Below are positions 1 to 64,000 of a DNA stretch of 64,000 nt, piece after piece. Origin of the DNA: an uncultured Porphyromonadaceae bacterium (lineage in GTDB: Bacteria; Bacteroidota; Bacteroidia; Bacteroidales; Muribaculaceae); NCBI GenBank assembly GCA_947649495.1, contig CANSRU010000001.1:118837-182836 (forward strand), given 5' to 3'. The position numbers and the translations under genes were made by a program. The notes below the pieces were generated by a model. The model had not been told where the DNA came from, made no database searches, and saw only the letters and a list, made by a program, of their open reading frames with translations. The number at the start of each line of letters is the position of its first letter. The stretch's first letter is position 1.

Positions 1-17
1 TTAATTGCACTCAGTCC

Positions 18-2999
18 ATGAATGAAGACGCATTAAGCCAACTGTATCTGAAGGATACGTCCTTCCAAGACCTTATGCAACGGCGCATATTCAATGTGCT
101 GTTAGTGGCATCGCCCTACGATGCGTTTATGATGGAGGAGGACGGCCGCATAGAGGAACAGCTTTATTTTGAATATGTGGCGCTGAACCTCAGCTCCCCT
201 CCCCGAGTGACCCAGGTGTCGACTGTGGACGAAGCAATAGAGAAGGTCAATGAGAAACATTTCGGGATGGTGATAATGATGCCCGGAATGGAAATAAGCG
301 ATACTTTCGAGGGTGCGAAAAGGCTCAAGGAACTGCGTCCGACCATGCCGATAGTGGTGCTCACGCCTTTTTCAAAAGAGGTTTCGCGCCGCCTTGCCAA
401 CGAGGACCTATCGGCTATAGACTATGTGTTCAGCTGGCTGGGAAATGTGGATCTGCTTTTAGCCATAATAAAGCTGCTTGAGGACAAACTCAACGCCGAC
501 AAAGATATAAACGAAGTTGGTGTACAGACCATCCTTGTAGTGGAGGATTCGGTGAGATTTTATTCGTCGGTGCTTCCGCAGATTTATAAGAATCTGTTGA
601 AACAGTCGTTTGAATCGTCGACCGAGGCACTCAACGAGCATGAACAGATGCTGCGTATGCGCGGACGCCCGAAAGTGTTGCTTGCGCGCAACTATGAGGA
701 GGCGATGGATATCTACGAGCGCTACGGGCGTAATCTGCTCGGAGTGATAAGCGATGTATCGTTTCACCGGAATGGAGCGAAGGACCCCAAAGCCGGATTG
801 AAGTTTGCCCGATATATCCGCGAGGCCAATCCATATCTGCCGATAATAATAGAATCGTCGGAGGAGGATAACCGCAAGGATGCCGAAGAGATGGGATGTG
901 TGTTTCTCGACAAGAATTCCAAAAAGCTGCCGGTGGATCTGAGTACAGCGATAAGCCGTGAGTTCAGTTTCGGGGATTTCGTGATGACCGATCCCGAGAC
1001 CGGCAACGAGATAAGGCTGCGCTCGCTCAAGGACCTCCAGTACCATATATTCGACATTCCGGCTTCGGCGCTGCTTCACCATGCATCGTCCAACGACATA
1101 TCGCGCTGGCTGTATTCACGCGCCCTCTTCCCGATAGCCGAGGTGATAAAGGAGCACAGGTTCTACTCCATAGATGAAGCTCCGGCTGTGCGCCGCCTAT
1201 TTTTCGACCTTATCGTAAAGTACAGGAAGATGAAGAACCGTGGAGTGGTGGCAGTGTTCCGCAAGGACAGGTTCGACCACTATTCCAACTTTGCCCGCAT
1301 AGGCCAGGGGTCGCTCGGCGGCAAGGGCCGCGGCCTCGCATTCATAGACCAGATTATAAAGCGCAATCCGATATGTGACAATTTTTCGGGCGTGACCATA
1401 ACCATACCCCGAACGGTGGTGCTGTGTACCGACATATTCGACGAGTTCATGGCCACCAACAATCTATATCCCATAGCGCTGAGCAATGCCGACGACGCAA
1501 CGATACTCGAACAATTCCTGCAGGCCCGTCTTCCCGAAAGACTTATTGAGGATTTCTTCGCGCTGTTTGAAGTGATAGACAAGCCGCTTGCCATACGAAG
1601 TTCAAGCCTGCTTGAAGATTCGCACTACCAGCCGTTTGCAGGTATATACTCCACCTATATGATACCGCATGTGTCTGACCGCTACCAGATGCTCAAGATG
1701 CTGTCGGATGCCATAAAAGGGGTGTATGCATCGGTGTTCTACGCCGACAGCAAGGCTTACATGACGGCCACATCCAACCTGATAGACCAAGAGAAGATGG
1801 CTGTGATAATACAGGAAGTGGTGGGCGACGAGGTAGACGGCCTTTACTTTCCATCGTTCTCAGGCGTGGGACGTTCGCTCAACTATTACCCGCTCGGACG
1901 CGAACAGGCCGAGGACGGAGTGGCCGAGGTGGCTGTGGGCTTAGGCAAATATATAGTGGACGGAGGATTGAGTCTCAGATTCTCGCCACGGCACCCCGAC
2001 TGCGCCCTACAGACTTCGGAGCTGACACTGGCGCTGCGCGACACGCAGACACGGATGTATGCCCTTGACATGAGCTCGCCTGAAACATTCCGTGTGGACG
2101 ACGGCTTCAACATCGTTAAGCGTTCAGTGCAGGACATAGCACCGACAGGAGCGCTGAAATATATGGTATCGACTTACGATTTCCGCGACAATATATTGCG
2201 CGACAGCGATTTCGGCGAGGGACGCCGCGTGGTGACATTCAACAACATTCTGAAACACGATGTCTATCCGCTGGCTCCAGCCATAGATTTCATGCTTTCC
2301 AACGGGCAGAAGGAGATGAGCCGTCCGGTGGAGATAGAGTTTGCCGGAAGCATAGACCGTACAGGCAGCAGCAAAGGGAAGATTTACTGGCTCCAGATAC
2401 GCCCGATAGTTGACCGCAAGAACCTCGTCGACGAGCACCTGCTGTCGCTCCCCGACGACAAACTGATACTGCGCTCGGACACCGCGCTCGGACATGGCAC
2501 CATAGACGGTGTAAGCACGATAGTGTATGTGCGGCCTGAGTGTTTCTCCCCGTCCAACAATTCCATGACGGCCCGTGAGATAGAGAAAATAAACCGCGAC
2601 TTCACCCAGCGCGGAATATATTACATACTGATAGGCCCCGGCCGGTGGGGCTCCAGCGACACATCGCTCGGCATACCGGTGAAATGGCCTCAGATAGCCA
2701 ACGCCAAACTCATAGTGGAATCGTCGATAGGCAAATACCGCATAGAGCCAAGTCAGGGTACGCACTTTTTCCAGAACCTCACCTCGTTTGGTGTGGGATA
2801 TTTCACCATAGATGCCGCTGCCGGACAGGGATTCTACGATGTGGATTACCTGAACTCCCTACCGGCAGTGTATGAATCGGAACTTGTGCGTATAGTGCAG
2901 CTCCCTGAGCCGGTGGCCATAGGCATAGACGGCAAAAAGGGTCAGGGGGTGGTGGCCAAGCCAGATGCAACCAACATAGATACAGAACCTAACGAATAA
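18..2999 (+). CDS. Double receiver-like / PEP-synthase nucleotide-binding domain protein
   Basis: The 993-residue protein has two response-regulator-like domains followed by a pyruvate phosphate dikinase/PEP-synthase N-terminal ATP-grasp region. The first receiver-like domain (about residues 24-155) is degenerate: the phospho-acceptor position reads VIMMPGM with no Asp. The second (about 170-315) keeps the acidic pair E176-D177, a likely phospho-Asp D246 in GVISDVSF and K299. The glycine-rich signature GQGSLGGKGRG lies at 429-439. I see no phosphohistidine swivel motif (GGxxxHAAI type), so PEP synthase activity is doubtful and a signalling or phosphotransfer role is equally possible. No in-frame stop lies between base 1 and the ATG, so the true start could be upstream of the window. 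Confidence 0.75.
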   Translation: MNEDALSQLYLKDTSFQDLMQRRIFNVLLVASPYDAFMMEEDGRIEEQLYFEYVALNLSSPPRVTQVSTVDEAIEKVNEKHFGMVIMMPGMEISDTFEGAKRLKELRPTMPIVVLTPFSKEVSRRLANEDLSAIDYVFSWLGNVDLLLAIIKLLEDKLNADKDINEVGVQTILVVEDSVRFYSSVLPQIYKNLLKQSFESSTEALNEHEQMLRMRGRPKVLLARNYEEAMDIYERYGRNLLGVISDVSFHRNGAKDPKAGLKFARYIREANPYLPIIIESSEEDNRKDAEEMGCVFLDKNSKKLPVDLSTAISREFSFGDFVMTDPETGNEIRLRSLKDLQYHIFDIPASALLHHASSNDISRWLYSRALFPIAEVIKEHRFYSIDEAPAVRRLFFDLIVKYRKMKNRGVVAVFRKDRFDHYSNFARIGQGSLGGKGRGLAFIDQIIKRNPICDNFSGVTITIPRTVVLCTDIFDEFMATNNLYPIALSNADDATILEQFLQARLPERLIEDFFALFEVIDKPLAIRSSSLLEDSHYQPFAGIYSTYMIPHVSDRYQMLKMLSDAIKGVYASVFYADSKAYMTATSNLIDQEKMAVIIQEVVGDEVDGLYFPSFSGVGRSLNYYPLGREQAEDGVAEVAVGLGKYIVDGGLSLRFSPRHPDCALQTSELTLALRDTQTRMYALDMSSPETFRVDDGFNIVKRSVQDIAPTGALKYMVSTYDFRDNILRDSDFGEGRRVVTFNNILKHDVYPLAPAIDFMLSNGQKEMSRPVEIEFAGSIDRTGSSKGKIYWLQIRPIVDRKNLVDEHLLSLPDDKLILRSDTALGHGTIDGVSTIVYVRPECFSPSNNSMTAREIEKINRDFTQRGIYYILIGPGRWGSSDTSLGIPVKWPQIANAKLIVESSIGKYRIEPSQGTHFFQNLTSFGVGYFTIDAAAGQGFYDVDYLNSLPAVYESELVRIVQLPEPVAIGIDGKKGQGVVAKPDATNIDTEPNE

Positions 3000-3020
3000 A
3001 AACCATACCATAATAAAGAT

Positions 3021-4394
3021 ATGTCTTTCCTGTCATCATTCAAAAAAGCATTGGGATTTCCTGATGAATACGACGATAACGACGATCCCGACTTCAAATC
3101 GGATCCCGACGAGGCTGAAGCACAACGTAAGCCTGATGCCGATGTTAAAAACAACGGCGAAGAAGATGCTGCCGAATGTGATACAGCCGACAGTATGCCG
3201 GCCCGTTCGGAAAAACTTGCCGGAGAGATATTCGACGGCGTTCTTGAGCTGTTCAACTCCACACAGCCGGAATTCGTGCAGCGCAGCATCAACACCGAGG
3301 AGCAGCGCAAGTTTGTGATTGACAACATAAACGCAGGTGTGCGCAAGCGTCTTGAGGAGGAACTCGAGCATGCACGTGCCGCCGCTGAACGTCAGGTGAA
3401 ATCACAGCAGAACAAGAGCGCCGAGGAATTCAGCTCGCTCAAAAAGCAATATCACGCGCTGCAACAGCAATGTGAGGAGCTGCAGACCGCACGCCTCAGC
3501 TCCGACCGACAGCGCCGTGCCCTGACCGACCGTGTGCGCGACCTTGAGAAGCAAGCACTCGGATTCGAGGCTGAACGCGAGCAGTTTCAGCTTGAGAACC
3601 GCAGCATGGCCAACAAACTGAGAGTGGCAGCGGTAAGGCAAAACGCCGACAGCGACACCGAAGCCGAGATGCAGCGTCTGGCCGGAGAGATTGTGGAGCT
3701 GAACGAACGTGTGGCCGGATTGCAGAAGGAGGTTGAGGCAAAGAGCATGGAGCTCGACGCATCGAAAGCCGAGAACTCCCGGCTTACGGAGGAGATGGCC
3801 AACATGTCAAACGATGACACACTGACTGCCGAACAGGAGCAGGCAATGGCCGAAATAGAGGAACAGATAAGGCAATTCGAGAAAATCAAGAAGAAAAAAG
3901 ATGCCAAGATTGCCGAACTGAACTCATCGCTATCGCTCAATGCCACACATATTGCCCAATTGGAAAGCGATTTATCGGCACGCGACAACACCATAAAAGA
4001 GCTTACGGCTGAATGCGACTCGCTCCGCAAGACCATAGAGACAAACCTTTATGCCCATGCCACATCAGAAAACGAGCTGAAGGAGGAGATAAAACGTCTC
4101 ACCGAACTGGTGAACGCCGCCCAAGCCCCTGAAACGCAAAAAAAGCCCCGCAAGCAAAACAAAAAGAGGGAACAGGCCGTTGAAAAGCCTGTGGAAGCTG
4201 AACAACCGGCCCAGACTACGGGAACGGTGAAACTTTCGGCCATAGACGAACTGATGGACAACACCGACTGGTTTGTAGCACCCGAACCGATACCGGTAAA
4301 GAAGGATCCGGAAGTAGAGGAGGATTTCGGCTACAAAGAGCCCCCGGCAAAAAAAACGGCACGCGACGACGACAAACAACTTTCACTTTGGTAA
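3021..4394 (+). CDS. Coiled-coil protein of unknown function
   Basis: The 457-residue soluble protein has no signal peptide. Residues 1-60 are very acidic, and about 90-365 form long heptad-rich coiled coil dense in Glu, Gln, Lys and Leu. A Lys/Pro/Glu-rich linker follows, and the tail is short. It starts 21 bases after the receiver/PEP-synthase-like gene and is probably co-transcribed with it. I do not recognise the family. A cytoplasmic scaffold or partner of the upstream protein is only a guess from position. Confidence 0.7.
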   Translation: MSFLSSFKKALGFPDEYDDNDDPDFKSDPDEAEAQRKPDADVKNNGEEDAAECDTADSMPARSEKLAGEIFDGVLELFNSTQPEFVQRSINTEEQRKFVIDNINAGVRKRLEEELEHARAAAERQVKSQQNKSAEEFSSLKKQYHALQQQCEELQTARLSSDRQRRALTDRVRDLEKQALGFEAEREQFQLENRSMANKLRVAAVRQNADSDTEAEMQRLAGEIVELNERVAGLQKEVEAKSMELDASKAENSRLTEEMANMSNDDTLTAEQEQAMAEIEEQIRQFEKIKKKKDAKIAELNSSLSLNATHIAQLESDLSARDNTIKELTAECDSLRKTIETNLYAHATSENELKEEIKRLTELVNAAQAPETQKKPRKQNKKREQAVEKPVEAEQPAQTTGTVKLSAIDELMDNTDWFVAPEPIPVKKDPEVEEDFGYKEPPAKKTARDDDKQLSLW

Positions 4395-4433
4395 AGCACA
4401 CACTTATACACCAACCTGACATTGACTTCAAAT

Positions 4434-6626
4434 ATGAAACTAAGATATATACTGATAAGCGCATTGGCCATGGCCTCGGCATGTATGTCGGCATCGGGCT
4501 CGGTGGCCGATTATCCGGGCATAGCCAGATATGTGGGAGCGGACAGCCGCCCCGACGGCATAGCCGAATATACATACACCCCCGACGGCACCGCCATGGT
4601 GCAACTGACCCCTGATGGCCGACGGGTGGTGAAATGCGACATAAAGACAGGCAAGGAAACAGAAACGCTGCTCGACCTCGGGCATACCCGTGAAAACACG
4701 CTGGAGGCCATAGATGGGTTCACCATCAGCCCCGACGGCAGCAAGATAATGGTGTACCGCAATAAAAAGATGGTGTACCGCCGTTCGTTCACAGCTGAAT
4801 ATTTCGTGTACGAAATACGTTCGCGACTGCTCAAACCGCTATCCACCGAGCACAAACGCCAACAGGCTCCGGCATTCTCGCCCGACGGGCGGATGGTGGC
4901 ATTTGTGGCCGACAACAACATTTTCCTGAAAAAGCTGGACTACGGCACCGAAGTGGCGGTGACCACCGATGGAAAGAACAACGAAATTATAAACGGCGTA
5001 CCCGACTGGACATACGAAGAGGAATTCTCCACATCATCGTCCATGGCATGGGCTCCCGACAACATGACTCTCTGCTACATAAAGTACAATGAGAGCCAGG
5101 TGCCTATGTTCACATTCCCGCTTTACAAGGGTGGTTGCGATCCGAAAGAACAATATGCGCTTTATCCCGGACAGTTCTCGTACAAATATCCGGTGGCGGG
5201 AGAACGCAACTCGACAGTGAGTGTGCACTCCTACAATATCGAGACGAGGAAAACCAAGCAGATTCCTCTCGCTGACCAAAAGATAGAGTACATACCGCGC
5301 ATAGCATACGGCCACGATGCCTCACGGCTCATGGTGGTGACGCTTAACCGCGACCAGAACCGTATGGAGATCTACAGTGTCAATCCGGCAAGCACCGTGG
5401 CAAAGTCGGTACTTGTGGAGCAATGGCAGGCATGGCTCAATCCGCAGACGTACGAGGATATACATTTTATGCCAGACGGATTTGTGATATATTCGTGCCG
5501 CTCGGGCTTCCAGCATCTGTACCAATACAGCTACTCCGGCTCAATGCAACGCCAGATAACCTCGGGCGATTACGATGTGATTCAATATTACGGCTGCGAT
5601 GCCGCAACCGGACTGCACTATTACAGCTCGACCGCTTCAGGAGCAATAAACAGGATGATAAGCCGCGTGGATAGGAAAGGAAAAGTGACAGACCTGACTC
5701 CGGCCGAAGGCACATCGACCGCCCGGTTCAGCCCCAATATGGATTACTATGTGCTGAGCTACAGCAACACCACTACCCCTCCGCGATACACTCTGCACCA
5801 AAGCAGCAACAATAAGGCAGTACGTACCATCGAGGAGAACACGGAATACAAGAGCCGTTGGTCACAACTTCCCAATAAGGAATTTTTCACCATGACATCT
5901 GACGGGGTGAAACTCAACGGCTACATAATATATCCTGAAGGATTCAACGCATCGCGCAAATATCCTGTGGTGATGTACCAGTACAGCGGCCCCGGCTCGC
6001 AGGAGGTGCTCAACCGCTGGAGCATAGGCTGGGAAACCTATTTTGCCAAACAGGGATATGTGGTGATGTGTGTGGACGGACGTGGCACCGGCGGACGCGG
6101 ACGTGCGTTCAGCGATGTTGTGTACAAGAATCTCGGCCACTATGAATCGATAGACCAGATAGCCGCTGCCCGACACGCGGCCTCGCTCCCCTTCGTAGAC
6201 AGCAAGCGCATAGCCATATACGGATGGAGCTACGGAGGCTACGAAGCCATAATGGCGGCATCGCAACCCGGAGCGCCCTACGCAGCAGCCATAGCTGTTG
6301 CTCCGGTGACCGACTGGAGATATTACGACACGGTATATGCCGAACGCTATATGCTTACGCCCGAACAGAATGCCGGAGGCTACGACAGTTCGTCGGCTAT
6401 GAGCCACATAGCGGCACGCAAATGTCAGCTGCTGATAATGACGGGTACGGCCGACGACAATGTACACGCATTCAACACCATACAATATGTAGCCGAATGC
6501 GAGAGCCAGGGACGTTGGTGCGACATGCTGGTATTCCCCAACATGAACCACTCCATAAACGGCTGCAATGCCCGGGAGGTGGTGTACGCACGCATGCTCG
6601 ACTATCTGGAGAGAAACATGAGATAA
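4434..6626 (+). CDS. Dipeptidyl peptidase IV family serine peptidase (S9B)
   Basis: This secreted prolyl dipeptidyl peptidase has 730 residues: a signal peptide, an N-terminal beta-propeller (about 30-480) and a C-terminal alpha/beta hydrolase domain. The nucleophile is Ser599 in GWSYGG, the acid is Asp674 in GTADDNVH, and the base is His706 in NMNHSING. The double-Glu motif in TYEEEF (residues 195-197), which anchors the substrate N-terminus in DPP IV, is intact. I chose ATG 4434 over an upstream in-frame TTG at 4422 because it begins the signal sequence MKLRYILISALAMASA. It probably releases X-Pro dipeptides from peptides in the periplasm or at the surface. Confidence 0.93.
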   Translation: MKLRYILISALAMASACMSASGSVADYPGIARYVGADSRPDGIAEYTYTPDGTAMVQLTPDGRRVVKCDIKTGKETETLLDLGHTRENTLEAIDGFTISPDGSKIMVYRNKKMVYRRSFTAEYFVYEIRSRLLKPLSTEHKRQQAPAFSPDGRMVAFVADNNIFLKKLDYGTEVAVTTDGKNNEIINGVPDWTYEEEFSTSSSMAWAPDNMTLCYIKYNESQVPMFTFPLYKGGCDPKEQYALYPGQFSYKYPVAGERNSTVSVHSYNIETRKTKQIPLADQKIEYIPRIAYGHDASRLMVVTLNRDQNRMEIYSVNPASTVAKSVLVEQWQAWLNPQTYEDIHFMPDGFVIYSCRSGFQHLYQYSYSGSMQRQITSGDYDVIQYYGCDAATGLHYYSSTASGAINRMISRVDRKGKVTDLTPAEGTSTARFSPNMDYYVLSYSNTTTPPRYTLHQSSNNKAVRTIEENTEYKSRWSQLPNKEFFTMTSDGVKLNGYIIYPEGFNASRKYPVVMYQYSGPGSQEVLNRWSIGWETYFAKQGYVVMCVDGRGTGGRGRAFSDVVYKNLGHYESIDQIAAARHAASLPFVDSKRIAIYGWSYGGYEAIMAASQPGAPYAAAIAVAPVTDWRYYDTVYAERYMLTPEQNAGGYDSSSAMSHIAARKCQLLIMTGTADDNVHAFNTIQYVAECESQGRWCDMLVFPNMNHSINGCNAREVVYARMLDYLERNMR

Positions 6627-6657
6627 CATCATCGCCATCAATAAGTAAGGAACATCA

Positions 6658-7995
6658 ATGCGACAACGCAGACTCGACAACGGCAAGGGTATATTCCTAC
6701 TATGGCTGAACTGGGTGACAGGCAGCGGAGCATTGGTTCTGCTAATAATCCTGTCGCTGTGGATCAAGCCAAACGCGCTGCCAATAGTGGCCCTGGCGAT
6801 GCAACTTTTATTTTTTGTGCTTATCAAACGCAACCGCGATGCAAGAATTCCGGTGTGCTACATACTACCGTTTGTGGTATCGCGTGTGCTATTCTGGACA
6901 GCGGTGGTGATGGTGATTGTGAATCTGCTATACTCGCGCTGGCTTGTGGAGCATGTGTTTGATCTCGAACGTATCAATTTCGGCATACCTTTCATAAGCC
7001 AACTGATAGTAGGCAGCGCCGCTGTTGTAATAAGCGCATGGGCCATGCTGCGCCGGAGGTCGCTCAGCTTCTGCCTCGATTGCAAAATGAGCCATGGCAC
7101 ACCGGCTGAACGCGGATTTTTAGGACATCTGTTCACTCAGGAGGGACAATATCAGGTGCGGTTGCTATTTGCCATAGCAATGCTGTGTACAGGCATAGGC
7201 TGGATCTATTATGCCGTGATGTATGTCAATGTGTCGTTTTCGGCACACGACCGCTTTGTGTTCGTATGGTTTCAGGCCATTGTTTGGTTTATGTCGGTAA
7301 TATACACGGGGCTCCGTTACCTCGGGCTATGGGGCTACTATTGCCAGAATGTGGAAGGGAGCAGCGAACGGCGCGGTGCATACACCGAACTGCGTTACAT
7401 AATGGTGTGGGGCAACTATATATGTCTCCGCGCACCAGAAAGTGAGCCCGACAAGATAGTGACCAGCAATCTCAAATTTGACATTCCGGTGTCGGCCATC
7501 CTCAGCAAGCGTGACAATGTGAGCGAATACGAGGCTATGAGCCTGTTTGCCGACCGCACCGGCCTGCGACATCCGGAGGTGAAATTCATGTATGCCAATA
7601 CCGGAGGCAATGTGGACTGCAATATATTCCACTACCTGTGTTTTCTTACCGATGAGCAGCAGGAACAATTTATAGAAGCTCATCCCGACTGCGACTGGTG
7701 CTCACTCCACGAAATTCAGAAGATGATCAACTCGCATCTGTGCAATCCGTTGTTCAGCGCCGAGATAATACGCCTGCACACCATAGCCATGGCATGGAAA
7801 ACGTATGACATCAATGGCAATCGCAGATATGCCATAAAGCATTACCGCCCTACATTCCACATAAGCGACATAAAGAAATGGGATGTGGACTACAACGACT
7901 CCCGTTGGCTTTACGTGGCAAACAATAACGCAGACGTTCCATTTTTCCACTTACGCCGCATCTGGCGAAAGTATATCAATGGGATAGGACGATAA
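6658..7995 (+). CDS. Multi-pass membrane protein, unknown family
   Basis: The 445-residue protein has about six hydrophobic segments in its first 230 residues and a soluble C-terminal half of about 215 residues. A CLDCK dicysteine motif lies near residue 140, in the loop after the third or fourth segment. The soluble part has several Cys and His residues (CDWC, SHLC) but no catalytic motif I recognise. It sits 31 bases after the DPP IV gene and 30 bases before miaA on the same strand, so it may belong to one transcript. No function is assigned. Confidence 0.75.
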   Translation: MRQRRLDNGKGIFLLWLNWVTGSGALVLLIILSLWIKPNALPIVALAMQLLFFVLIKRNRDARIPVCYILPFVVSRVLFWTAVVMVIVNLLYSRWLVEHVFDLERINFGIPFISQLIVGSAAVVISAWAMLRRRSLSFCLDCKMSHGTPAERGFLGHLFTQEGQYQVRLLFAIAMLCTGIGWIYYAVMYVNVSFSAHDRFVFVWFQAIVWFMSVIYTGLRYLGLWGYYCQNVEGSSERRGAYTELRYIMVWGNYICLRAPESEPDKIVTSNLKFDIPVSAILSKRDNVSEYEAMSLFADRTGLRHPEVKFMYANTGGNVDCNIFHYLCFLTDEQQEQFIEAHPDCDWCSLHEIQKMINSHLCNPLFSAEIIRLHTIAMAWKTYDINGNRRYAIKHYRPTFHISDIKKWDVDYNDSRWLYVANNNADVPFFHLRRIWRKYINGIGR

Positions 7996-8025
7996 TAACT
8001 AACCTACGACAGCCAACTACGAGGA

Positions 8026-8949
8026 ATGAGTCTGCTTGTAATCACAGGTCCTACAGCTTCAGGTAAAACCGCCCGCGCAGTCGATGTGGCACGCGCCACC
8101 GGAGGCGAGATAATCAGTGCTGATTCCCGGCAGATATACCGCGGAATGGATCTCGGAACCGGGAAGGACATAGAGGAGTATGGCGATACCCCGTATCACC
8201 TGATAGATATCTGCCCGGCGGGATACAAATACAATCTTTTTGAATTTCTGCGCGATGAACAGGTTGTGCAGGCTGACATAGAGCGGCGCGGCCATCTGCC
8301 GATACTGTGCGGAGGCACAGGCCTATACGTAGAATCGGTGCTCAAAGGGCTTACCCTTCCACCGGTGCCTGAAAACAGGGAACTCCGTATGAGCCTTGAG
8401 GGTAAAAGCCTTGAGGAACTGACAAGAATGCTCTCAGAGATGAAAACACTTCACAATGTGACCGATGTGGATTCGGTGAAGCGTGCTGTGAGAGCGATAG
8501 AGATAGCGACATACTATAGAGAACATCCCGAAGCCGCAACCCAGGCTACACCTCATCCGCTTACAGATGCCCTTACCATAGGTGTGGCAATAGACCGTGA
8601 AAACCGGCGAAACCGGATAACCAGCCGACTGCAAGCCCGACTACAGGCCGGAATGACAGACGAGGTGGAGCGCCTACTGCAATCAGGCATATCTCCCGAC
8701 GACCTTATTTATTATGGTCTGGAATACAAATTCATAACTCTATACGTCACCGGACAAATCAGCCGGCAAGAAATGGAGAGCGGCCTTGAAACAGCCATAC
8801 ACCAATTTGCCAAAAGGCAGATGACCTGGTTCAGAGGCATGGAGCGCCGGGGATTTGCCATACACTGGCTGCCGTTTGACATGCCACGCGAAGAATTTAC
8901 GCAGCAGGTGCTTGCTCTTCTGGCTGAAAAACTAAATATACATACATGA
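8026..8949 (+). CDS. miaA: tRNA dimethylallyltransferase MiaA
   Basis: MiaA transfers a dimethylallyl group from DMAPP to N6 of A37 in tRNAs reading UNN codons, the first step toward ms2i6A. The 307-residue length is usual. The P-loop GPTASGKT is at residues 8-15. The family motif SADSRQIYRGMDLGTGK follows, then the GGTGLYVES segment and a C-terminal KRQMTWFRG. The 3' end overlaps the next gene by ATGA, indicating translational coupling. Confidence 0.97.
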   Translation: MSLLVITGPTASGKTARAVDVARATGGEIISADSRQIYRGMDLGTGKDIEEYGDTPYHLIDICPAGYKYNLFEFLRDEQVVQADIERRGHLPILCGGTGLYVESVLKGLTLPPVPENRELRMSLEGKSLEELTRMLSEMKTLHNVTDVDSVKRAVRAIEIATYYREHPEAATQATPHPLTDALTIGVAIDRENRRNRITSRLQARLQAGMTDEVERLLQSGISPDDLIYYGLEYKFITLYVTGQISRQEMESGLETAIHQFAKRQMTWFRGMERRGFAIHWLPFDMPREEFTQQVLALLAEKLNIHT

Positions 8950-9947
8950 ACAGAAAAGCGATTCTAACCATCAGTATAGCCGCGGCATCCGCATGCCACG
9001 CTGTATCACCATCGTACATAAGGCATTACCATGACACGGTGAAATCGCTTAATGATACAATAGTATTTCTTGACGAGCCTGATGTCACAGCGACCGCAAC
9101 AGCCGTTGAGCTTCGTGGCACTCCGACGAATCATAAGAGACCGGGATGCAGATATGGAATAGTCTGGAGCTACGACACCCTTCGACGGAACTATTACACA
9201 GCGACCCTCTCACCCTCTGGAGACGACAATGATGCCGTGACCGATTCACGCCATGTAAACTTCGAGGTGACATATCACAAACCGGAAGGCGATTCCTTGA
9301 TGCTCAACAAGAGATTGACCTCGGGCATGGATTGTGAAAGATATACCAACACGATAGGTGTGGATATAGACGGCGATAACGGAATGGCTCATATATATGC
9401 CGGAGGCAGAAACCTGATGTCCATAGCCGAGGTAGACATGAACCGACGTGGCATTCCTGAAATGGGAGTTATGGCTGTTGGCCGTTGCGAAGTGGAAATA
9501 CTGATGAGCGAAAAGCAACCGGATATGACTGCTGCCTTAGCTTCAGAATGGAACGAACACAGCCTTACGGAATATATGGCAGGCAACGGCCTGAAACCGG
9601 AGGAAGGCTTATGGCGGTATCTTGACCGGTCAAATGATGACAGATATTGCCGTATGGGCGGCGACTACACTGTGGCAATAGTGGATAACGGCGACAATGG
9701 ATTTGACATCATATATCTTTCAGGGGCTGAAACAAATGGCCGGCAATGGCATACGGGATTAAAAAAGGGGCAGCTGATTCCCACTCAATTTGCCGGGCAC
9801 TACAATCTTGTGTGGTACGATGCCACAATGCGTCCGCTGACCGAGGAGACAAGTGCCACGATTGAGACCGGAGAGATACTACGGCTTGATTTCCCTCTAC
9901 TCAGAACATCAATCCGTCTGGCGAAGCTGCCAACGACCCAGAAGTAA
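8946..9947 (+). CDS. Secreted protein of unknown function
   Basis: The 333-residue protein has an N-terminal signal sequence (MNRKAILTISIAAASACHA) followed by a mostly beta-looking soluble domain with no motif I recognise. Its ATG overlaps the miaA stop (ATGA), so it is translated from the miaA transcript. The last 47 bases overlap the 3' end of the convergent PepSY-like lipoprotein gene. An extracytoplasmic location is inferred from the signal peptide; no function is proposed. Confidence 0.75.
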   Translation: MNRKAILTISIAAASACHAVSPSYIRHYHDTVKSLNDTIVFLDEPDVTATATAVELRGTPTNHKRPGCRYGIVWSYDTLRRNYYTATLSPSGDDNDAVTDSRHVNFEVTYHKPEGDSLMLNKRLTSGMDCERYTNTIGVDIDGDNGMAHIYAGGRNLMSIAEVDMNRRGIPEMGVMAVGRCEVEILMSEKQPDMTAALASEWNEHSLTEYMAGNGLKPEEGLWRYLDRSNDDRYCRMGGDYTVAIVDNGDNGFDIIYLSGAETNGRQWHTGLKKGQLIPTQFAGHYNLVWYDATMRPLTEETSATIETGEILRLDFPLLRTSIRLAKLPTTQK

Positions 9948-10359
9948 TGGTACCGGTGTTTTCATCGTAAGCAATAGCGGAGTCGAGGAATTCCACCGTT
10001 ATTATATGCAATGAGCGTCTGACACGATAAATGCTATGGTCCTCCTCCATGGATTCAATGTAATTATACAAGGTGGCGGGCAATTGATCGTAGACAAACT
10101 GCTGGGGAAGGACCTCACCGTTGCCATTGACATCAACCCATGCATAATCAGTGTTAAAACTTATAGTCGCACCATCCTTTATAGAAACCACAGAACCATT
10201 CTGACCGGTGGTGTAACTCTGTATCTCGCCGAAAGGGAAATATTCGTTGACAAACCGCTGTATGCTTTGCGGCAATTCGTCCCAAGCGCTATTGCCACAG
10301 GCACCCATCATCACTATAATAACCATCAGTGCAATTGAAGTCAATGTGTTGCGTTTCAT
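9901..10359 (-). CDS. PepSY-like lipoprotein (BLIP-like fold family)
   Basis: This small predicted lipoprotein (152 residues) has signal sequence and lipobox ending MMGAC, so Cys21 is the probable lipid anchor. The mature part resembles Bacteroidales PepSY-like (beta-lactamase-inhibitor-like) proteins: LPQSIQRFVNEYFP followed by repeated short beta strands with aromatic and acidic residues (DYAWVDVNGNGEVLP). Such proteins are periplasmic and of unclear function. A minus-strand -7 box (TAGATTTG, 10384-10391) lies 24 bases before the start. The 3' end overlaps the convergent gene by 47 bases. Confidence 0.8.
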   Translation of the reverse strand: MKRNTLTSIALMVIIVMMGACGNSAWDELPQSIQRFVNEYFPFGEIQSYTTGQNGSVVSIKDGATISFNTDYAWVDVNGNGEVLPQQFVYDQLPATLYNYIESMEEDHSIYRVRRSLHIITVEFLDSAIAYDENTGTITSGSLAASPDGLMF

Positions 10360-10383
10360 TACGAGATACTTTAATTAATGTTA

Positions 10384-10391
10384 CAAATCTA
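10384..10391 (-). promoter_or_regulatory. -7 box for PepSY-like lipoprotein gene
   Basis: On the minus strand this reads TAGATTTG, matching the Bacteroidetes TAnnTTTG -7 element, 24 bases upstream of the ATG at 10359. No clear TTTG lies at the usual 20-base spacing. Confidence 0.45.
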
Positions 10392-10408
10392 TAACAAATA
10401 CATCTTGG

Positions 10409-10440
10409 TTTGGTTCGCCCGACGGGGCATAGTAAATTTG
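10409..10440 (+). promoter_or_regulatory. Canonical promoter TTTG-N20-TAAATTTG, TPR gene
   Basis: TTTG at 10409-10412 and TAAATTTG at 10433-10440 are separated by exactly 20 bases, the full Bacteroidetes housekeeping consensus. Only four bases (CCGC) separate the -7 box from the ATG at 10445. Transcription should therefore start at or within the start codon, giving an essentially leaderless mRNA. Confidence 0.7.
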
Positions 10441-10444
10441 CCGC

Positions 10445-11269
10445 ATGACAAGAATTTTACTACTATTATTTGCCGCACTGACATGTGTGGCGGCAACACA
10501 AGCGGCCGAGCCGTCGGAGGAATATTACTCGCTTGTGGACAAAGCCGACAAAGCCATAAAAGATGGTGAATGGAGCAATGCCGAGGCTATAATACTCGAG
10601 GCCATGCGTCTCGAACCGGCCAACCCATCCAATATCCTGCTGATGTCGAATCTCGGCATGACACAATTCTATGCCGGGCGCGATTCGGTGGCTCTATCAA
10701 CTCTCAATGCCGCCCATGCCATGGCTCCGGCATCGGTCACCGTGCTGCAGAACCGGGCGCGTGTACTTACCGAAATGTCGCGCACACATGAAGCCCTACG
10801 CGATTATTCCCATGCACTATCTCTTGACTCAACGCTCGTGGAATCAAGATTTTATCGCGCCATGCTATCTCTTCAGGAGGGTGACACATCGACTGTGGAA
10901 AGCGACCTCAAGATTTTGAAACGGATATCACCGGACACACGTCTGACATTGCTTGCCGAAGCTACATACCAGTCTATGACAGGCCACTTGCGTGAGGCAA
11001 TAACAGCATACACCAAACTTATAGCTCAGGATTCAGAAGCCCGGTTTCTGTCGGCGCGTGCCGCCTGCTATCTCGGCACCGGTCAACTTGCCGAAGCATC
11101 GGAAGACATAGCACAGGCTTTAGAAAAAGACCCTACCGACGGAGAAACATATCTGTACCGCGCCATACTCAACAAGATGCGCTATCGCCAGAAAGATGCC
11201 GAAGAGGATGGAATGCGTGCCATACAACTGGGCATACCGGCTGAACGTGTGAAAGCACTTATCCGGTAA
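10445..11269 (+). CDS. Periplasmic TPR-repeat protein
   Basis: The 274-residue protein has a signal peptide (MTRILLLLFAALTCVAATQA) followed by six or more tetratricopeptide-like repeats to the C-terminus. Repeat signatures include WSNAEAIILEAMRLEPANP, HEALRDYSHALSLDS and LAEASEDIAQALEKDPTDG. TPR arrays bind partner proteins; the partner is unknown. The start is supported by the signal peptide, although the promoter -7 box ends only four bases before it, predicting a leaderless message. Confidence 0.85.
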   Translation: MTRILLLLFAALTCVAATQAAEPSEEYYSLVDKADKAIKDGEWSNAEAIILEAMRLEPANPSNILLMSNLGMTQFYAGRDSVALSTLNAAHAMAPASVTVLQNRARVLTEMSRTHEALRDYSHALSLDSTLVESRFYRAMLSLQEGDTSTVESDLKILKRISPDTRLTLLAEATYQSMTGHLREAITAYTKLIAQDSEARFLSARAACYLGTGQLAEASEDIAQALEKDPTDGETYLYRAILNKMRYRQKDAEEDGMRAIQLGIPAERVKALIR

Positions 11270-11415
11270 CGATGATTATGTTGAAAAGACCTATCAAACT
11301 AATTTTGTGGACTTTTTGTTATATGAGTGACAATTTTTCGACAAAATTCACTAAATTTGCCGAATCAAATGCATGATTTATATAATTTAATGTCTAACAA
11401 ATAAAGTTTATAGTA
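11270..11415 (+). promoter_or_regulatory. Intergenic leader with -7 box for wHTH gene
   Basis: This AT-rich 146-base gap contains TAAATTTG at 11352-11359, a -7 element about 56 bases before the winged-helix gene start. No TTTG lies at 20-base spacing. I see no other structure. Confidence 0.4.
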
Positions 11416-11625
11416 ATGAACACAGACACAATTGGCACATGGGCAGGTTTAGTTTGGACCGCTCTTAACGAAGCAGACGTACTTGACAACAAACAAATCA
11501 AAAAGATGACAAAGCTCAAAGACAAAGAACTTTACGCAGCTCTCGGATGGCTCGCCCGCGAAGGTAAAATCACTTTTGAAGAAAGTGGCGATGCAAAAGA
11601 ACTCCTTGTGGCTTTGGTAAAATAA
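11416..11625 (+). CDS. Small winged-helix domain protein (DUF2582-like)
   Basis: The 69-residue protein consists of a single winged helix-turn-helix unit. It opens with IGTWAGLVWTALNEA; the recognition-helix region is KELYAALGWLAREGKI, followed by a wing strand (TFEES). This matches small Bacteroidales winged-helix proteins of the DUF2582 type. DNA binding is plausible but unproven, and targets are unknown. It is monocistronic, with its own -7 box upstream and a strong terminator immediately downstream. Confidence 0.85.
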   Translation: MNTDTIGTWAGLVWTALNEADVLDNKQIKKMTKLKDKELYAALGWLAREGKITFEESGDAKELLVALVK

Positions 11626-11646
11626 CTACGATTGAACCCATATAGG

Positions 11647-11685
11647 ATGCCGGGCGTGAGCAATTGCACACGCCCGGCATTTTTT
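11647..11685 (+). terminator. Rho-independent terminator of wHTH gene
   Basis: A perfect 12-bp stem (ATGCCGGGCGTG, 11647-11658, with CACGCCCGGCAT, 11669-11680) is followed directly by a T run. It lies 21 bases after the winged-helix gene stop. Confidence 0.9.
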
Positions 11686-11705
11686 CAAACGTAACTGATG
11701 TATAC

Positions 11706-12932
11706 TCAGGCTATATCAAATCCGGCAGCCCGCACGGCATCAATAACCGCCTGAGAATCGTGGACACCATCGACAGTGGCCACTCCGGTAGACAGATTGA
11801 CATCGACCGCGGTCACTCCGCTGACGGAAGATATACTCTTTGCCACTGAGGCCTGACAGTGGGGGCAGTTCATCCCCTTTACATTATAAGTCTTGGTCAT
11901 TTCGGTAATATTTATATGATTATGTTTCCTGTTTTTGATAAATGAGATGATAAGCAGCGCAACCAGCACAACAGAACAGGTCAGCGTAAACAATCCCATC
12001 TCCCCTACAGCATGGCATGCGCCGTGTACCGGGGTGATAACGGCAAACCAGTCGCGGGGCAGTATGTAATCTATTGCAAGACCAAACAATATGGCTCCTG
12101 CCACAATAGATGCTATATATACGGTAGCGGCTTTCCGTCCCATTTCTTTTGATATCAATGCTGCCGAAGCAAAATTGGCAGCAGGTCCGGCCATGAGCAG
12201 GACAAGTGCAGTGCCCGGGGAGAGACCTTTAAGCATGAGCGACATTGCAATAGGTATCGAACCGGTGGCACATACGTACATGGGAATAGCCACCAGAAGC
12301 ACAACCAACATCGACACCACGGGAATGTCGCCAAGCGTAGTAAAGAATCCATCGGGTACATAAACCGTAATCAGCGCCGCTATTACAAGACCCGCCACAA
12401 GCCATCCACCGATACTGCCTACAAGATCTACAAAACCGTAACGCAGGGCATCGCGGAGTTTGTGAATGAATTTTTTACCGCCATGAGCCATATCGGGTCC
12501 ATCATCACATCCGCCGGCACATGCCACATCAGTTCTTTCAGTAGCACCGACAGCCATTCCGCCAAAAAATGAAGTGACCAATGCAGCAACAGGACGTATA
12601 ACGGCAAAAGCCGGCCCGAGCAAAGACCATGTGGCGGCTATGCTGTCAACACCAGTCTGCGGAGTGGCTATGAGAAACGATGTGGAAGCAGCCTTTGAAG
12701 CTCCGCCCCGCCGCATGGCTATAGCTGTGGGCAATACACCGCATGAACACAACGGCAATGGAATGCCCAGAAGAGCAGCCTTGACCACCGGACGCCAACC
12801 GCTGCCTGACAGATGGCGCGCCATGGTGCGCTGAGGTACAAACGCGTGCATCAACCCGGCAATAAGAAATCCGAGCAAAATATACGGAGCCATCTCTCCG
12901 AGCATGAATATAAGTGAGTGCAATAATTCCAT
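11706..12932 (-). CDS. SO_0444-type Cu/Zn efflux permease with C-terminal HMA domain
   Basis: The 408-residue protein has a permease part (about residues 1-340) with eight or so membrane segments and the PLPLCSCGVLPTA motif typical of the YraQ/SO_0444 family. A Cys/His-rich cytoplasmic loop (CAGGCDDGPDMAHGGK) lies mid-protein. The C-terminal 64 residues form a heavy-metal-associated domain with the binding motif GMNCPHC (Cys356 and Cys359). The family exports metal ions from the cytoplasm, and the HMA domain probably delivers them. It has its own -7 box and sits downstream of the AraC-type regulator gene that also has an HMA-like domain. The exact metal is not evident from sequence. Confidence 0.88.
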   Translation of the reverse strand: MELLHSLIFMLGEMAPYILLGFLIAGLMHAFVPQRTMARHLSGSGWRPVVKAALLGIPLPLCSCGVLPTAIAMRRGGASKAASTSFLIATPQTGVDSIAATWSLLGPAFAVIRPVAALVTSFFGGMAVGATERTDVACAGGCDDGPDMAHGGKKFIHKLRDALRYGFVDLVGSIGGWLVAGLVIAALITVYVPDGFFTTLGDIPVVSMLVVLLVAIPMYVCATGSIPIAMSLMLKGLSPGTALVLLMAGPAANFASAALISKEMGRKAATVYIASIVAGAILFGLAIDYILPRDWFAVITPVHGACHAVGEMGLFTLTCSVVLVALLIISFIKNRKHNHINITEMTKTYNVKGMNCPHCQASVAKSISSVSGVTAVDVNLSTGVATVDGVHDSQAVIDAVRAAGFDIA

Positions 12933-12960
12933 AGTAACAATGCCTGTATTATTTATATTG

Positions 12961-12968
12961 CAAAGTTA
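12961..12968 (-). promoter_or_regulatory. -7 box for metal-efflux permease
   Basis: On the minus strand this reads TAACTTTG, 28 bases upstream of the permease ATG, in the gap after the regulator gene. It implies a separate promoter for the permease, which the adjacent AraC-type regulator could control. Confidence 0.5.
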
Positions 12969-13015
12969 AGAACAAGAATACAGGCAACGTTGCACAATTT
13001 CCACATTCTTTTGCA

Positions 13016-13570
13016 TCACACCTCAGGGAGAGGACGCCGGCGTCCCATGTCGCGGAACTGAGTGGGAGTCATGCCGGTGAGCTGCTTGAACTGACGCGAA
13101 AGATGAGCCACCGACGAATAACCTGTGACATAGGCTATCTCAGAAAAGGATTTCTGTCCATATTTTATCAATTCCTTGACGCGCTCCACCCTCAGATTCA
13201 TCATATAATTCTCTATGGTGCGCCCCTCTATTTCCGAGAACAACCGGCTAAGCGAAGCGTAGGACAGTCCGGAACGGCACGACAGATATTCAGTTAGATT
13301 CACTTTCTCGCCGTCGTCGCGACGCGACAGGTCGATAAGGTCGCGCTTTATCGACTCTACAATTTCCGATTCCCGGTCGTGAATCAGTTCGAATCCTTCG
13401 TTGGAAAGTATTGAGCGTATCTTCTCCATCAATTCACTATCGAGGTCGCCTGCTATCACAGCATATCCAAGCCCGACAGCCTCGACAGCGAGATTCAGTT
13501 CATCAGCAAGCAGATGCCGCACCGTGGCAACACAATGGCGGCACACCATATTCTTTATATTGAGTTTCAT
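13016..13570 (-). CDS. AraC-family regulator with N-terminal HMA-like metal domain
   Basis: The 184-residue protein begins with an HMA-like ferredoxin-fold domain (residues 1-62) carrying MVCRHC, so Cys10 and Cys13 form a CxxC metal site. The C-terminal AraC DNA-binding domain has two helix-turn-helix motifs (about 85-180), including SFSEIAYVTGYSSVAHLSRQ and the closing GMTPTQFRDM. It lies just upstream of, and on the same strand as, the HMA-bearing efflux permease. I infer that metal binding by the N-domain controls permease transcription; this is not shown by sequence alone. Confidence 0.88.
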   Translation of the reverse strand: MKLNIKNMVCRHCVATVRHLLADELNLAVEAVGLGYAVIAGDLDSELMEKIRSILSNEGFELIHDRESEIVESIKRDLIDLSRRDDGEKVNLTEYLSCRSGLSYASLSRLFSEIEGRTIENYMMNLRVERVKELIKYGQKSFSEIAYVTGYSSVAHLSRQFKQLTGMTPTQFRDMGRRRPLPEV

Positions 13571-13654
13571 ATATCATAATCTTACCCTGCGAAATTAACA
13601 TTTTGACCTACACCACGCAAATTTTGACAGCATGATAGTTTGATGGATTTTGAG

Positions 13655-13662
13655 TAACTTTG
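13655..13662 (+). promoter_or_regulatory. -7 box for dihydrouridine synthase gene
   Basis: TAACTTTG matches TAnnTTTG and lies 20 bases before the ATG at 13683. It supports that start over an in-frame TTG at 13650, which would lie upstream of the transcript. No TTTG lies at 20-base spacing. Confidence 0.5.
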
Positions 13663-13682
13663 TATCAGGAAAATATATTTAT

Positions 13683-14681
13683 ATGAAGATAGGAGATATA
13701 GATTTAGGCGACAGGCCTGTGATGCTCGCCCCGATGGAGGATGTGACAGACCATTCGTTCCGCCTGATATGCAAGGAGCAGGGAGCAGACATGGTTTATA
13801 CGGAGTTTGTATCGGCCGATGCACTGATACGCAATATAGCCGCCACCACCCGCAAACTCCACATAGACCCGAATGAACGCCCCACTGCCATACAGATTTA
13901 CGGCCGCGAAGTGGAACCGATGGTTGAAGCAGCAAAGATTGTCGAAGCCGCCGGCCCTGATCTTCTCGACATCAATTTCGGCTGTCCGGTAAAGAAAGTC
14001 GCCGGCAAAGGAGCCGGAGCAGGAATGCTGCGCGACATTCCCAGAATGCTTGAGATAACACGCGCGGTGGTAAATGCCGTAAAAATCCCCGTGACAGTAA
14101 AAACACGCCTTGGATGGGACCACGACAACAGAATTATAGTGGAACTTGCCGAGCAACTTCAGGATTGCGGCATACAAGCCCTTACGGTGCATGGACGCAC
14201 AAGAGCACAGATGTACACCGGCGTGGCCGACTGGGAGATGATAGCCCGAGTGAAAGAGAATCCACGGCTTAATATACCGGTGATAGGCAACGGTGACATA
14301 ACCACCCCCGAATTGGTAAAGGAGGCTTTTGACCGCTACGGAGTGGACGGCGTGATGGTGGGGCGCGCATCCATCGGCGCCCCATGGATATTCAAAACGA
14401 TGAAATCAATGGCCGCGACAGGAGAAGCGGGAACCGAACCGACATTGTCGGAAAAATTCGCACTGCTGCGCCGACAGATACGTGAAAGCATAGACCGCAT
14501 AGACGAATACCGCGGTATACTCCATATAAGGAGGCATCTCGCTGCATCGCCACTGTTCAAAGGCATTCCGCATTTCCGCGATACAAGAATAGAAATGCTC
14601 CGCGCCGACACATTCAATGCGCTGTCGGGGATTCTCGACCGTGTGGAACATGAGATAATCCCTGCCATGATTGGACAATAA
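13683..14681 (+). CDS. dusB: tRNA-dihydrouridine synthase (DusB-like)
   Basis: This FMN-dependent enzyme reduces uridines in the tRNA D-loop using NADPH. The 332-residue length is normal for the family. Near the N-terminus is APMEDVTDHSFR (FMN site). Cys101 in DINFGCPVKKV is the catalytic acid, and GNGDITTPE and DGVMVGRASIGAPWIF bind the flavin phosphate. ATG 13683 is chosen because the protein then begins MKIGDIDLGDRPVMLAPM as in homologues. The paralogue letter (A, B or C) is inferred. Confidence 0.93.
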   Translation: MKIGDIDLGDRPVMLAPMEDVTDHSFRLICKEQGADMVYTEFVSADALIRNIAATTRKLHIDPNERPTAIQIYGREVEPMVEAAKIVEAAGPDLLDINFGCPVKKVAGKGAGAGMLRDIPRMLEITRAVVNAVKIPVTVKTRLGWDHDNRIIVELAEQLQDCGIQALTVHGRTRAQMYTGVADWEMIARVKENPRLNIPVIGNGDITTPELVKEAFDRYGVDGVMVGRASIGAPWIFKTMKSMAATGEAGTEPTLSEKFALLRRQIRESIDRIDEYRGILHIRRHLAASPLFKGIPHFRDTRIEMLRADTFNALSGILDRVEHEIIPAMIGQ

Positions 14682-14748
14682 GATGGCTTTTTCAACTGTA
14701 AAACATGGAAATCTTACCCAAACACGCAGTATGTTTGGACAAAATAAT

Positions 14749-14756
14749 TAATTTTG
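14749..14756 (+). promoter_or_regulatory. -7 box for DUF2807 gene
   Basis: TAATTTTG lies 25 bases before the ATG at 14782. A TTTG at 14734-14737 is present but only 11 bases upstream, too close for the usual spacing. Confidence 0.45.
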
Positions 14757-14781
14757 TATTTATAATACAAACCGTAACAAC

Positions 14782-15486
14782 ATGAAATCAATCATTCTCA
14801 CTCTCTCGCTGTTGTTCTCATGCGCAGTTTCGGCCATGGCCGATGAAATATGCCATTTCGAACGGAATATAGGCGAATTTTACGAACTGAAAGTAATGGA
14901 CGGCATAAATGTGGATTATGAATGTAACCCGCAGAAAGCCGGCTTAGTGGAATTTGAGGCTGAAAACTCCATGGCTCCAAGCATAGTTTTTGAACCATCG
15001 AAGGATAAACTCACCATAAAACTTGCAAACCGCAATCAGAAATATACAAATCTGCCCCGCGTAAAGGTATATTCCACCTACCTCAACAGCGTAAGAAACG
15101 AGGGGGATTCGACGGTGCGTATATTGAGCGTGGCCGATTGTCCCAAGTTCAAGGCTCTTCTGGTGGGCAACGGAACTCTTGTGGTGCGCAATGTGCATTG
15201 CAACAGCCTGAACGCATCGATTATGACCGGACACGGAGTCCTGGTGGTTTACGGTCAGGCCAAGACTGCCGAACTTGCAATCACAGGAACCGGCTCAATA
15301 CAGGCCGATGAACTCGAAGCCACTGAAGCCACATGTAAGGTGAGAGGCACAGGTGTGATAGCATGCTACGCCACAGAACTGCTAAAAGCAAGCGGACTTG
15401 GCAGCGGATCAGTGATGTACCGCGGCACACCCCAAGTGAAAAAAACCGGAATAACCGTACGTCCTATCATCTCTACCACCGAATAA
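14782..15486 (+). CDS. DUF2807 (head GIN domain) secreted protein
   Basis: The 234-residue protein has a signal peptide (MKSIILTLSLLFSCAVSAMA) followed by a right-handed beta-helical DUF2807-type domain. The characteristic start is FYELKVMDGINVDYEC, followed by repeated turns of short strands rich in Gly, Asn and Ser (VGNGTLVVRNVHCNSLNASI, GTGSIQADELEA, GTGVIACYATELLKASGLGS). These proteins are periplasmic or surface-exposed in Bacteroidetes and of unknown function. The ssb gene begins 16 bases downstream, so the two may share a transcript. Confidence 0.85.
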   Translation: MKSIILTLSLLFSCAVSAMADEICHFERNIGEFYELKVMDGINVDYECNPQKAGLVEFEAENSMAPSIVFEPSKDKLTIKLANRNQKYTNLPRVKVYSTYLNSVRNEGDSTVRILSVADCPKFKALLVGNGTLVVRNVHCNSLNASIMTGHGVLVVYGQAKTAELAITGTGSIQADELEATEATCKVRGTGVIACYATELLKASGLGSGSVMYRGTPQVKKTGITVRPIISTTE

Positions 15487-15502
15487 CAAGCCCTAATATA
15501 AT

Positions 15503-15844
15503 ATGTCGGTAAATAAAGTGATATTGCTCGGAAATGTGGGACGCGACCCGGCGATACGCTACGTGGAGAATCGTCCGGTGGCTGAACTTGCCCTCGCAAC
15601 GAGCGAACGGGCACGTACCACATCAGCCGGAACATCTATACCGGAACGCACTGAGTGGCACCGGCTCGTGATGTGGGACAACAATGCCTTGACTGCCGAA
15701 AAATACATACGCAAAGGGACACGCCTGTATGTGGAAGGAAAGCTGCGCACCCGCACGTGGGAGGACAGAAACACCATAAAACATACCGTGACCGAGATAT
15801 ATGTGGATACATTCGAGATTCTGTCCCGGCCAGAACAAAAATAG
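15503..15844 (+). CDS. ssb: Short single-stranded DNA-binding protein
   Basis: The 113-residue OB-fold protein begins MSVNKVILLGNVGRDPAIRY, with EWHRLVMWDNNALTAEKYIRKGTRLYVEGKLRTR in the core (given here as known SSB landmarks in separate strands). It binds single-stranded DNA in replication, repair or recombination. It ends at SRPEQK directly after the OB fold and lacks the acidic DDxxPF-type tail that recruits partner proteins in canonical SSB. It may therefore be a secondary paralogue. The OPT transporter gene follows after 41 bases. Confidence 0.9.
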   Translation: MSVNKVILLGNVGRDPAIRYVENRPVAELALATSERARTTSAGTSIPERTEWHRLVMWDNNALTAEKYIRKGTRLYVEGKLRTRTWEDRNTIKHTVTEIYVDTFEILSRPEQK

Positions 15845-15885
15845 AAACAACCATAGAATTTCAACATAACATAACGCGACGTCAA

Positions 15886-17892
15886 ATGGAAAAAGAGAAC
15901 AGTAAAGCCGTCGACGAGCAGATATACCGCGACGCTGATCCGGTGGAACTGCCCGAAAACGCATTTCGTGAGCTTGCTGCCGACGAACAGTATCGTCCGG
16001 TGATGCACCCTGCCCACGACTACCCCGAAGTAACAGTCTACTCGGTGCTTACCGGATTGATTCTTGCCGTGATATTCAGCGCGGCAGCCGCTTATTTGGG
16101 CCTGCGTGTAGGCCAGGTTTTTGAAGCAGCCATACCTATTTCAATAATTGCCGTTGGACTATCAGGAGCTCTTAAAAAGAATCATGCCTTGGGACAGAAT
16201 GTGATAATACAGTCCATCGGCGCATGCTCGGGCGTGATTGTGGCCGGCGCCATATTCACCCTTCCGGCACTGTATATACTCCAGAGCACACACCCTGACA
16301 TAAGCGTGAATTTCTTCCAGATATTTCTAAGCTCGCTTTTCGGTGGGATTCTTGGCATACTGTTCTTTATCCCCTTCCGTAAATATTTTGTGAAGGACAT
16401 GCACGGAAAGTATCCTTTCCCCGAAGCCACAGCCACCACACAGGTGCTTATGAGCAGCCAATCGGCAAAAGATGCCGAACAACAGGGCGGCCAGGCAAAG
16501 ACACTTGTAGTGGCAGCTCTAATAGGCGGTATATACGACTATGTGGTGGCAACATTCGGCGTATGGGCCGATAATGTGACCACAGCAGTGACATCGTGGG
16601 GAACGGCACTCGCCGAGAAAACCAAGCTTGTGGTGAGCTGCAATACCGGCGCCGCACTGCTCGGCCTCGGCTACATAGTGGGACTGAAATACGCTTTCGT
16701 GATATTCGCCGGCTCGGCATTCGTGTGGTGGGTGATAATCCCACTCGTGGGCACGTATGGAAGCAGCGAACTGGCCACAATGGCTCCCGACGACCTGTTC
16801 TCGAACTATGCGCGACTGATAGGCATAGGCGGCATTGCCATGGCTGGCGTGATAGGCATAATCAAGTCGTGGAACATCATAGCCCAAGCCGCGGGACTGG
16901 CAGTGCGCGAGTTCAAGGGTGGCGCATCAAATGCCAAGACCGTGCGCTGGCAGCTTGACATCTCAATGAAGCATATAGTGTTCTACATAGCCATAGCTCT
17001 CGTGGCAGTGCTGGCATTTTTCTGGCTCGGAGTTCTGGATAATTTCTGGCAGGCTCTCGTGGCATGGATTGTGGTTACCGTAATCGCATTCCTGTTCACT
17101 ACCGTGGCCGCCAACGCCATCGCTATAGTGGGCACCAACCCGGTATCAGGTATGACGCTGATGACACTCATCATAGCTTCAGCCATTTTCGTAGGCGTAG
17201 GCATAAGCGGGACATCGGGCATAGTGGCATCCATGATAATAGGCGGTGTGGTGTGCACGGCTCTATCCATGGCGGGAGGCTTCGTAACCGACCTCAAGAT
17301 AGGATACTGGGTAGGATCCACACCCCGCAAGCAGGAAAGCTGGAAATTCCTCGGCACATTGGTGTCGGCCGCTACTGTGGGCGGAGTGGTTCTGCTTCTC
17401 AACAATGTGTATGGATTCTCCGGACCGGATGCACTCGTAGCTCCTCAGGCTAATGCCATGGCCAAAGTAATAGAGCCCATAATGATGGGAGGCGACACCC
17501 CTTGGATTCTATACATGACAGGAGCTATCCTCGCGCTTCTGCTCAACTGGCTCGGCGTACCGGCTCTTGCATTCTGCCTCGGAATGTTCATACCTCTGCA
17601 GCTCAACACCCCTATGCTTGTGGGCGGAGCATTGGCATGGTACGTGAGCACACGCAGCGCTGACAAGGCTGTGAACGATGCCCGCCGCGACCGTGGCACA
17701 CTTATAGCCTCAGGCCTTATTGCCGGAGGTGCTTTGTTCGGAGTGTTCGCTGCACTGACACGATTTGCCGGATTCGAATACACATGCGACATGTCAACCG
17801 GCCTTAACCAAGGTCTTGGTGTTCTGGTATATCTATGCCTGATATGCTATGTGGTGTTTGACAGCATGCGTGCCGGCAAACTGAAGAAATAA
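15886..17892 (+). CDS. OPT family oligopeptide transporter
   Basis: The 668-residue integral membrane protein has about 14-16 hydrophobic segments across its length after a 45-residue hydrophilic N-terminus. OPT family marks include TVYSVLTGLILAVIFSAAAA, AYLGLRVGQVFEAAIPISI and GKYPFPEATATTQVL. Bacterial members import oligopeptides with protons; the substrate is not predictable. ATG 15886 is chosen because an open frame extending back to 15655 runs through the ssb gene and gives a non-homologous N-terminus. Confidence 0.9.
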   Translation: MEKENSKAVDEQIYRDADPVELPENAFRELAADEQYRPVMHPAHDYPEVTVYSVLTGLILAVIFSAAAAYLGLRVGQVFEAAIPISIIAVGLSGALKKNHALGQNVIIQSIGACSGVIVAGAIFTLPALYILQSTHPDISVNFFQIFLSSLFGGILGILFFIPFRKYFVKDMHGKYPFPEATATTQVLMSSQSAKDAEQQGGQAKTLVVAALIGGIYDYVVATFGVWADNVTTAVTSWGTALAEKTKLVVSCNTGAALLGLGYIVGLKYAFVIFAGSAFVWWVIIPLVGTYGSSELATMAPDDLFSNYARLIGIGGIAMAGVIGIIKSWNIIAQAAGLAVREFKGGASNAKTVRWQLDISMKHIVFYIAIALVAVLAFFWLGVLDNFWQALVAWIVVTVIAFLFTTVAANAIAIVGTNPVSGMTLMTLIIASAIFVGVGISGTSGIVASMIIGGVVCTALSMAGGFVTDLKIGYWVGSTPRKQESWKFLGTLVSAATVGGVVLLLNNVYGFSGPDALVAPQANAMAKVIEPIMMGGDTPWILYMTGAILALLLNWLGVPALAFCLGMFIPLQLNTPMLVGGALAWYVSTRSADKAVNDARRDRGTLIASGLIAGGALFGVFAALTRFAGFEYTCDMSTGLNQGLGVLVYLCLICYVVFDSMRAGKLKK

Positions 17893-17944
17893 AAAACCGG
17901 TATACAAAGTAACGCGGCTACCGATGCGTAATCTGAAATAGATT

Positions 17945-19240
17945 ATGGACAGGCTCCTGATAAAGAGAATAGCCACGCTTACAATACCGGCGGTGATAAC
18001 CAACATCACCACCCCCCTACTCGCAATCACCGATGTGACCATAATGGGTCACATCGGTGATGCTTCTTTTTTAGCAGCCATAGCAGTCGGTGCCACCATG
18101 TTCAACATGCTGTACTGGCTGTTCGGATTCCTGCGTATGGGAGCAAGCGGACTTACGGCACAAGCCTATGGCGCATCTGACCATAGCGAGACTTACGCGA
18201 CACTGACACGAGGCATACTGCTGGCATTTGCCATAGGCATGATATTCATAGTGGTCCGTCAACCGCTCAGCAACATACTTCTTATGATAATGGACTCGGA
18301 TGAATGCACCCGCACCATGGCCTCGGATTATTTCAACATCTGTATATGGGGAGCACCGGCCATGCTGGGAAGCTTCGCGATGACAGGATGGCTTATCGGT
18401 ATGCAGAACACCCGCATACCCATGTGGGTGGCGATATTCACCGATGTGTTCAACATAGCGCTGAGCTTAGTGCTTGTATTCGGATTGGGGATGGGGATGC
18501 ACGGAGTGGCCACAGGCACGCTGATGGCCCAATGGGGCGGCTTTTTACTTGCCGTGGCTCATGCCATACGTAAGTATGGATTTCAGACTATGCGGATAGG
18601 AGATATAATGGATATCGACAAACTGAAACGCTTTTTCCGCATAAATTCCGATATATTCCTGCGCACGCTGTGCCTTGTGGCCATAACAATGTGGTTTACC
18701 CGCACAGGAGCACAGCAAGGAACGGTGATGCTCGCTGTAAACGCGCTGCTCATGCAGCTATTCACCCTGTTCTCATTTTTCATGGATGGGACAGCATTTG
18801 CCGGAGAGGCTCTTTGCGGCCGCTACACCGGAGCCGGCGACAATAGTATGCTGCGGCGCACCGTGAAGTACCTTCTCGCAGCCGGGGCAGGACTCGCAAT
18901 GCTGTTCACACTGATATATATTCTATTCGGGATGGAATTTATGAAACTCCTAAGTTCCGACCTGACGGTTATCAATCTGTCGCGCAATTTCATACAATGG
19001 GCAATACTTATACCGGCAGCAAGTTTCGGAGCCTTCATCTGGGACGGAATATTCATAGGCCTGACCCGCACACGCGCTATGCTCGGAAGCATGGCTTGGG
19101 CCACGGCCGTATTTTTCGCAATCTACGCAGCCGCATTTCCATCGTTGGCTAACCACGGACTGTGGATAGCATTCCTGAGCTACCTCCTGACACGAGGAGT
19201 GGCACTCACCATTCTCGGCCGCAAATATATCTCAAATTGA
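17945..19240 (+). CDS. MATE family efflux transporter
   Basis: The 431-residue protein has 12 predicted membrane helices in two homologous halves, typical for multidrug and toxic compound extrusion (DinF-like) proteins. The N-terminus, IKRIATLTIPAVITNITTPL, is the usual MATE opening. The GHIGDASFLAAIAVG and FGFLRMGASGLTAQAYGA segments are family signatures. It exports cationic compounds or drugs by Na+ or H+ antiport; the coupling ion is unknown. It lies 52 bases after the OPT gene. Confidence 0.92.
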   Translation: MDRLLIKRIATLTIPAVITNITTPLLAITDVTIMGHIGDASFLAAIAVGATMFNMLYWLFGFLRMGASGLTAQAYGASDHSETYATLTRGILLAFAIGMIFIVVRQPLSNILLMIMDSDECTRTMASDYFNICIWGAPAMLGSFAMTGWLIGMQNTRIPMWVAIFTDVFNIALSLVLVFGLGMGMHGVATGTLMAQWGGFLLAVAHAIRKYGFQTMRIGDIMDIDKLKRFFRINSDIFLRTLCLVAITMWFTRTGAQQGTVMLAVNALLMQLFTLFSFFMDGTAFAGEALCGRYTGAGDNSMLRRTVKYLLAAGAGLAMLFTLIYILFGMEFMKLLSSDLTVINLSRNFIQWAILIPAASFGAFIWDGIFIGLTRTRAMLGSMAWATAVFFAIYAAAFPSLANHGLWIAFLSYLLTRGVALTILGRKYISN

Positions 19241-19254
19241 ATTAACGCCGGCTA

Positions 19255-19854
19255 TCAATCGCCATATTCAGCGAGGTATGCCTGGCATGCCTCGCACAAT
19301 TCATCGTACCACTCCTGCCCGAAACGGTCAATCAACGGCTGGCGCATGAACTGATAGAGACGCACCCCTTTTGCCCTGCCTGCAATCTCGGCACATTTAC
19401 ATATCTTCCACCGGTGATAATTGACAGCGGTGAATGTAGGATATTCAGTAAGACGCAACGGATACAGATAGCACGACATCGGTTTACGGAAATCAGTACG
19501 CCCCTCGCGGAAAGCCTTCTCTATGGCACACAGACACATCCCGCCGGGACCATAGGTGGTAAAGACGCAGTTACGGCCATCCACTATCTGTGTCACGAGA
19601 TCGCCCTCCTCGTCCACGTATCCGACACCGGCTTCCTCTATGCGACGTCGGGCTGCGGGCAACAGATCGTCCCACACCACATCCTTTATCTCTTTCAGCC
19701 GTTCATACTCGGCTTTTGTGATTGGCGCGCCGGCATCGCCTTCAATACAGCACTCGCCAAGACAACTGTCAAGGTCACATTGAAAAAAACTTTCGGCAAG
19801 GTCAAGGCTCACAAGAGCGTCTTTGATTTGAAGCATAACGGTTTCTTCTTCCAT
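19255..19854 (-). CDS. DUF3109 family cysteine-rich protein
   Basis: The 199-residue soluble protein has a conserved cysteine cluster: CDLDSCLGECCIEGDAGAP near the N-terminus, then NCVF, MCLCAIE, MSCYLYPLR and KICKCAE. The spacing fits Fe-S or zinc coordination as in DUF3109/YkgJ-like proteins. Function is unknown. It is the third gene of a minus-strand run ung - T9SS plug - DUF3109, starting 27 bases after the plug gene. An internal start at the seventh residue (MLQIKDALVS) is also possible. Confidence 0.88.
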   Translation of the reverse strand: MEEETVMLQIKDALVSLDLAESFFQCDLDSCLGECCIEGDAGAPITKAEYERLKEIKDVVWDDLLPAARRRIEEAGVGYVDEEGDLVTQIVDGRNCVFTTYGPGGMCLCAIEKAFREGRTDFRKPMSCYLYPLRLTEYPTFTAVNYHRWKICKCAEIAGRAKGVRLYQFMRQPLIDRFGQEWYDELCEACQAYLAEYGD

Positions 19855-19881
19855 AAATTTAATCTGGGAAATTCTATCGTG

Positions 19882-21162
19882 TCAAATTCCGGAGAACAGC
19901 ATTGCAGTCCCTACCAGGCGATCGTAGCGTTGGCCCGGCGCACGATAATAGACATAGACTGTATACTCATTGGACGTCTGATAGAAGTCTCCCTCTATAT
20001 TTGCGGTATTGCCACGCATGGAACCATGCGGAACTGTAAGATACTGATAATTGTAAGCTCCCTGTTTCAACAACATGGCAAGCTCGTAACGCCCTGTCGC
20101 GCGATTGTAGACCATACGGCTTGCCGGGTCAAAGCTACGGAGCGTCATGTCACCGTCAATAAACACATCGGCATTGACAAGTTCGGGGATGTCGAGCGCG
20201 AAATGTGTCAGCACATAATCGGCTTCCACATCGGAATCGTCGGAATTGAACTCACGTATGCGGAAACGGCCATGCTGGGTGCGGTCGTAGGTGTACGACT
20301 GTTCGTTGCGGGGAGTGTCGCAATACAATGTGGCATGATAAAATGGATGCATATACCCCAGTTCGTCAACCCCCATTCCGGGATAGGTCACGGATATTAT
20401 CTCCATGCGACGGTATTCATTGCCGGCGGGAAATATCAGATTGCGGTCGTGCTCGAAAACAGCAGTGGAACCCGATACACGTGTGGGTACAGACAGATGC
20501 ACAGCATTGTCCTGACGTCCGTTCTGCACCACAACTACCCGCAGGTCGCTGTACATGTTATGCACAGGCATTCCTTCAGCATCAATCTCGAGGGTGAGTT
20601 GCTGATGCGCATCATTATAATCAATATCAGTACGCGAACTGACCGAGCCACGAATCTTGACCATAGGCTCGACTACAGAGAAACGCGTCTGCAACAAGGT
20701 CTTATCAGGATCATTTTCATCATACACGCGCAGCAGATAGTTGCCCGACAGCCGAAGCTGCATATCCTTGTTGGGTAGAACAATCCGATAATTGACATAA
20801 TGCGTGGTTGTGGCCTGGGAAAACGCATAGTCATCAACCACACCTTCGTTAAATCCATCGAGGTATTCCGGGGCTACAAGACCGTCGGGACGCCACCGGC
20901 TATCGCAATGGATCAGTTCGTAACGCATGTACCGGCGGTCGTCTGAAAGTTCATCGAAACTTACCACAATACTATCGTCTGTACCGAGAACCATTATAGG
21001 TGGCAATTGGTCATTATGAGCCAGATGCGTCTGCAATGTATGGAACGACGGCGAGAATATGGCATTGGACGTATTGGCCGGTTCCATTGCCAAGGAGTGC
21101 AAAATGGAACATAGGCAGAGCATGAATGCCGACGCATATCGTCCAAAAACAATCCTCACCAT
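19882..21162 (-). CDS. Type IX secretion system plug protein (DUF5103)
   Basis: The 426-residue secreted protein has a signal sequence (MVRIVFGRYASAFMLCLCSI) and a beta-rich mature part. Landmarks of the DUF5103 family are LPPIMVLGTDDSIVVSFDEL near residue 50, RYMRYELIHCDSRWRPDGL and YLDGFNEGVVDDYAFSQATT. In Flavobacterium a protein of this family plugs the SprA translocon. The gene overlaps the ung stop by seven bases. The window has one C-terminal sorting-like tail (the PCMD/calycin-like gene at 51654) that could fit a type IX route, but no core T9SS gene. Confidence 0.8.
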   Translation of the reverse strand: MVRIVFGRYASAFMLCLCSILHSLAMEPANTSNAIFSPSFHTLQTHLAHNDQLPPIMVLGTDDSIVVSFDELSDDRRYMRYELIHCDSRWRPDGLVAPEYLDGFNEGVVDDYAFSQATTTHYVNYRIVLPNKDMQLRLSGNYLLRVYDENDPDKTLLQTRFSVVEPMVKIRGSVSSRTDIDYNDAHQQLTLEIDAEGMPVHNMYSDLRVVVVQNGRQDNAVHLSVPTRVSGSTAVFEHDRNLIFPAGNEYRRMEIISVTYPGMGVDELGYMHPFYHATLYCDTPRNEQSYTYDRTQHGRFRIREFNSDDSDVEADYVLTHFALDIPELVNADVFIDGDMTLRSFDPASRMVYNRATGRYELAMLLKQGAYNYQYLTVPHGSMRGNTANIEGDFYQTSNEYTVYVYYRAPGQRYDRLVGTAMLFSGI

Positions 21163-21818
21163 TGTATGGGCGTTTTACCCTGAGACTCAAGATATGAATT
21201 GGCCCGGGTGAAATGATGATTGCCGAAGAAACCGCGCGACGCACTCAAGGGCGATGGATGAGGTGACGTCAACACAAGATGGCGTGACCGATCGATAAGC
21301 TCACCCTTGCGCGCGGCATAAGCCCCCCACAGAATGAAGACTAAACCTGAACGCTTATCATTCAGTTGACGAATCACGGCATCTGTAAGCTGCTCCCATC
21401 CTTGATTCTGATGTGAACCGGCCGCATGGGCACGCACTGTCAGCGTAGCGTTCAGCAATAGTACTCCTTGGGTGGCCCACCTCGACAGGTCGCCGTTGGC
21501 AGGAATAGGTGCACCTGTATCGTCGTGAACCTCCTTAAATATATTTACCAACGAGCGCGGTACAGCCACATCGGGAGCCACGGAGAAGCACAAGCCGTTG
21601 GCCTGGCCGGGACCATGATATGGGTCCTGACCGAGAATCACCACCTTGACATCGCCAAATGGACATGCATCGAAGGCCGCAAATATCTTTGACGCCGGAG
21701 GAAAGACAGGACCATTACGGTATTCGCGATGCACGAAATCGGCCAAGGCCGCAAAATAAGGCTTGTCCCATTCGTCGGCGAGCACATCGTTCCACGACTT
21801 TTCGATTCGTACATTCAT
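21156..21818 (-). CDS. ung: Uracil-DNA glycosylase
   Basis: Ung removes uracil from DNA and starts base-excision repair. The 220-residue length matches family 1 UDG. The water-activating loop GQDPYHG is at residues 63-69 (catalytic Asp65). The minor-groove loop HPSPLSASRGFFG includes His187. It is the first gene of the ung-plug-DUF3109 run. A minus-strand -7 box (TAGTTTTG, 21863-21870) lies 44 bases upstream and abuts the tRNA-Arg promoter on the other strand. Confidence 0.97.
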   Translation of the reverse strand: MNVRIEKSWNDVLADEWDKPYFAALADFVHREYRNGPVFPPASKIFAAFDACPFGDVKVVILGQDPYHGPGQANGLCFSVAPDVAVPRSLVNIFKEVHDDTGAPIPANGDLSRWATQGVLLLNATLTVRAHAAGSHQNQGWEQLTDAVIRQLNDKRSGLVFILWGAYAARKGELIDRSRHLVLTSPHPSPLSASRGFFGNHHFTRANSYLESQGKTPIQW

Positions 21819-21858
21819 ATATTATATCGTATTGAATTCGTCAATAAAGTCACTTCGT

Positions 21859-21890
21859 TTTGCAAAACTACAAAAAAACCGCTAAATTTG
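21859..21890 (+). promoter_or_regulatory. Canonical promoter TTTG-N20-TAAATTTG, tRNA-Arg
   Basis: TTTG at 21859-21862 and TAAATTTG at 21883-21890 have exactly 20 bases between them, and the tRNA starts 20 bases later. The spacer contains the opposite-strand ung -7 box (TAGTTTTG on the minus strand, 21863-21870), so the two promoters overlap. Confidence 0.75.
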
Positions 21891-21910
21891 CACGTCGAAT
21901 CAGGAAATAT

Positions 21911-21985
21911 GCGCCCGTAGTTCAATGGATAGAATATCGGATTCCGGTTCCGACGATTGGGGTTCGACTCCCCACGGGCGTACCA
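21911..21985 (+). tRNA. tRNA-Arg (anticodon CCG), CCA encoded
   Basis: This is a full cloverleaf. The acceptor GCGCCCG pairs with CGGGCGT (one G-U at 1:72). The D arm is GTTC/GAAT. The anticodon stem TCGGA/TCCGA has loop TTCCGGT, giving anticodon CCG (codon CGG). The T arm is TGGGG-TTCGACT-CCCCA. Discriminator A is followed by genome-encoded CCA. Confidence 0.95.
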
Positions 21986-21992
21986 TGAGCGG

Positions 21993-22029
21993 TGGCTGTC
22001 TCAAAACTGAGACAGCCATTACTGTTTTT
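21993..22029 (+). terminator. Terminator after tRNA-Arg
   Basis: An 11-bp stem TGGCTGTCTCA (21993-22003) / TGAGACAGCCA (22008-22017, plus flank) has a four-base loop and is followed by TTACTGTTTTT. It lies just after the tRNA. Confidence 0.75.
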
Positions 22030-22035
22030 GGGGAC

Positions 22036-23265
22036 TCAATTGAATGTCAAGGTGGACATGCGCGACGGATGGATGCTACGTGCGGCATCCATAATGTCGT
22101 CTGGAGTTATCGCCTCGATAGTTTCCCGGCGCTGCGAGGATGTGAAGGCGACACCATAATACAGAACCGCACGCGCCATAGACAACACGAAGTTCTCACG
22201 ATTATCAGTACCCACAATAATCTGCCCGAGAAACTGACGTTTATAACGTTCAAGCCTCGTTACAGTGACCGGAGATTGTGCCAGCGAATCGATGGTGTCG
22301 GAGATTATCTTTCTGCATCGTGCAGAATCTTCGGCATCGCAACCAAAGTATATGGAGAATAATCCGGTATCGGTGAGCAGCGACTGGGATGAATCAACGG
22401 AATAAACCAATCCCCGTTTCTCACGCAACTGCACATTCAACAACGAATTCATTCCCGGTCCGGCCAATATGTTTGACAGCAAAGCCATGGCGTGACGCCC
22501 TGATGAGAACATATCGCCTACACGGACACCCGTCACAGTGTGAGCCTGATGTATTCCAAGACTTCGCTCCACACAGAAGCTATCATAATTACCGGGAGCT
22601 ATCCGGTTCAATGGAGCCGATGCTGAACTTAGCTTGCCGAAGTATCGTTCGGCAATGCGCCACAATCTGTTTTCGGACATAGGGCCGGAATAGAACAGCA
22701 CCATATTAGATGCTACATAATATTTGCCCAGATAGGCTCGGCAGATGTCGGGCGTTATGGAGGAAATTGTATCGGCATCACCTAATATGTTATGCCCAAG
22801 CGATGAATTTGCAAATATAAGATCCTCAAAATCATCATAAACAGCTTCCGACGGGATGTCGAGATAGGAATTTATCTCATCGGCCACAACCTCACGTTCA
22901 TGCTCCAGTTCACGCTCAGGAAATACGGAATTGCATATCAAATCCGATATCAGTTCTGCCGCCCGGGCCGCATTGCCTTCGGGAAACACCGAATACACCA
23001 CCGTTGTTTCTTTCGTGGTATAAGCATTCAGTTCACCTCCGCATGCCTCCATCCGATTGATTATGTGTGATGAACGCCGCTTGGAGGTACCTTTAAATAT
23101 GGTATGCTCCACAAAATGAGCCAATCCGGGATAGTCGCCGTCCTCACGGCTACCGACATTAACGGTTACACCCAAATATTCCACATTTGAAGCAGATGGG
23201 TGGTAAACACATCGTAGACCACATGAAAGTGTGTGATATCTGAGTTCTGAGATGTTTCCTTCCAT
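22036..23265 (-). CDS. M16 family zinc peptidase
   Basis: The 409-residue protein is a pitrilysin/processing-peptidase-like metalloprotease. The inverted zinc motif HFVEH gives His50, Glu53 and His54, with the distal Glu in the HEREVVADEI segment. The C-terminal inactive-like half carries the RxxY-region segment GMNSLLNVQLREKRGLVYSV. No signal peptide is seen, so it is probably cytoplasmic. ATG 23265 fits homologue N-termini; an upstream GTG at 23304 would place the start before the -7 box (23274-23281). That box leaves a leader of only a few bases. Confidence 0.92.
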   Translation of the reverse strand: MEGNISELRYHTLSCGLRCVYHPSASNVEYLGVTVNVGSREDGDYPGLAHFVEHTIFKGTSKRRSSHIINRMEACGGELNAYTTKETTVVYSVFPEGNAARAAELISDLICNSVFPERELEHEREVVADEINSYLDIPSEAVYDDFEDLIFANSSLGHNILGDADTISSITPDICRAYLGKYYVASNMVLFYSGPMSENRLWRIAERYFGKLSSASAPLNRIAPGNYDSFCVERSLGIHQAHTVTGVRVGDMFSSGRHAMALLSNILAGPGMNSLLNVQLREKRGLVYSVDSSQSLLTDTGLFSIYFGCDAEDSARCRKIISDTIDSLAQSPVTVTRLERYKRQFLGQIIVGTDNRENFVLSMARAVLYYGVAFTSSQRRETIEAITPDDIMDAARSIHPSRMSTLTFN

Positions 23266-23273
23266 AACTGTTA

Positions 23274-23281
23274 CAAAGATA
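23274..23281 (-). promoter_or_regulatory. -7 box for M16 peptidase
   Basis: On the minus strand this reads TATCTTTG, ending nine bases before the ATG at 23265. A 3-of-4 match to TTTG (TGTG) lies at exactly 20 bases (23302-23305). The predicted leader is two to five bases. Confidence 0.5.
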
Positions 23282-23320
23282 CAAAATCGCGTCAAAGGGT
23301 ACACATTAATAATATATAAT

Positions 23321-23357
23321 AAAGATACAGCCCGCCATTATGACGGGCTGTATCTTT
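23321..23357 (-). terminator. Terminator of the exbB-exbD-exbD-tonB operon
   Basis: A 14-bp perfect stem AAAGATACAGCCCG (23321-23334) / CGGGCTGTATCTTT (23344-23357) lies 42 bases past the tonB stop and is followed on the minus strand by an AT-rich T tract. Confidence 0.8.
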
Positions 23358-23399
23358 ATTTAATCGCTGTCAGGCCTGAGCCTGATATTGATTCAGGAA

Positions 23400-24254
23400 T
23401 TATACACCCTGAAGTTTGAACTGGATGGGAAGCGTGTACCAAACGTTCACGGCATGTCCATTCATCTTACCGGGCTGGAACTTGGGAAGTGATTTAACCA
23501 CGCGGACTGCTTCCTTGTCAAGGTCGGGGTCCTTCGAGCGAACCACCTTCACCTGACCTACAGAACCTGTCTTGGTTACAACGAACTGTACCACAACACG
23601 ACCCTGAATACCATTTTCCTGAGCTACGCTCGGATAACGGAGGTGATCAGATACCCACTTCAGAAGGGCGGTCTGTCCACCGGGGAACTGGGGATCCTGT
23701 TCAACGGCGTCAAACACCTTGTTGTCGTCCGGGGGTTCGGGAGTCTTTTCCTCCACAACCACCACGTCCTTGTGTTCCTGAGCATTGATGATATCATCAA
23801 CACCACGGTCCTCATTGACCTTACCAACAGCAGTGTCAGTTTCCTTCAAATCGTCCTGGCTCTTGATATCCTCAACTACCTCTTCGTCCTTTACAATGGC
23901 GATTTCGGTAAGTTTCACAGTGTTGAGAAGCTCTTCCTTAATCACTTCGGGCTTGGGCTCCTCAATGCGCTGAGGCTCATCTTCGGGTTCTTCTTCAGGA
24001 GCTTCCTCCACAGCCATCTCGACGAGCGCCTGCTCAGCCATATCGTCCGGTTTAGCCTCGGCCGACTTGATAACTGTGTTAACGAGGAATGCAAGGGCTG
24101 CAAGAATCGCAATCACAATGACAATCACTATCATTGCCTTGTTGTGACGTGAATCGGATGATTTACGCAACTGATATGCGCCAAAATCCTTATTCTTGCC
24201 TTCAAATATAATATCGCGCCATTCTTTTGATGAAAGATCTACATCTTTTGCCAT
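23400..24254 (-). CDS. tonB: Energy transducer TonB
   Basis: The 284-residue TonB has an N-terminal cytoplasmic stretch of about 40 residues (KEWRDIIFEGKNKDFGAYQL, typical of Bacteroidetes TonB) and one transmembrane helix at about 41-63. A long acidic and proline-containing periplasmic linker follows. The C-terminal TonB domain (about 200-284) has QFPGGQTALLKWVSDHLRYP and GRVVVQFVVTKTGSVGQVKV. It couples proton motive force from ExbB/ExbD to outer-membrane TonB-dependent transporters. It is the last gene of the operon, 41 bases after exbD. Confidence 0.95.
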   Translation of the reverse strand: MAKDVDLSSKEWRDIIFEGKNKDFGAYQLRKSSDSRHNKAMIVIVIVIAILAALAFLVNTVIKSAEAKPDDMAEQALVEMAVEEAPEEEPEDEPQRIEEPKPEVIKEELLNTVKLTEIAIVKDEEVVEDIKSQDDLKETDTAVGKVNEDRGVDDIINAQEHKDVVVVEEKTPEPPDDNKVFDAVEQDPQFPGGQTALLKWVSDHLRYPSVAQENGIQGRVVVQFVVTKTGSVGQVKVVRSKDPDLDKEAVRVVKSLPKFQPGKMNGHAVNVWYTLPIQFKLQGV

Positions 24255-24295
24255 TTTTCTTTCAGATTTTACGGTTAATATATATCTGTCATCAA

Positions 24296-25036
24296 TTATT
24301 TACCATTCTTACCGATATAGTCGAGAATCAGCACTGAGTCGACCTGATTGATGTTATCGATTTGGTAACGCGAAATTTGATTGATCTGCATTTCGTCAAG
24401 AGCTCCAATCAAGCTTTCCCAAGAAGCCTCGGGTGTAGCTTTGATTATGACCACAGGGCGGGTAAGAGTGGAGTCGTTGCGGATCTCCTTGGCTTTTGCC
24501 TGATAAATACTGTCGTTGGTTTCGGACTTCGGTGAGAATTCCTTGTTACGCCATTGTACTTTCAGTTTGTCAATCTTCTCAAGTACCTGCTTATTGCGGT
24601 CGTGGAGTATTTTACGTATGCCGCGCTGTACGGCACCATCGTTACCGAGGAAGGCTTCCTTATGGATGTTGTTGTTGGCCAGTTTGCCATCAACAACATT
24701 AGTCAAATCGGGCTGTCCTTCGTAGTAGTAAACGACGTTCATGGGTCTACCTTCATCGTCGCGCTTCACGTTGCCTTCGGCATCACGTTCTGTTGTAACG
24801 ATTAAGGTAATAGCTTCTGATTCTTTAGCTTTGTTCATGTCCTGCTGTTCGATTTTCTCGTTGGTAGGGAGAGTAATCTGCAGGGTCTGCGATTTAATCA
24901 TAGTGGTACAAAGCATAAAGAACGTAATCAAAAGCATGTTCATATCCACCATCGGAGTAAAGTCCACGTGGATAGACATCTTTTTCTGGGCGCCTTTTTT
25001 CTTTTTGCCCTTGTCTGATTGTTCTATCTGTGCCAT
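24296..25036 (-). CDS. exbD: Biopolymer transporter ExbD/TolR (second copy)
   Basis: This 246-residue ExbD has one N-terminal transmembrane helix with the conserved membrane Asp (Asp31 in FTPMVDMNMLLITFFML) and an extended periplasmic domain. It is longer than enterobacterial ExbD (about 140 residues). The extra length is a mid-protein insert (about 75-175) rich in charged residues. It works with ExbB and the other ExbD to energise TonB. It lies five bases after the first exbD. Confidence 0.93.
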   Translation of the reverse strand: MAQIEQSDKGKKKKGAQKKMSIHVDFTPMVDMNMLLITFFMLCTTMIKSQTLQITLPTNEKIEQQDMNKAKESEAITLIVTTERDAEGNVKRDDEGRPMNVVYYYEGQPDLTNVVDGKLANNNIHKEAFLGNDGAVQRGIRKILHDRNKQVLEKIDKLKVQWRNKEFSPKSETNDSIYQAKAKEIRNDSTLTRPVVIIKATPEASWESLIGALDEMQINQISRYQIDNINQVDSVLILDYIGKNGK

Positions 25037-25041
25037 AATGA

Positions 25042-25761
25042 TTAATCTTGTTCGGTTTTGAGTGCAGTCATCAAGCTAAAGCGGTTCATTTTAAGAGTCT
25101 GGAGGTTGTCAAGCACGTGGTGAACGATGCTGTAGGGTGTACCCTTGTCAGCTTTCACCGCTATACCTTCGCCTTTCTTCATCGAGCTCTGAAGGTTTTC
25201 ATTGCCCGAGCTGTAGATAGCGCGCATCCAGATCTGGAACTCGTTAGGCTTTTCAAGATCTTTGTTATCATCGATTGGAATACCGACACCGGCATTGTTC
25301 ATATCGGAGATAAACTTATCCTGGTCAGTCTGTGACATTCTTAAGAATTTCTCAAGGTTCTGGAAAGGAACGCCAAACGTGGTGAGTTTGGAAAACACTT
25401 CCACATCCTTTTCCGTGAGATTCACTTTCTTGCTGGGATGAATACGATTGTACTCAGCAACGGCCTTTGTGAGAATTTCCTTGCGGATAGGCTCTGTGGC
25501 CCATTCTCCATCGGCTACCGTCGGATCGGCTTCACCGGCAATTGAGAGAAACACCTTACCTTCGGGAGACACAAGGATTGAAGCCAAGTTGGCTGTAGGC
25601 ACCTTGATTTCGGAAACCGACGACGGAGTCATAACGGTAACCGGTTCCTTCTGGAGGAAGGTTGAAGTCAACATGAAGAAAGTAAGCAAAAGAACGGTCA
25701 CGTCACTCATCGCGGTCATGTCGATGAGGGTACTCTTTCTTTTAATTTTTACTTTTCCCAT
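25042..25761 (-). CDS. exbD: Biopolymer transporter ExbD/TolR (first copy)
   Basis: The 239-residue ExbD paralogue has an N-terminal helix DMTAMSDVTVLLLTFFML carrying Asp20, the likely proton-carrying residue. A large periplasmic domain with a central insert follows. It is the second gene of the operon, 43 bases after exbB. Two different ExbD proteins in one operon are usual in Bacteroidetes and may form a heteromeric stator. Confidence 0.93.
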   Translation of the reverse strand: MGKVKIKRKSTLIDMTAMSDVTVLLLTFFMLTSTFLQKEPVTVMTPSSVSEIKVPTANLASILVSPEGKVFLSIAGEADPTVADGEWATEPIRKEILTKAVAEYNRIHPSKKVNLTEKDVEVFSKLTTFGVPFQNLEKFLRMSQTDQDKFISDMNNAGVGIPIDDNKDLEKPNEFQIWMRAIYSSGNENLQSSMKKGEGIAVKADKGTPYSIVHHVLDNLQTLKMNRFSLMTALKTEQD

Positions 25762-25804
25762 ATTACGGTCAATTTATTATATTAATTATTGTGTAATATC
25801 GGGA

Positions 25805-26629
25805 TTAGTGAGTAGCTGCGAAAGTTTGTACAATCGAGAAACCGATTTCGTCGATAGCGTAAGTGAGGTTATCGATCTTGTTGGTGTAGTAGTTGTAAGA
25901 GATTACCGCGAATGCACCGGTTGCGATACCGAAGGCGGTGTTGATAAGTGCCTCAGAGATACCGGTAGAAAGTTCAGTAGAGTCGGGAGCACCTGACTGA
26001 GCAAGAGCCTGGAACGACTTGATCATACCCATCACAGTACCGAGAAGACCGACGAGAGTACCGAGGGTGGTCATGGTAGCGACGATGGGGAGATTCTGCT
26101 GAAGAGCGGGCATTTCGAGAGCGGTAGCTTCCTCAACTTCCTTCTGGAGAGTCGCGATTTTCTGTTCTTTAGAAAGAACTGTGTTCTTGTCCATTTCTTC
26201 GTAGCGAACGAGAGCAGCAGCAACAACAGCAGCTACAGAGCCTTTCTGCTTTGCGCAAAGAGCCTGAGCACCTGCGATGTCGTTCTTGGCAAGGCAAGAC
26301 TTAACACCGGCAACGAACTTGGTGATGTTACCTTTACCTTTAGCCGACTTCATGGCGATGTAACGTTCAACAGAAAGAACGATAACGGTGAGGAACAGGG
26401 TCTGGAGGATAGGCACGATGAATCCACCTTTATAGATAGTACCCCAAAGGTCGATGGGATGTCCTTCTTCAAAGTGTGATTCGTGACCGAACCAGAAGAT
26501 AAACAAACATACGGCTACAATGAAGCAAGCGATGATTACCAAGAACGCGTTCTTGATACCGCCTACATTGCTACCTTCTTTCTTTGCCTTGGGCTGAGCC
26601 TTGGGCTGAGTGGGCTTTTGAGCTTCCAT
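25805..26629 (-). CDS. exbB: MotA/TolQ/ExbB proton channel protein
   Basis: The 274-residue ExbB has a Lys/Pro/Gln-rich N-terminus, then membrane helices at about 28-52, 70-90, 180-205 and 235-255. The conserved TLGTLVGLLGTVMGMIKSF and ISEALINTAFGIATGAFAVI segments line the proton path. With ExbD it forms the inner-membrane motor for TonB. It heads the operon behind a canonical promoter with a 5' leader of about 120 bases. Confidence 0.95.
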   Translation of the reverse strand: MEAQKPTQPKAQPKAKKEGSNVGGIKNAFLVIIACFIVAVCLFIFWFGHESHFEEGHPIDLWGTIYKGGFIVPILQTLFLTVIVLSVERYIAMKSAKGKGNITKFVAGVKSCLAKNDIAGAQALCAKQKGSVAAVVAAALVRYEEMDKNTVLSKEQKIATLQKEVEEATALEMPALQQNLPIVATMTTLGTLVGLLGTVMGMIKSFQALAQSGAPDSTELSTGISEALINTAFGIATGAFAVISYNYYTNKIDNLTYAIDEIGFSIVQTFAATH

Positions 26630-26943
26630 AATTGATAATTACTAAAATTTAAATTGGTTTGATTTGGTTATTTATTAAGTTAGTTTTGTCCTGTATAGGT
26701 ATTAGTCCAAGATGGATATGAGTTATGGCCGCGCATGACGCCCACAAACATTATTGCAAATTTATTGATACTATTTTAAACTTCCAAATAAATCAATCTT
26801 AAAAACCGCTCTACGCATCCGCTTTTAGTTTATTTGGCCATACATCACTCCACAACCATTATTTTTTGATATAAAACCTTAACATATATCAATAATTATA
26901 AATAACTTTGCACATTACTTCAAAAAACGCATTTTCATCAAAA
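26630..26943. promoter_or_regulatory. Divergent exbB / nqrA control region
   Basis: This 314-base AT-rich gap has no gene. On the minus strand is a canonical promoter for exbB, TTTG (26785-26788) - N20 - TAAATTTG (26757-26764), leaving a leader of about 120 bases. On the plus strand, TAACTTTG (26903-26910) is a -7 box 33 bases before nqrA, without a TTTG at 20-base spacing. I found no riboswitch-like fold in the exbB leader. Confidence 0.7.
26757..26788 (-). promoter_or_regulatory. Canonical promoter of the exbB operon
   Basis: The minus-strand reading is TTTG (26788-26785), exactly 20 bases, then TAAATTTG (26764-26757). This is a full Bacteroidetes consensus, about 120 bases upstream of the exbB ATG. 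Confidence 0.7.
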
Positions 26944-28290
26944 ATGGACAAGACAATAACTCTAAGGCGCGGGCTTGACCTCAGGATTGAGGGTACAGTC
27001 CCTGCCGAATCCACCGCAAAGCCATGCTCAACGACGGAAATAGCGCTGGTACCGGACGATTTTCCGGGCTTCACACCTAAGCTCGCGGTAAAGGAGGGTG
27101 ACAATGTGACGGCCGGACAGGCCCTGATGTACGACAAGCTGCATGAAGATGTAAAACTTGTCTCACCCATAGCCGGCAAAGTCACACACGTGGTGCGCGG
27201 TGACCGCCGTAAAATAATGCGCGTCGTAGTGACAGCCGAAACCACCGGCGCCCCGGCCATAAAAACCGACGCTGACACCGATAATGCCACAGATGTAAAG
27301 AAAGCCATAATGCATTCTGGATTATGGGCATATATGCGGCAACGCCCCTACGACATAGTTCCCGATACCGAAGCGACTCCCGTCAATATCTTTGTAACAG
27401 CATTCGACAGCGCCCCTTTGGCACCCTCATTGACCAACCTTGTAAAAGGAAAGGGAAAATATACCGCAGCCGGTCTGAAAGCATTGGCGTCACTGACCTC
27501 CGGCAAGGTATACGTGTCGTTACCCTACGGATGTGGACTAGAACTACCGGCTGAAGTGGAACGTGTCACGGTAAAGGGACCCCACCCTGCCGGTAACGCA
27601 GGTGTACAGGCTGCAGCCATAGCTCCGGTTAACAAAGGCGAAATCATCTGGACTCTCGACATTGTGACAGCCACACGCATCGGCACAATGCTTCTGGATG
27701 GAACAACCGACTGGAGTACGACAGTAGCCGTTACCGGACCCGAAGTAAACCATCCATGCCTTATCACAACGACAATAGGCGCATCGCTGAAACCGCTTGT
27801 CGATGGCAACCTCAAAGACACCGACCGCCATCTGCGCATAATCTCCGGCAATGTGCTCACCGGAGCAAAAGAAAGCATCGATGGTTTCCTCCGCTTCCCC
27901 TACCGTCAGATAACAGTGATAGCCGAAGGCGACGATGTGGACGAGTTCATGGGATGGGCCTCGATGAGCCCCGGAAAGATGAGTGAGAGCCGCTCATTCC
28001 CCTCCCGGCTGTTTCACAACAAGCTGTTCCGCCCCGACGCCCGTCTAAACGGAGGTCGCCGCGCCATGATAATGTCGGGAGAATACGACAAGGTGATGCC
28101 TATGGACATTCTGCCCGAATACCTTATAAAAGCTATTCTCGCCCGCGATATCGACCGCATGGAAGCCCTGGGCATATACGAGGTGGCACCCGAGGATTTC
28201 GCCCTTTGCGAATATGTCGACCCATCGAAACTCGAACTACAGAAGATTGTGCGTGAAGGGCTCGACTACCTGCGCAAAGAATTGGAATAA
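26944..28290 (+). CDS. nqrA: Na+-translocating NADH:quinone reductase subunit A
   Basis: NqrA is the peripheral cytoplasmic subunit of the Na+-NQR complex, which oxidises NADH, reduces quinone and pumps Na+. The 448-residue protein begins MDKTITLRRGLDLRIEGT, the family start, and has an RnfC-like barrel-sandwich segment (KEGDNVTAGQALMYDK). ATG 26944 is chosen over an upstream in-frame alternative near 26908, which lies in the -7 box. First gene of a complete nqrABCDEF operon. Confidence 0.97.
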   Translation: MDKTITLRRGLDLRIEGTVPAESTAKPCSTTEIALVPDDFPGFTPKLAVKEGDNVTAGQALMYDKLHEDVKLVSPIAGKVTHVVRGDRRKIMRVVVTAETTGAPAIKTDADTDNATDVKKAIMHSGLWAYMRQRPYDIVPDTEATPVNIFVTAFDSAPLAPSLTNLVKGKGKYTAAGLKALASLTSGKVYVSLPYGCGLELPAEVERVTVKGPHPAGNAGVQAAAIAPVNKGEIIWTLDIVTATRIGTMLLDGTTDWSTTVAVTGPEVNHPCLITTTIGASLKPLVDGNLKDTDRHLRIISGNVLTGAKESIDGFLRFPYRQITVIAEGDDVDEFMGWASMSPGKMSESRSFPSRLFHNKLFRPDARLNGGRRAMIMSGEYDKVMPMDILPEYLIKAILARDIDRMEALGIYEVAPEDFALCEYVDPSKLELQKIVREGLDYLRKELE

Positions 28291-28329
28291 GCACGATAAT
28301 AAACTAACACACCTTTTTATATATTAAAA

Positions 28330-29511
28330 ATGCTCCGTAAATATCTCGATAAAATAAAGCCCAATTTCGAACCGGGGGGCAAGCTGCAGGCTTTCCGTTC
28401 GGTGTTCGACGGCTTTGAGACATTTCTCTACACCCCGCGCAGCACTTCGGCATCGGGAGTGCATGTGCACGACAGCATCGACTCCAAGCGAGTGATGATA
28501 ATTGTGGTACTCGCCCTGATGCCTTGTCTGTTTTTCGGAATGTACAACACAGCCTACCAGAATTTCACGGCATGCGGCATCACAGACTACACTTTCTGGC
28601 AAGCCATGGCCTATGGTTTTCTGGCCATATTGCCGCGCATAGTGGTGACCTATGCCGTAGGCTTGGGCATAGAATTCATCGTTGCGCAATGGCGTGGCGA
28701 GGAAATTCAGGAAGGATTCCTTGTCACAGGCATACTTGTACCACTGATATGCCCCATCACCACCCCGCTGTGGATGCTTGCTGTAGCTACAGCCTTTTCA
28801 GTGATATTCGTAAAAGAGGTGTTCGGCGGCACCGGTTTCAATATATTTAATGTAGCGCTTGTCACCCGCGCATTCCTGTTCTTCGCCTATCCGGCGAGCA
28901 TGAGCGGCGACAAGGCGTTCATAGCCTCCGAACCGATATGCGGACTTGGCGGTTATGTGCCCGACGGCTTTTCGGGTGCTACACCTCTCGGAATGATTGC
29001 CAACGGCTCTACCGAATTTCTAAGTCAGGCAGGAAGCACATGGCAGGCATTTTTAGGTCTGATTCCCGGCTCATTCGGAGAAACCTCCACACTCTGCATC
29101 CTTATAGGCGCAGCGCTGCTTTTGCTCACAGGCATAGCAAGCTGGCGCATAATGCTGTCGGTATTCATCGGCGGTCTGGTAATGGGATGGATAGCCAACA
29201 CATTCCCCTCCGACCTCTATCCGGCTTCGACCATGTCGCCCATCGACCAACTCGTATACGGTGGTTTCGCTTTCGCGGCAGTGTTCATGGCGACCGACCC
29301 GGTTACCGCAGCCCGCACAGGTATAGGAAAATACATCTACGGATTCCTCGTTGGCGTGATAGCTATCCTTATCCGAGTCTACAACAACGGCTATCCTGAA
29401 GGAGCCATGCTCGCCGTACTGCTGATGAACGCACTCGCTCCCCTGATAGACTATTGCGTGGTGCAGGCCAACATCAACCGCCGCATGCGGCGTGCGAGAA
29501 GCATGGATTGA
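28330..29511 (+). CDS. nqrB: Na+-translocating NADH:quinone reductase subunit B
   Basis: NqrB is a membrane subunit with about ten helices, a covalently bound FMN and the riboflavin/quinone region. The 393-residue protein has the flavinylation motif SGAT, with Thr218 as FMN acceptor (FSGATPLG). It lies 39 bases after nqrA. The length is close to the usual 390-415 residues. Confidence 0.97.
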   Translation: MLRKYLDKIKPNFEPGGKLQAFRSVFDGFETFLYTPRSTSASGVHVHDSIDSKRVMIIVVLALMPCLFFGMYNTAYQNFTACGITDYTFWQAMAYGFLAILPRIVVTYAVGLGIEFIVAQWRGEEIQEGFLVTGILVPLICPITTPLWMLAVATAFSVIFVKEVFGGTGFNIFNVALVTRAFLFFAYPASMSGDKAFIASEPICGLGGYVPDGFSGATPLGMIANGSTEFLSQAGSTWQAFLGLIPGSFGETSTLCILIGAALLLLTGIASWRIMLSVFIGGLVMGWIANTFPSDLYPASTMSPIDQLVYGGFAFAAVFMATDPVTAARTGIGKYIYGFLVGVIAILIRVYNNGYPEGAMLAVLLMNALAPLIDYCVVQANINRRMRRARSMD

Positions 29512-29549
29512 CATCACACAGTTTTATGAAACCCATACACTGAACAGAT

Positions 29550-30254
29550 ATGAACAAGCAAAGTAACATATATACCACCATATATATAATAGTGCTGGTG
29601 CTTATTGTAGGCACTGCTTTGGCCGCTACATCGCTCGCGCTCCGCGACCGGCAGCAGGCCAACGCCGATGCCGACAAGATGCGGCAGATTCTTGCAGCTG
29701 CCCACATCACTCCTCCGGCCGATGAAATAATATCCGACTATACCCGGCACATCATCGAAACCAAAGTAATCAACTCCAAAGGAGAAACCATTGAAGGCGA
29801 TGCATTTGCAATCGATGTGGCGGCTCAGGTGAAACTTCCCGCCGACCAGCGCCGGCTTCCAGTATTCGTATGCCGTCTCGACAACGACCAACTCAAATAC
29901 ATCCTTCCTGCCTACGGTGCCGGACTTTGGGGACCGATATGGGGCTACATAGCCCTCGATGCCGATGGATCGACAATCTATGGTGCCTATTTCGCCCATC
30001 AGGGAGAGACACCCGGACTTGGAGCTGAGATTGAAAAGCCGAAATTTTGCAACGAATTCACCGGTAAACACCTGTTTAAAAACGACATATTCATGCCCAT
30101 AGCTGTGGTTAAAGCCGGTCAGGTGCCACAGGGCGACGAAGATTATGTCGATGGAGTGTCGGGCGGAACAATCACCAGTAAAGGTGTGGGCGACATGCTC
30201 AGCAACAGCCTTACCCCCTACGAAGCCTATTTAAAAACCCTTAGCGCGAAATAA
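29550..30254 (+). CDS. nqrC: Na+-translocating NADH:quinone reductase subunit C
   Basis: NqrC has one N-terminal membrane helix (about residues 8-30) and a periplasmic FMN-binding domain. The flavinylation motif reads SGGTIT, with Thr207 as the likely FMN-linked residue. The conserved GLWGPIWGYIAL and GAEIEKPKFCNEF segments are present. At 234 residues it is slightly shorter than Vibrio NqrC. It is spaced 38 bases after nqrB and three bases before nqrD. Confidence 0.96.
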   Translation: MNKQSNIYTTIYIIVLVLIVGTALAATSLALRDRQQANADADKMRQILAAAHITPPADEIISDYTRHIIETKVINSKGETIEGDAFAIDVAAQVKLPADQRRLPVFVCRLDNDQLKYILPAYGAGLWGPIWGYIALDADGSTIYGAYFAHQGETPGLGAEIEKPKFCNEFTGKHLFKNDIFMPIAVVKAGQVPQGDEDYVDGVSGGTITSKGVGDMLSNSLTPYEAYLKTLSAK

Positions 30255-30257
30255 GCC

Positions 30258-30884
30258 ATGGCAGAAAAAGTAAGCAACAAAAGCGTACTGCTGAATCCAT
30301 TTTCAAAAAACAACCCCGTCATAGTCCAGGTGCTCGGCATCTGCTCGGTGCTTGCTGTTACGGCAAAACTCGAACCGGCCATCGTGATGGGCATCTCAGT
30401 GATAGCCGTACTGGCGTTTTCCAATGTAATAATCTCGCTCATACGCAACACCATCCCCACTAATATCCGCATCATCGTTCAGCTTGTGGTGGTGGCCGGT
30501 CTGGTAGTAATTGTCGACCAACTGCTGAAGGCCTACACCTACGACGTGAGCAAGCAGCTCTCAGTGTTCATCGGCCTTATAATAACCAACTGTATACTGA
30601 TGGGCCGCCTTGAGGCCTTCGCCATGGCCAACAAACCATGGCCTTCGTTCCTCGACGGCATAGGCAACGGCGCCGGCTATGCCATAATCCTGATAATAGT
30701 GGGCTTCTTCCGCGAATTGCTCGGCAGCGGCACCCTTTTAGGATACACGGTAGTTCCCCAATGGTGTTACGACCATGGATATGTCAACAATGGCCTTATG
30801 ATACTCCCCCCCATGGCACTGATCGTGGTGGCGTGCATCATCTGGGTACATCGCCTACTCAACAAAGACCTACAGGAAGACTAA
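30258..30884 (+). CDS. nqrD: Na+-translocating NADH:quinone reductase subunit D
   Basis: The 208-residue membrane subunit has six helices and is homologous to RnfE. With NqrE it coordinates an intramembrane Fe-S cluster through Cys residues such as that in TNCILMGRLEAFA. The GNGAGYAIILIIVGFFRELLGSG region is highly characteristic. It starts three bases after nqrC. Confidence 0.96.
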   Translation: MAEKVSNKSVLLNPFSKNNPVIVQVLGICSVLAVTAKLEPAIVMGISVIAVLAFSNVIISLIRNTIPTNIRIIVQLVVVAGLVVIVDQLLKAYTYDVSKQLSVFIGLIITNCILMGRLEAFAMANKPWPSFLDGIGNGAGYAIILIIVGFFRELLGSGTLLGYTVVPQWCYDHGYVNNGLMILPPMALIVVACIIWVHRLLNKDLQED

Positions 30885-30921
30885 CCACTCACCCATACTC
30901 AGAAACCGATAAATATACACG

Positions 30922-31539
30922 ATGGAAAATCTCAACCTATTCATACGCTCGATATTCGTCGACAACATGGTGTTCGCCTACTTTCTGGGCATGTGCTCGT
31001 TTCTGGCGGTATCAAAAAACGTCAAGACTGCATTCGGGCTCGGTGTGGCTGTGACATTCATGCTTGTGATCACACTGCCCATCAACTATCTCCTGCAGAC
31101 CTATGTGCTCAGTGCCGGAGCCTTGACATGGCTCGGACCTGAATATGCAGATGTCGACCTCAGCTTCCTCTCGCTCATAATGTTCATAGCCGTAATAGCA
31201 TCTATGACACAACTCGTGGAAATGGCTGTGGAGAAATACAGTCCCTCGCTCTACTCCTCGCTCGGAATATTTCTCCCGCTTATTGCCGTGAACTGCGCCA
31301 TACTCGGCGGCTCGCTCTTCATGCAGCAGCGCGAATTCCCCTCTGTGTTCACAGCGATATGCGCCGGTGGTGGATGGGGTCTCGGTTGGCTTCTTGCCAT
31401 CACCGCCATTGCAGCCATTCGCGAACGCCTCGCCACCTACTCTAACATTCCCCGCCCCCTGCGCGGAATAGGCATAACCTTCATACTCACCGCCCTGATG
31501 GGCATAGCTTTCATGAGTTTCCTCGGAATCAAAATATAA
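30922..31539 (+). CDS. nqrE: Na+-translocating NADH:quinone reductase subunit E
   Basis: The 205-residue, six-helix membrane subunit is homologous to RnfA and pairs with NqrD. Characteristic segments are FVDNMVFAYFLGMCSFLAVS and the NCAILGGSLFMQQR loop, each holding a Cys for the shared iron cluster. It is 37 bases after nqrD and eight bases before nqrF. Confidence 0.97.
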   Translation: MENLNLFIRSIFVDNMVFAYFLGMCSFLAVSKNVKTAFGLGVAVTFMLVITLPINYLLQTYVLSAGALTWLGPEYADVDLSFLSLIMFIAVIASMTQLVEMAVEKYSPSLYSSLGIFLPLIAVNCAILGGSLFMQQREFPSVFTAICAGGGWGLGWLLAITAIAAIRERLATYSNIPRPLRGIGITFILTALMGIAFMSFLGIKI

Positions 31540-31547
31540 TCTGACAG

Positions 31548-32852
31548 ATGACAACATACTCATTGACACTCGCCCAATCGCCCGCCACATTAACCATTCT
31601 GGCCGGTGTGGGCATATTCCTGCTCATCACACTCCTGCTTGTGGCCGTTCTGCTCACAGCCAAGCGATTTCTGGTCCACACAGGCAAAGTGACCATCACC
31701 ATTAACAATGACACCAAGGTGACAGCCGACTCCGGAAAGGCTCTCCTGTCAACCATGGCCGACAACGATATATTCCTCCCCTCGGCCTGTGGAGGCAAAG
31801 GCAGCTGCGGCCAGTGCAAGGTGCAGGTGCTTGAAGGCGGTGGCGACATACTGCCCACAGAAACCGTACACTTCTCGCGCAAGCAGATAAAGGACAATTG
31901 GCGCCTTGCCTGCCAGGTAAAAGTCAAGGAAGATATGGCTCTGGCCGTACCCGCATCAGTGCTCGACATCAAGGAATGGGAATGTACCGTTGTGAGCAAC
32001 AACAATGTATCCACATTCATCAAGGAATTTATCGTAGCCCTCCCCCCCGGCGAACACATGGACTTCATTCCCGGCTCCTACGCCCAGATAAAGATACCCC
32101 CCTACTCCATGGACTACGACAAGGATATTGACAAGGACTCAATCGGCGCTGAATATCTCCCTGCCTGGGAAAAATTCGGATTGTTCTCACTCAAATGTCA
32201 CAACGACGAGACCACAGTACGAGCCTACTCCATGGCCAACTATCCAGCCGAAGGCGACCGGTTCATGCTCACAGTGCGCATAGCCACCCCGCCGTTCAAA
32301 CCCAAACCCCAGGTTGGATTCATGGACGTGATGCCCGGCATAGCATCAAGCTACATATTCACTCTCAAGCCTGGCGACAAAGTGCTTATGAGCGGCCCTT
32401 ATGGCGACTTCCACCCCATATTCGACTCCAAGAAAGAGATGATGTGGATTGGTGGCGGTGCTGGCATGGCTCCACTACGCGCGCAGATCATGCACATGAC
32501 CAAGACACTTCACACACGCGACCGCGAGATGCACTATTTCTATGGAGCCCGCGCACTCAACGAAGTGTTCTATCTCGACGATTTCCTCCAGCTCGAAAAA
32601 GAATATCCCAACTTCCATTTCCATCTGGCTCTTGACCGTCCCGACCCTGCCGCCGATGCAGCCGGTGTAAAATATACCCCAGGCTTCGTGCATCAGGTAA
32701 TCTACGACACATACCTCAAGAACCACGACAACCCCGAGGATATCGAATACTATATGTGTGGCCCAGGCCCGATGAGCAATGCAGTCACCAAGATGCTTGA
32801 CTCGCTCGGCGTGGACCCCGAAAACATACACTACGACAATTTTGGAGGTTGA
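31548..32852 (+). CDS. nqrF: Na+-translocating NADH:quinone reductase subunit F
   Basis: NqrF is the NADH-oxidising entry subunit. The 434-residue protein has an N-terminal membrane anchor (about 12-38) and a 2Fe-2S ferredoxin domain with Cys81, Cys87, Cys90 and Cys122. A ferredoxin-reductase module follows: FAD site RAYSMANYP, NADH-binding GGGAGMAPLRA and the closing MCGPGPMSNAV. It is the last gene of the operon, followed by a strong terminator. Confidence 0.97.
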   Translation: MTTYSLTLAQSPATLTILAGVGIFLLITLLLVAVLLTAKRFLVHTGKVTITINNDTKVTADSGKALLSTMADNDIFLPSACGGKGSCGQCKVQVLEGGGDILPTETVHFSRKQIKDNWRLACQVKVKEDMALAVPASVLDIKEWECTVVSNNNVSTFIKEFIVALPPGEHMDFIPGSYAQIKIPPYSMDYDKDIDKDSIGAEYLPAWEKFGLFSLKCHNDETTVRAYSMANYPAEGDRFMLTVRIATPPFKPKPQVGFMDVMPGIASSYIFTLKPGDKVLMSGPYGDFHPIFDSKKEMMWIGGGAGMAPLRAQIMHMTKTLHTRDREMHYFYGARALNEVFYLDDFLQLEKEYPNFHFHLALDRPDPAADAAGVKYTPGFVHQVIYDTYLKNHDNPEDIEYYMCGPGPMSNAVTKMLDSLGVDPENIHYDNFGG

Positions 32853-32879
32853 TACTCCACACTCCATTCTCAATACATC

Positions 32880-32916
32880 ATCGGGCGCGAAACGATTTCG
32901 CGCCCGATGTATTTTT
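32880..32916 (+). terminator. Terminator of the nqr operon
   Basis: A 13-bp perfect stem ATCGGGCGCGAAA (32880-32892) / TTTCGCGCCCGAT (32896-32908) with a three-base loop is followed by GTATTTTT. It starts 27 bases past the nqrF stop. Confidence 0.9.
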
Positions 32917-33038
32917 CACCATAAATCACAGCTATATAGGCATCCATGGCCACCCGACCATAAACAGTTGGCATTCAGCAAGTATAAGCACTCAGCAAAG
33001 TATTGGCTTTTAGAAGCGCTAATTTATGCTAATATTTA

Positions 33039-33070
33039 TTTGCATGAGTTAACCCTATTATATATCTTTG
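33039..33070 (+). promoter_or_regulatory. Canonical promoter TTTG-N20-TATCTTTG of the structured RNA
   Basis: TTTG at 33039-33042 and TATCTTTG at 33063-33070 have exactly 20 bases between them. Transcription should start near 33075. No plausible coding gene begins downstream before a terminator near 33357, so the transcript appears non-coding. Confidence 0.75.
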
Positions 33071-33074
33071 CAAT

Positions 33075-33357
33075 GCAACTACGCCGAATGTCCTCTTTGT
33101 CAGGACGGTTGTGGCGGGTTACGACACATATTTGTTTAAAGGCGTTTACCAAAGCGCTTGTACCGGCGGATCCGAATCTCGCAAATTCAACATCTCTTTC
33201 CGGACAAGGCAACGGTAGATGCCCCGGGTATGTATATAGACAGTATCTATTACATATCGGCGTGGGGCCTCTGCGTTGCTCGTTCTAAAAAGAGATGGGC
33301 AATGCGAGAGCCCGGATACGTGGGAACGGGCAACAGGTAAAGACTCCCACGTCTTTT
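33075..33357 (+). ncRNA. Structured non-coding RNA, 6S-like rod (unassigned)
   Basis: About 280 nt lie between a consensus promoter and a terminator. The 3' half folds into nested perfect helices forming one long interrupted rod: 33170-33174 with 33313-33317; 33177-33183 with 33303-33309; 33191-33199 with 33289-33297; 33209-33214 with 33274-33279; 33221-33225 with 33264-33268; and an apical hairpin 33229-33240 with 33246-33256. The 5' part has a hairpin GTCCT/AGGAC (33090-33094 with 33102-33106) inside CGCC/GGCG. A terminator-like stem ACGTGGGA (33318-33325) / TCCCACGT (33345-33352) leads into a T run. The rod with internal bubbles resembles 6S RNA, but the extra 5' domain of about 95 nt is unexplained. 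tmRNA and RNase P signatures are absent. Confidence 0.6.
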
Positions 33358-33516
33358 TATTTTATCACCAATCATTGTCCACATTTTTTGTGCAGTGCGG
33401 TTGTCCGGGAGTGCAACGCGTACCGCCCCCGCATATACCCCAAATGCACCGAAAAAAGTTATACAGAGACTGAAAAATCACCTTTTTTGGTGACAAACGC
33501 ACATATTAAAATATCA

Positions 33517-33524
33517 TATATTTG
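33517..33524 (+). promoter_or_regulatory. -7 box of the nine-gene envelope cluster
   Basis: TATATTTG matches TAnnTTTG and lies 43 bases before the first gene of the cluster. A TTTG occurs at 33486-33489, 27 bases upstream, longer than the usual spacer. The region 33358-33516 otherwise shows nothing I can name. Confidence 0.45.
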
Positions 33525-33567
33525 CGGGATGTAACATTTATTAATACTTAATTCATTATCCATTTCC

Positions 33568-34485
33568 ATGAAACATCTCTCGTTTAAAACACTCGTGGCA
33601 GCCATAGCATTACTTGGAGCTGTCTCGCTATCCGCTCAGAAAAAGAATGTACTGGTGCATCAACTTACCGGCAACAATGTAAACAAAGCAGACATCGAAC
33701 GCATTCATGCCCGCGTTGTGGAAGGGCTGTCAAAACTGCCTACCATAAATGTCCTCGATGCCTCCAACGATGGTGCCGAGGCCGACTTGTACTTCAAGTG
33801 CCATATTGACTCAATATGTGTATATCCTAAGAAAGGCAGCGACGGTAAAACAACTTACACCACTGAATTCAACATGAGCGCAGACGTATTTGACGCCAAG
33901 ACTGACCAACCCACATATTCGACAGCCATTACGGTCTACAACAGCATGTTGCTTACTTCATTCACCGACAAGAAACTATCTGCACAGTCAGCCCTCGATT
34001 GGGTACCGGAAAAGATTGAACGCGGTGTGTGGAAAGCATTCGCTATCAAAGGACAGCTCCTCAGCATCGAAGAGACAAAAAAAGATAAAGCATCTGTCGT
34101 TAGCGTAGCTCTCGGCACTCAGCACGGAGCTGCAGCAAAACAGGGATTCGATGTATACCTTCCCGACCCCAAAATTGTTGACAAGAAAGGCAATTTAAAG
34201 GAAAACAAACCAATCGGCAAAATCAAAGTCCAGGATCTGGGCGATGAAATTTCCGTTTGCAAGGTAAACGGTGGCGGTGACAAAATATATGCCGCATATC
34301 AGGAAAATCCTGAACAGCTCACTGTTCTTTCAAAAGGACCTTCGCATGGCTTGATTAACGATGGAAAATGGTACGGACAGGTTAGCGCTGAATACGCTTT
34401 CATCATCGGCCAGACAGTCAACGCCGTTATGGAGACCGTAGGCGCAGGTGTAGAATTGGGCAAGGAAGTTGGAAGTATCTTCTAA
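33568..34485 (+). CDS. Secreted CsgG-like/FlgT-C-like protein, paralogue 1
   Basis: The 305-residue protein has a signal peptide ending LSAQ. Residues about 25-170 form an alpha/beta domain resembling the N-domains of CsgG/TolB-type proteins (KKNVLVHQLTGNNVNKADIE, then strands with alternating hydrophobics). A beta domain at about 185-265 resembles the FlgT C-terminal domain: VVSVALGTQHGAAAKQGFDV, then PIGKIKVQDLGDEISVCKV. The last 40 residues (after GKWYGQ) are a distinct, Gly-rich amphipathic tail. It is the first of three tandem paralogues heading the cluster. Fold names are inferred from residue patterns; no function is known. Confidence 0.75.
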   Translation: MKHLSFKTLVAAIALLGAVSLSAQKKNVLVHQLTGNNVNKADIERIHARVVEGLSKLPTINVLDASNDGAEADLYFKCHIDSICVYPKKGSDGKTTYTTEFNMSADVFDAKTDQPTYSTAITVYNSMLLTSFTDKKLSAQSALDWVPEKIERGVWKAFAIKGQLLSIEETKKDKASVVSVALGTQHGAAAKQGFDVYLPDPKIVDKKGNLKENKPIGKIKVQDLGDEISVCKVNGGGDKIYAAYQENPEQLTVLSKGPSHGLINDGKWYGQVSAEYAFIIGQTVNAVMETVGAGVELGKEVGSIF

Positions 34486-34512
34486 GCCTGACATCAATAA
34501 AACTAACCAATT

Positions 34513-35286
34513 ATGATGAAACATCTGATTTCATTATCACTAATGCTCATTTGCGCCGTTTTTTCGGTGCAGGCGCAGCATAAAGTGATTGTCGATTCCA
34601 AAGTAAGTGGAACAGGTAACCGTGAATATGCCGAGATTCTCCGCAGCAAGGTTATGTCTACATTCTCAAAAGTTGGGTTTGTCCGTATAATGGATAGCAA
34701 CACCACCACAAACGAGGAAGCAGACTATTCGCTCTCACTTCATCTTGATGAAATTCTTGATCTCGGGAAACGCTCTGATACAGACTTCAAATACCGCTAC
34801 AAAGCTCCATTTGTGGTAAAAATAATAAAGCTGTCTGACAACAGTGTTAAAGCTACACAGACTTTCAACACCGAAGGTTACTCCGACGACTCCATGCGCG
34901 ATGCCATCCTGTCATCGCTTGACAAAAGCATGCCCAAAGTGCTTAAATTTGTCAACGAAAAACTTCCGATAGAGGGTGAGCTCATCGACATAACCGAGGC
35001 TAAAGGCAACAAAGCTCAATCTGTATATATTTCCTTAGGATCCCAGATAGGAATAACAAAAGGACAGGAACTGGAAGTAAAAGCCAAAGCCATGATTGCC
35101 GGAAAACCATATCTGAAATCTCTTGGCAAAATAAAAGTACAGGAGGTTGAGGGTGAGGAAGGTTCCCGCTGCAAAGTGACCGACGGGCATGAAAAAATCC
35201 TCAAGGAATACAACGACAACCCAGACAACATAGTTGTTGTGACCATGAAAGGTTGGGGGATAGGAGATTGGTGGAAAACAAATTAA
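34513..35286 (+). CDS. Secreted CsgG-like/FlgT-C-like protein, paralogue 2
   Basis: The 257-residue protein has a signal peptide MMKHLISLSLMLICAVFSVQ and Gln-Ala-Gln after it. It shares the layout of its neighbours: an N-domain starting HKVIVDSKVSGTGNREYAEI and a C-domain SVYISLGSQIGITKGQELEV ... LGKIKVQEVEGEEGSRCKV, then a DGHEKILKEYNDNPDNIVVV ending. It ends one base before paralogue 3, so the pair is tightly coupled. Likely periplasmic. Confidence 0.75.
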   Translation: MMKHLISLSLMLICAVFSVQAQHKVIVDSKVSGTGNREYAEILRSKVMSTFSKVGFVRIMDSNTTTNEEADYSLSLHLDEILDLGKRSDTDFKYRYKAPFVVKIIKLSDNSVKATQTFNTEGYSDDSMRDAILSSLDKSMPKVLKFVNEKLPIEGELIDITEAKGNKAQSVYISLGSQIGITKGQELEVKAKAMIAGKPYLKSLGKIKVQEVEGEEGSRCKVTDGHEKILKEYNDNPDNIVVVTMKGWGIGDWWKTN

Positions 35287-35287
35287 T

Positions 35288-36031
35288 ATGAAAAGAAATA
35301 TATTTTTAATTCTAACATCACTCATTTTCTTAATACCGCTTCAACTTATTGCCCAGACCCACCATAAGGTGATGGTCAACCAGTTTGGACGTAACGGCTA
35401 TGGAGCTGGAGCCACAAGACAAGCCGAAGTCCGTACAAAGCTAATCAATGCTTTGGACGGCTTGGGCTTTGATATGTTTCGCGGAAACGACACAAGCGAG
35501 ATGGACTATGTGCTCGACGGCAATCTCAGTCAGGCAAGCTACACATCAAGCTATCAGGATGGAGAAACAACCTACAAAGTCACAGCAAGCCTTACGGTAA
35601 CACTAACCCGCACAAGCGACAACTCAGCCATCGTGTCGCGCACATTCGACACAGTAGGCACAGATAGCGAATCGTCATCGCGCGCATACGACAACGCTAT
35701 GGGAAAATTGGTGGGAAGCGCCTATAAAGCTATCAAAGCTGCGCTCGGTTATCGGGCACAGGTCAACGAAATTACCATTGCTAAAAACAATGAAGCTAAA
35801 GAACTCATCGCTGACATATCTTACAAGGAGGGTGCATATAAGGGACGCAAAATGACTGTCAAACTACAGCACACAGTACGCGGACGCACAATGTTCCGTC
35901 GACTTGGAGAAGTCAAGGTTGAGGAAAATCTCGCTGATGGAACCGTAAGATGTAAAGTGACCAAAGGGCATAAGGAGATTTATCAGGCTTATCTGGACAC
36001 GCCCGAACAACTCACCGTACAGACAGACTGA
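35288..36031 (+). CDS. Secreted CsgG-like/FlgT-C-like protein, paralogue 3
   Basis: The 247-residue protein has a signal peptide ending LIAQ. Its N-domain HHKVMVNQFGRNGYGAGATR is followed by a helix and strands with TVTLTRTSDNSAIVSRTF, the accessory pattern of CsgG/LpoB-type folds. The C-domain has EGAYKGRKMTVKL and RLGEVKVEENLADGTVRCKV, then a KGHKEIYQAYLDTPEQLTV ending parallel to paralogues 1 and 2. It starts one base after paralogue 2 and ends 20 bases before the next gene. Confidence 0.75.
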   Translation: MKRNIFLILTSLIFLIPLQLIAQTHHKVMVNQFGRNGYGAGATRQAEVRTKLINALDGLGFDMFRGNDTSEMDYVLDGNLSQASYTSSYQDGETTYKVTASLTVTLTRTSDNSAIVSRTFDTVGTDSESSSRAYDNAMGKLVGSAYKAIKAALGYRAQVNEITIAKNNEAKELIADISYKEGAYKGRKMTVKLQHTVRGRTMFRRLGEVKVEENLADGTVRCKVTKGHKEIYQAYLDTPEQLTVQTD

Positions 36032-36051
36032 TTTATAAAGTATTATTTTAT

Positions 36052-37266
36052 ATGAAACTATCATTTATCAAACGTGGACACGTTGCAATCATAGCGTTGC
36101 TCACATCGTTTTTCGCACAAGCTCAGGACGAATTTTCACGCGATGTGACATATCTTTCCGGCAAAGATAATTTCGTGACCGTGCAGGTTACCGCTCAGGC
36201 TATGGACAAAAAAAATGTGGAAGCTATGGCCTGTAAATCGGTTCTTGACACATATTTGTTCAGTGGTATAGAAGGAGTAGGGACCGGTATGCCGAAACTT
36301 GATGCGGGAGCCGCAAATCTGCATCGCGACTATTTCAGAACGCTATATGCCCGGAAATACACAGTATTCGCAAATATGCCTGTAAAGGTTGTAAAACCGA
36401 AAAAGAATATGGCAGGTGTATTTGAAGGCACCTATAATGTCACATTCAAGCAGGCGGCATTCGATAGGGATTTATGCACCAACAATATTATTTCGTGTGG
36501 TGTAGAACCGGTGCAATTGCCCACAATAATGGTAGTTCCTTTCCGAAAAGACGGTGAAAGCTATCGCACCATACTCGACAATGATCCAAACATCCGTATT
36601 GCCATAAGTAAAGTACAGACAGCTTTCCGAAAAGCCGGATACACCACTATCGATTTTATTGCAAAACTCGAATCTGCCGAACGGCACAACAATTTCACTC
36701 AGGACAATGCCGATTCTTTTGCCACCCAGCTTATCAGAAACTCAGGCTCCGACATATATGTTTCTGTTGATTGCTCTTTTGTGGAAAATTATCGCAGTAA
36801 CCATGTATCGCTTGCATTGAAAGCATATTATTCAGCCACCGGTAATATTACGGCAAGCGCCACGTCAAGCTACGATGGTAAACTGCCGTTCGACCGATGC
36901 TGTGTGGGAGCCATACATCGTGTAATGACCGATTTCATCAAACAAATCAAGTGGCCGCCGACAAAAATAGAGTCACGGCTTGCCGTGGGAATTGATTCCG
37001 AATCCATGCTCACTCTTGAATCCGTAATCGGAAATCAGGGAGCCACAGTCGCTGAGGAGATAAGAGCTTGGGTTAAGAAAAATGCAAAATCGTTCCATCA
37101 GCAAGGCCTTACCGACACCGAAGTTATTTTCGACACAATAATACTTCCGGACGACTGCGATTCAACCGACTTTGCTATTAAATTGGCTCAACACCTCCGC
37201 AAACAAGGTGTATCAGCCAAGTACACCATTGATGGATTATCTATTTACATCACTGTTTCCGACTGA
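36052..37266 (+). CDS. DUF6175-like secreted protein
   Basis: The 404-residue protein has signal peptide MKLSFIKRGHVAIIALLTSF ending AQAQ. The central part QLPTIMVVPFRKDGESYRTI begins an alpha/beta domain of the CsgG-like type, and a helical C-terminal third follows. The pattern resembles DUF6175 family proteins of Bacteroidales, a recollection I cannot verify here. It ends one base before the first LPP20-like gene, indicating one transcript with the cluster. Confidence 0.7.
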   Translation: MKLSFIKRGHVAIIALLTSFFAQAQDEFSRDVTYLSGKDNFVTVQVTAQAMDKKNVEAMACKSVLDTYLFSGIEGVGTGMPKLDAGAANLHRDYFRTLYARKYTVFANMPVKVVKPKKNMAGVFEGTYNVTFKQAAFDRDLCTNNIISCGVEPVQLPTIMVVPFRKDGESYRTILDNDPNIRIAISKVQTAFRKAGYTTIDFIAKLESAERHNNFTQDNADSFATQLIRNSGSDIYVSVDCSFVENYRSNHVSLALKAYYSATGNITASATSSYDGKLPFDRCCVGAIHRVMTDFIKQIKWPPTKIESRLAVGIDSESMLTLESVIGNQGATVAEEIRAWVKKNAKSFHQQGLTDTEVIFDTIILPDDCDSTDFAIKLAQHLRKQGVSAKYTIDGLSIYITVSD

Positions 37267-37267
37267 C

Positions 37268-38695
37268 ATGAAACCATTAAAATCACTCATACTGTTTTGC
37301 ACAGCCATATTGCTGCCATCGGTGGTGATGGCTGCAAAAGCAAAGGCGCCGGAGTGGACCGTGGCCAAACCTGCCGTACGCGGATTTTACACCGGTGTCG
37401 GTAGCGCGCCGCTATCCTCAGCCGACAATCAGAAGCTCGCAAAAGAGCGCGCACTGGCCGATCTCATATCCGAAATCGAAATCAAGATTGAAAACAATTC
37501 GCTGCTTGAGCGTATGGACGAAAATGGCAACTACTCCGAACGTCATACCGACCAGATTCGCTCGCAGGCCAAAGCATGGCTCGAGGGCTACGAGCTGGTG
37601 GACACTTACAACGATGGCAGCCGCTATTGGGTCTACTATCGCCTGAACCGCGACGACTACGCCGACCTCAAAAAGCGTCGGAGCGCCGAGGCCGGAGCCG
37701 AAGCGCTAAGTTACTGGAAGCAGGGCAACAGAGCCTTGGACAACGGACGGTTTGACGATGCAGCACAGCTTTACTGCCAAGGCATAAAATCCATCGAACC
37801 GTTTGCCGACCAACGTCTCACTGTGGACGACAACGGACGGACCATGAACATTGGCCCTGAATTGCTCTATGCCCTTAGCGGAATGTTCAGCACCATCACA
37901 GTGGAATTTGCTCCTGAAAAGTTAAGAGTAAAGCCATTCAATGCCGAGAGCGCAGACATAAAAGTAGGTGTAAAAACCAACGGTAAGGATTTGAACAACA
38001 TTGCGGTAAAAGCCAAAATGGATTCAGGCACGGCCAAGATAACCGTGCGCGGACGCACCGACCGGGCGGGTAATGTCAATATCTCGGTGTCTGACGTGTC
38101 GGCAAAACCAGCCCAACGCCACATCACGGTGACACCGGTAATCGACATTGACTATGTGTTTGACACTCCTGCTCTCAAGGAGATAGGCGACCGCCTTAAA
38201 TCCCTGATACGCTCGGCAGTAATACCGGTGGAGATTGAGGACTCCCAGCTTAAAGCCGTGTGCACCACCACCGATATGGATGCCGGAAGCCTATCCCGGG
38301 CCATAGCCAGCTTTATCAACAACAATTACTTCGACATAGTCGACGACGAGGCCGAAGCCGACCTCCGCTTCAGCATAAGCACTCGTTTCCGCAAAGGCAA
38401 TGTGGTTCAGGGCGACATGTACCCCATGCGCGAATATTTCATCTCGACATCCGTACTCGTCACCGACCTCAATGCCAAGACCAATGTAACCACGGTGGTA
38501 ATCGACGAGATGCGCACGCTCGCACCCGAAAAAGCATCAGTATCGAAAGCACGCACCAACGCTCACCGGGAAGTGCTGAAAAAGCTGAAAAAGGCGCTTG
38601 ACAGGCAACTGCTGTCATCGAAATTCAAGCGTCGCGATGGCACACGCACCGATACTGATTACGTGGATTGGTTCTCTGAAGATAATCTCGAATAA
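37268..38695 (+). CDS. LPP20/FlgP-like secreted protein with TPR and C-terminal domain
   Basis: The 475-residue protein has a signal peptide (MKPLKSLILFCTAILLPSVV). An LPP20-like domain (about 25-130) is recognisable by FYTGVGSAPLSSADNQKLAK followed by an Ala-rich helix and EIEIKIENNSLLER. Next is a TPR-like helical pair (SYWKQGNRALDNGRFDDAAQ), a beta-rich middle, and a C-terminal alpha/beta domain (about 310-455). ATG 37268 is chosen because it immediately precedes the signal peptide; the longer in-frame opening overlaps the previous gene. LPP20 proteins include the flagellar outer-membrane FlgP, but no flagellar gene is here. Confidence 0.78.
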   Translation: MKPLKSLILFCTAILLPSVVMAAKAKAPEWTVAKPAVRGFYTGVGSAPLSSADNQKLAKERALADLISEIEIKIENNSLLERMDENGNYSERHTDQIRSQAKAWLEGYELVDTYNDGSRYWVYYRLNRDDYADLKKRRSAEAGAEALSYWKQGNRALDNGRFDDAAQLYCQGIKSIEPFADQRLTVDDNGRTMNIGPELLYALSGMFSTITVEFAPEKLRVKPFNAESADIKVGVKTNGKDLNNIAVKAKMDSGTAKITVRGRTDRAGNVNISVSDVSAKPAQRHITVTPVIDIDYVFDTPALKEIGDRLKSLIRSAVIPVEIEDSQLKAVCTTTDMDAGSLSRAIASFINNNYFDIVDDEAEADLRFSISTRFRKGNVVQGDMYPMREYFISTSVLVTDLNAKTNVTTVVIDEMRTLAPEKASVSKARTNAHREVLKKLKKALDRQLLSSKFKRRDGTRTDTDYVDWFSEDNLE

Positions 38696-38764
38696 TCCGC
38701 GCCACTATATCCCCCCAATCTTTCTAACAAATCTCCAATCACTCACATTTTAATATTGACAATT

Positions 38765-39304
38765 ATGAAACTTTTCTCTGCAATCATTCTCGCCACCGCA
38801 ATCATCGCATCCTCTGCATGCGCATCAGCCAAAAAGAACAAGGCCAACAAGGGCGAGACCGAGATAACCCAGCTCTGCAATTTCACCACCGACGAAAACG
38901 ACTTCTATGGCAATGGCGTAGCCGAAAGCACCGACATGCAGATGGCTAAGGACAAAGCCATTACCGCAGCCCGCGCTCAGGTGGCCAATGCCCTTAAAGT
39001 ATCGGTGGAGCAGTTCACCAAACGCTTCCGCAGCGATGTCAACGACGAACTCGACCAGAAAACCGAAGACAGCCTGCAGTCCATCACCGTACAGACCATG
39101 TCGGGATGCACAGTGGTGTGCGAACGTGTGGTGCGTGCCGAAAATGGAAAATACCGCGCATACGTATCTGTTAAACTTCCCAAGCAAAAAGTAATCGACG
39201 CTGCAAAGGAAGTGGTGAAGAAAGACACCAAGAAGACCCTCGACGAACGCGAGGCTGAATTCGACAAAGCCATTCGCGAGACCATAACCAACTCGGGCAA
39301 TTGA
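38765..39304 (+). CDS. LPP20/FlgP-like small secreted protein
   Basis: The 179-residue protein has a signal sequence with possible lipidation at Cys in IASSACAS (weak lipobox). The mature part is one LPP20-type domain: DFYGNGVAESTDMQMAKDKA, then a long Ala-rich helix and strands SITVQTMSGCTVVCERVV and KYRAYVSVKLPKQKV. ATG 38765 is preferred over the in-frame TTG at 38756 because it starts the signal peptide. It lies 69 bases after the larger LPP20-like gene, the widest gap within the cluster. Confidence 0.78.
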   Translation: MKLFSAIILATAIIASSACASAKKNKANKGETEITQLCNFTTDENDFYGNGVAESTDMQMAKDKAITAARAQVANALKVSVEQFTKRFRSDVNDELDQKTEDSLQSITVQTMSGCTVVCERVVRAENGKYRAYVSVKLPKQKVIDAAKEVVKKDTKKTLDEREAEFDKAIRETITNSGN

Positions 39305-39324
39305 TTCACCGACAATTAACGACC

Positions 39325-40833
39325 ATGCGTCACACCTCACTCACATCCTCATTGGCCGTTCTGCTTGCCTTGGCTTCCATGCCTTGGCAGGCAGCGGCTC
39401 AATCACAGCAGACCGATTGGGAAAAAGCATTCTGGGAGCGAGCCAAAAGCCATGCACAGAGTTTTGACTCCACCACGCGCAGCCATTTCGAACAGATGCG
39501 TTCCAATTTCAACGCCGAATATGCCGATGCTCTCGATGGTATCTGGAAACACTACGAAGTGCTGCCTCCGGCCGACAATTCCATAAAGAAAAAACCACGG
39601 AAAGCTCCGGTGGCTCCGAAACCGGACACTGCGCCGCTGAAACCCGTCGACATTGTCCCCAGTAAGATAGTGTTGCCCCCGGTGTCTATTGACCCCGTAC
39701 CGCTGACTATCCCTAAAGATCCTACCCCCACCCTGCCCGACCGCAGCCGTGGGCTCAGTTTCGACTTTTATGGAACCACATGCGAGATAGGCGACTACAA
39801 TTTCGACCCCATCGATTATAACCCCCAAAGCATGAAACTCGGCAGCGAGTGGAAAAAACTTGAGGCCGACGGCGACATGCAATCACTAATCGACGACTGC
39901 CTGCGTCTGCGCGAGGCGTTATCGCTATGCGACATAGGCTATTTGTGGCTTACGGAACACGTGGCAAAGAAAATCTATCCATCGTCTACCGACTCTCAGG
40001 CATTCCTTACATCTTACCTGCTCAACCAGACCGGCTACGACGTCAAACTTGGACTGACCGACAAGGGACTGACACTCCTTTACAACACCGACCTGCCCGT
40101 TTACGGATGTTGCTCGGTGAATTTCAACGGTCGCAAATACTACGTGCGCGACAGTCTGGTGGAACGTCGGCCGATAAGGTCCTACGAAGGTCTCTATGCT
40201 GCCAACGAAGCTATACCGTTGCGCCTCACACCCGACCGTATGCCGGCGCTCGACACCGAGATGAAAGATACTGTACAATACAGTTCGAAACTTTGGGTTG
40301 TCGAACCTGAATTCAAAGTCACCGTGAGCCGTCCCGACATGAAATTCCTCGCCGACTATCCATGGATGTCGTGGGAAAACTATCTGAGGGCACCGCTCAC
40401 CGACAATTTCCGCAATCAGGTTGTGGAGACAATGCGCGAAAAAGTCAAAGGCCTTGACACATTCGACGGCGTGCGCAAGCTCCTGTCGTACGTGCAGTAT
40501 GGCTTCAATTACATGACTGACCCGCAGCAATATGGCCACGAAAAAGTCAACTTCCCCGAAGAAAACTTCTTCTATCCTGCCAACGACTGCGAAGACCGCG
40601 CCATTCTTCTGGCCACACTCGTGCGCGAGATTTATGGTCTTGATGTGGTGCTCCTGCACTACGACGGACACCTCAGCACCGCCATCGACTTCCGCGACCC
40701 GACTATAAAAGGCGACGCAATAAACATCGACGGACACCACTACGTGATGTGCGACCCGACGTTTATCGGAGCTCCCATCGGAATGTCAATGCCCAACTAC
40801 CGCAATCAGCAACCCATAGTCTACAAACAGTAA
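39325..40833 (+). CDS. Secreted transglutaminase-like cysteine protein
   Basis: The 502-residue protein has a signal peptide ending in AAAQS, a helical N-terminal region (about 30-90), a Lys/Pro-rich linker (about 90-140), a beta middle and a C-terminal transglutaminase-like domain (about 350-480). The catalytic triad is visible: Cys422 in NDCEDRA, His449 in DGHLSTAI and Asp477 in CDPTF. Such domains hydrolyse or cross-link peptides and amides outside the cytoplasm. ATG 39325 is used because an upstream TTG (39301) overlaps the previous stop. Substrate unknown. Confidence 0.85.
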   Translation: MRHTSLTSSLAVLLALASMPWQAAAQSQQTDWEKAFWERAKSHAQSFDSTTRSHFEQMRSNFNAEYADALDGIWKHYEVLPPADNSIKKKPRKAPVAPKPDTAPLKPVDIVPSKIVLPPVSIDPVPLTIPKDPTPTLPDRSRGLSFDFYGTTCEIGDYNFDPIDYNPQSMKLGSEWKKLEADGDMQSLIDDCLRLREALSLCDIGYLWLTEHVAKKIYPSSTDSQAFLTSYLLNQTGYDVKLGLTDKGLTLLYNTDLPVYGCCSVNFNGRKYYVRDSLVERRPIRSYEGLYAANEAIPLRLTPDRMPALDTEMKDTVQYSSKLWVVEPEFKVTVSRPDMKFLADYPWMSWENYLRAPLTDNFRNQVVETMREKVKGLDTFDGVRKLLSYVQYGFNYMTDPQQYGHEKVNFPEENFFYPANDCEDRAILLATLVREIYGLDVVLLHYDGHLSTAIDFRDPTIKGDAINIDGHHYVMCDPTFIGAPIGMSMPNYRNQQPIVYKQ

Positions 40834-40868
40834 CACTTATCTGATTATTCGTAAAAAACAGTATTCTG

Positions 40869-42131
40869 ATGGCAGCGAAAAAGAAGAAACATAAGCCTAA
40901 ATATGTACTGCTTGAGACGCCGACATTCAAGGAATCGGGAATAAGCGCCTTTTTCATTTCCATCGCAGCGCTCATTTTGTCGCTCTACCTGCCCGGAGAG
41001 CTGACATCACTTGAGGTTTTCATACCCAAAGAAAAAGCCAACGACTTTAGTTTCAGCGACTTTTACACCATGACGGCCACCAATGCCGATGCCGTGTCGA
41101 CAGACACCATAGTAACCGTGGTGGCACTTGACGGATGTACCCGCGCACAGATGGGACGCGCAATAGCCATGGCCGACACATCGGGGGTGTCGGCCATCGG
41201 TATTGACATGATATTCAGTCCGCCCACCACATCCTACGACTCCATAGTTCAGGCCATCGACACAGCTCGTAATGTAGTGCTGCCTGTAGTGCTGACCGAT
41301 ATGATTGATGGATTCTTCACCAAATCCGAGGTGTCATATTTCGAACCGCAGCTCACCAACAGCCTCGAACATGGAGCTGTCAACATCAACGGAAGCCACG
41401 AAGGTACCACCACACGTTTTTTCAAGGCAGAGTTTGACACCGAGGAGGGCCCGATACCCGCATTGCCTACCGTACTCGCCGAGATGCACCATCCGGGATG
41501 CGCCGAAACGCTATGGGAGCGTGGCAACGACATGGAGATGATAAATTTCTCAGGCCGCGTGTTCAACATTATCACCCCCGACGAGATAGAATCGCACCCC
41601 GAGCTGCTACGCGACCACATAGTGCTGATGGGTTATGTCAACGACCGGTCCGACATGCACCGCAACCCTTTGGTCAACAAAATTCCCGGTGTGCTGATTC
41701 ATGCCAACACCATTTCCACAATTGTCGAACAAACCTACATAGACTACTCATCCACATGGATTAACATAGTCATTGCTTTTGTGGCGTGCTTCATCATGGT
41801 GTTTGCCGGCATGCACTTCCGCTTCCGTCCTTGGGGTGCCATGCTTGTACGCGGCATTCAGATCATACTGATGTTCGGAGTGTTATATGCCGGAGCGCTC
41901 GTCTACATACGCCATAGCTACTCCTTTGAATTTGGTCCCACAATCACTGTGACCATTCTCGGCCTTGTAGTGATGGACATAGTGATTGGCCTGAGTCTCA
42001 CCGGACGCAATGTGATGAAATGGCTCAAATCCCCCAAAATCGCAAAAAGACTGGCCAGACAAAAATACCCCAAAGCATATAATTATTTTTTTAGAAATGA
42101 GAATCAAAATGAGAGGCAGACACAAGTTTAG
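40869..42131 (+). CDS. CHASE2 membrane protein without output domain
   Basis: The 420-residue protein has an N-terminal transmembrane helix (about 22-42) and a large extracytoplasmic CHASE2-type domain (about 45-290) containing DTIVTVVALDGCTRAQMGRA and GIDMIFSPPTTSYDS. Three C-terminal membrane helices follow (about 297-320, 325-350 and 357-378). A short basic cytoplasmic tail (RLARQKYPKAYNYFF) ends it. CHASE2 normally feeds a cyclase or kinase; none is attached. The 3' end overlaps the next gene by 35 bases. Confidence 0.85.
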   Translation: MAAKKKKHKPKYVLLETPTFKESGISAFFISIAALILSLYLPGELTSLEVFIPKEKANDFSFSDFYTMTATNADAVSTDTIVTVVALDGCTRAQMGRAIAMADTSGVSAIGIDMIFSPPTTSYDSIVQAIDTARNVVLPVVLTDMIDGFFTKSEVSYFEPQLTNSLEHGAVNINGSHEGTTTRFFKAEFDTEEGPIPALPTVLAEMHHPGCAETLWERGNDMEMINFSGRVFNIITPDEIESHPELLRDHIVLMGYVNDRSDMHRNPLVNKIPGVLIHANTISTIVEQTYIDYSSTWINIVIAFVACFIMVFAGMHFRFRPWGAMLVRGIQIILMFGVLYAGALVYIRHSYSFEFGPTITVTILGLVVMDIVIGLSLTGRNVMKWLKSPKIAKRLARQKYPKAYNYFFRNENQNERQTQV

Positions 42132-42930
42132 ATTCGTAATCGCGCTATTTCTAACAATCTTGACATCCGTTGGTGCCATGGCGCAACAATATGCCGTCTA
42201 CAAAGTGAGTGGCAACGCCGGAGTGATACAGGGTGCGAGAGTGCGGCCACTTACACGCGGTAAAGCTATCGAGGCCGACACACGGCTACGCATCGGCAGC
42301 AACAGCGAGGTGTGGGTTATAGAGCGAAAATACAAAGGCGCGGTTTATAAATTCCGTCAACCCACAGGCAAGGAGGGTGCCACCGTGAAATCGCTTGTGG
42401 CAAAGGTCAAGAACCGCACACAGGCAGGAATTGACGACGTCAATAAGAAAATACTCGACGGAATCTCCGTCAACAAGACACGAAACGACGAATTCACTCG
42501 CGCCGGTGTATCGCGGGTGGTAACCAATGCCTCCGGTAGCGAAACTGAACTCCACTCGCTCATTGGACCATACGTAGCGCCCAAAGTGCCACACCCCTAC
42601 AATCCGGTTACTGTGAAGAAAGTCAACGATGGCAACCGTCTGTTCCACTTTGCGCTCACAAGCAAGGAAATCGATGGCCTGTATGCCAATATAATATTGA
42701 AGGACTGCAATGCCGACAACATGGAATTTTTATTCCCGGCCAACCTCGTTCTGGCCAAAGGTCAGACAAAAGACATGTCAGACTGCATGTTCATGGTACC
42801 GAAACGTCCATTCCCGGGATATATCCTCATTCTGAGCGACGAGCCGTTCACACTCGACGACATACTCGCCGAACTCGATGTCAACACACAGAACACCGAA
42901 CGGCACTTCGTCTATCAGATTATCGATTGA
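42097..42930 (+). CDS. FecR-like secreted protein overlapping CHASE2 gene
   Basis: The 277-residue protein has a signal peptide ending GAMAQ, followed by a short beta segment like a FecR ligand domain: YAVYKVSGNAGVIQGARVRP and the LRIGSNSEVWVIERKYKGAV strand. A helical middle and a beta C-terminal part follow. ATG 42097 overlaps the CHASE2 coding end; a start at 42109 would keep most of the overlap and the signal peptide. This overlap suggests coupled synthesis of the two. FecR-like domains often pair with CHASE2 proteins in cyanobacteria. Confidence 0.72.
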   Translation: MRIKMRGRHKFRFVIALFLTILTSVGAMAQQYAVYKVSGNAGVIQGARVRPLTRGKAIEADTRLRIGSNSEVWVIERKYKGAVYKFRQPTGKEGATVKSLVAKVKNRTQAGIDDVNKKILDGISVNKTRNDEFTRAGVSRVVTNASGSETELHSLIGPYVAPKVPHPYNPVTVKKVNDGNRLFHFALTSKEIDGLYANIILKDCNADNMEFLFPANLVLAKGQTKDMSDCMFMVPKRPFPGYILILSDEPFTLDDILAELDVNTQNTERHFVYQIID

Positions 42931-42937
42931 TTATCAA

Positions 42938-43699
42938 CTATACATTGAACAACGCACGGGCATTGGAGGTGGTGGCATCGGCCACCGCCTCTTTTGTCAT
43001 TCCGAGACTGTCGGCCACATACGCAGCCGTATGCACTATATAGGCACTCTCATTGCGCTTGCCGCGGTGAGGCACAGGCGCAAGATAGGGCGAATCGGTC
43101 TCAAGCAGCAAGCGCTCCACTCCTATGGCCGGAAGCGTATCGCGTAGCCGTGAGTTCTTGAATGTGACTATTCCGTTTATGCCGAAATAAAAATCCACCA
43201 CACGGCGCACACGGTCCACATCCTTGTCAGTGCCACCGAAACTGTGCATCACCCCGCGCGCTGCCGGAAATGCCTGCAACACTTCCAACACCTGATCCAG
43301 ACCTTCGCGACAGTGTATTATCACCGGCAATCCGGCATCCACGGCCCAGCGCATCTGAGCCTCGAGCGCTTGCATCTGCTCGTCGGCAAACGTTGCATCC
43401 CAGTAGAGGTCTATACCTACTTCCCCCACCGCCACATATCCACCACGGTCAAACTCCCACTTCACTTGTTCAAGTTGCTCGCGCCAGTCGTGACCTATTT
43501 CTGTAGGATGCAGCCCCATGGCCATGGATATATTTTCCGGAAACTGTTCGTGCAATTGCCGCATGGCATCAATTGTGGTCAGATCCACATTCGGCATTAT
43601 CAGATGCTCCACTCCGGCATCGATAGCCCGGCGCACGGCATCAGCCCCACCATTCTCGAATTCCGAAAGGTAGAGGTGTGTATGGGTGTCTATAATCAT
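42938..43699 (-). CDS. TatD family metal-dependent hydrolase
   Basis: The 253-residue protein is a TatD-type DNase of the amidohydrolase superfamily. Metal ligands are seen in DTHTHLY (His6 and His8), GEVGID (Glu), HCREG (His) and ETDSPYLAP (Asp), with the closing segment typical of TatD. ATG 43699 is chosen because 27 upstream in-frame residues are not family-like. It starts one base after the polyprenyl synthetase stop on the minus strand, so the genes are coupled. It ends eight bases from the convergent cluster end. Confidence 0.95.
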   Translation of the reverse strand: MIIDTHTHLYLSEFENGGADAVRRAIDAGVEHLIMPNVDLTTIDAMRQLHEQFPENISMAMGLHPTEIGHDWREQLEQVKWEFDRGGYVAVGEVGIDLYWDATFADEQMQALEAQMRWAVDAGLPVIIHCREGLDQVLEVLQAFPAARGVMHSFGGTDKDVDRVRRVVDFYFGINGIVTFKNSRLRDTLPAIGVERLLLETDSPYLAPVPHRGKRNESAYIVHTAAYVADSLGMTKEAVADATTSNARALFNV

Positions 43700-43700
43700 A

Positions 43701-44666
43701 TCAGTGTGTCCGGCTACGTGAATCCTCGGCAAGAGCCACGAAAAAGTCGTGGGCCACGGGAGTGAGACCAGCTCCGTCAAGCATTGCTATAGCCTCGTCG
43801 ACATATCGGTTTATCAACGCTACACATCGCTGTGGCAGTCCGAGTGCATCATACACCCCGCGCACCCGCTCTATCTTGACCGACGGCTCGGATGGTGTGG
43901 CTATTTCTTTTGACAGAACACCCGATTGGTCTTCCGACATGGCCGTGATCAGCAACCAGGTTTTCTTATCGTTGAGTATATCCCCGCCAATCTCCTTGCC
44001 AAACACTATCGGGTCACCGTAGGTATCGAGATAGTCGTCGCGCAACTGGAACGCAAGCCCGAGTTTCTCACCGAAAGCATAGATGGCATCGCGGCGCTTA
44101 TCGGTCACACCCGCCATTGTCGCACCCAAAGCACATGCACATCCCAGAAGCACCGAGGTCTTCAGACGTATCATATTGAGATACTCATCTACCGTAACAT
44201 CCGTACGTTCCTCGAAATCCATATCCCACTGCTGCCCTTCGTATATTTCCATGGCAGTGCGGTTGGCTATACCGTACACTTCGGCAAGTTTACTACCATC
44301 GCATCCACGCGCCATAAGCATCTGCGACATGGTGAGCATGGCATCGCCCGACAATATCGCCGTGCGCTCGTCCCATTTCACATGCACCGTAGGACGGCCA
44401 CGACGCATGTCGGCTCCATCCATCACATCATCGTGCAGAAGCGTGAAATTGTGAAACATCTCCACCCCCGCAGCCTGATTTACAGCATCGTCGGCATCAC
44501 CTCCGAAAGCCTCGCAGGCAGCGAGAGCCAGCACCGGACGCAGGCGCTTGCCACCGCCCGACAGCGTGTAGCGTATCGGTTCGTAAAGTCCGGCCGGAGC
44601 CGACGGATATTCTATCCCTTTCAGATATGTCTCTATCTTGTTCAGATATTCATTCAGCGTATGCAT
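43701..44666 (-). CDS. Polyprenyl synthetase (short-chain isoprenyl diphosphate synthase)
   Basis: The 321-residue enzyme condenses IPP with allylic diphosphates. GGGKRLRP is at 37-44, and the first aspartate-rich motif DDVMD at 79-83 is followed by RRGRPTVH. The second Asp-rich motif DDYLD is in FQLRDDYLDTYGD. An aromatic residue five places before the first motif (Phe74) suggests a short C15-C20 product, but this is inferred. It is upstream of tatD and five bases downstream of a lipoprotein gene. Confidence 0.94.
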   Translation of the reverse strand: MHTLNEYLNKIETYLKGIEYPSAPAGLYEPIRYTLSGGGKRLRPVLALAACEAFGGDADDAVNQAAGVEMFHNFTLLHDDVMDGADMRRGRPTVHVKWDERTAILSGDAMLTMSQMLMARGCDGSKLAEVYGIANRTAMEIYEGQQWDMDFEERTDVTVDEYLNMIRLKTSVLLGCACALGATMAGVTDKRRDAIYAFGEKLGLAFQLRDDYLDTYGDPIVFGKEIGGDILNDKKTWLLITAMSEDQSGVLSKEIATPSEPSVKIERVRGVYDALGLPQRCVALINRYVDEAIAMLDGAGLTPVAHDFFVALAEDSRSRTH

Positions 44667-44671
44667 ATTGT

Positions 44672-45196
44672 TTACCTTTTTGTTTTAGCCAATGCCCTGC
44701 GGAATTCAGTCAAAGCATCGGGATTGTAAGCATATTCATTCTCAAATGCCGGAACAAGCGATGCACTGTCGACATCCCCCTTCATTCTCCGGACTATTTC
44801 CGAGGGAGAGGCCGCCACAGCCATCAGATGCACACGGCGCTCCACCGGCATGCCCCCAGCTATCGAATCAATGGCCGCGACAAACTCGCCGGCGGCAATC
44901 GGATTGCCCGACCGTTCATACCCATCCACCGCACTGCGACACAGTGTTCTGACATATTCACGGTCGGCATACGAGGCTTCGGCCAGCCATGACACTACGG
45001 CATTTGCCGCCACCTCCGGCTCCACAGAATCGGCCAGCAACTTACCCTGCATTGCAGCATCGGCCGTTGAAGCTATGGCCGATATCCTATATCCCGATTC
45101 GCTCTTACCGCATGCCACGATGCAAGCCGCCGAAAGCCCGACAGCCGCCAAGACAATCAGCCTGAAGCATCGGATAGTCATTGCCGGTTTTCCCAT
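44672..45196 (-). CDS. Predicted lipoprotein, unknown family
   Basis: The 174-residue protein has signal sequence and lipobox ending IVACGKS, so Cys29 is probably lipidated. The mature part is helical and Ala-rich with no motif I recognise. Starts at ATG 45196 or 45181 (MTIRCFRL) are both possible. A minus-strand -7 box (TAAGTTTG, 45211-45218) precedes it. It heads the run lipoprotein - polyprenyl synthetase - tatD, with a five-base gap. Confidence 0.68.
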   Translation of the reverse strand: MGKPAMTIRCFRLIVLAAVGLSAACIVACGKSESGYRISAIASTADAAMQGKLLADSVEPEVAANAVVSWLAEASYADREYVRTLCRSAVDGYERSGNPIAAGEFVAAIDSIAGGMPVERRVHLMAVAASPSEIVRRMKGDVDSASLVPAFENEYAYNPDALTEFRRALAKTKR

Positions 45197-45210
45197 TGAT
45201 TAACAGAATG

Positions 45211-45262
45211 CAAACTTAATAAAATTCCACCGCATGCACAATCGGTAAAATATGTAAATTTG
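45211..45262. promoter_or_regulatory. Divergent -7 boxes for lipoprotein and DUF6249 genes
   Basis: On the minus strand TAAGTTTG (45211-45218) faces the lipoprotein gene. On the plus strand TAAATTTG (45255-45262) faces the DUF6249-sigma operon. Neither has TTTG at 20-base spacing. Confidence 0.4.
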
Positions 45263-45360
45263 CACACAGCAAAAAATTGCAGGCCGGTGCAACCTTTTGA
45301 CTACCGTGATGCGTCAAAGATACAAACACCGATTAATAAAACAGAAAAACAGATACAGAC

Positions 45361-45978
45361 ATGAAAACATTGCAACGCAACATCATTATCGCCATCGCAG
45401 CCATAGCGTTATGCTGCACCATAGCCTGCGGTCGCACCAACTCTGCCGATGAAATTTCCAAAGAAGCCATCGATCAGATAAAAACCGAGATTGTAAACGA
45501 ATTAGGAAAAGTCAGCACCGACTCCCTCTCCGAGAAAGTGATTTACGTACAGCCCACTGTGATCAGCTCCGGAGGTGGCTCTCCTTTCAAGGCCAAACTG
45601 CTTATACCGCTGTTCGGCATAGTAATCCCGTTTGCCGCATTCGTAGGCGTTGTCTGGGTCGTGATGCACTTCCGCCGTGAGCGTCAGCGCGACAAATATA
45701 AAATCATCGAACTCTCCATACAAAAAGGCCAGCAGTTGCCCGACAGCTTCTACCTCGGTGAACGCCTGCGCAAAAGTCGCCTTCAGTCAGGCATAATATG
45801 GCTCGGATGCGGCCTCGCGCTATTCATTTGGGGACTGGGCGATTCCGATGAACTCACAGCCGCCCTCGGCATAATCCCGTTCTTCGTAGGTGTGGCACGC
45901 ATAGTAACCTACTTTGTTGAAGACCGCAAGACACTCCGCAAAATAGAAGCTGCCGACGAAGATGTTAAGCAAGATTGA
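45361..45978 (+). CDS. DUF6249-like membrane protein
   Basis: The 205-residue protein has an N-terminal signal sequence with a lipobox-like end (TIACGRT) and a short periplasmic part. A transmembrane helix (about 80-103) is followed by a cytoplasmic stretch (FRRERQRDKYKIIELSIQKG) and two more membrane helices at the C-terminus. The pattern fits DUF6249. Its last 17 bases overlap the sigma factor gene, so the two are translationally linked. I infer a membrane role in the sigma regulation. Confidence 0.78.
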   Translation: MKTLQRNIIIAIAAIALCCTIACGRTNSADEISKEAIDQIKTEIVNELGKVSTDSLSEKVIYVQPTVISSGGGSPFKAKLLIPLFGIVIPFAAFVGVVWVVMHFRRERQRDKYKIIELSIQKGQQLPDSFYLGERLRKSRLQSGIIWLGCGLALFIWGLGDSDELTAALGIIPFFVGVARIVTYFVEDRKTLRKIEAADEDVKQD

Positions 45979-46528
45979 GGAAATAGCGCTAATCACCCGA
46001 TGCGTGGCGGTCGACGACCGCCGCGCCTTCGAGCGGTTGGTCGAGGAATATTCCCCCGGCCTGAGGCGCTTCATATTCAATCTCACAATGGGCGATGCCG
46101 CCCTCACCGACGATATATCGCAGGATGCCTTTATCAAAGCCTACACATCGCTGCGCTCATTCAAAGGCATGGCCCGCTTCAAGACATGGCTTTACCGCAT
46201 AGCCTACAATGAATACGTCACCTCAATGCGACGACGCTCCGAGGAGCATCTTGCCGACGACAGCTATGACCGTGCCATTGCCCGCAACGACTCAGGCAGT
46301 TCATCGCAGCAACGGCTCACTGAAATGCGTCACGACATAGAGGTGGGCATGAGAGCATTGTCAGATATCGAACGTACACTGGTGCTTCTATTCTATCTTG
46401 AAGACCGCCCTATTAAAGAGATTGTAAAGATTACGTCACTCCCCGAGGGTACCGTGAAATCCTACCTTTCGCGTGCCAAGAGCAAAATGGCCCAGGCCAT
46501 CACCGAATACAATAACCACGAATTATGA
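45962..46528 (+). CDS. ECF RNA polymerase sigma factor
   Basis: The 188-residue group 4 sigma factor has region 2 (about 20-90; DDISQDAFIKAYTSLRSF and ARFKTWLYRIAYNEYVTSM) and region 4 (about 130-180; YLEDRPIKEIVKITSLPEGT then VKSYLSRAKSKM). It directs RNA polymerase to a specific promoter set. It overlaps the DUF6249 gene at its 5' end and a small two-helix membrane protein gene by ATGA at its 3' end; the latter is a likely anti-sigma. Confidence 0.93.
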   Translation: MLSKIEEIALITRCVAVDDRRAFERLVEEYSPGLRRFIFNLTMGDAALTDDISQDAFIKAYTSLRSFKGMARFKTWLYRIAYNEYVTSMRRRSEEHLADDSYDRAIARNDSGSSSQQRLTEMRHDIEVGMRALSDIERTLVLLFYLEDRPIKEIVKITSLPEGTVKSYLSRAKSKMAQAITEYNNHEL

Positions 46529-46860
46529 AAACAGACAACAATAAAGAACTTTCCGACCGGCATCTGTCGCAACTGATCAAGCACAATCTGCTTGAGGCCC
46601 CACCCTCTCCATGGTTCACACGCAAGGTGCTCAACCGTCTACCTGAGCGTAAAATCAAAGTGGCCTCATTGGTGGAATACTCACTATATATAATAGGTAT
46701 CATCATATCGGGCATAGTTACAGCCCGCTTTGTTATCGACACCATCAGCACAGGCGTGATAACCGTAGGCAACCTTTTCACCTACGCCATGCTGTTCACA
46801 CTTTTCTGTTCTCTGATATACCTGCTTATATCGCCCTGGTACACCACCGAGATGGATTAA
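46525..46860 (+). CDS. Small two-TM protein, probable anti-sigma partner
   Basis: The 111-residue protein has a cytoplasmic N-terminus (about 1-45: LSQLIKHNLLEAPPSPWFTR) and two membrane helices (about 50-73 and 78-101). It is ATGA-coupled to the sigma factor gene. Anti-sigma factors in Bacteroidetes often follow the sigma gene this way, but the sequence shows no zinc-binding HxxxCxxC motif, so the role is inferred. It converges with a minus-strand lipoprotein gene and shares four stop-region bases. Confidence 0.72.
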   Translation: MKTDNNKELSDRHLSQLIKHNLLEAPPSPWFTRKVLNRLPERKIKVASLVEYSLYIIGIIISGIVTARFVIDTISTGVITVGNLFTYAMLFTLFCSLIYLLISPWYTTEMD

Positions 46861-47399
46861 ACTGCCGCCGAATCTACCGCAGCCACAGATTGGTCAGCCG
46901 GCTTCACTGAATCGGCAGGCGCTTTGGGTGCCACCTCGCCCTCTTCCACTCCCGCGGCCTCATCCTCACCCGAAAGTTGTTCACGGTAGGCATCGGCAAG
47001 TGCTTTCAGGTCCACCCCGGTCGATATACGCGCACGCTCCATGGCCTGACGCATATCATCGCCATTGTTGGATAGAGTTATATCGTAGACATCTACAAAC
47101 TTGCGTATCGTCACCAGACGTTTGCGCGACTGATGTGCCGACTCGGCATCATCGGCTATCCTCGCATATCCGAGCAACACCGCCACAGCTCCATGCGCAT
47201 CGAGGTCATCGGCATTGAGAGCGAGCGAATCTATCTCCGCCACATGCTCCACAGGATTTCCGCCTACTGCCGGCGAAATATCGAAATCGTCTCCGGCCAC
47301 AGTCTCTACCCTGTCTGTTTTTGTTCCACCGCACGATGCTGTCACCATGGCCATACCAACCGCCATGCAACTTATATATATCTTCAATCCTTTAATCAT
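46857..47399 (-). CDS. Predicted lipoprotein, unknown family
   Basis: The 180-residue protein has signal sequence and lipobox ending TASCGGT, so Cys23 is the likely lipid anchor. The mature part is helical, with an acidic, Ala/Pro-rich C-terminal tail (EEGEVAPKAPADSVKPADQ). A minus-strand -7 box (TACTTTTG, 47430-47437) lies 30 bases upstream. No domain recognised. Confidence 0.7.
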   Translation of the reverse strand: MIKGLKIYISCMAVGMAMVTASCGGTKTDRVETVAGDDFDISPAVGGNPVEHVAEIDSLALNADDLDAHGAVAVLLGYARIADDAESAHQSRKRLVTIRKFVDVYDITLSNNGDDMRQAMERARISTGVDLKALADAYREQLSGEDEAAGVEEGEVAPKAPADSVKPADQSVAAVDSAAV

Positions 47400-47429
47400 T
47401 AGTCCTGATATTTCAATGGTTTGCTATGG

Positions 47430-47437
47430 CAAAAGTA
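47430..47437 (-). promoter_or_regulatory. -7 box for lipoprotein gene
   Basis: The minus strand reads TACTTTTG, 30 bases upstream of the ATG at 47399. No TTTG is present at 20 bases. Confidence 0.4.
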
Positions 47438-47477
47438 GTGAAAAACGACGGATAATATATCCGACACCACAAAAAAT

Positions 47478-47509
47478 ATTGCATAATTGGTATTTAATAC
47501 CTATCTTTG
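47478..47509 (+). promoter_or_regulatory. Promoter of tRNA-Pro (ATTG-N20-TATCTTTG)
   Basis: TATCTTTG at 47502-47509 is a full -7 match, with ATTG (three of four bases of TTTG) at 47478-47481 exactly 20 bases upstream. The tRNA begins 55 bases later. Confidence 0.5.
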
Positions 47510-47564
47510 CACTCCACAAACACACCGCATGGCGAAACAACACAAACGTTTCCTTACGGTTATT

Positions 47565-47639
47565 CGGGGCGTAGCGCAGTCCGGTTAGCGCACCTGCTTT
47601 GGGAGCAGGGGGTCGAAGGTTCGAATCCTTTCACCCCGA
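47565..47639 (+). tRNA. tRNA-Pro (anticodon TGG), no encoded CCA
   Basis: The cloverleaf has D stem GCGC/GCGC, anticodon stem CCTGC/GCAGG and loop TTTGGGA (anticodon TGG). The T arm is GAAGG-TTCGAAT-CCTTT. The acceptor CGGGGCG/CACCCCG has one C-A mismatch at position 6:67 and a G-U at 49:65. Discriminator A is followed by CAC, so CCA must be added. A terminator follows. Confidence 0.92.
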
Positions 47640-47643
47640 CACT

Positions 47644-47685
47644 AAGAAAGCCAGTGATAATCAGCATCATTGGCTTTCTTTTTTT
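47644..47685 (+). terminator. Terminator after tRNA-Pro
   Basis: A 15-bp stem AAGAAAGCCAGTGAT (47644-47658) / ATCATTGGCTTTCTT (47666-47680), with one G-T pair, is followed by a T run. Confidence 0.88.
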
Positions 47686-47719
47686 GCCCTCAGATGGAAA
47701 TTGTGGGGCGTCTAATTGC

Positions 47720-47758
47720 AAAAAGAGATTCCCGGCCATAAGCAGAGAATCTCTTTTT
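47720..47758 (-). terminator. Terminator of alaS
   Basis: A 12-bp stem AAAAAGAGATTC (47720-47731) / GAATCTCTTTTT (47747-47758) on the minus strand ends in TTTTT, 23 bases past the alaS stop. Confidence 0.8.
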
Positions 47759-47781
47759 ATCTATCGTAATCCTATCGGCAA

Positions 47782-50409
47782 TCAATGCCCTTTGGCCATT
47801 GCCATAAGAGCCTCGAAAGCCTCCGATATACCATCTTTGTTCTTGCCGCCGGCCTGAGCGAATCCGGGCTGACCGCCACCGCCACCTTGAATCTTCTTGG
47901 CAGCCTCACGCACCATCTGCGATGCATTGCGACCCGATTTAACCAGATCGTCAGTAACCATGACGGTCAATAGCGGCTTGCCCGACATATCGACTGTAGC
48001 TGCTACAAATACAGTGTTTTCAGGCGATGCAGCCCTCACGGCAAATGCCACATTCTTCACCACATCAGGTATGCGGACACCTCCGAACGACACAATCTTC
48101 ACGCCATCTACCACCTGTGCTTTGGCTATCTGCTGCTGGGCGAGTGTATTCACCTTTTCTTTGAAATATTCCTCAACCTCCTTGTGAAGATCGGCGTTCT
48201 CAGCTATCGAGCGTCGGAGCGCAGCCACCACATCAGGAGCATTATTAAGCATTCCGGCCATCTCACGGAGTGTCGTGGTAAGCTCATCCATGGCATTTTC
48301 CACAGCCACACCGGTTATAGCCTCTATACGGCGTATACCTGCTGCGATACTACTCTCCGACACTATGCGTATCATACCTATGTTGCCTGTATTGGCCACA
48401 TGTGTACCGCCACAAAGTTCTACCGAATCACCATATTTTATCACACGCACCTCATCGCCATATTTCTCGCCAAACAGCGCCATGGCACCCATGGCCTGCG
48501 CTTCGGCTATAGGCACATTCCGGCGCTCGTCGCGGGCTATCGCCTCACGCACCTTTGCATTGGCCTTGTGCTCAACCTCGCGTATTTCCTCCGGGGTAAG
48601 TTTCTGGAAGTGTGAGAAGTCAAAGCGAAGTATGTCGGGCGACACAAACGAACCGCGCTGCTCCACGTGAGTACCGAGCACCTCGCGCAACGCTTCGTGC
48701 AGAAGGTGTGTGGCCGTGTGGTTGCACGATGTAGCCTGACGCGCATCCTTATCTATGCGGGCAGTGAATTTCACAGCGACATCGGCCGGCATTTTCTTTA
48801 CCAGATGAACTGCCATACCATTCTCACGCTTTGTATCGTATATTTCGGTCACACTGCCATCAGGAGCCACGAGCACACCTCGGTCGCCGACCTGACCACC
48901 CATCTCGGCATAGAAAGGCGACTTGGCAAGCACCACCTGATAATACTCACCCTTCTTCTGCTTCACCTTGCGGTAACGCAATATTCCGGTTTCGGTTTCC
49001 GTCAAGTCATATCCCACAAATTCAGGCTCACCCTCGGCCACTGTGGTCCAATCGTCAGTCTCCACGGCAGCGGCATTGCGGGCACGCTCTTTCTGCGCCT
49101 GCATCTCACGGTCGAAACCGGCCTGGTCGAGCGTCATGCCGTTTTCTTTAAGTATAAGTTCGGTAAGGTCAAGCGGGAATCCGTATGTATCGTATAGCAC
49201 AAACGCCTCCTTGCCTGATATTTCGGTCTTGCCGGCACCCTTCGCGGCAGCAATAGCGCCGTCAAGCATACGTATGCCGTTTTCAAGTGTGCGCAGGAAC
49301 GAATCCTCCTCCTCCTTTATCACTTTCATTATCAGCTCACGCTGTGCGGGGAGTTCGGGATATGCCTCTCCCATGCTCTCAATCAGGGTATCGACGAGTT
49401 TATACATGAAAGCCTGCTTCTGGTCAAGGAACGTATAGGCATATCGCACTGCACGACGCAATATACGGCGGATAACATATCCGGCCTTGGCATTGCCCGG
49501 CAGCTGTGAGTCGGCTATCGAGAACGCTATGGTGCGCACATGGTCGGCAATTACGCGCATCGCTATATCCACCTTGGCATCCTCACCATATTTCTTACCC
49601 GAGAGAGCGGCAATCTTGCCTATCAGCGGAGTGAACACATCGGTATCGTAATTGGAAGTCTTGCCCTGAAGAGCCATGCAAAGACGCTCGAATCCCATGC
49701 CGGTATCGATAACCTTGGCAGGCAGCGGTTCGAGCGAACCGTCGGCTTTGCGGTTATATTGCATGAACACGAGGTTCCATATCTCTATCACCTGCGGATG
49801 GTCGTGGTTCACCAACTCACGTCCGGGCTTGGCTGCGCGCTCAGCGTCAGAGCGGAGGTCGATGTGTATTTCCGAACAAGGGCCACAAGGACCTGTATCG
49901 CCCATCTCCCAGAAATTATCATGCTTGTTTCCATTAATTATATGGTCGGCCGGAAGATGCTTTTCCCAATAACCGGCAGCCTCGTCATCGCGTGTCAGCC
50001 CCTCTTCAGACGAGCCTTCAAACACTGTGGCATACAACCGTTTGGGGTCAAGTTTCAACACATCCACCAGATATTCCCAGGCCCAGTCTATAGCCTCACG
50101 CTTGAAATAATCGCCGAAGCTCCAGTTGCCGAGCATCTCGAACATGGTGTGGTGGTATGTATCCATACCCACCTCTTCGAGGTCGTTGTGCTTACCGCTC
50201 ACGCGCAGACACTTCTGCGAATCGGCCACACGAGGAAATTTCGCCGCCGCATTGCCAAGAATTATATCCTTGAACTGGTTCATACCGGCGTTGGTAAACA
50301 TCAATGTGGGATCGTCCTTGATCACCATCGGGGCCGAAGGCACTATACGGTGGCCTTTGTCACGGAAAAAGTCTTTGAACGACTCTCGTATTTCCTTAGC
50401 TGTAAGCAT
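47782..50409 (-). CDS. alaS: Alanine-tRNA ligase
   Basis: AlaRS charges tRNA-Ala. The 875-residue length is standard. The N-terminal catalytic domain begins with the family opening of tRNA-recognition residues ([20 protein letters not shown]). The editing domain carries the metal ligands HTATHLLH and [10 protein letters not shown] (HxxxH and CxxxH). The Gly-rich C-terminal segment [15 protein letters not shown] precedes the end. A minus-strand -7 box lies upstream and overlaps the promoter of the divergent MerR gene. Confidence 0.98.
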
Positions 50410-50461
50410 TTTTGTATTTAATTGTTGATTGTTTTACTATGTTGGTTCACAAAATGATGTG

Positions 50462-50489
50462 CAAAATTAAAGGTAATTTATTACTTTTG
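50462..50489. promoter_or_regulatory. Divergent -7 boxes for alaS and MerR gene
   Basis: TAATTTTG on the minus strand (50462-50469) serves alaS, and TACTTTTG on the plus strand (50482-50489) serves the MerR-type gene. The two promoters must overlap. Confidence 0.45.
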
Positions 50490-50516
50490 CAACACCACAC
50501 CTTATTATATAGAGTA

Positions 50517-50852
50517 ATGGACACGCTCGACAAAAAATACTACAAGATATCTGAAGTTGCCGAACTGCTCGACATACCCGCCTCAACCCTACGTTTCTGG
50601 GAAAAGAGCTTTACTGAGATAAAGCCACGGCGCAACGACCACGGCACCCGCTTCTACACTCCGGCCGATATCGACAAGATAGCTATGATCCATTATCTTG
50701 TAAAGGAACGAGGCCTCAAACTCGAGGCTGCGCAGGAGCAGATACGCTCCAACCCCCACGGCATAGAACGCCGCCACCACACCGTTGCCCGCCTCAAGGA
50801 GATGCGTGCCCGCGTCCAGTCGCTCCTCGACGCCCTCCACTCCCTGCGGTAA
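50517..50852 (+). CDS. MerR family transcriptional regulator
   Basis: The 111-residue protein has an N-terminal MerR winged helix: KYYKISEVAELLDIPASTLR, then FWEKSFTEIKPRRNDHGTRF and YTPADIDKIAMIHYLVKERG. A short C-terminal helix (ARLKEMRARVQSLLDALHSL) is a dimerisation element. There is no effector domain. ATG 50517 is chosen because it lies after the -7 box (50482-50489) and starts at the usual MerR position; the frame is open back to 50412. Confidence 0.9.
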   Translation: MDTLDKKYYKISEVAELLDIPASTLRFWEKSFTEIKPRRNDHGTRFYTPADIDKIAMIHYLVKERGLKLEAAQEQIRSNPHGIERRHHTVARLKEMRARVQSLLDALHSLR

Positions 50853-50860
50853 ATATAATT

Positions 50861-51412
50861 ATGGAATTTATACCACAGCAAGGCAATTACAGAAACCTGA
50901 TAGCATTTCAAAAATCGGAATGCATCTACGACATAACATATCATTTCGCACACCGATTCTTAAATATTGGCGACCGTACCATAGATCAGATGATACAATC
51001 CGCCCGTTCCGGGAAGCAAAACATTGCTGAAGGATGCGCCGCATCTACCACATCAAAAGAAACCGAAATAAAACTTCTTAACGTTGCGCGGGCTTCATTG
51101 CAAGAGCTCTTGCTTGACTATGAGGACTATCTAAGGGTTCGCAATCTTGACCTATGGACTGACAATCATCCTAAAGCACTACAATGCAGAAGGGTATGTA
51201 CACACCACAATGAATCCTCATACTATCGGGAAAGAATTCCACACCGATCAGATGAAGTAGTAGCAAATTTAGCCATCACACTCATTCATCAGACAGATGT
51301 GTTCTTGAGGAAACTGATTGAGACAGCTAAAAGCGAATTCATCAAAAATGGCGGAATACGTGAGCAGATGTCGCAAGCACGTATAGCCTATCGCAAAAGA
51401 AATGAATATTAG
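50861..51412 (+). CDS. Four-helix bundle protein with suffix domain
   Basis: The 183-residue protein begins with a 23S-rRNA-intervening-sequence-type four-helix bundle (RNLIAFQKSECIYDITYHFA, then QMIQSARSGKQNIAEGCAA). A C-terminal suffix-like helical region (EVVANLAITLIHQTDVFLRK) follows. Some members are encoded in rRNA inserts; this one is a free-standing gene eight bases after the MerR gene. Function is unknown. It looks more AT-rich than its neighbours by eye. Confidence 0.8.
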   Translation: MEFIPQQGNYRNLIAFQKSECIYDITYHFAHRFLNIGDRTIDQMIQSARSGKQNIAEGCAASTTSKETEIKLLNVARASLQELLLDYEDYLRVRNLDLWTDNHPKALQCRRVCTHHNESSYYRERIPHRSDEVVANLAITLIHQTDVFLRKLIETAKSEFIKNGGIREQMSQARIAYRKRNEY

Positions 51413-51466
51413 ACTAATTAGACCAATTGGGCTAATTGGAGTATTGGAGTATTGGACTAATCAACC
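51410..51466 (+). repeat. Degenerate micro-repeat TTGG/ACTAAT
   Basis: Runs of TTGG, GTATTGGA and ACTAAT are repeated in short order (CTAATTAGACCAATTGG, GCTAATTGGAGTATTGG). A related run lies at 53855-53886. The rest of the 241-base gap to the next gene holds a -7 box at 51569-51576. Confidence 0.45.
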
Positions 51467-51568
51467 CGATTTTATTCCACACTCACTATTTTTTGGTCAA
51501 AATGTTAAAAATGTGGGGTTGAGAGTGTCAAAAGTGTAACGGCGTGGTGGTTTTAGGCAAATAAGTAT

Positions 51569-51576
51569 TAATTTTG
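51569..51576 (+). promoter_or_regulatory. -7 box for PCMD/calycin-like gene
   Basis: TAATTTTG lies 77 bases before the ATG at 51654. No TTTG lies at 20-base spacing. Confidence 0.4.
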
Positions 51577-51653
51577 CGCCGTGATTTTGCATAAAACCGT
51601 CAATACCACAGGGAGACGGTGATACAAACAATGTAATAACCAACACAGTGAAT

Positions 51654-53363
51654 ATGAAAAAACTTTACACAACACTATTAACCATTGCTGCCACAGCCCT
51701 CTCCATTCAGGCTCAACAGCTCCCCAACGTAGGGTTTGAGAATTGGAAAACCGAATGTGGCAACAGCGAATCGTTCGGCGACAAGACAGGAATGGTGCAG
51801 CGTCCCAACACCGAACCTGCCGACTGGAACGGTTCAAGCGTAAACCAGACTGTCAAAGTTATAATGAATATAAACAAAAAAGAACAGTTGGTTTTTGAAG
51901 CTGACGGTAAAAATGGGAAAGGCGTAAAACTCAAGAACGTATATATCGGCGCAGGTAGCATAGGTTCTGTTGCTCCAGGATACATCTCATTCGGAACACC
52001 ATGGGTCAACGCGACCGCATCTTTATCAAAATGCGATGGCGGCACATACGGTGGCATGAACTACACATATCGTCCGGATGCCATTATTGGTGATTTCAAA
52101 CGTGTCGATACCAACGATGAAGTATCGCACATCATTGTATATGCCTGGAAAGGAACTTTCAAATCAAATGTTGGCGAAAAATCCAATCCTACAAACGAAC
52201 GTGATGATGTGGACCGCGCTATAATGGCTCGCGACAATGCCCATTTGACATCCAACTCCAATGGCACACGTATAGCATACGCTGACTACACATTTAAAAG
52301 TACCGCTAATAACGGATGGGAAACTATCGTGGTTCCTCTTACTTACGAAAACAATTCCGCTCCGGAAAAAATCAATGTAGTTGTGTGCAGCGGCGACTAT
52401 TGGACCCGCGACAACATGAAAGACCAGACAGAACTTCATGCCGACAATGTCCGCATGCTGTTCTACTCCCGTCTTTCCGCACTTAGTGTGAACGGCACAC
52501 CGGTAAATGGTTTTGACCCCGATAATTTCGCATATACCATTGATGCAGAAATGCCCGCCGACGCTTCGGCCATCTCTTACACCACAATGGGCAACAGTGG
52601 CTCGACTACCGAAAATGTAGCACTCGACAAAGAGAACGCACAGGTTCTTGTAACCGTGAAAAACGATTACGAAGGTGGCACAGATATAGATGGCGAGACA
52701 AGCCACACCTACACCCTCCAGTTCAACAAGAACAACCTTGAAACTCCCGAAGATCCCACCGACAAAGACGCATACAAGGGTTCACTTCATGTCGTAATAA
52801 AAGACATGGATATGGACACAACTCAAGATGATCAGACCGTATATATTGAGAACACCGGAGCCGGCAAATGCATATTCTCCCTGCCCAACTTCTCGTTTGG
52901 CGATATACCGGTTGGCGACATTCTGCTCAACGATGTAAAGGTTACAGAAAATGCCGATGGTACATTCTCATACTCCGGTTCGGCCCAAAATATGAAACTT
53001 GGCCCGGATAAAGATGAGGAAGGCAACGATGTTCCCGACGAAGGCAAACTGGATGTTGATGTCACACTTACCGGCACAATAGATGCCACAGGTAAGGCAC
53101 AAATGATAATATCTGTAATCTGGCACTTAGATGAGGAGACAGCCGCCGCGATGGACCTCCCGCTTAATGTGCCCATCGATGTTGAATTCAACGGCCAGGG
53201 CCCCAAACCCACCGCCGCTATCGACGACATAACCGTTGACAACTCTAACGCACCTGTAGAATATTACAACCTCCAGGGCATGCGTGTCAACGCCTCCAAC
53301 CTCACCCCCGGCATCTACATCCGCCGTCAGGGTACCGAGGTTACCAAAATCTACGTTCGGTAA
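51654..53363 (+). CDS. PCMD / calycin-like secreted protein with C-terminal sorting-like tail
   Basis: The 569-residue protein has a signal peptide (MKKLYTTLLTIAATALSIQA). The N-terminal part resembles a PCMD domain (PNVGFENWKT... to HADNVRMLFYS). A linker and a calycin-like beta domain follow at about 370-510 (DKDAYKGSLHVVIKD). The C-terminus YYNLQGMRVNASNLTPGIYI... resembles type IX sorting tails. ATG 51654 is preferred over the upstream GTG at 51648. The gene stands alone with a strong terminator downstream. Probably surface-exposed; ligand unknown. Confidence 0.78.
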   Translation: MKKLYTTLLTIAATALSIQAQQLPNVGFENWKTECGNSESFGDKTGMVQRPNTEPADWNGSSVNQTVKVIMNINKKEQLVFEADGKNGKGVKLKNVYIGAGSIGSVAPGYISFGTPWVNATASLSKCDGGTYGGMNYTYRPDAIIGDFKRVDTNDEVSHIIVYAWKGTFKSNVGEKSNPTNERDDVDRAIMARDNAHLTSNSNGTRIAYADYTFKSTANNGWETIVVPLTYENNSAPEKINVVVCSGDYWTRDNMKDQTELHADNVRMLFYSRLSALSVNGTPVNGFDPDNFAYTIDAEMPADASAISYTTMGNSGSTTENVALDKENAQVLVTVKNDYEGGTDIDGETSHTYTLQFNKNNLETPEDPTDKDAYKGSLHVVIKDMDMDTTQDDQTVYIENTGAGKCIFSLPNFSFGDIPVGDILLNDVKVTENADGTFSYSGSAQNMKLGPDKDEEGNDVPDEGKLDVDVTLTGTIDATGKAQMIISVIWHLDEETAAAMDLPLNVPIDVEFNGQGPKPTAAIDDITVDNSNAPVEYYNLQGMRVNASNLTPGIYIRRQGTEVTKIYVR

Positions 53364-53386
53364 TAAAACAATACCCTATATACCCG

Positions 53387-53421
53387 ATGCGGGGTTGGAT
53401 GTATTTCATCCAACCCCGCAT
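53387..53421 (+). terminator. Terminator of PCMD/calycin-like gene
   Basis: A 15-bp stem ATGCGGGGTTGGATG (53387-53401) / CATCCAACCCCGCAT (53407-53421) with a five-base loop is followed by TTCATTTA. Confidence 0.85.
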
Positions 53422-53457
53422 TTCATTTATCACATTCATCAATAAAAAGAGATTCAG

Positions 53458-53479
53458 TGGCGTACCCAAGGGCACGCCA
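53458..53479. repeat. Imperfect palindrome next to tandem repeat
   Basis: TGGCGTACCC (53458-53467) and GGGCACGCCA (53470-53479) form an inverted repeat with one mismatch, immediately before the 117-bp tandem array. Confidence 0.5.
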
Positions 53480-53487
53480 CAAAAAGA

Positions 53488-53820
53488 AGGTGGACTTTCC
53501 TGCAATCGAGTTCCCACTAAACCGGCCTGTGAGGGGCGGTGGATTTCTTGCCACCGCACAGAGAGGGCAAGAATGCCCTCTCTCCTACCAACACCAACAA
53601 AAAAAGGTGGACTTTCCGCAATCGATTTCCCACCAAACCGGCCTGTGAGGGGCGGTGGCTTCCTTGCCACCGCATAAAGAGGGCAGGAATGCCCTCTCTC
53701 CTACCAACACCAACAAAAAAAGGTGGACTTTCCTGCAATCGATTTCCCACCAAACCGGCCTGTGAGGGGCGGGGGCTTTCTTGCCACCGCACAGAGAGGG
53801 CAGGAATGCCCTCTCTCCTA
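53488..53820. repeat. 117-bp tandem repeat, about 2.8 copies, each with two palindromes
   Basis: Units start at 53488, 53605 and 53721 (periods 117 and 116 bases); the last ends near 53820. Each unit has inverted repeat A (GCGGTGG...CCACCGC, 53536-53557 in copy 1) and inverted repeat B (AGAGAGGGCA...TGCCCTCTCT, 53560-53583 in copy 1). Copies differ by scattered substitutions. Open frames on both strands span it but are repeat-derived. Confidence 0.85.
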
Positions 53821-53854
53821 ACGCGATGTCCGCCCATCAATCATAATTTCGCCT

Positions 53855-53886
53855 ATTTGACCAATTGGACTAATCAGACCAATGGT
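53855..53886 (+). repeat. Second copy of the TTGG/ACTAAT micro-repeat
   Basis: TTTGACCAATTGGACTAATC followed by AGACCAATGG resembles the run at 51410-51466. It lies just before the SPFH operon terminator. Confidence 0.4.
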
Positions 53887-53900
53887 GATACTAACAAACA

Positions 53901-53932
53901 GCGAGAGGCAACCCATCCAGGTTGCCTCTCGC
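53901..53932 (-). terminator. Terminator of NfeD-SPFH operon
   Basis: A 13-bp perfect stem GCGAGAGGCAACC (53901-53913) / GGTTGCCTCTCGC (53920-53932) lies 19 bases beyond the SPFH gene stop on the minus strand and is followed by TGTTTGTTAG. The T run is weak. Confidence 0.65.
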
Positions 53933-53950
53933 AATTCTTATAACAATTTC

Positions 53951-54928
53951 TTATTTATTGAATATCTCCTTGATGCTGCCAAGCGAGCCAAGCACTCCGG
54001 TAGCCTCGTAGGGGACATATACCGTCTTGCCATCGCGGCCGTTGACCATCTCGCCGAGAGTGTCGATATACTTCATGGCAAGCATGTACGATGCCGGATT
54101 GGTGTTGGATGCTGCCACAGCCTCGCTCACACGCCGTATGGCCTCAGCTTCAGCCTCGGCCTGAAGAATTTTGGCACGAGCCTCGCCCTCAGCCTTTAGA
54201 ATTTCTGCCTGCTTGGCGGCCTCAGCCTGATTTATCTGCGATTGCTTCTCACCTTCCGAACGAAGTATCAGCGACTTCTTCTCACCCTCGGCATTCAGAA
54301 TCTCGGCACGGCGGTTACGTTCGGCCTGCATCTGCTTCTCCATAGCCTCACGCACACTCTCGGGCGGAGTGATATCCTGAAGTTCCACACGGTTCACTTT
54401 CACGCCCCATTTGTTGGTGGCATCGTCGAGTATGGCCTGCAGCTTGGCGTTGATGGTGTCGCGTGATGTAAGAGTTTCGTCAAGCTCCATCTCCCCTATC
54501 ACATTACGTAGAGAAGTCTGCGTGAGTTTCTCTATTGCGTTGGGAAGATTATCAATCTCGTAGACCGATTTCTTGGGGTCGACAATCTGGAAATACAGCA
54601 GAGCGTTAATCTCAGTGGTTACATTGTCCTTGGTGATAACCTGCTGCGAGGGAAAGTCGTAGACCTGCTCGCGTAGGTCGATAACACTTGTTGTGGACAC
54701 GCGCACATAGACACGGCCATTGGGCAGATGCTCCACACGGCGGGTATATACCACCTTGGGCTTGTCGATAAACGGCCATATTATGTTCAGTCCGGCAGGA
54801 AGCACGCTATGGAAGCGTCCGAGACGTTCGATAACCCGTGTTTCCGACTGGGGAACAACCTTCACACCGTTGGCCACGATAATAATGGCGAGGAGCACTA
54901 TCACTCCGAGTGTAATCCAAATTTCCAT
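53951..54928 (-). CDS. SPFH/band 7 (stomatin-like) protein
   Basis: The 325-residue protein has one N-terminal membrane helix (about 2-22) and a band 7 domain (about 25-190: VPQSETRVIERLGRFHSVLP). A long Glu/Ala/Gln-rich coiled coil follows (AEILNAEGEKKSLILRSEGE, QAEAAKQAEILKAEGEARA). Stomatin-like proteins form membrane microdomain scaffolds and regulate proteases. It lies 14 bases after an NfeD gene, the usual partner pairing. Confidence 0.95.
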   Translation of the reverse strand: MEIWITLGVIVLLAIIIVANGVKVVPQSETRVIERLGRFHSVLPAGLNIIWPFIDKPKVVYTRRVEHLPNGRVYVRVSTTSVIDLREQVYDFPSQQVITKDNVTTEINALLYFQIVDPKKSVYEIDNLPNAIEKLTQTSLRNVIGEMELDETLTSRDTINAKLQAILDDATNKWGVKVNRVELQDITPPESVREAMEKQMQAERNRRAEILNAEGEKKSLILRSEGEKQSQINQAEAAKQAEILKAEGEARAKILQAEAEAEAIRRVSEAVAASNTNPASYMLAMKYIDTLGEMVNGRDGKTVYVPYEATGVLGSLGSIKEIFNK

Positions 54929-54942
54929 GATAATTGAGGTAT

Positions 54943-55392
54943 TTAAAGTGTTTTTACTATGAGAACTATGCTGTCGTAACCTACCACCTGCACCCGTTGT
55001 CCCTCGGCAAGAGGCTCTCCGGACTCGGTGCGCGCCTGCCAGCTCACACCGTCAATCCTGACCCTTGCATGGCCTGCTGCGGATGCCGGAGTACATATCT
55101 GCGTCACTATACCCTTGAGTGCATCCATGTTGCTCGACGACTCCGCTTCAGGACGGAACAGCCCCTGATAGCGACGCATTAGCGGCGGAATAGCCACAAA
55201 CGACACCACCATGGTGATGGCCAGCACCACAAGCTGCACTTCAAGCGAAGCTCCGGCCACCGCTGCCACGAATGCTCCGACGGCACCGGCGGCGAGGCAC
55301 AGCGCTATGGCTGCCGAAGTGAATATCTCCACCACGGCAAGCACAACAGCCAATATGAGCCAGACCACCCACGAAGAAACTCCGAATATCAT
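54943..55392 (-). CDS. NfeD family membrane protein
   Basis: The 149-residue protein has four closely spaced membrane helices (about 7-75) and a C-terminal OB-fold domain (about 95-148: GIVTQICTPASAAGHARVRI and WQARTESGEPLAEGQRVQVV). This is the short NfeD type without the protease domain. NfeD partners the adjacent SPFH protein. It starts three bases after the PCMD lipoprotein stop. Confidence 0.93.
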   Translation of the reverse strand: MIFGVSSWVVWLILAVVLAVVEIFTSAAIALCLAAGAVGAFVAAVAGASLEVQLVVLAITMVVSFVAIPPLMRRYQGLFRPEAESSSNMDALKGIVTQICTPASAAGHARVRIDGVSWQARTESGEPLAEGQRVQVVGYDSIVLIVKTL

Positions 55393-55395
55393 AAA

Positions 55396-57021
55396 TCAAT
55401 AGTCGTAAAGAAGTTCGTAACTCTTTATGGTAAGCACCGAGCCGTTGCCACCGGTGAAGTAATCGCCATATTTGCTCGCCGAAGCTGTGACCATTATGTA
55501 TTTAGGCACACGGTCGGTGGCATTGTAGTCGAGGTCTATCACCACATCGATATAATCTTCGATGGCCACACCTGACTGGAACTGCCCGTAGGCAATCACG
55601 CCAGGGTCAGTGGGCGAGAAGAGCTGTCTGTCTGTCCGCTTGGTTCGTATCTCAAACGGCTCATTCCAATCGCCCAAAGCACACCACACTATGCATGTGT
55701 CCGGCTCACCCTTCATATATTTGAAGTCGGGGTTGGAGCTGCTGGTGTGAGTTATGGCTACATTGGAATATTTCAGTCGTGCCTTAAGCTTTGTAGGGCG
55801 CTGAGTGTAAGGACGGCCGAATGCCAGAACTCCATCGGTGCCATCGGTCCGCACATATTCACCGGCAAACAAGTTGCCCGCACCAAGTTTACCCAATACG
55901 CCGATACCGATATATTTAGTCTGCAACTCGGCTCCCTGGTAGCCTGTTGTCGAGAAAGCATCATCAAGCGGAAGAGTGTTACTTTTACCCAAAGTCGCAG
56001 CACCCTTGTTGCCACTTCCCCAGAAAGGTTCGCCACCATCGACCCACGGACACCATACCTTTCCATCGAGCCACCAGTCGGTGAAGTTGGAGTTAGGCAG
56101 CTGGATTATCTGGCCGGTTGTAAATTCCACCTCAGCGCTGTGCTCATCGTCGCTCGTGGCGCGTGCCACATAAGTGGTCTGCGGTTCAAGATGAATCAGG
56201 CGGGCCGAGAAACTGCCACCGTCGTGAGTGATCCATTCGGCAGGCACCACAATCCATTCATCGTCGGCGGCCTTGCGGTACTCAAACCCATTATCTTTGC
56301 CAACCTCGGCATCGGCATAAAGCCATGCTACATTGGTCCACGCATCGGCACGCTCGAGCGAAACGCTCACCTCAGTCTGCGTTACGGTGATGGACCATTC
56401 CGTATCCTCGCCAAATTCGCTGACAGTCACCTTCACCGGATCAGTGAAATCGACCTTCTCCCCTACCATAGCCGGAGTGAGTTCGGCCAGCGGTCCGGCG
56501 AGCTTCAGTGAACGCACAGTAACGGCATCCAACGGTTGACCCATGGCCACCGTCGCAGTCACGGTATGTGCATCGGCATCAATCTCGGCCGTACCTATCT
56601 GCGAGGCTACGGTGAAATAACGCTCTATCTCCTGCACAGCCGATATGGTCCATGTGTATTCGCGGTTGTAAAGTTCAAACAACACCTCGACAGGCGATGT
56701 CAAGTCGAGAGGTTCATCGAATATCTGCGGATCGAGACACTTCGAGCCGTCGGACAATTCCCACTGAGTAACACGTATATCCTTAGGATTGGCCCACTCG
56801 GTGAGATACATGGTGATGGTACGCGAGGCAGAATCGACCTGCACCGGAGCGGCGAGCAGCGGATGTCCATCGGCATCCTCGGCCTGCACCTCAAATTCAG
56901 ACACATTGGGCTGCACCCACGGATAGGGCAAATCGTTGTGGATACAAGCCGTGAACAAAGAGCCTGTGGCCACAAAAAGAGCCGCGGCCAAAGCTGACAG
57001 TCTATTATTAAATGTGTACAC
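55396..57021 (-). CDS. PCMD-domain lipoprotein
   Basis: The 541-residue protein has signal sequence and lipobox ending FTACIHN (Cys26). The N-terminal third holds beta-sandwich Ig-like modules (IRVTQWELSDGSKCLDPQIF). The C-terminal PCMD domain (about 310-541) opens QLPNSNFTDWWLDGKVWCPW. PCMD domains are putative carbohydrate-interacting modules. I chose GTG at 57021: no ATG precedes the signal sequence in frame, and this start overlaps the upstream gene by 14 bases. The neighbours suggest one operon with the beta-barrel pair. Confidence 0.8.
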   Translation of the reverse strand: MYTFNNRLSALAAALFVATGSLFTACIHNDLPYPWVQPNVSEFEVQAEDADGHPLLAAPVQVDSASRTITMYLTEWANPKDIRVTQWELSDGSKCLDPQIFDEPLDLTSPVEVLFELYNREYTWTISAVQEIERYFTVASQIGTAEIDADAHTVTATVAMGQPLDAVTVRSLKLAGPLAELTPAMVGEKVDFTDPVKVTVSEFGEDTEWSITVTQTEVSVSLERADAWTNVAWLYADAEVGKDNGFEYRKAADDEWIVVPAEWITHDGGSFSARLIHLEPQTTYVARATSDDEHSAEVEFTTGQIIQLPNSNFTDWWLDGKVWCPWVDGGEPFWGSGNKGAATLGKSNTLPLDDAFSTTGYQGAELQTKYIGIGVLGKLGAGNLFAGEYVRTDGTDGVLAFGRPYTQRPTKLKARLKYSNVAITHTSSSNPDFKYMKGEPDTCIVWCALGDWNEPFEIRTKRTDRQLFSPTDPGVIAYGQFQSGVAIEDYIDVVIDLDYNATDRVPKYIMVTASASKYGDYFTGGNGSVLTIKSYELLYDY

Positions 57022-57868
57022 CTATTCCGAAATTAATATTAAACAAATTGAACTTGAAATCGGCTCCGCTGCTGAAACGCGAGCCCTCCTCCACGCCATC
57101 GGTGATCTGCTTCTCGTTGCGGAGATGCACACCGAACACACCGAACGACACATTGAAGCTCAGATAGTCCATGATGAACATACACAGGCCGGGGCTGAAG
57201 TTGAGCGCCACCTCGGTGAGGTCGGTGCGGGTGTCGCGCAACTTGCCGTCGTAAGGACGCTTGAAACGCGACGAGCCACTGCCAAACGAAAGTGCGGCCT
57301 CGTTGAATATAGCGAAACGCTTTGAGCGTCCGAGTCCAACATAGTTGCGGTAGAACACACCCATGGAGTATTTCGACGAATAGTAGCTGATGTCGTGGAT
57401 GTCAAAGCTGAGATCCTCGCCGAGATTCACCGCCAGGCGTCCGAGATCGGCCTCCTGACGGGTATAATCGAACTTCACACCGATACATTGGTTGTGGCGG
57501 AAGAAATAGCTCACCGACGGACGTATGGCATACTGCTTGCCATCGAAATCAAAATCTTTCAAAGCCTGAAGCACCTGAACATCCTTGGCATCAAACTCAC
57601 CATACGAAGCCATCAGGCCGAAAGCCCACTGCTTCTTGGGTATGAACAGATAGTTGAACAGACCGCGGTCGTAACGACCGAAATTGCGCTCAGGCAACAC
57701 AAGATTGACAGTATCGTTGCCCACTATCACCTTCTCGTCCATCTCGGGATGGTGCACGCGACCCTTCACTATCCGCTTCAACGAATCGGGAGCCTCGGCC
57801 GCTCCTGCCGCCATGGCACACAATGCCACCGCAGCTAAAAGTAATATACGTTTCATAATCTTATCCAT
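57008..57868 (-). CDS. Outer-membrane beta-barrel-like protein, paralogue 2
   Basis: The 286-residue protein has a signal peptide ending AAGAAEA. Alternating amphipathic strands follow, such as QWAFGLMASYGEFDAKD, SYYSSKYSMGVFYRNYVGLG and FNLFNINFGIGVHI at the C-terminus, as in small outer-membrane beta-barrels. It is a paralogue of the 251-residue neighbour: both share FRNY/YRNY-GLG, RFAIFNEAAL-like RFGLFNEVQL, and a C-terminal INLFSVQFG or FNLFNINFG strand. A start at 57856 is an alternative. Its ATG overlaps the neighbour's stop by one base. Confidence 0.78.
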   Translation of the reverse strand: MDKIMKRILLLAAVALCAMAAGAAEAPDSLKRIVKGRVHHPEMDEKVIVGNDTVNLVLPERNFGRYDRGLFNYLFIPKKQWAFGLMASYGEFDAKDVQVLQALKDFDFDGKQYAIRPSVSYFFRHNQCIGVKFDYTRQEADLGRLAVNLGEDLSFDIHDISYYSSKYSMGVFYRNYVGLGRSKRFAIFNEAALSFGSGSSRFKRPYDGKLRDTRTDLTEVALNFSPGLCMFIMDYLSFNVSFGVFGVHLRNEKQITDGVEEGSRFSSGADFKFNLFNINFGIGVHI

Positions 57869-58623
57869 TACAAGTAGAACGCCATGCCGAATTGCACGGA
57901 AAACAGGTTGATTTTAAAATTGGCATGCTGCGAATTGCGGCGCGACACCTGAACCTGATTTGTCACAGCCTTGGTGTGGGTGTAACCGAACCCGAGCACA
58001 CCGATATTGACCTCTATGGCCGAATAGTTGTTCAGGAACATTATCAGACCGGGGGTCAGACCGACATTGAGTGAGAAATTACGCTCAAACGTGCCTTCGA
58101 GATGGCGGTTGTCGTTGGAGCCGGTGTAGTTTGAAAACTTCGAGTGTCCGCCACCGAACTGCAGCTGCACCTCATTGAACAGACCGAAACGGCGGTTATC
58201 GCCAAACGATATGTAATTGCGGAAAGCCGCAGCCGCAAAGAAATTTGAGCGGATGGCATAAAGATTGTCGGCATCGAACGTCATCTCGGAATCCAGAATC
58301 AGGCTGCCGCTGTCGAGCGATGTCTTGCTGCGCTCGTAACCGAGTTTGAACCCGGCCGCCATATTGTCCTTGAACGCATACATCGCCATAGGGGTGACCT
58401 TGAACGAATATGTGTCGCCATTGACCTTCTCAAAAATGAAAAACTGGTAATTGTCCTGATTGCTCATCGAATAACCGACACTCACTCCTGTAATCCACTG
58501 CCCTTTTGGCACGAACGACACCTGCTCGAGGTCGCGCTTGAAATGCTCCTGGGCGTATGCTCCGGACGAAGCCATGACGGCTGCCACAACTGCAAGTCCG
58601 ATGATGCGTGCGATTCTTAACAT
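57868..58623 (-). CDS. Outer-membrane beta-barrel-like protein, paralogue 1
   Basis: The 251-residue protein has a signal peptide ending SGAYA, followed by strands GQWITGVSVGYSMSNQDNYQ, AAAAFRNYISFGDNRRFGLF and the C-terminal FKINLFSVQFGMAFYL. It is followed by its paralogue in a TAATG overlap. It starts 39 bases after the DUF4493-type lipoprotein stop, and I treat it as part of the same operon. The role is probably a surface or outer-membrane channel or anchor, inferred from fold only. Confidence 0.78.
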   Translation of the reverse strand: MLRIARIIGLAVVAAVMASSGAYAQEHFKRDLEQVSFVPKGQWITGVSVGYSMSNQDNYQFFIFEKVNGDTYSFKVTPMAMYAFKDNMAAGFKLGYERSKTSLDSGSLILDSEMTFDADNLYAIRSNFFAAAAFRNYISFGDNRRFGLFNEVQLQFGGGHSKFSNYTGSNDNRHLEGTFERNFSLNVGLTPGLIMFLNNYSAIEVNIGVLGFGYTHTKAVTNQVQVSRRNSQHANFKINLFSVQFGMAFYL

Positions 58624-58662
58624 ACTGGTTGGTTTATTTTTAAATTTACTGATTTATATTCA

Positions 58663-61230
58663 TTAATACGAAAGCGATATATCGTCGACCCATAGCGTAG
58701 AGCCGGTGGCCATTGCCCGCGGGACATCGGTATATAAAGCTACCGACGCAGTTTCATCGGCTATTGACCCTACATGTTCAGACGACGACAACATAACCTT
58801 TATCTTAGTGGCCTTGACGCCAAAATCCTCATAGACAAGCGGAAGAGAGAAAGCCGTGTAGGTGGCGGCAGGAGTGAGACGCCGTGTGGCGCGTGCTATT
58901 ACTATCTCCGCACCATTCACCTCACCGAGCACCTCGACCGCCACAAGAGCCCGCTCGCCGGTCTGCACCACACATGGCTCAAAACGGTAGTAGCCGTTGA
59001 GCGCGGCCGGACGCGAGGCTATCGGCATACCCTCATCGTAATGTTCCTCGCCTGTGGCCGGATTGAATGAGTAAGACCCGAGGAACAGCTTTGCGGCAGC
59101 ACGATGGGCTATGCGGGGAACATTGCGGTTGTACTTTACATAAGGCATATCCTCCTGACGGTAATCGGGGATAGAAGGACCGTTCACATCCCAAGCCGTG
59201 CTCTGCAGCCTGACCGCATAGGCTCCGTCGTGGCAATCCTCGACGATTACAGCCGACGGATGCTGATACCAGGTATTGATATGCGATGATTGCAGACAGA
59301 ATGTTTTAGCATTGGTGTTGGCCCATGTCTTAGGCTCGACATAGTCGAAAGTAACATAATTCTGCTGATTGAATATATCTACTATAGTCTGCGAATATCT
59401 TCCGCCACTCGGCATATCCTTATAGCGCAAAGTGCGCCCTTTTTTCTCAAAATCGCCGTTGGGAATCGAAGCTGTGCCCTCGGTGACTATATCGACCGAC
59501 GGTGCTGTACGAACGGCCTCCTCGCTGTCGACCATCGCACAGCTCAAACGATAACGATGTGATGCATCAAGTCCATCGACCACCACCATACCGCGGGGCA
59601 CATCGCGCGACACCGCAAGCGCTGCCTTGCCATCGATATAGAACCGGGCTCCGGCTGTTATCACCCCAAGCAGCTCCTCATCGTCAGGAATTATCCGCAC
59701 CACCGCGCGGTGGGCATAGGCATCGGCCTCTATGGTATAGCGCGGCGAAACGCGCCGCAATGTGCGTGAGGCTTTCTCCTCACCGCAATATAGCACACGG
59801 ATCTCCACCTGCTCACCGGAGCAGAAATCGCCGGCATCGAATGTCACATGATATTCCCCGTCGGCACCGGCCACCACGTCAAGCAGCGGCGCATTATGCC
59901 ATTCGCGGTCGTCGCCCATCACCTCCACCGAAAGATTACGCGACAAATCGTTTGTCGAAGACAACAGAGTTATCTCACCCACATTGGCTCCGGCCAATAT
60001 ATCCGACACACTGACCACCGTGAGTTCCGACGGTAGCACTTCCACCTCAAGCGATAGAGGGGACGACAATTTTCCATCGGTACTCTTGGCCAAAAGGGTA
60101 AACCTGCTTATATCCACATTCTCATTATAGCGCAAACCGGCGAGTGCCTGGGTGAAATCGACCGAGACTATATTGCCGGAGGCGTTGCGCGCAATAACCA
60201 TACCGAGCGACACCATAGTTGAAAGTTGACCGTCGGTGGCATTCTGCAAATCTATCTCCGCAGGCCAACCACGCTCCACGAGTGAAGGAGCGTACGTAGA
60301 CAGGATGAGTGAGCGCAATGGTTCACCGGACACCGATACCGACACAGGAGAATCAGGTATATCACCCTCGGTAACAGCAATCTTATCACCGGCAATGAAC
60401 CCTATGGGCGTCAAAACAGGCTTAGCCGAGGAGAGGAATCTTTCAGACAATTCCACAGTGACCACAGCGGGCGCTCCACTGCCGGAAATCTTCACTTCAA
60501 GAACCGGAACACCGGTATTGCCGGAAACATCGACCGCCACTTCATAGAGATGCGCTGCAGCAGCATCAAATTCCGCTACGTCAAACATTGCGGTCTGCCC
60601 TGTCTTCATCTCAAGGCTAATGGCCAAAATGGTTTTCCCCGGTCGCATATAGACCAGAGCAGATTCAGCCTGCGGGCACTCCACATAGTTTCCACCCTGT
60701 GTGTGAAGAATAACTGACAATTTCGAGAAATAACTGGCCAGCGCTTCTTTATATTCCACATCCCATAGCGAACGTTGAAGGGTGGCCACAGCGTCCAACG
60801 CTATGTCGGCGCCACTTCCAAGCATCACATTGTTAACGGAATAGAAATATGTACAACCTGCACCCTCGGCTTCGGGAGCACCATGGAAAAACTCGACACA
60901 ATATTCACCGGGGCGCAAAGGCTCCGACGAAGGATAGAGCGTATATGGTTCCCATGTACGGGAATAGCGTCCGTCGGCACTCGAAATATACATGGCCATC
61001 TGCGATGCCTGCGGTATCTGTCCGACAATATCGCGCGACACAGTACCATCGGGCAGCGTTACCGAAGCGTCGACCGCAACAGATGGTGACAGCAACGCCG
61101 AGCCGTAACGCTCGCTCACCTCCGTGTCGCTACACGACACAGCCACCATGGCCAGTAATATATATATTGTGTATAATACCTTTTTCACTGCATTACTTAT
61201 CCCGAACCGAGGCCGATTGCGTTGCCACAT
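58663..61230 (-). CDS. DUF4493-type lipoprotein with C-terminal PCMD-like domain
   Basis: The 855-residue protein has a lipoprotein signal ending in VAVSCSD. The N-terminal region (about 40-290) resembles DUF4493 (YTLYPSSEPLRPGEYCVEFF, HGAPEAEGAGCTYFYSVNNV). Several beta-sandwich repeats follow. The C-terminal part from IPNGDFEKKGRTLRYKDMPS to TLWVDDISLSY is PCMD-like. The ATG at 61230 gives a long basic leader before the hydrophobic core; an in-frame GTG at 61185 would give a compact signal peptide. It is the first gene of a six-gene minus-strand run down to SPFH. Probably a surface lipoprotein. Confidence 0.78.
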   Translation of the reverse strand: MWQRNRPRFGISNAVKKVLYTIYILLAMVAVSCSDTEVSERYGSALLSPSVAVDASVTLPDGTVSRDIVGQIPQASQMAMYISSADGRYSRTWEPYTLYPSSEPLRPGEYCVEFFHGAPEAEGAGCTYFYSVNNVMLGSGADIALDAVATLQRSLWDVEYKEALASYFSKLSVILHTQGGNYVECPQAESALVYMRPGKTILAISLEMKTGQTAMFDVAEFDAAAAHLYEVAVDVSGNTGVPVLEVKISGSGAPAVVTVELSERFLSSAKPVLTPIGFIAGDKIAVTEGDIPDSPVSVSVSGEPLRSLILSTYAPSLVERGWPAEIDLQNATDGQLSTMVSLGMVIARNASGNIVSVDFTQALAGLRYNENVDISRFTLLAKSTDGKLSSPLSLEVEVLPSELTVVSVSDILAGANVGEITLLSSTNDLSRNLSVEVMGDDREWHNAPLLDVVAGADGEYHVTFDAGDFCSGEQVEIRVLYCGEEKASRTLRRVSPRYTIEADAYAHRAVVRIIPDDEELLGVITAGARFYIDGKAALAVSRDVPRGMVVVDGLDASHRYRLSCAMVDSEEAVRTAPSVDIVTEGTASIPNGDFEKKGRTLRYKDMPSGGRYSQTIVDIFNQQNYVTFDYVEPKTWANTNAKTFCLQSSHINTWYQHPSAVIVEDCHDGAYAVRLQSTAWDVNGPSIPDYRQEDMPYVKYNRNVPRIAHRAAAKLFLGSYSFNPATGEEHYDEGMPIASRPAALNGYYRFEPCVVQTGERALVAVEVLGEVNGAEIVIARATRRLTPAATYTAFSLPLVYEDFGVKATKIKVMLSSSEHVGSIADETASVALYTDVPRAMATGSTLWVDDISLSY

Positions 61231-61361
61231 TCGACTCCGATTTTAATAAATTTTGTGTAAAGATAGACTTTTTTCACCTGAGAAAACTTTTTATAGGACT
61301 TAAATTTCGTTAATGCCACCTATTATATATATAGGTGTGCAGGCGGAGTTAAAAAAAGAGT

Positions 61362-61369
61362 TATCTTTG
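61362..61369 (+). promoter_or_regulatory. -7 box for DUF4923 gene
   Basis: TATCTTTG lies 38 bases before the ATG at 61408. No TTTG lies at 20-base spacing. The rest of the 177-base gap is AT-rich without recognisable structure. Confidence 0.45.
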
Positions 61370-61407
61370 CCACAATCATAGTAATAACACAAAAGTATAT
61401 TCCTGAC

Positions 61408-62055
61408 ATGAAATTCAGACTATTCATCACACTGGCAGCCATAATAGCAACTTCATTTACAGCATCGGCGTTTGACATAAAGGAAGCCCTCAAGAAAGTG
61501 GGTGGTGGCGATGGTTCCACATCAAGTTCATTAGGCAACGTGCTTGGCAACCTGCTCTCGACCGACAAAATCGACATAAAGAGCATGGAGGGTGTATGGA
61601 ACTATTCGGCACCGGCAGTATCGTTCAAAAGCGACAATGTATTGAAAAAAGCCGGAGGTGCGGCAGCGTCCACAGCTATCTGCGATAAACTCGCCCCGAT
61701 GTACCAGAAAGCCGGACTGAACAATTTAGTGCTGACCATAAACGCCGACAGCACTTTCACCATGAAAGTGAAGAAACTCACCCTCAAGGGGTCCATACAA
61801 AATGTGACCGACAAAAATTCAAAAGCCAATTTCGTATTCAACTTCAAAGTAGGAGGAAAACTCAAAGTGGGCAAGATGGATACATACGTTGTGAAGAGCG
61901 CCACCGGAAGCATGAGTGTGATGTTTGATGTGTCGAAACTGATAAAACTGATAGAAACAGTCAGCACAGTGACCAACAACAGCACAATAAAAAGCGTTTC
62001 GTCGATGCTCAACAGCTACGATGGCCTTTGCGCCGGATTTGAGATGAAAAAATAG
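61408..62055 (+). CDS. DUF4923 family secreted protein
   Basis: The 215-residue protein has a signal peptide (MKFRLFITLAAIIATSFTAS) ending ASA. The mature part has a Gly/Ser stretch (GGGDGSTSSSLGNVLGNLLS) and then a lipocalin-like domain: GVWNYSAPAVSFKSDNVLKK, TINADSTFTMKVKKL and KANFVFNFKVGGKLKVGKMD. This matches DUF4923. Probably periplasmic. The glycosyltransferase gene follows after eight bases, so the two are likely co-transcribed. Confidence 0.85.
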   Translation: MKFRLFITLAAIIATSFTASAFDIKEALKKVGGGDGSTSSSLGNVLGNLLSTDKIDIKSMEGVWNYSAPAVSFKSDNVLKKAGGAAASTAICDKLAPMYQKAGLNNLVLTINADSTFTMKVKKLTLKGSIQNVTDKNSKANFVFNFKVGGKLKVGKMDTYVVKSATGSMSVMFDVSKLIKLIETVSTVTNNSTIKSVSSMLNSYDGLCAGFEMKK

Positions 62056-62063
62056 CCGAAGAT

Positions 62064-62858
62064 ATGTCAGTATCGGCTTCAATTGTCACCTACCGCACTC
62101 CCGACGACGAACTGCGACAGTGCTTAGGGTCACTCCCTTGCGAACATGTGCGCCGGATATATGTGGTGGACAATTCCAGAAGCCGGTCAACACAGCATCT
62201 GTGTGGCGAATATCCACACGTGGAATATATAGGCAATGACAACCGCGGCTATGGAGCCGCCCACAACATCGCGTTCGCCAAAAGCATAGCCGACGGTACA
62301 AAATACCATCTCGTACTGAATCCGGACATCTGTTTCAACCCAGATACCATACCGGCGCTCACACGCTATATGGACCTGAACCCTGACACAGGCATGGTTC
62401 AGCCCAAAATAGTGAACCCAGACGGCTCTCTGCAATATACGGTGAGAATGCTGCCCACACCTTGGGACCTGATTCTACGACGCTTCGTTCCACAGAAGCT
62501 GTTCACCGCCCGCCGCCACCGATATGAGCTGCGGCATCTGAACCACGATCAGGAATTTGACGTTCCCTACCATCAGGGTAGTTTCATGCTTATACGCACT
62601 GAAGCATTACAAAACACCGGAGGGTTCGACGAACGTTTTTTTATGTATCCGGAGGATATAGACCTCACTCGCCGGATACACGAACGATACCGCACCATGT
62701 ATGTCCCTATCGCCACGGTAGTCCATAAACACCGTGCTGCTTCATACACCAGCCTCCGCATGCTTTACATACACATCGTAAACATGATACGCTACTTCAA
62801 CAAATGGGGATGGATATTCGACAAGTCACGCAAGGATATCAACCGCAAACTGATGTAA
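62064..62858 (+). CDS. Family 2 glycosyltransferase (rhamnosyltransferase-like)
   Basis: The 264-residue GT-A-fold enzyme has the nucleotide-sugar site SASIVTYRTPDDELRQCLGS and a DxD-like LNPDICFN. The acceptor-side GGFDERFFMYPEDIDLTRRI is characteristic of rhamnosyl-type family 2 transferases. No signal peptide. It probably adds sugars to a surface polysaccharide, but no other glycan gene is nearby. A 21-bp perfect hairpin follows. Confidence 0.93.
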   Translation: MSVSASIVTYRTPDDELRQCLGSLPCEHVRRIYVVDNSRSRSTQHLCGEYPHVEYIGNDNRGYGAAHNIAFAKSIADGTKYHLVLNPDICFNPDTIPALTRYMDLNPDTGMVQPKIVNPDGSLQYTVRMLPTPWDLILRRFVPQKLFTARRHRYELRHLNHDQEFDVPYHQGSFMLIRTEALQNTGGFDERFFMYPEDIDLTRRIHERYRTMYVPIATVVHKHRAASYTSLRMLYIHIVNMIRYFNKWGWIFDKSRKDINRKLM

Positions 62859-62906
62859 AGAAGTAATCGCCAACATTCTAAACGAAATGTTGGCGATTAC
62901 TTCTTT
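62857..62906. terminator. Bidirectional terminator, 21-bp perfect stem
   Basis: AAAGAAGTAATCGCCAACATT (62857-62877; quoted as two arms in positions, 21 bp) pairs perfectly with 62886-62906 around an eight-base loop. It sits between the convergent glycosyltransferase and lipoprotein genes. Confidence 0.85.
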
Positions 62907-62923
62907 GTTGATTGACAATGCTG

Positions 62924-63397
62924 TTACTTCAATGTGTAAACGGCGTTTTCCATACGCGTGGTAGTACCACCGCCTGAATCGGGAATGTCGGATGCATTCT
63001 CAACCACATTAACCTTCACTGCCGCCGCTATCGTGGCAAGAGAGCAGCCCTCCTCGGCAACCGTAGCGCTCAATTCGAGCACATGCGAACCTACAGGGAT
63101 ATCCTTGGTGGCGATATTGACAGGATATGGCGATACGGGGACAAATGCACTCGGCACACCGTCGAACGAGTAGGTCACGGGACCGAGAGTGGCATTGTGG
63201 TCAGTATTGACCGCCTTAACCGTAACAGCCAGCACCTTCAATGTATCGGGTTTGACTACATATACGGCATTGTCGACTACCGTGGCGTTTCCATAATCTA
63301 TGGAAATGCGGACATTCGGCATATTATCATCATCGTCGCACGACGTGAAGAACCCCAACAAGGGTAATGCCATCAATAAATACAGAAACTTTTTCAT
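62924..63397 (-). CDS. Small beta-rich lipoprotein
   Basis: The 157-residue protein has signal sequence and lipobox ending FFTSCDDDD (Cys20), followed by an Ig-like beta sandwich and a Gly/Thr-rich tail. The mature domain SIDYGNATVVDNAVYVVKPD is beta-rich. It starts 24 bases after the clpB stop, so the two may be co-transcribed. Family not recognised. Confidence 0.75.
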   Translation of the reverse strand: MKKFLYLLMALPLLGFFTSCDDDDNMPNVRISIDYGNATVVDNAVYVVKPDTLKVLAVTVKAVNTDHNATLGPVTYSFDGVPSAFVPVSPYPVNIATKDIPVGSHVLELSATVAEEGCSLATIAAAVKVNVVENASDIPDSGGGTTTRMENAVYTLK

Positions 63398-63421
63398 AAT
63401 ATAATTAAGATAATATACAAT

Positions 63422-64000
63422 TTAATTGCGGAACACAAGGTCGTCGCCATCCATATCGATGATAATGGGACGTTCCTTATCGACTTTCTGCGCGAGAATA
63501 TCCTTCGAAAGGCGGTTGAGCACCAGGCGGTGGATAGCCCTCTTGACCGGACGGGCTCCGAACTCAGGGTCGTATCCCTCCTCGGCAAGATACTTCATGG
63601 CTGCGGGAGTAACCTCAAGTGTCACACCATTGCGAGCCAGCATCTTCTGGACACTGCGTATCTGCAGACCGACAATCTCCTCAATCTCCTTCTCATTAAG
63701 CGGAGTGAACATTATGGTCTCGTCGATACGGTTAAGGAACTCAGGCCGGATGGTCTGCTTGAGCATATCGATAACCTGAACTTTGGTCTTTTCGATTGTT
63801 TCCTCTCGGTTATCATCGGTCATGGCAGCGAAATTGTCGCGGATTACCGACGAACCCATGTTGGAGGTCATTATTATAATGGTGTTCTTGAAATTGACCA
63901 GACGTCCCTTATTGTCAGTCAGACGTCCATCGTCAAGCACTTGCAGAAGGATGTTGAACACATCGGGATGCGCTTTTTCAATCTCATCGAAGAGCACAAC
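63422..64000 (-). CDS. clpB: ClpB disaggregase, C-terminal part (cut by window edge)
   Basis: The visible 193 codons form the C-terminal part of the second AAA+ domain. Walker B is VVLFDEIEKAHPDVFN, followed by the sensor region TIIIMTSNMGS and the arginine-finger/sensor-2 segment PEFLNRIDE ... GARPVKRAI. ClpB is the Hsp100 disaggregase acting with DnaK. The 5' end lies beyond base 64000. It is followed by a lipoprotein gene. Confidence 0.95.
   Translation of the reverse strand, partial: VVLFDEIEKAHPDVFNILLQVLDDGRLTDNKGRLVNFKNTIIIMTSNMGSSVIRDNFAAMTDDNREETIEKTKVQVIDMLKQTIRPEFLNRIDETIMFTPLNEKEIEEIVGLQIRSVQKMLARNGVTLEVTPAAMKYLAEEGYDPEFGARPVKRAIHRLVLNRLSKDILAQKVDKERPIIIDMDGDDLVFRN

Follow-up and report, generated by a model that had tools for sequence, protein, structure and literature searches.

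A probable envelope apparatus encoded by a nine-gene cluster of FlgT-like, DUF6175, LPP20, transglutaminase-like and CHASE2 proteins in an uncultured Muribaculaceae bacterium

We describe here nine adjacent genes (g1 to g9) of an uncultured member of the Muribaculaceae, lying within a 64,000-nucleotide stretch of contig CANSRU010000001.1 (the window), and we narrowly favour the view that they specify a single envelope apparatus built from two exchangeable modules, combining a scaffold, a cysteine hydrolase and CHASE2-based control. Module A would comprise g1 to g6 and module B g7 to g9. The full-text searches that were made found no published description of such a system.

Results

Organization of the cluster

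All nine open reading frames are on the plus strand of positions 33568 to 42930, as originally annotated. The spacing from g1 through to g9 is 27, 1, 20, 1, 69, 20, 35 and -35 bases (assuming internal ATG starts for g5 at 37268, g6 at 38765 and g7 at 39325), which agrees with the earlier description of tight packing with a largest gap of 69 bases and an overlap of g8 and g9, whose reading frames share 35 bases. The genes and the putative signals at the borders are as follows.

32879..32909, plus strand: possible intrinsic terminator 3' of nqrF, at the upstream border (14-pair stem with nine G-C pairs and a T-rich tail, recognized by pattern alone)
33568..34485, plus strand: g1, secreted FlgT-like protein with CsgG/TolB-N-like and FlgT_C-like domains (phmmer, Pfam matches of relatives)
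34513..35286, plus strand: g2, second FlgT-like paralogue (fold model)
35288..36031, plus strand: g3, third FlgT-like paralogue (phmmer, tree)
36052..37266, plus strand: g4, DUF6175 protein with a CsgG/PelC fold in its middle domain (Pfam, fold)
37268..38695, plus strand: g5, large LPP20 family protein (PF02169, profile match to 4kzs)
38765..39304, plus strand: g6, small LPP20-like lipoprotein (profile match to 5ok8, lipobox-like motif)
39325..40833, plus strand: g7, predicted secreted transglutaminase-like cysteine enzyme, C422-H449-D477 (invariant residues)
40869..42131, plus strand: g8, output-less CHASE2 membrane protein (PF05226, hydropathy)
42097..42930, plus strand: g9, secreted partner of CHASE2 proteins (recurrence beside CHASE2)
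42965..42992, plus strand: possible terminator 3' of g9, lying in the 3'-terminal part of tatD, a convergent gene (12-pair stem with eight G-C pairs; pattern match only)

The terminator pattern has 16 matches in the region compared with 11.5 in shuffled sequences. The G+C content of the cluster is 0.487 and that of the window 0.502, a comparison that is uninformative.

The first-pass annotation gave every product a signal peptide or membrane segment. Hydropathy supports an N-terminal signal in six of them (g1, g2, g3, g5, g6 and g9), with a lipobox-like motif at the end of the g6 signal, and g8 has hydrophobic segments; however, the N-terminal hydrophobic stretches of g4 and g7 are shorter and fall under the signal threshold.

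Module A proteins

The reading of g1 to g3 as proteins with CsgG-like and FlgT_C-like parts is upheld by the fold model of g2, which resembles FlgT, CsgG and PelC and covers the middle (CsgG-like) and FlgT_C domains of FlgT, the CsgG-like domain standing at the start of the model with no domain ahead of it. All three are identified through their relatives or the fold model and not by a Pfam match of their own. Single-sequence phmmer searches match g1 (E = 3.6e-26) and g3 (E = 1.7e-26) to a homologue at locus L028, and FlgT_C is matched in seven of 41 relatives. The FlgT-like alignment (A6) has 41 of 46 rows; in the tree g2 and g3 group with support of 85/86, g3 on a long branch, and the three proteins are not joined as one group. 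Matches of g3 to the S-layer protein VapA (E = 8e-4, but with 18 bits far below the cut-off, which is 200) and of g2 to MMgT (E = 0.0075) were judged to be chance.

The assignment of g4 to DUF6175 is confirmed by Pfam (E = 6e-39), and its middle domain (about residues 154 to 303) has a fold like those of PelC and CsgG (alignment A4, 36 of 41 rows). An LPHT-ring chain aligns with the g4 model from model residue 74, but comparison of the g4 N-terminal part with LPP20 family profiles gave nothing, and an LPP20-like N-terminal domain was rejected as it has no profile support. A phage origin of the cluster was also set aside, since none of 28 pattern matches to g4 relatives in one scan of viral contigs was confirmed.

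Two LPP20/FlgP-like proteins had been proposed. That description holds for g5, which matches LPP20 (PF02169) with E = 5.3e-12 and 46.4 bits against a cut-off of 25.9, whereas g6 stays below the cut-off (E = 0.0037, 18.1 bits), although its profile finds Lpp20. The g5-family profile (30 sequences; alignment A12, 30 of 38 rows) matches the structure 4kzs, a 'LPP20 lipofamily protein', with E = 3.8e-5; we take this structure to be HP1454. The g6 profile, of 26 sequences (alignment A9, 19 of 39 g6 rows and seven of 12 rows of the k4 family), matches structure 5ok8 with E = 1e-3 and also finds the N-terminal domain of g5 at 90.8%; 5ok8 is Lpp20 according to PMC12222027. A lipobox-like motif occurs in 25 of 39 members of the g6 family. 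For all alignments, truncated or near-identical rows were removed first and further rows for size.

Module A in other Bacteroidales genomes and its link with peptidases

We examined 41 loci from other Bacteroidales genomes; in 34 of them, genes for a FlgT-like protein, a DUF6175 protein, a large LPP20 and a small LPP20 protein follow one another in this order (counted on one strand with gaps below 400 bases), which is more than chance. Several of the HMMs behind the locus counts given here had been trained on loci that were afterwards counted. Module A is present in Barnesiella sp. An55 (L048), whose g4 is nearest to that of the window among the loci compared for it, and, together with a transglutaminase-like gene, in Dysgonomonas sp. 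521 (L079). Two diverged operons, L124 and L125, have the order FlgT-like, DUF6175, e1, large LPP20, small LPP20-like and transglutaminase-like, thus echoing g1 to g7. A 224-residue reading frame of L253 was considered as LPP20-like, but on rechecking had no LPP20 match.

The module A loci frequently contain hydrolase genes. A zinc-ribbon C25-type peptidase gene is present in 25 of the 41 (Pfam C25 matches 21 of 24 members of this family), and a gene for an MltC-like lytic transglycosylase in 15 (SLT, E = 1.8e-23; Mltc_N, E = 7.5e-9); five have a transglutaminase-like gene (in L081 on the opposite strand) and one a CHASE2 gene. In four genomes of one genus the N-terminal and middle parts of DUF6175 are fused to a C14 caspase (E = 3.4e-17 to 2e-20 for C14 and 5.4e-7 to 7.8e-5 for DUF6175, whose cut-off one protein narrowly misses), and a FlgT-like gene adjoins the fusion gene in all four cases looked at; L112 and L137 are loci of this kind. 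One fusion protein also has a weak FlgO match (E = 0.005). This recurring link with caspase-like peptidases is a feature that the first-pass annotation missed.

The window itself contains no C14, C25 or other clan CD peptidase gene, and the peptidase theme is carried there by g7, a predicted enzyme, alone; elsewhere in the genome there are two C14 genes and no C25-type homologue. PADLOC, which gave no match to a known defence system for g1, g4 to g9 or two proteins of the C25 block, does match the C14 protein of L214 with its caspase model. An SPFH reading of protein c5 is weak, with Band_7 found in one of 22 members (E = 0.0029).

The transglutaminase-like enzyme

Residues C422, H449 and D477 of g7 are invariant in 38 transglutaminase-like sequences (alignment A11; 31 of 39 listed and seven others), giving Cys, His and Asp in the usual order and bearing out the initial identification of g7 as a transglutaminase-like cysteine protein. 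Transglut_core is matched in seven of the 38 (best E = 3.3e-4) but not in g7, a predicted enzyme of this type that Pfam leaves unnamed. When its profile was compared with that of c7, a lytic transglycosylase, the match spanned only 36 columns and no common N-terminal domain emerged, and a kinship of the two was rejected.

An LPP20-type gene lies within seven genes of the transglutaminase-like gene in 33 of 40 regions, on the same strand and within five genes in 32 of them, and is absent within seven genes in the other seven; it was found in none of 14 nqrF control regions. A C14 gene is present in 17 of the 40.

The CHASE2 pair and its joining to g1 to g7

That g8 is a CHASE2 membrane protein, as proposed, is clear from its match to PF05226 (E = 2e-15, 57.5 bits against a cut-off of 26.3) and its hydrophobic segments at residues 23-41, 291-309, 327-345 and 359-377. 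No cytoplasmic output domain was found in it, CHASE2 being the sole match and 43 residues remaining beyond the last hydrophobic segment. A g9-like reading frame accompanies CHASE2 in all 20 regions examined, using an HMM partly trained on those regions. The FecR-like designation of g9 did not survive, with no FecR match among g9 and 16 relatives (0/17 at E = 0.01); Pfam LysM likewise has no match in g9, and a weak match to the LapA retention module (E = 0.13) was set aside. Of the 20 CHASE2 regions 13 have a C14 gene, and relatives of module B are found in operons with LPP20-like, caspase C14, DUF4384 and WD40 genes.

The genes g1 to g6 did not scatter independently, and the order through g7 recurs as described, but g7 and the g8-g9 pair do occur apart from g1 to g6. 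At the same site in a congener (G362) the order is nqrF, CHASE2, g9-like, tatD and ispA, without g1 to g7, which indicates that the nine genes are two joined modules; nqrF is followed directly by tatD in 12 of 29 congener loci. The earlier proposal of one common system thus stands for g1 to g7, with g8-g9 separable. The complete arrangement is found only in the window and, with a single FlgT-like gene, in genome G338.

A first alternative is that the two groups are independent neighbours, an LPP20/FlgT-type envelope operon (g1 to g7) having come to lie beside a CHASE2 pair already at the site, with transcription shared but not function. The G362 locus is in keeping with this, as are the slightly higher identities of the window's g8 and g9 to their counterparts in G362 (46% and 39%) than in G338 (44% and 33%). 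However, G338 keeps the whole order of FlgT-like, DUF6175, two LPP20, transglutaminase-like, CHASE2 and g9 genes on a 20-kb region lacking nqrF and tatD, and in nine of the 247 genomes of the family a transglutaminase-like gene lies immediately 5' of CHASE2, at ten places in all. We consider independence unlikely.

Discussion

In the single-apparatus reading, g1 to g3 together with g4, g5 and g6 would form a periplasmic oligomer, probably attached to the outer membrane and comparable to those of FlgT/FlgP and PelC elsewhere. At this scaffold g7 may act in the periplasm on peptidoglycan or envelope proteins, and g8, a probable sensor in the inner membrane, could with the secreted g9 report the state of the envelope to it, perhaps serving an envelope stress response, repair or lysis. 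Counting against this are the presence of g8-g9 without g1 to g7 in G362, the fact that module A mostly lacks transglutaminase-like and CHASE2 genes, the confinement of the complete arrangement to the window and G338, the absence of caspase and C25 genes from the window, the seven transglutaminase-like regions that have no LPP20-type gene nearby and the negative two-hybrid result for HP1454 and HP1456 cited below. The scaffold genes occur with C25-type peptidases, zinc-ribbon proteins, a lytic transglycosylase or a fused caspase, and genes of the g7 to g9 type with C14, DUF4384 and WD40 genes, suggesting that an envelope scaffold with a swappable hydrolase may be a general design.

More tentatively, and as a possibility rather than an expectation, there may be a large Bacteroidales class of envelope machines with a scaffold of FlgT/LPP20 and CsgG/PelC-fold (DUF6175) proteins outside flagella, lytic transglycosylases and cysteine hydrolases that can take one another's place, whether transglutaminase-like, C25, C14 caspase or CHAT, often under control from CHASE2-type proteins of the inner membrane, acting as a proteolytic switch triggered by envelope damage or invaders. 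The DUF6175-caspase fusion would then show this design at its simplest, whereas the window would be an uncommon hybrid of its two main branches. If so, DUF6175, the small LPP20 proteins and the output-less CHASE2 proteins, which are orphan families among the gut Bacteroidales, would acquire a role, flagellar H-ring and basal-disk proteins would be part of a wider stock of envelope scaffolds, with a bearing on ring origins, and the caspases and gingipain-like peptidases of commensals would be tied to an envelope complex, making caspase function testable in gut bacteria.

A second alternative is that g1 to g4 constitute a pore of the CsgG or PelC type, or the collar of one, through which a surface polymer or fibre is exported. 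The g2 N-terminal and g4 middle domains do share the fold of these outer-membrane lipoproteins, but it is found likewise in TolB, LptE and FlgT. Pfam CsgG has no match in g1 to g4, and membership of g1 to g3 in that family was rejected, as PF03783 has no match at E = 0.001 in the whole genome; it is weakly matched in three of 41 g1-g3 relatives (best E = 0.0027). CsgG is a lipoprotein, whereas by a simple pattern a lipobox-like motif is found in none of 46 members of the g1-g3 family and in one of 41 of the g4 family. Nor does any of the nine products resemble a polysaccharide synthase or a fibre destined for export, and this reading is quite improbable.

Weakest is the proposal that the cluster regulates peptidoglycan synthesis or remodelling by LpoB-like action on a penicillin-binding protein, with g7 a peptidoglycan amidase: LpoB is the commonest Pfam family among g1-g3 relatives (23 of 41 at E = 0.01 or better; best E = 2.9e-8) and the MltC-like enzymes of module A loci are in its favour, but g1 to g3 themselves have no match to LpoB (PF13036; 0/3), the CsgG/LpoB-type fold of g2 is common to TolB, LptE and many other envelope proteins, and the DUF6175-caspase fusion speaks for the scaffold-hydrolase model and for the broader class of envelope machines rather than for this reading, which is improbable.

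Comparison with known systems also shows partial likenesses. CHASE2 occurs with a caspase or FecR in the Trichodesmium metacaspase-CHASE2 fusion and the Burkholderia BiofilmReg operon; in contrast, g8 has no output domain, the cluster no caspase or kinase, and g9 no Pfam FecR or LysM. The flagellar H-ring and basal disk (FlgT, FlgP and FlgO) differ in that the window's genome has no FliF (PF01514) homologue, which was matched in four of 14 control genomes, and in that the cluster encodes a predicted enzyme and a CHASE2 protein as well. However, the middle and C-terminal folds of FlgT are present in g2, and LPP20-type proteins adjoin FlgT-like ones; FlgP has an SHS2-like fold in common with Lpp20 and FlgT, according to PMC12222027. 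In Helicobacter pylori, the available part of PMC11756786 places HP1454 and HP1456 (Lpp20) in one operon, HP1454-HP1456, and reports that they interact with FlgP and FapH but, in a two-hybrid test, not with each other; it mentions no DUF6175 or FlgT-like partner, unlike the cluster, but the pairing of a larger with a small LPP20-type protein is the same as in g5 and g6.

A conserved operon in the first part of the cluster

Nine plus-strand open reading frames, g1 to g9, lie in the interval from the end of nqrF (32852) to tatD; the latter runs convergently, and its low end at 42938 is only seven bases past g9. The gaps from g1 to g8 are 27, 1, 20, 1, 69, 20 and 35 bases, and g8 and g9 overlap by 35. 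Pfam places g4 in DUF6175 (6e-39), g5 in LPP20 (5e-12) and g8 in CHASE2 (2e-15), and matches g6 weakly to LPP20 (0.0037); g1-g3, g7 and g9 have no Pfam family above cut-off, and none of the cluster proteins matches an NCBIfam model above its cut-offs. We refer to g1-g6 (three FlgT-like genes, DUF6175, large LPP20 and small LPP20-like lipoprotein) as module A, and to g7-g9 (transglutaminase-like enzyme TG, CHASE2 membrane protein and secreted partner) as module B.

Module A recurs as a conserved operon. A contig scan with eight g4 proteins as queries gave 53 pattern matches, from which 41 loci were confirmed; because this set was selected via g4, the presence of g4 in it is not a result, and six of the loci are, judging by length, contigs also represented among our compared genomes. 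Some of the loci counted here had also served as training material for several of the HMMs, and contigs end early in the compared genomes. The order FlgT-like, DUF6175, LPP20, LPP20 on a single strand with gaps below 400 bases is present in 34 of the 41 loci. Taxa represented in the full set of 41 include Odoribacter, Butyricimonas, Marinifilum, Dysgonomonas, Barnesiella and Muribaculum. Among the exceptions, two contigs end inside the operon (L060, L088), L052 has the FlgT-like gene in last position, L077 has its small LPP20 gene elsewhere, L085 lacks an LPP20 gene at the locus, and in L067 and L076 an unassigned ORF (183 and 729 residues, respectively) fills the missing slot. TG is present in five of the 41 loci and CHASE2 in one. 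Searching with the g5 protein identified 6 of 247 Muribaculaceae genomes, a figure that includes the window's genome and a single weak match, and 20 of 149 Bacteroidales genomes, many of them in a different context.

Neither DUF6175, nor three of the terms LPP20, Bacteroid-, FlgT and CsgG together, nor LPP20 joined with CHASE2 or FecR was found in open-licence PMC texts. No description of the g1-g9 gene set was found in that literature either, including passages of PMC8195603, PMC2853523, PMC6426788, PMC7475262, PMC3501461, PMC12222027 and PMC11756786; in the operon section of a metacaspase survey, the neighbours given include envelope and flagellar proteins, but the present set is not named (PMC3501461).

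Peptidase genes beside module A

A recurring block accompanies many module A loci.

L056-L088, up- or downstream of module A: C25-type zinc-ribbon peptidase, zinc-ribbon coiled-coil protein, small protein, zinc-ribbon/Sel1 protein, MltC-like lytic transglycosylase

The block's C25-type peptidase, itself a zinc-ribbon protein, occurs in 25 of the 41 loci, its zinc-ribbon partners in 24 and 23, and the lytic transglycosylase in 15. Pfam recognizes the C25 domain in 21 of 24 members of the C25-type family, and His300 and Cys345 are invariant across all 24. Elsewhere in the window, the minus strand at 23400-24254 weakly matches the zinc-ribbon/Sel1 family (E 2.5e-5).

Module B and its neighbours

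CHASE2 proteins resembling g8 occur in 48 of the 247 family genomes, and TG in 84. A g9-like ORF is present in all 20 CHASE2 regions examined, which came mostly from the top of the match list and partly supplied the HMMs; these regions also contain C14 caspase (13), DUF4384 (13), WD40 (13), a small LPP20-like protein, k4 (13), and TG (9). One region, L214, has CHASE2, C14 (1.8e-20) and DUF4384 (9.9e-7) by Pfam, with seven such genes consecutive; its k4 has no LPP20 match, and k4 is linked to g6 by profile comparison (85.7%).

At ten places in nine genomes, TG is the gene immediately 5' of CHASE2, and 38-104 bases separate the two matches; the genomes are G000, G338 (two places), G183, G208, G194, G168, G214, G245 and G174. 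Forty regions around TG were examined. In 33 of them an LPP20-type gene lies no more than seven genes from TG, and in 32 it shares the strand of TG and lies no more than five genes away; C14 is present in 17 and DUF4384 in 15. None of 14 nqrF control regions, three of them shorter than 6 kb, contains an LPP20-type or TG gene; C14, an MltC-like gene and a CHASE2 pair (in the congener G362) each occur in one. Two C14 genes are present in the window's genome outside the cluster.

Arrangements of module B relatives
L254:196-4065, window's genome: LPP20-like, DUF4384, caspase
L253:7044-12555, window's genome: unassigned 224-residue ORF, then DUF4384, caspase, TG
L231:9373-14677: CHASE2 with an adjoining CHAT-domain protein (E 2.6e-44) on the opposite strand, and a g9-like secreted protein
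L290:9188-17257, L292:9566-15520, L265:4992-10747, a further type of TG operon: small LPP20-like, large LPP20-like, ~600-residue protein, TG

On sequence reading, the ~600-residue protein appears to combine PEGA repeats with an outer-membrane barrel.

Fusion of DUF6175 to a caspase

DUF6175 of some type is present in 68 of the 247 family genomes by the g4 profile. A second operon type, marked by the protein e1, is often found (19 of 20 regions examined, from which the HMM was built), and in L124 and L125 the order is FlgT-like, DUF6175, e1, large LPP20, small LPP20-like, TG, as in g1-g7. DUF6175 appears as two ORFs (~150 and ~290 residues) in the e1-type operons L121 and L129-L132.

DUF6175-C14 caspase fusions, each with an adjacent FlgT-like gene
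L112:685-2469, genome G231 (L137 is the same place)
L113:1501-3276, genome G174
L114:610-2376, genome G194
L115:451-2214, genome G214

These proteins of 588-595 residues, from four genomes of one genus of the family, contain the N-terminal and middle regions of DUF6175, which extend to about residue 300-320 and are followed by a C14 domain; Pfam values are 3.4e-17 to 2e-20 for C14 and 5.4e-7 to 7.8e-5 for DUF6175, one of the four being marginally below the DUF6175 cut-off. The FlgT-like gene immediately precedes the fusion gene in all four. The L137 protein has a signal-like N-terminal stretch and HG and CFSG-type motifs, which we take to be those usual in caspases. Through these fusions, a caspase-type peptidase is connected directly with the g4 family.

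Possible role of the g1-g9 system

All functional statements about this system are ones that we infer. At the outer membrane, FlgP and FlgT assemble into rings or discs (PMC12222027), and PelC is a dodecamer according to its PDB title; by analogy, g1-g6 may form an outer-membrane or periplasmic scaffold. In Helicobacter pylori, the genes for HP1454 and HP1456 belong to one operon; both proteins interact with the motor proteins FlgP and FapH, but the two do not interact with one another (PMC11756786). The window's genome has no FliF, and the proposed scaffold is therefore not a flagellar part.

The component that varies between branches is a hydrolase: TG, C25 with the lytic transglycosylase, a C14 neighbour or fusion, or CHAT (in L231). 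The hydrolase would be the output of the system, and g8-g9 its input. In Trichodesmium a caspase-CHASE2 fusion of the same helix pattern is known (PMC3501461), and Burkholderia CHASE2 kinase genes adjoin a FecR/LysM gene (PMC5192318); both cases are consistent with CHASE2 as the sensing side, without proving that role.

The nqrF-tatD site

nqrF was matched in 31 of 34 genomes of the genus, and 30 loci were read, including the window's. Four of the 29 others stop no more than about 200 bases from nqrF, leaving 25 readable. Twelve of these have tatD 12-122 bases past the nqrF end and no cluster, one (G362) has solely CHASE2 and a g9-like gene ahead of tatD, and twelve have something else, with neither tatD nor the CHASE2 pair. 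Given this variation, the site downstream of nqrF seems prone to rearrangement, and, with the solitary pair in G362, g1-g7 and g8-g9 are separable. The joined g1-g9 order is seen in two congeners with different surroundings, the window's genome and G338; in the latter the series FlgT-like, DUF6175, LPP20, LPP20, TG, CHASE2, g9 lies within a region of 20 kb that contains neither nqrF nor tatD, and nqrF is on a different contig. Beyond the cluster, the window contains an ORF at 45962-46528 that reads as ECF sigma factor-like, preceded by a small membrane-protein ORF at 45361-45978.
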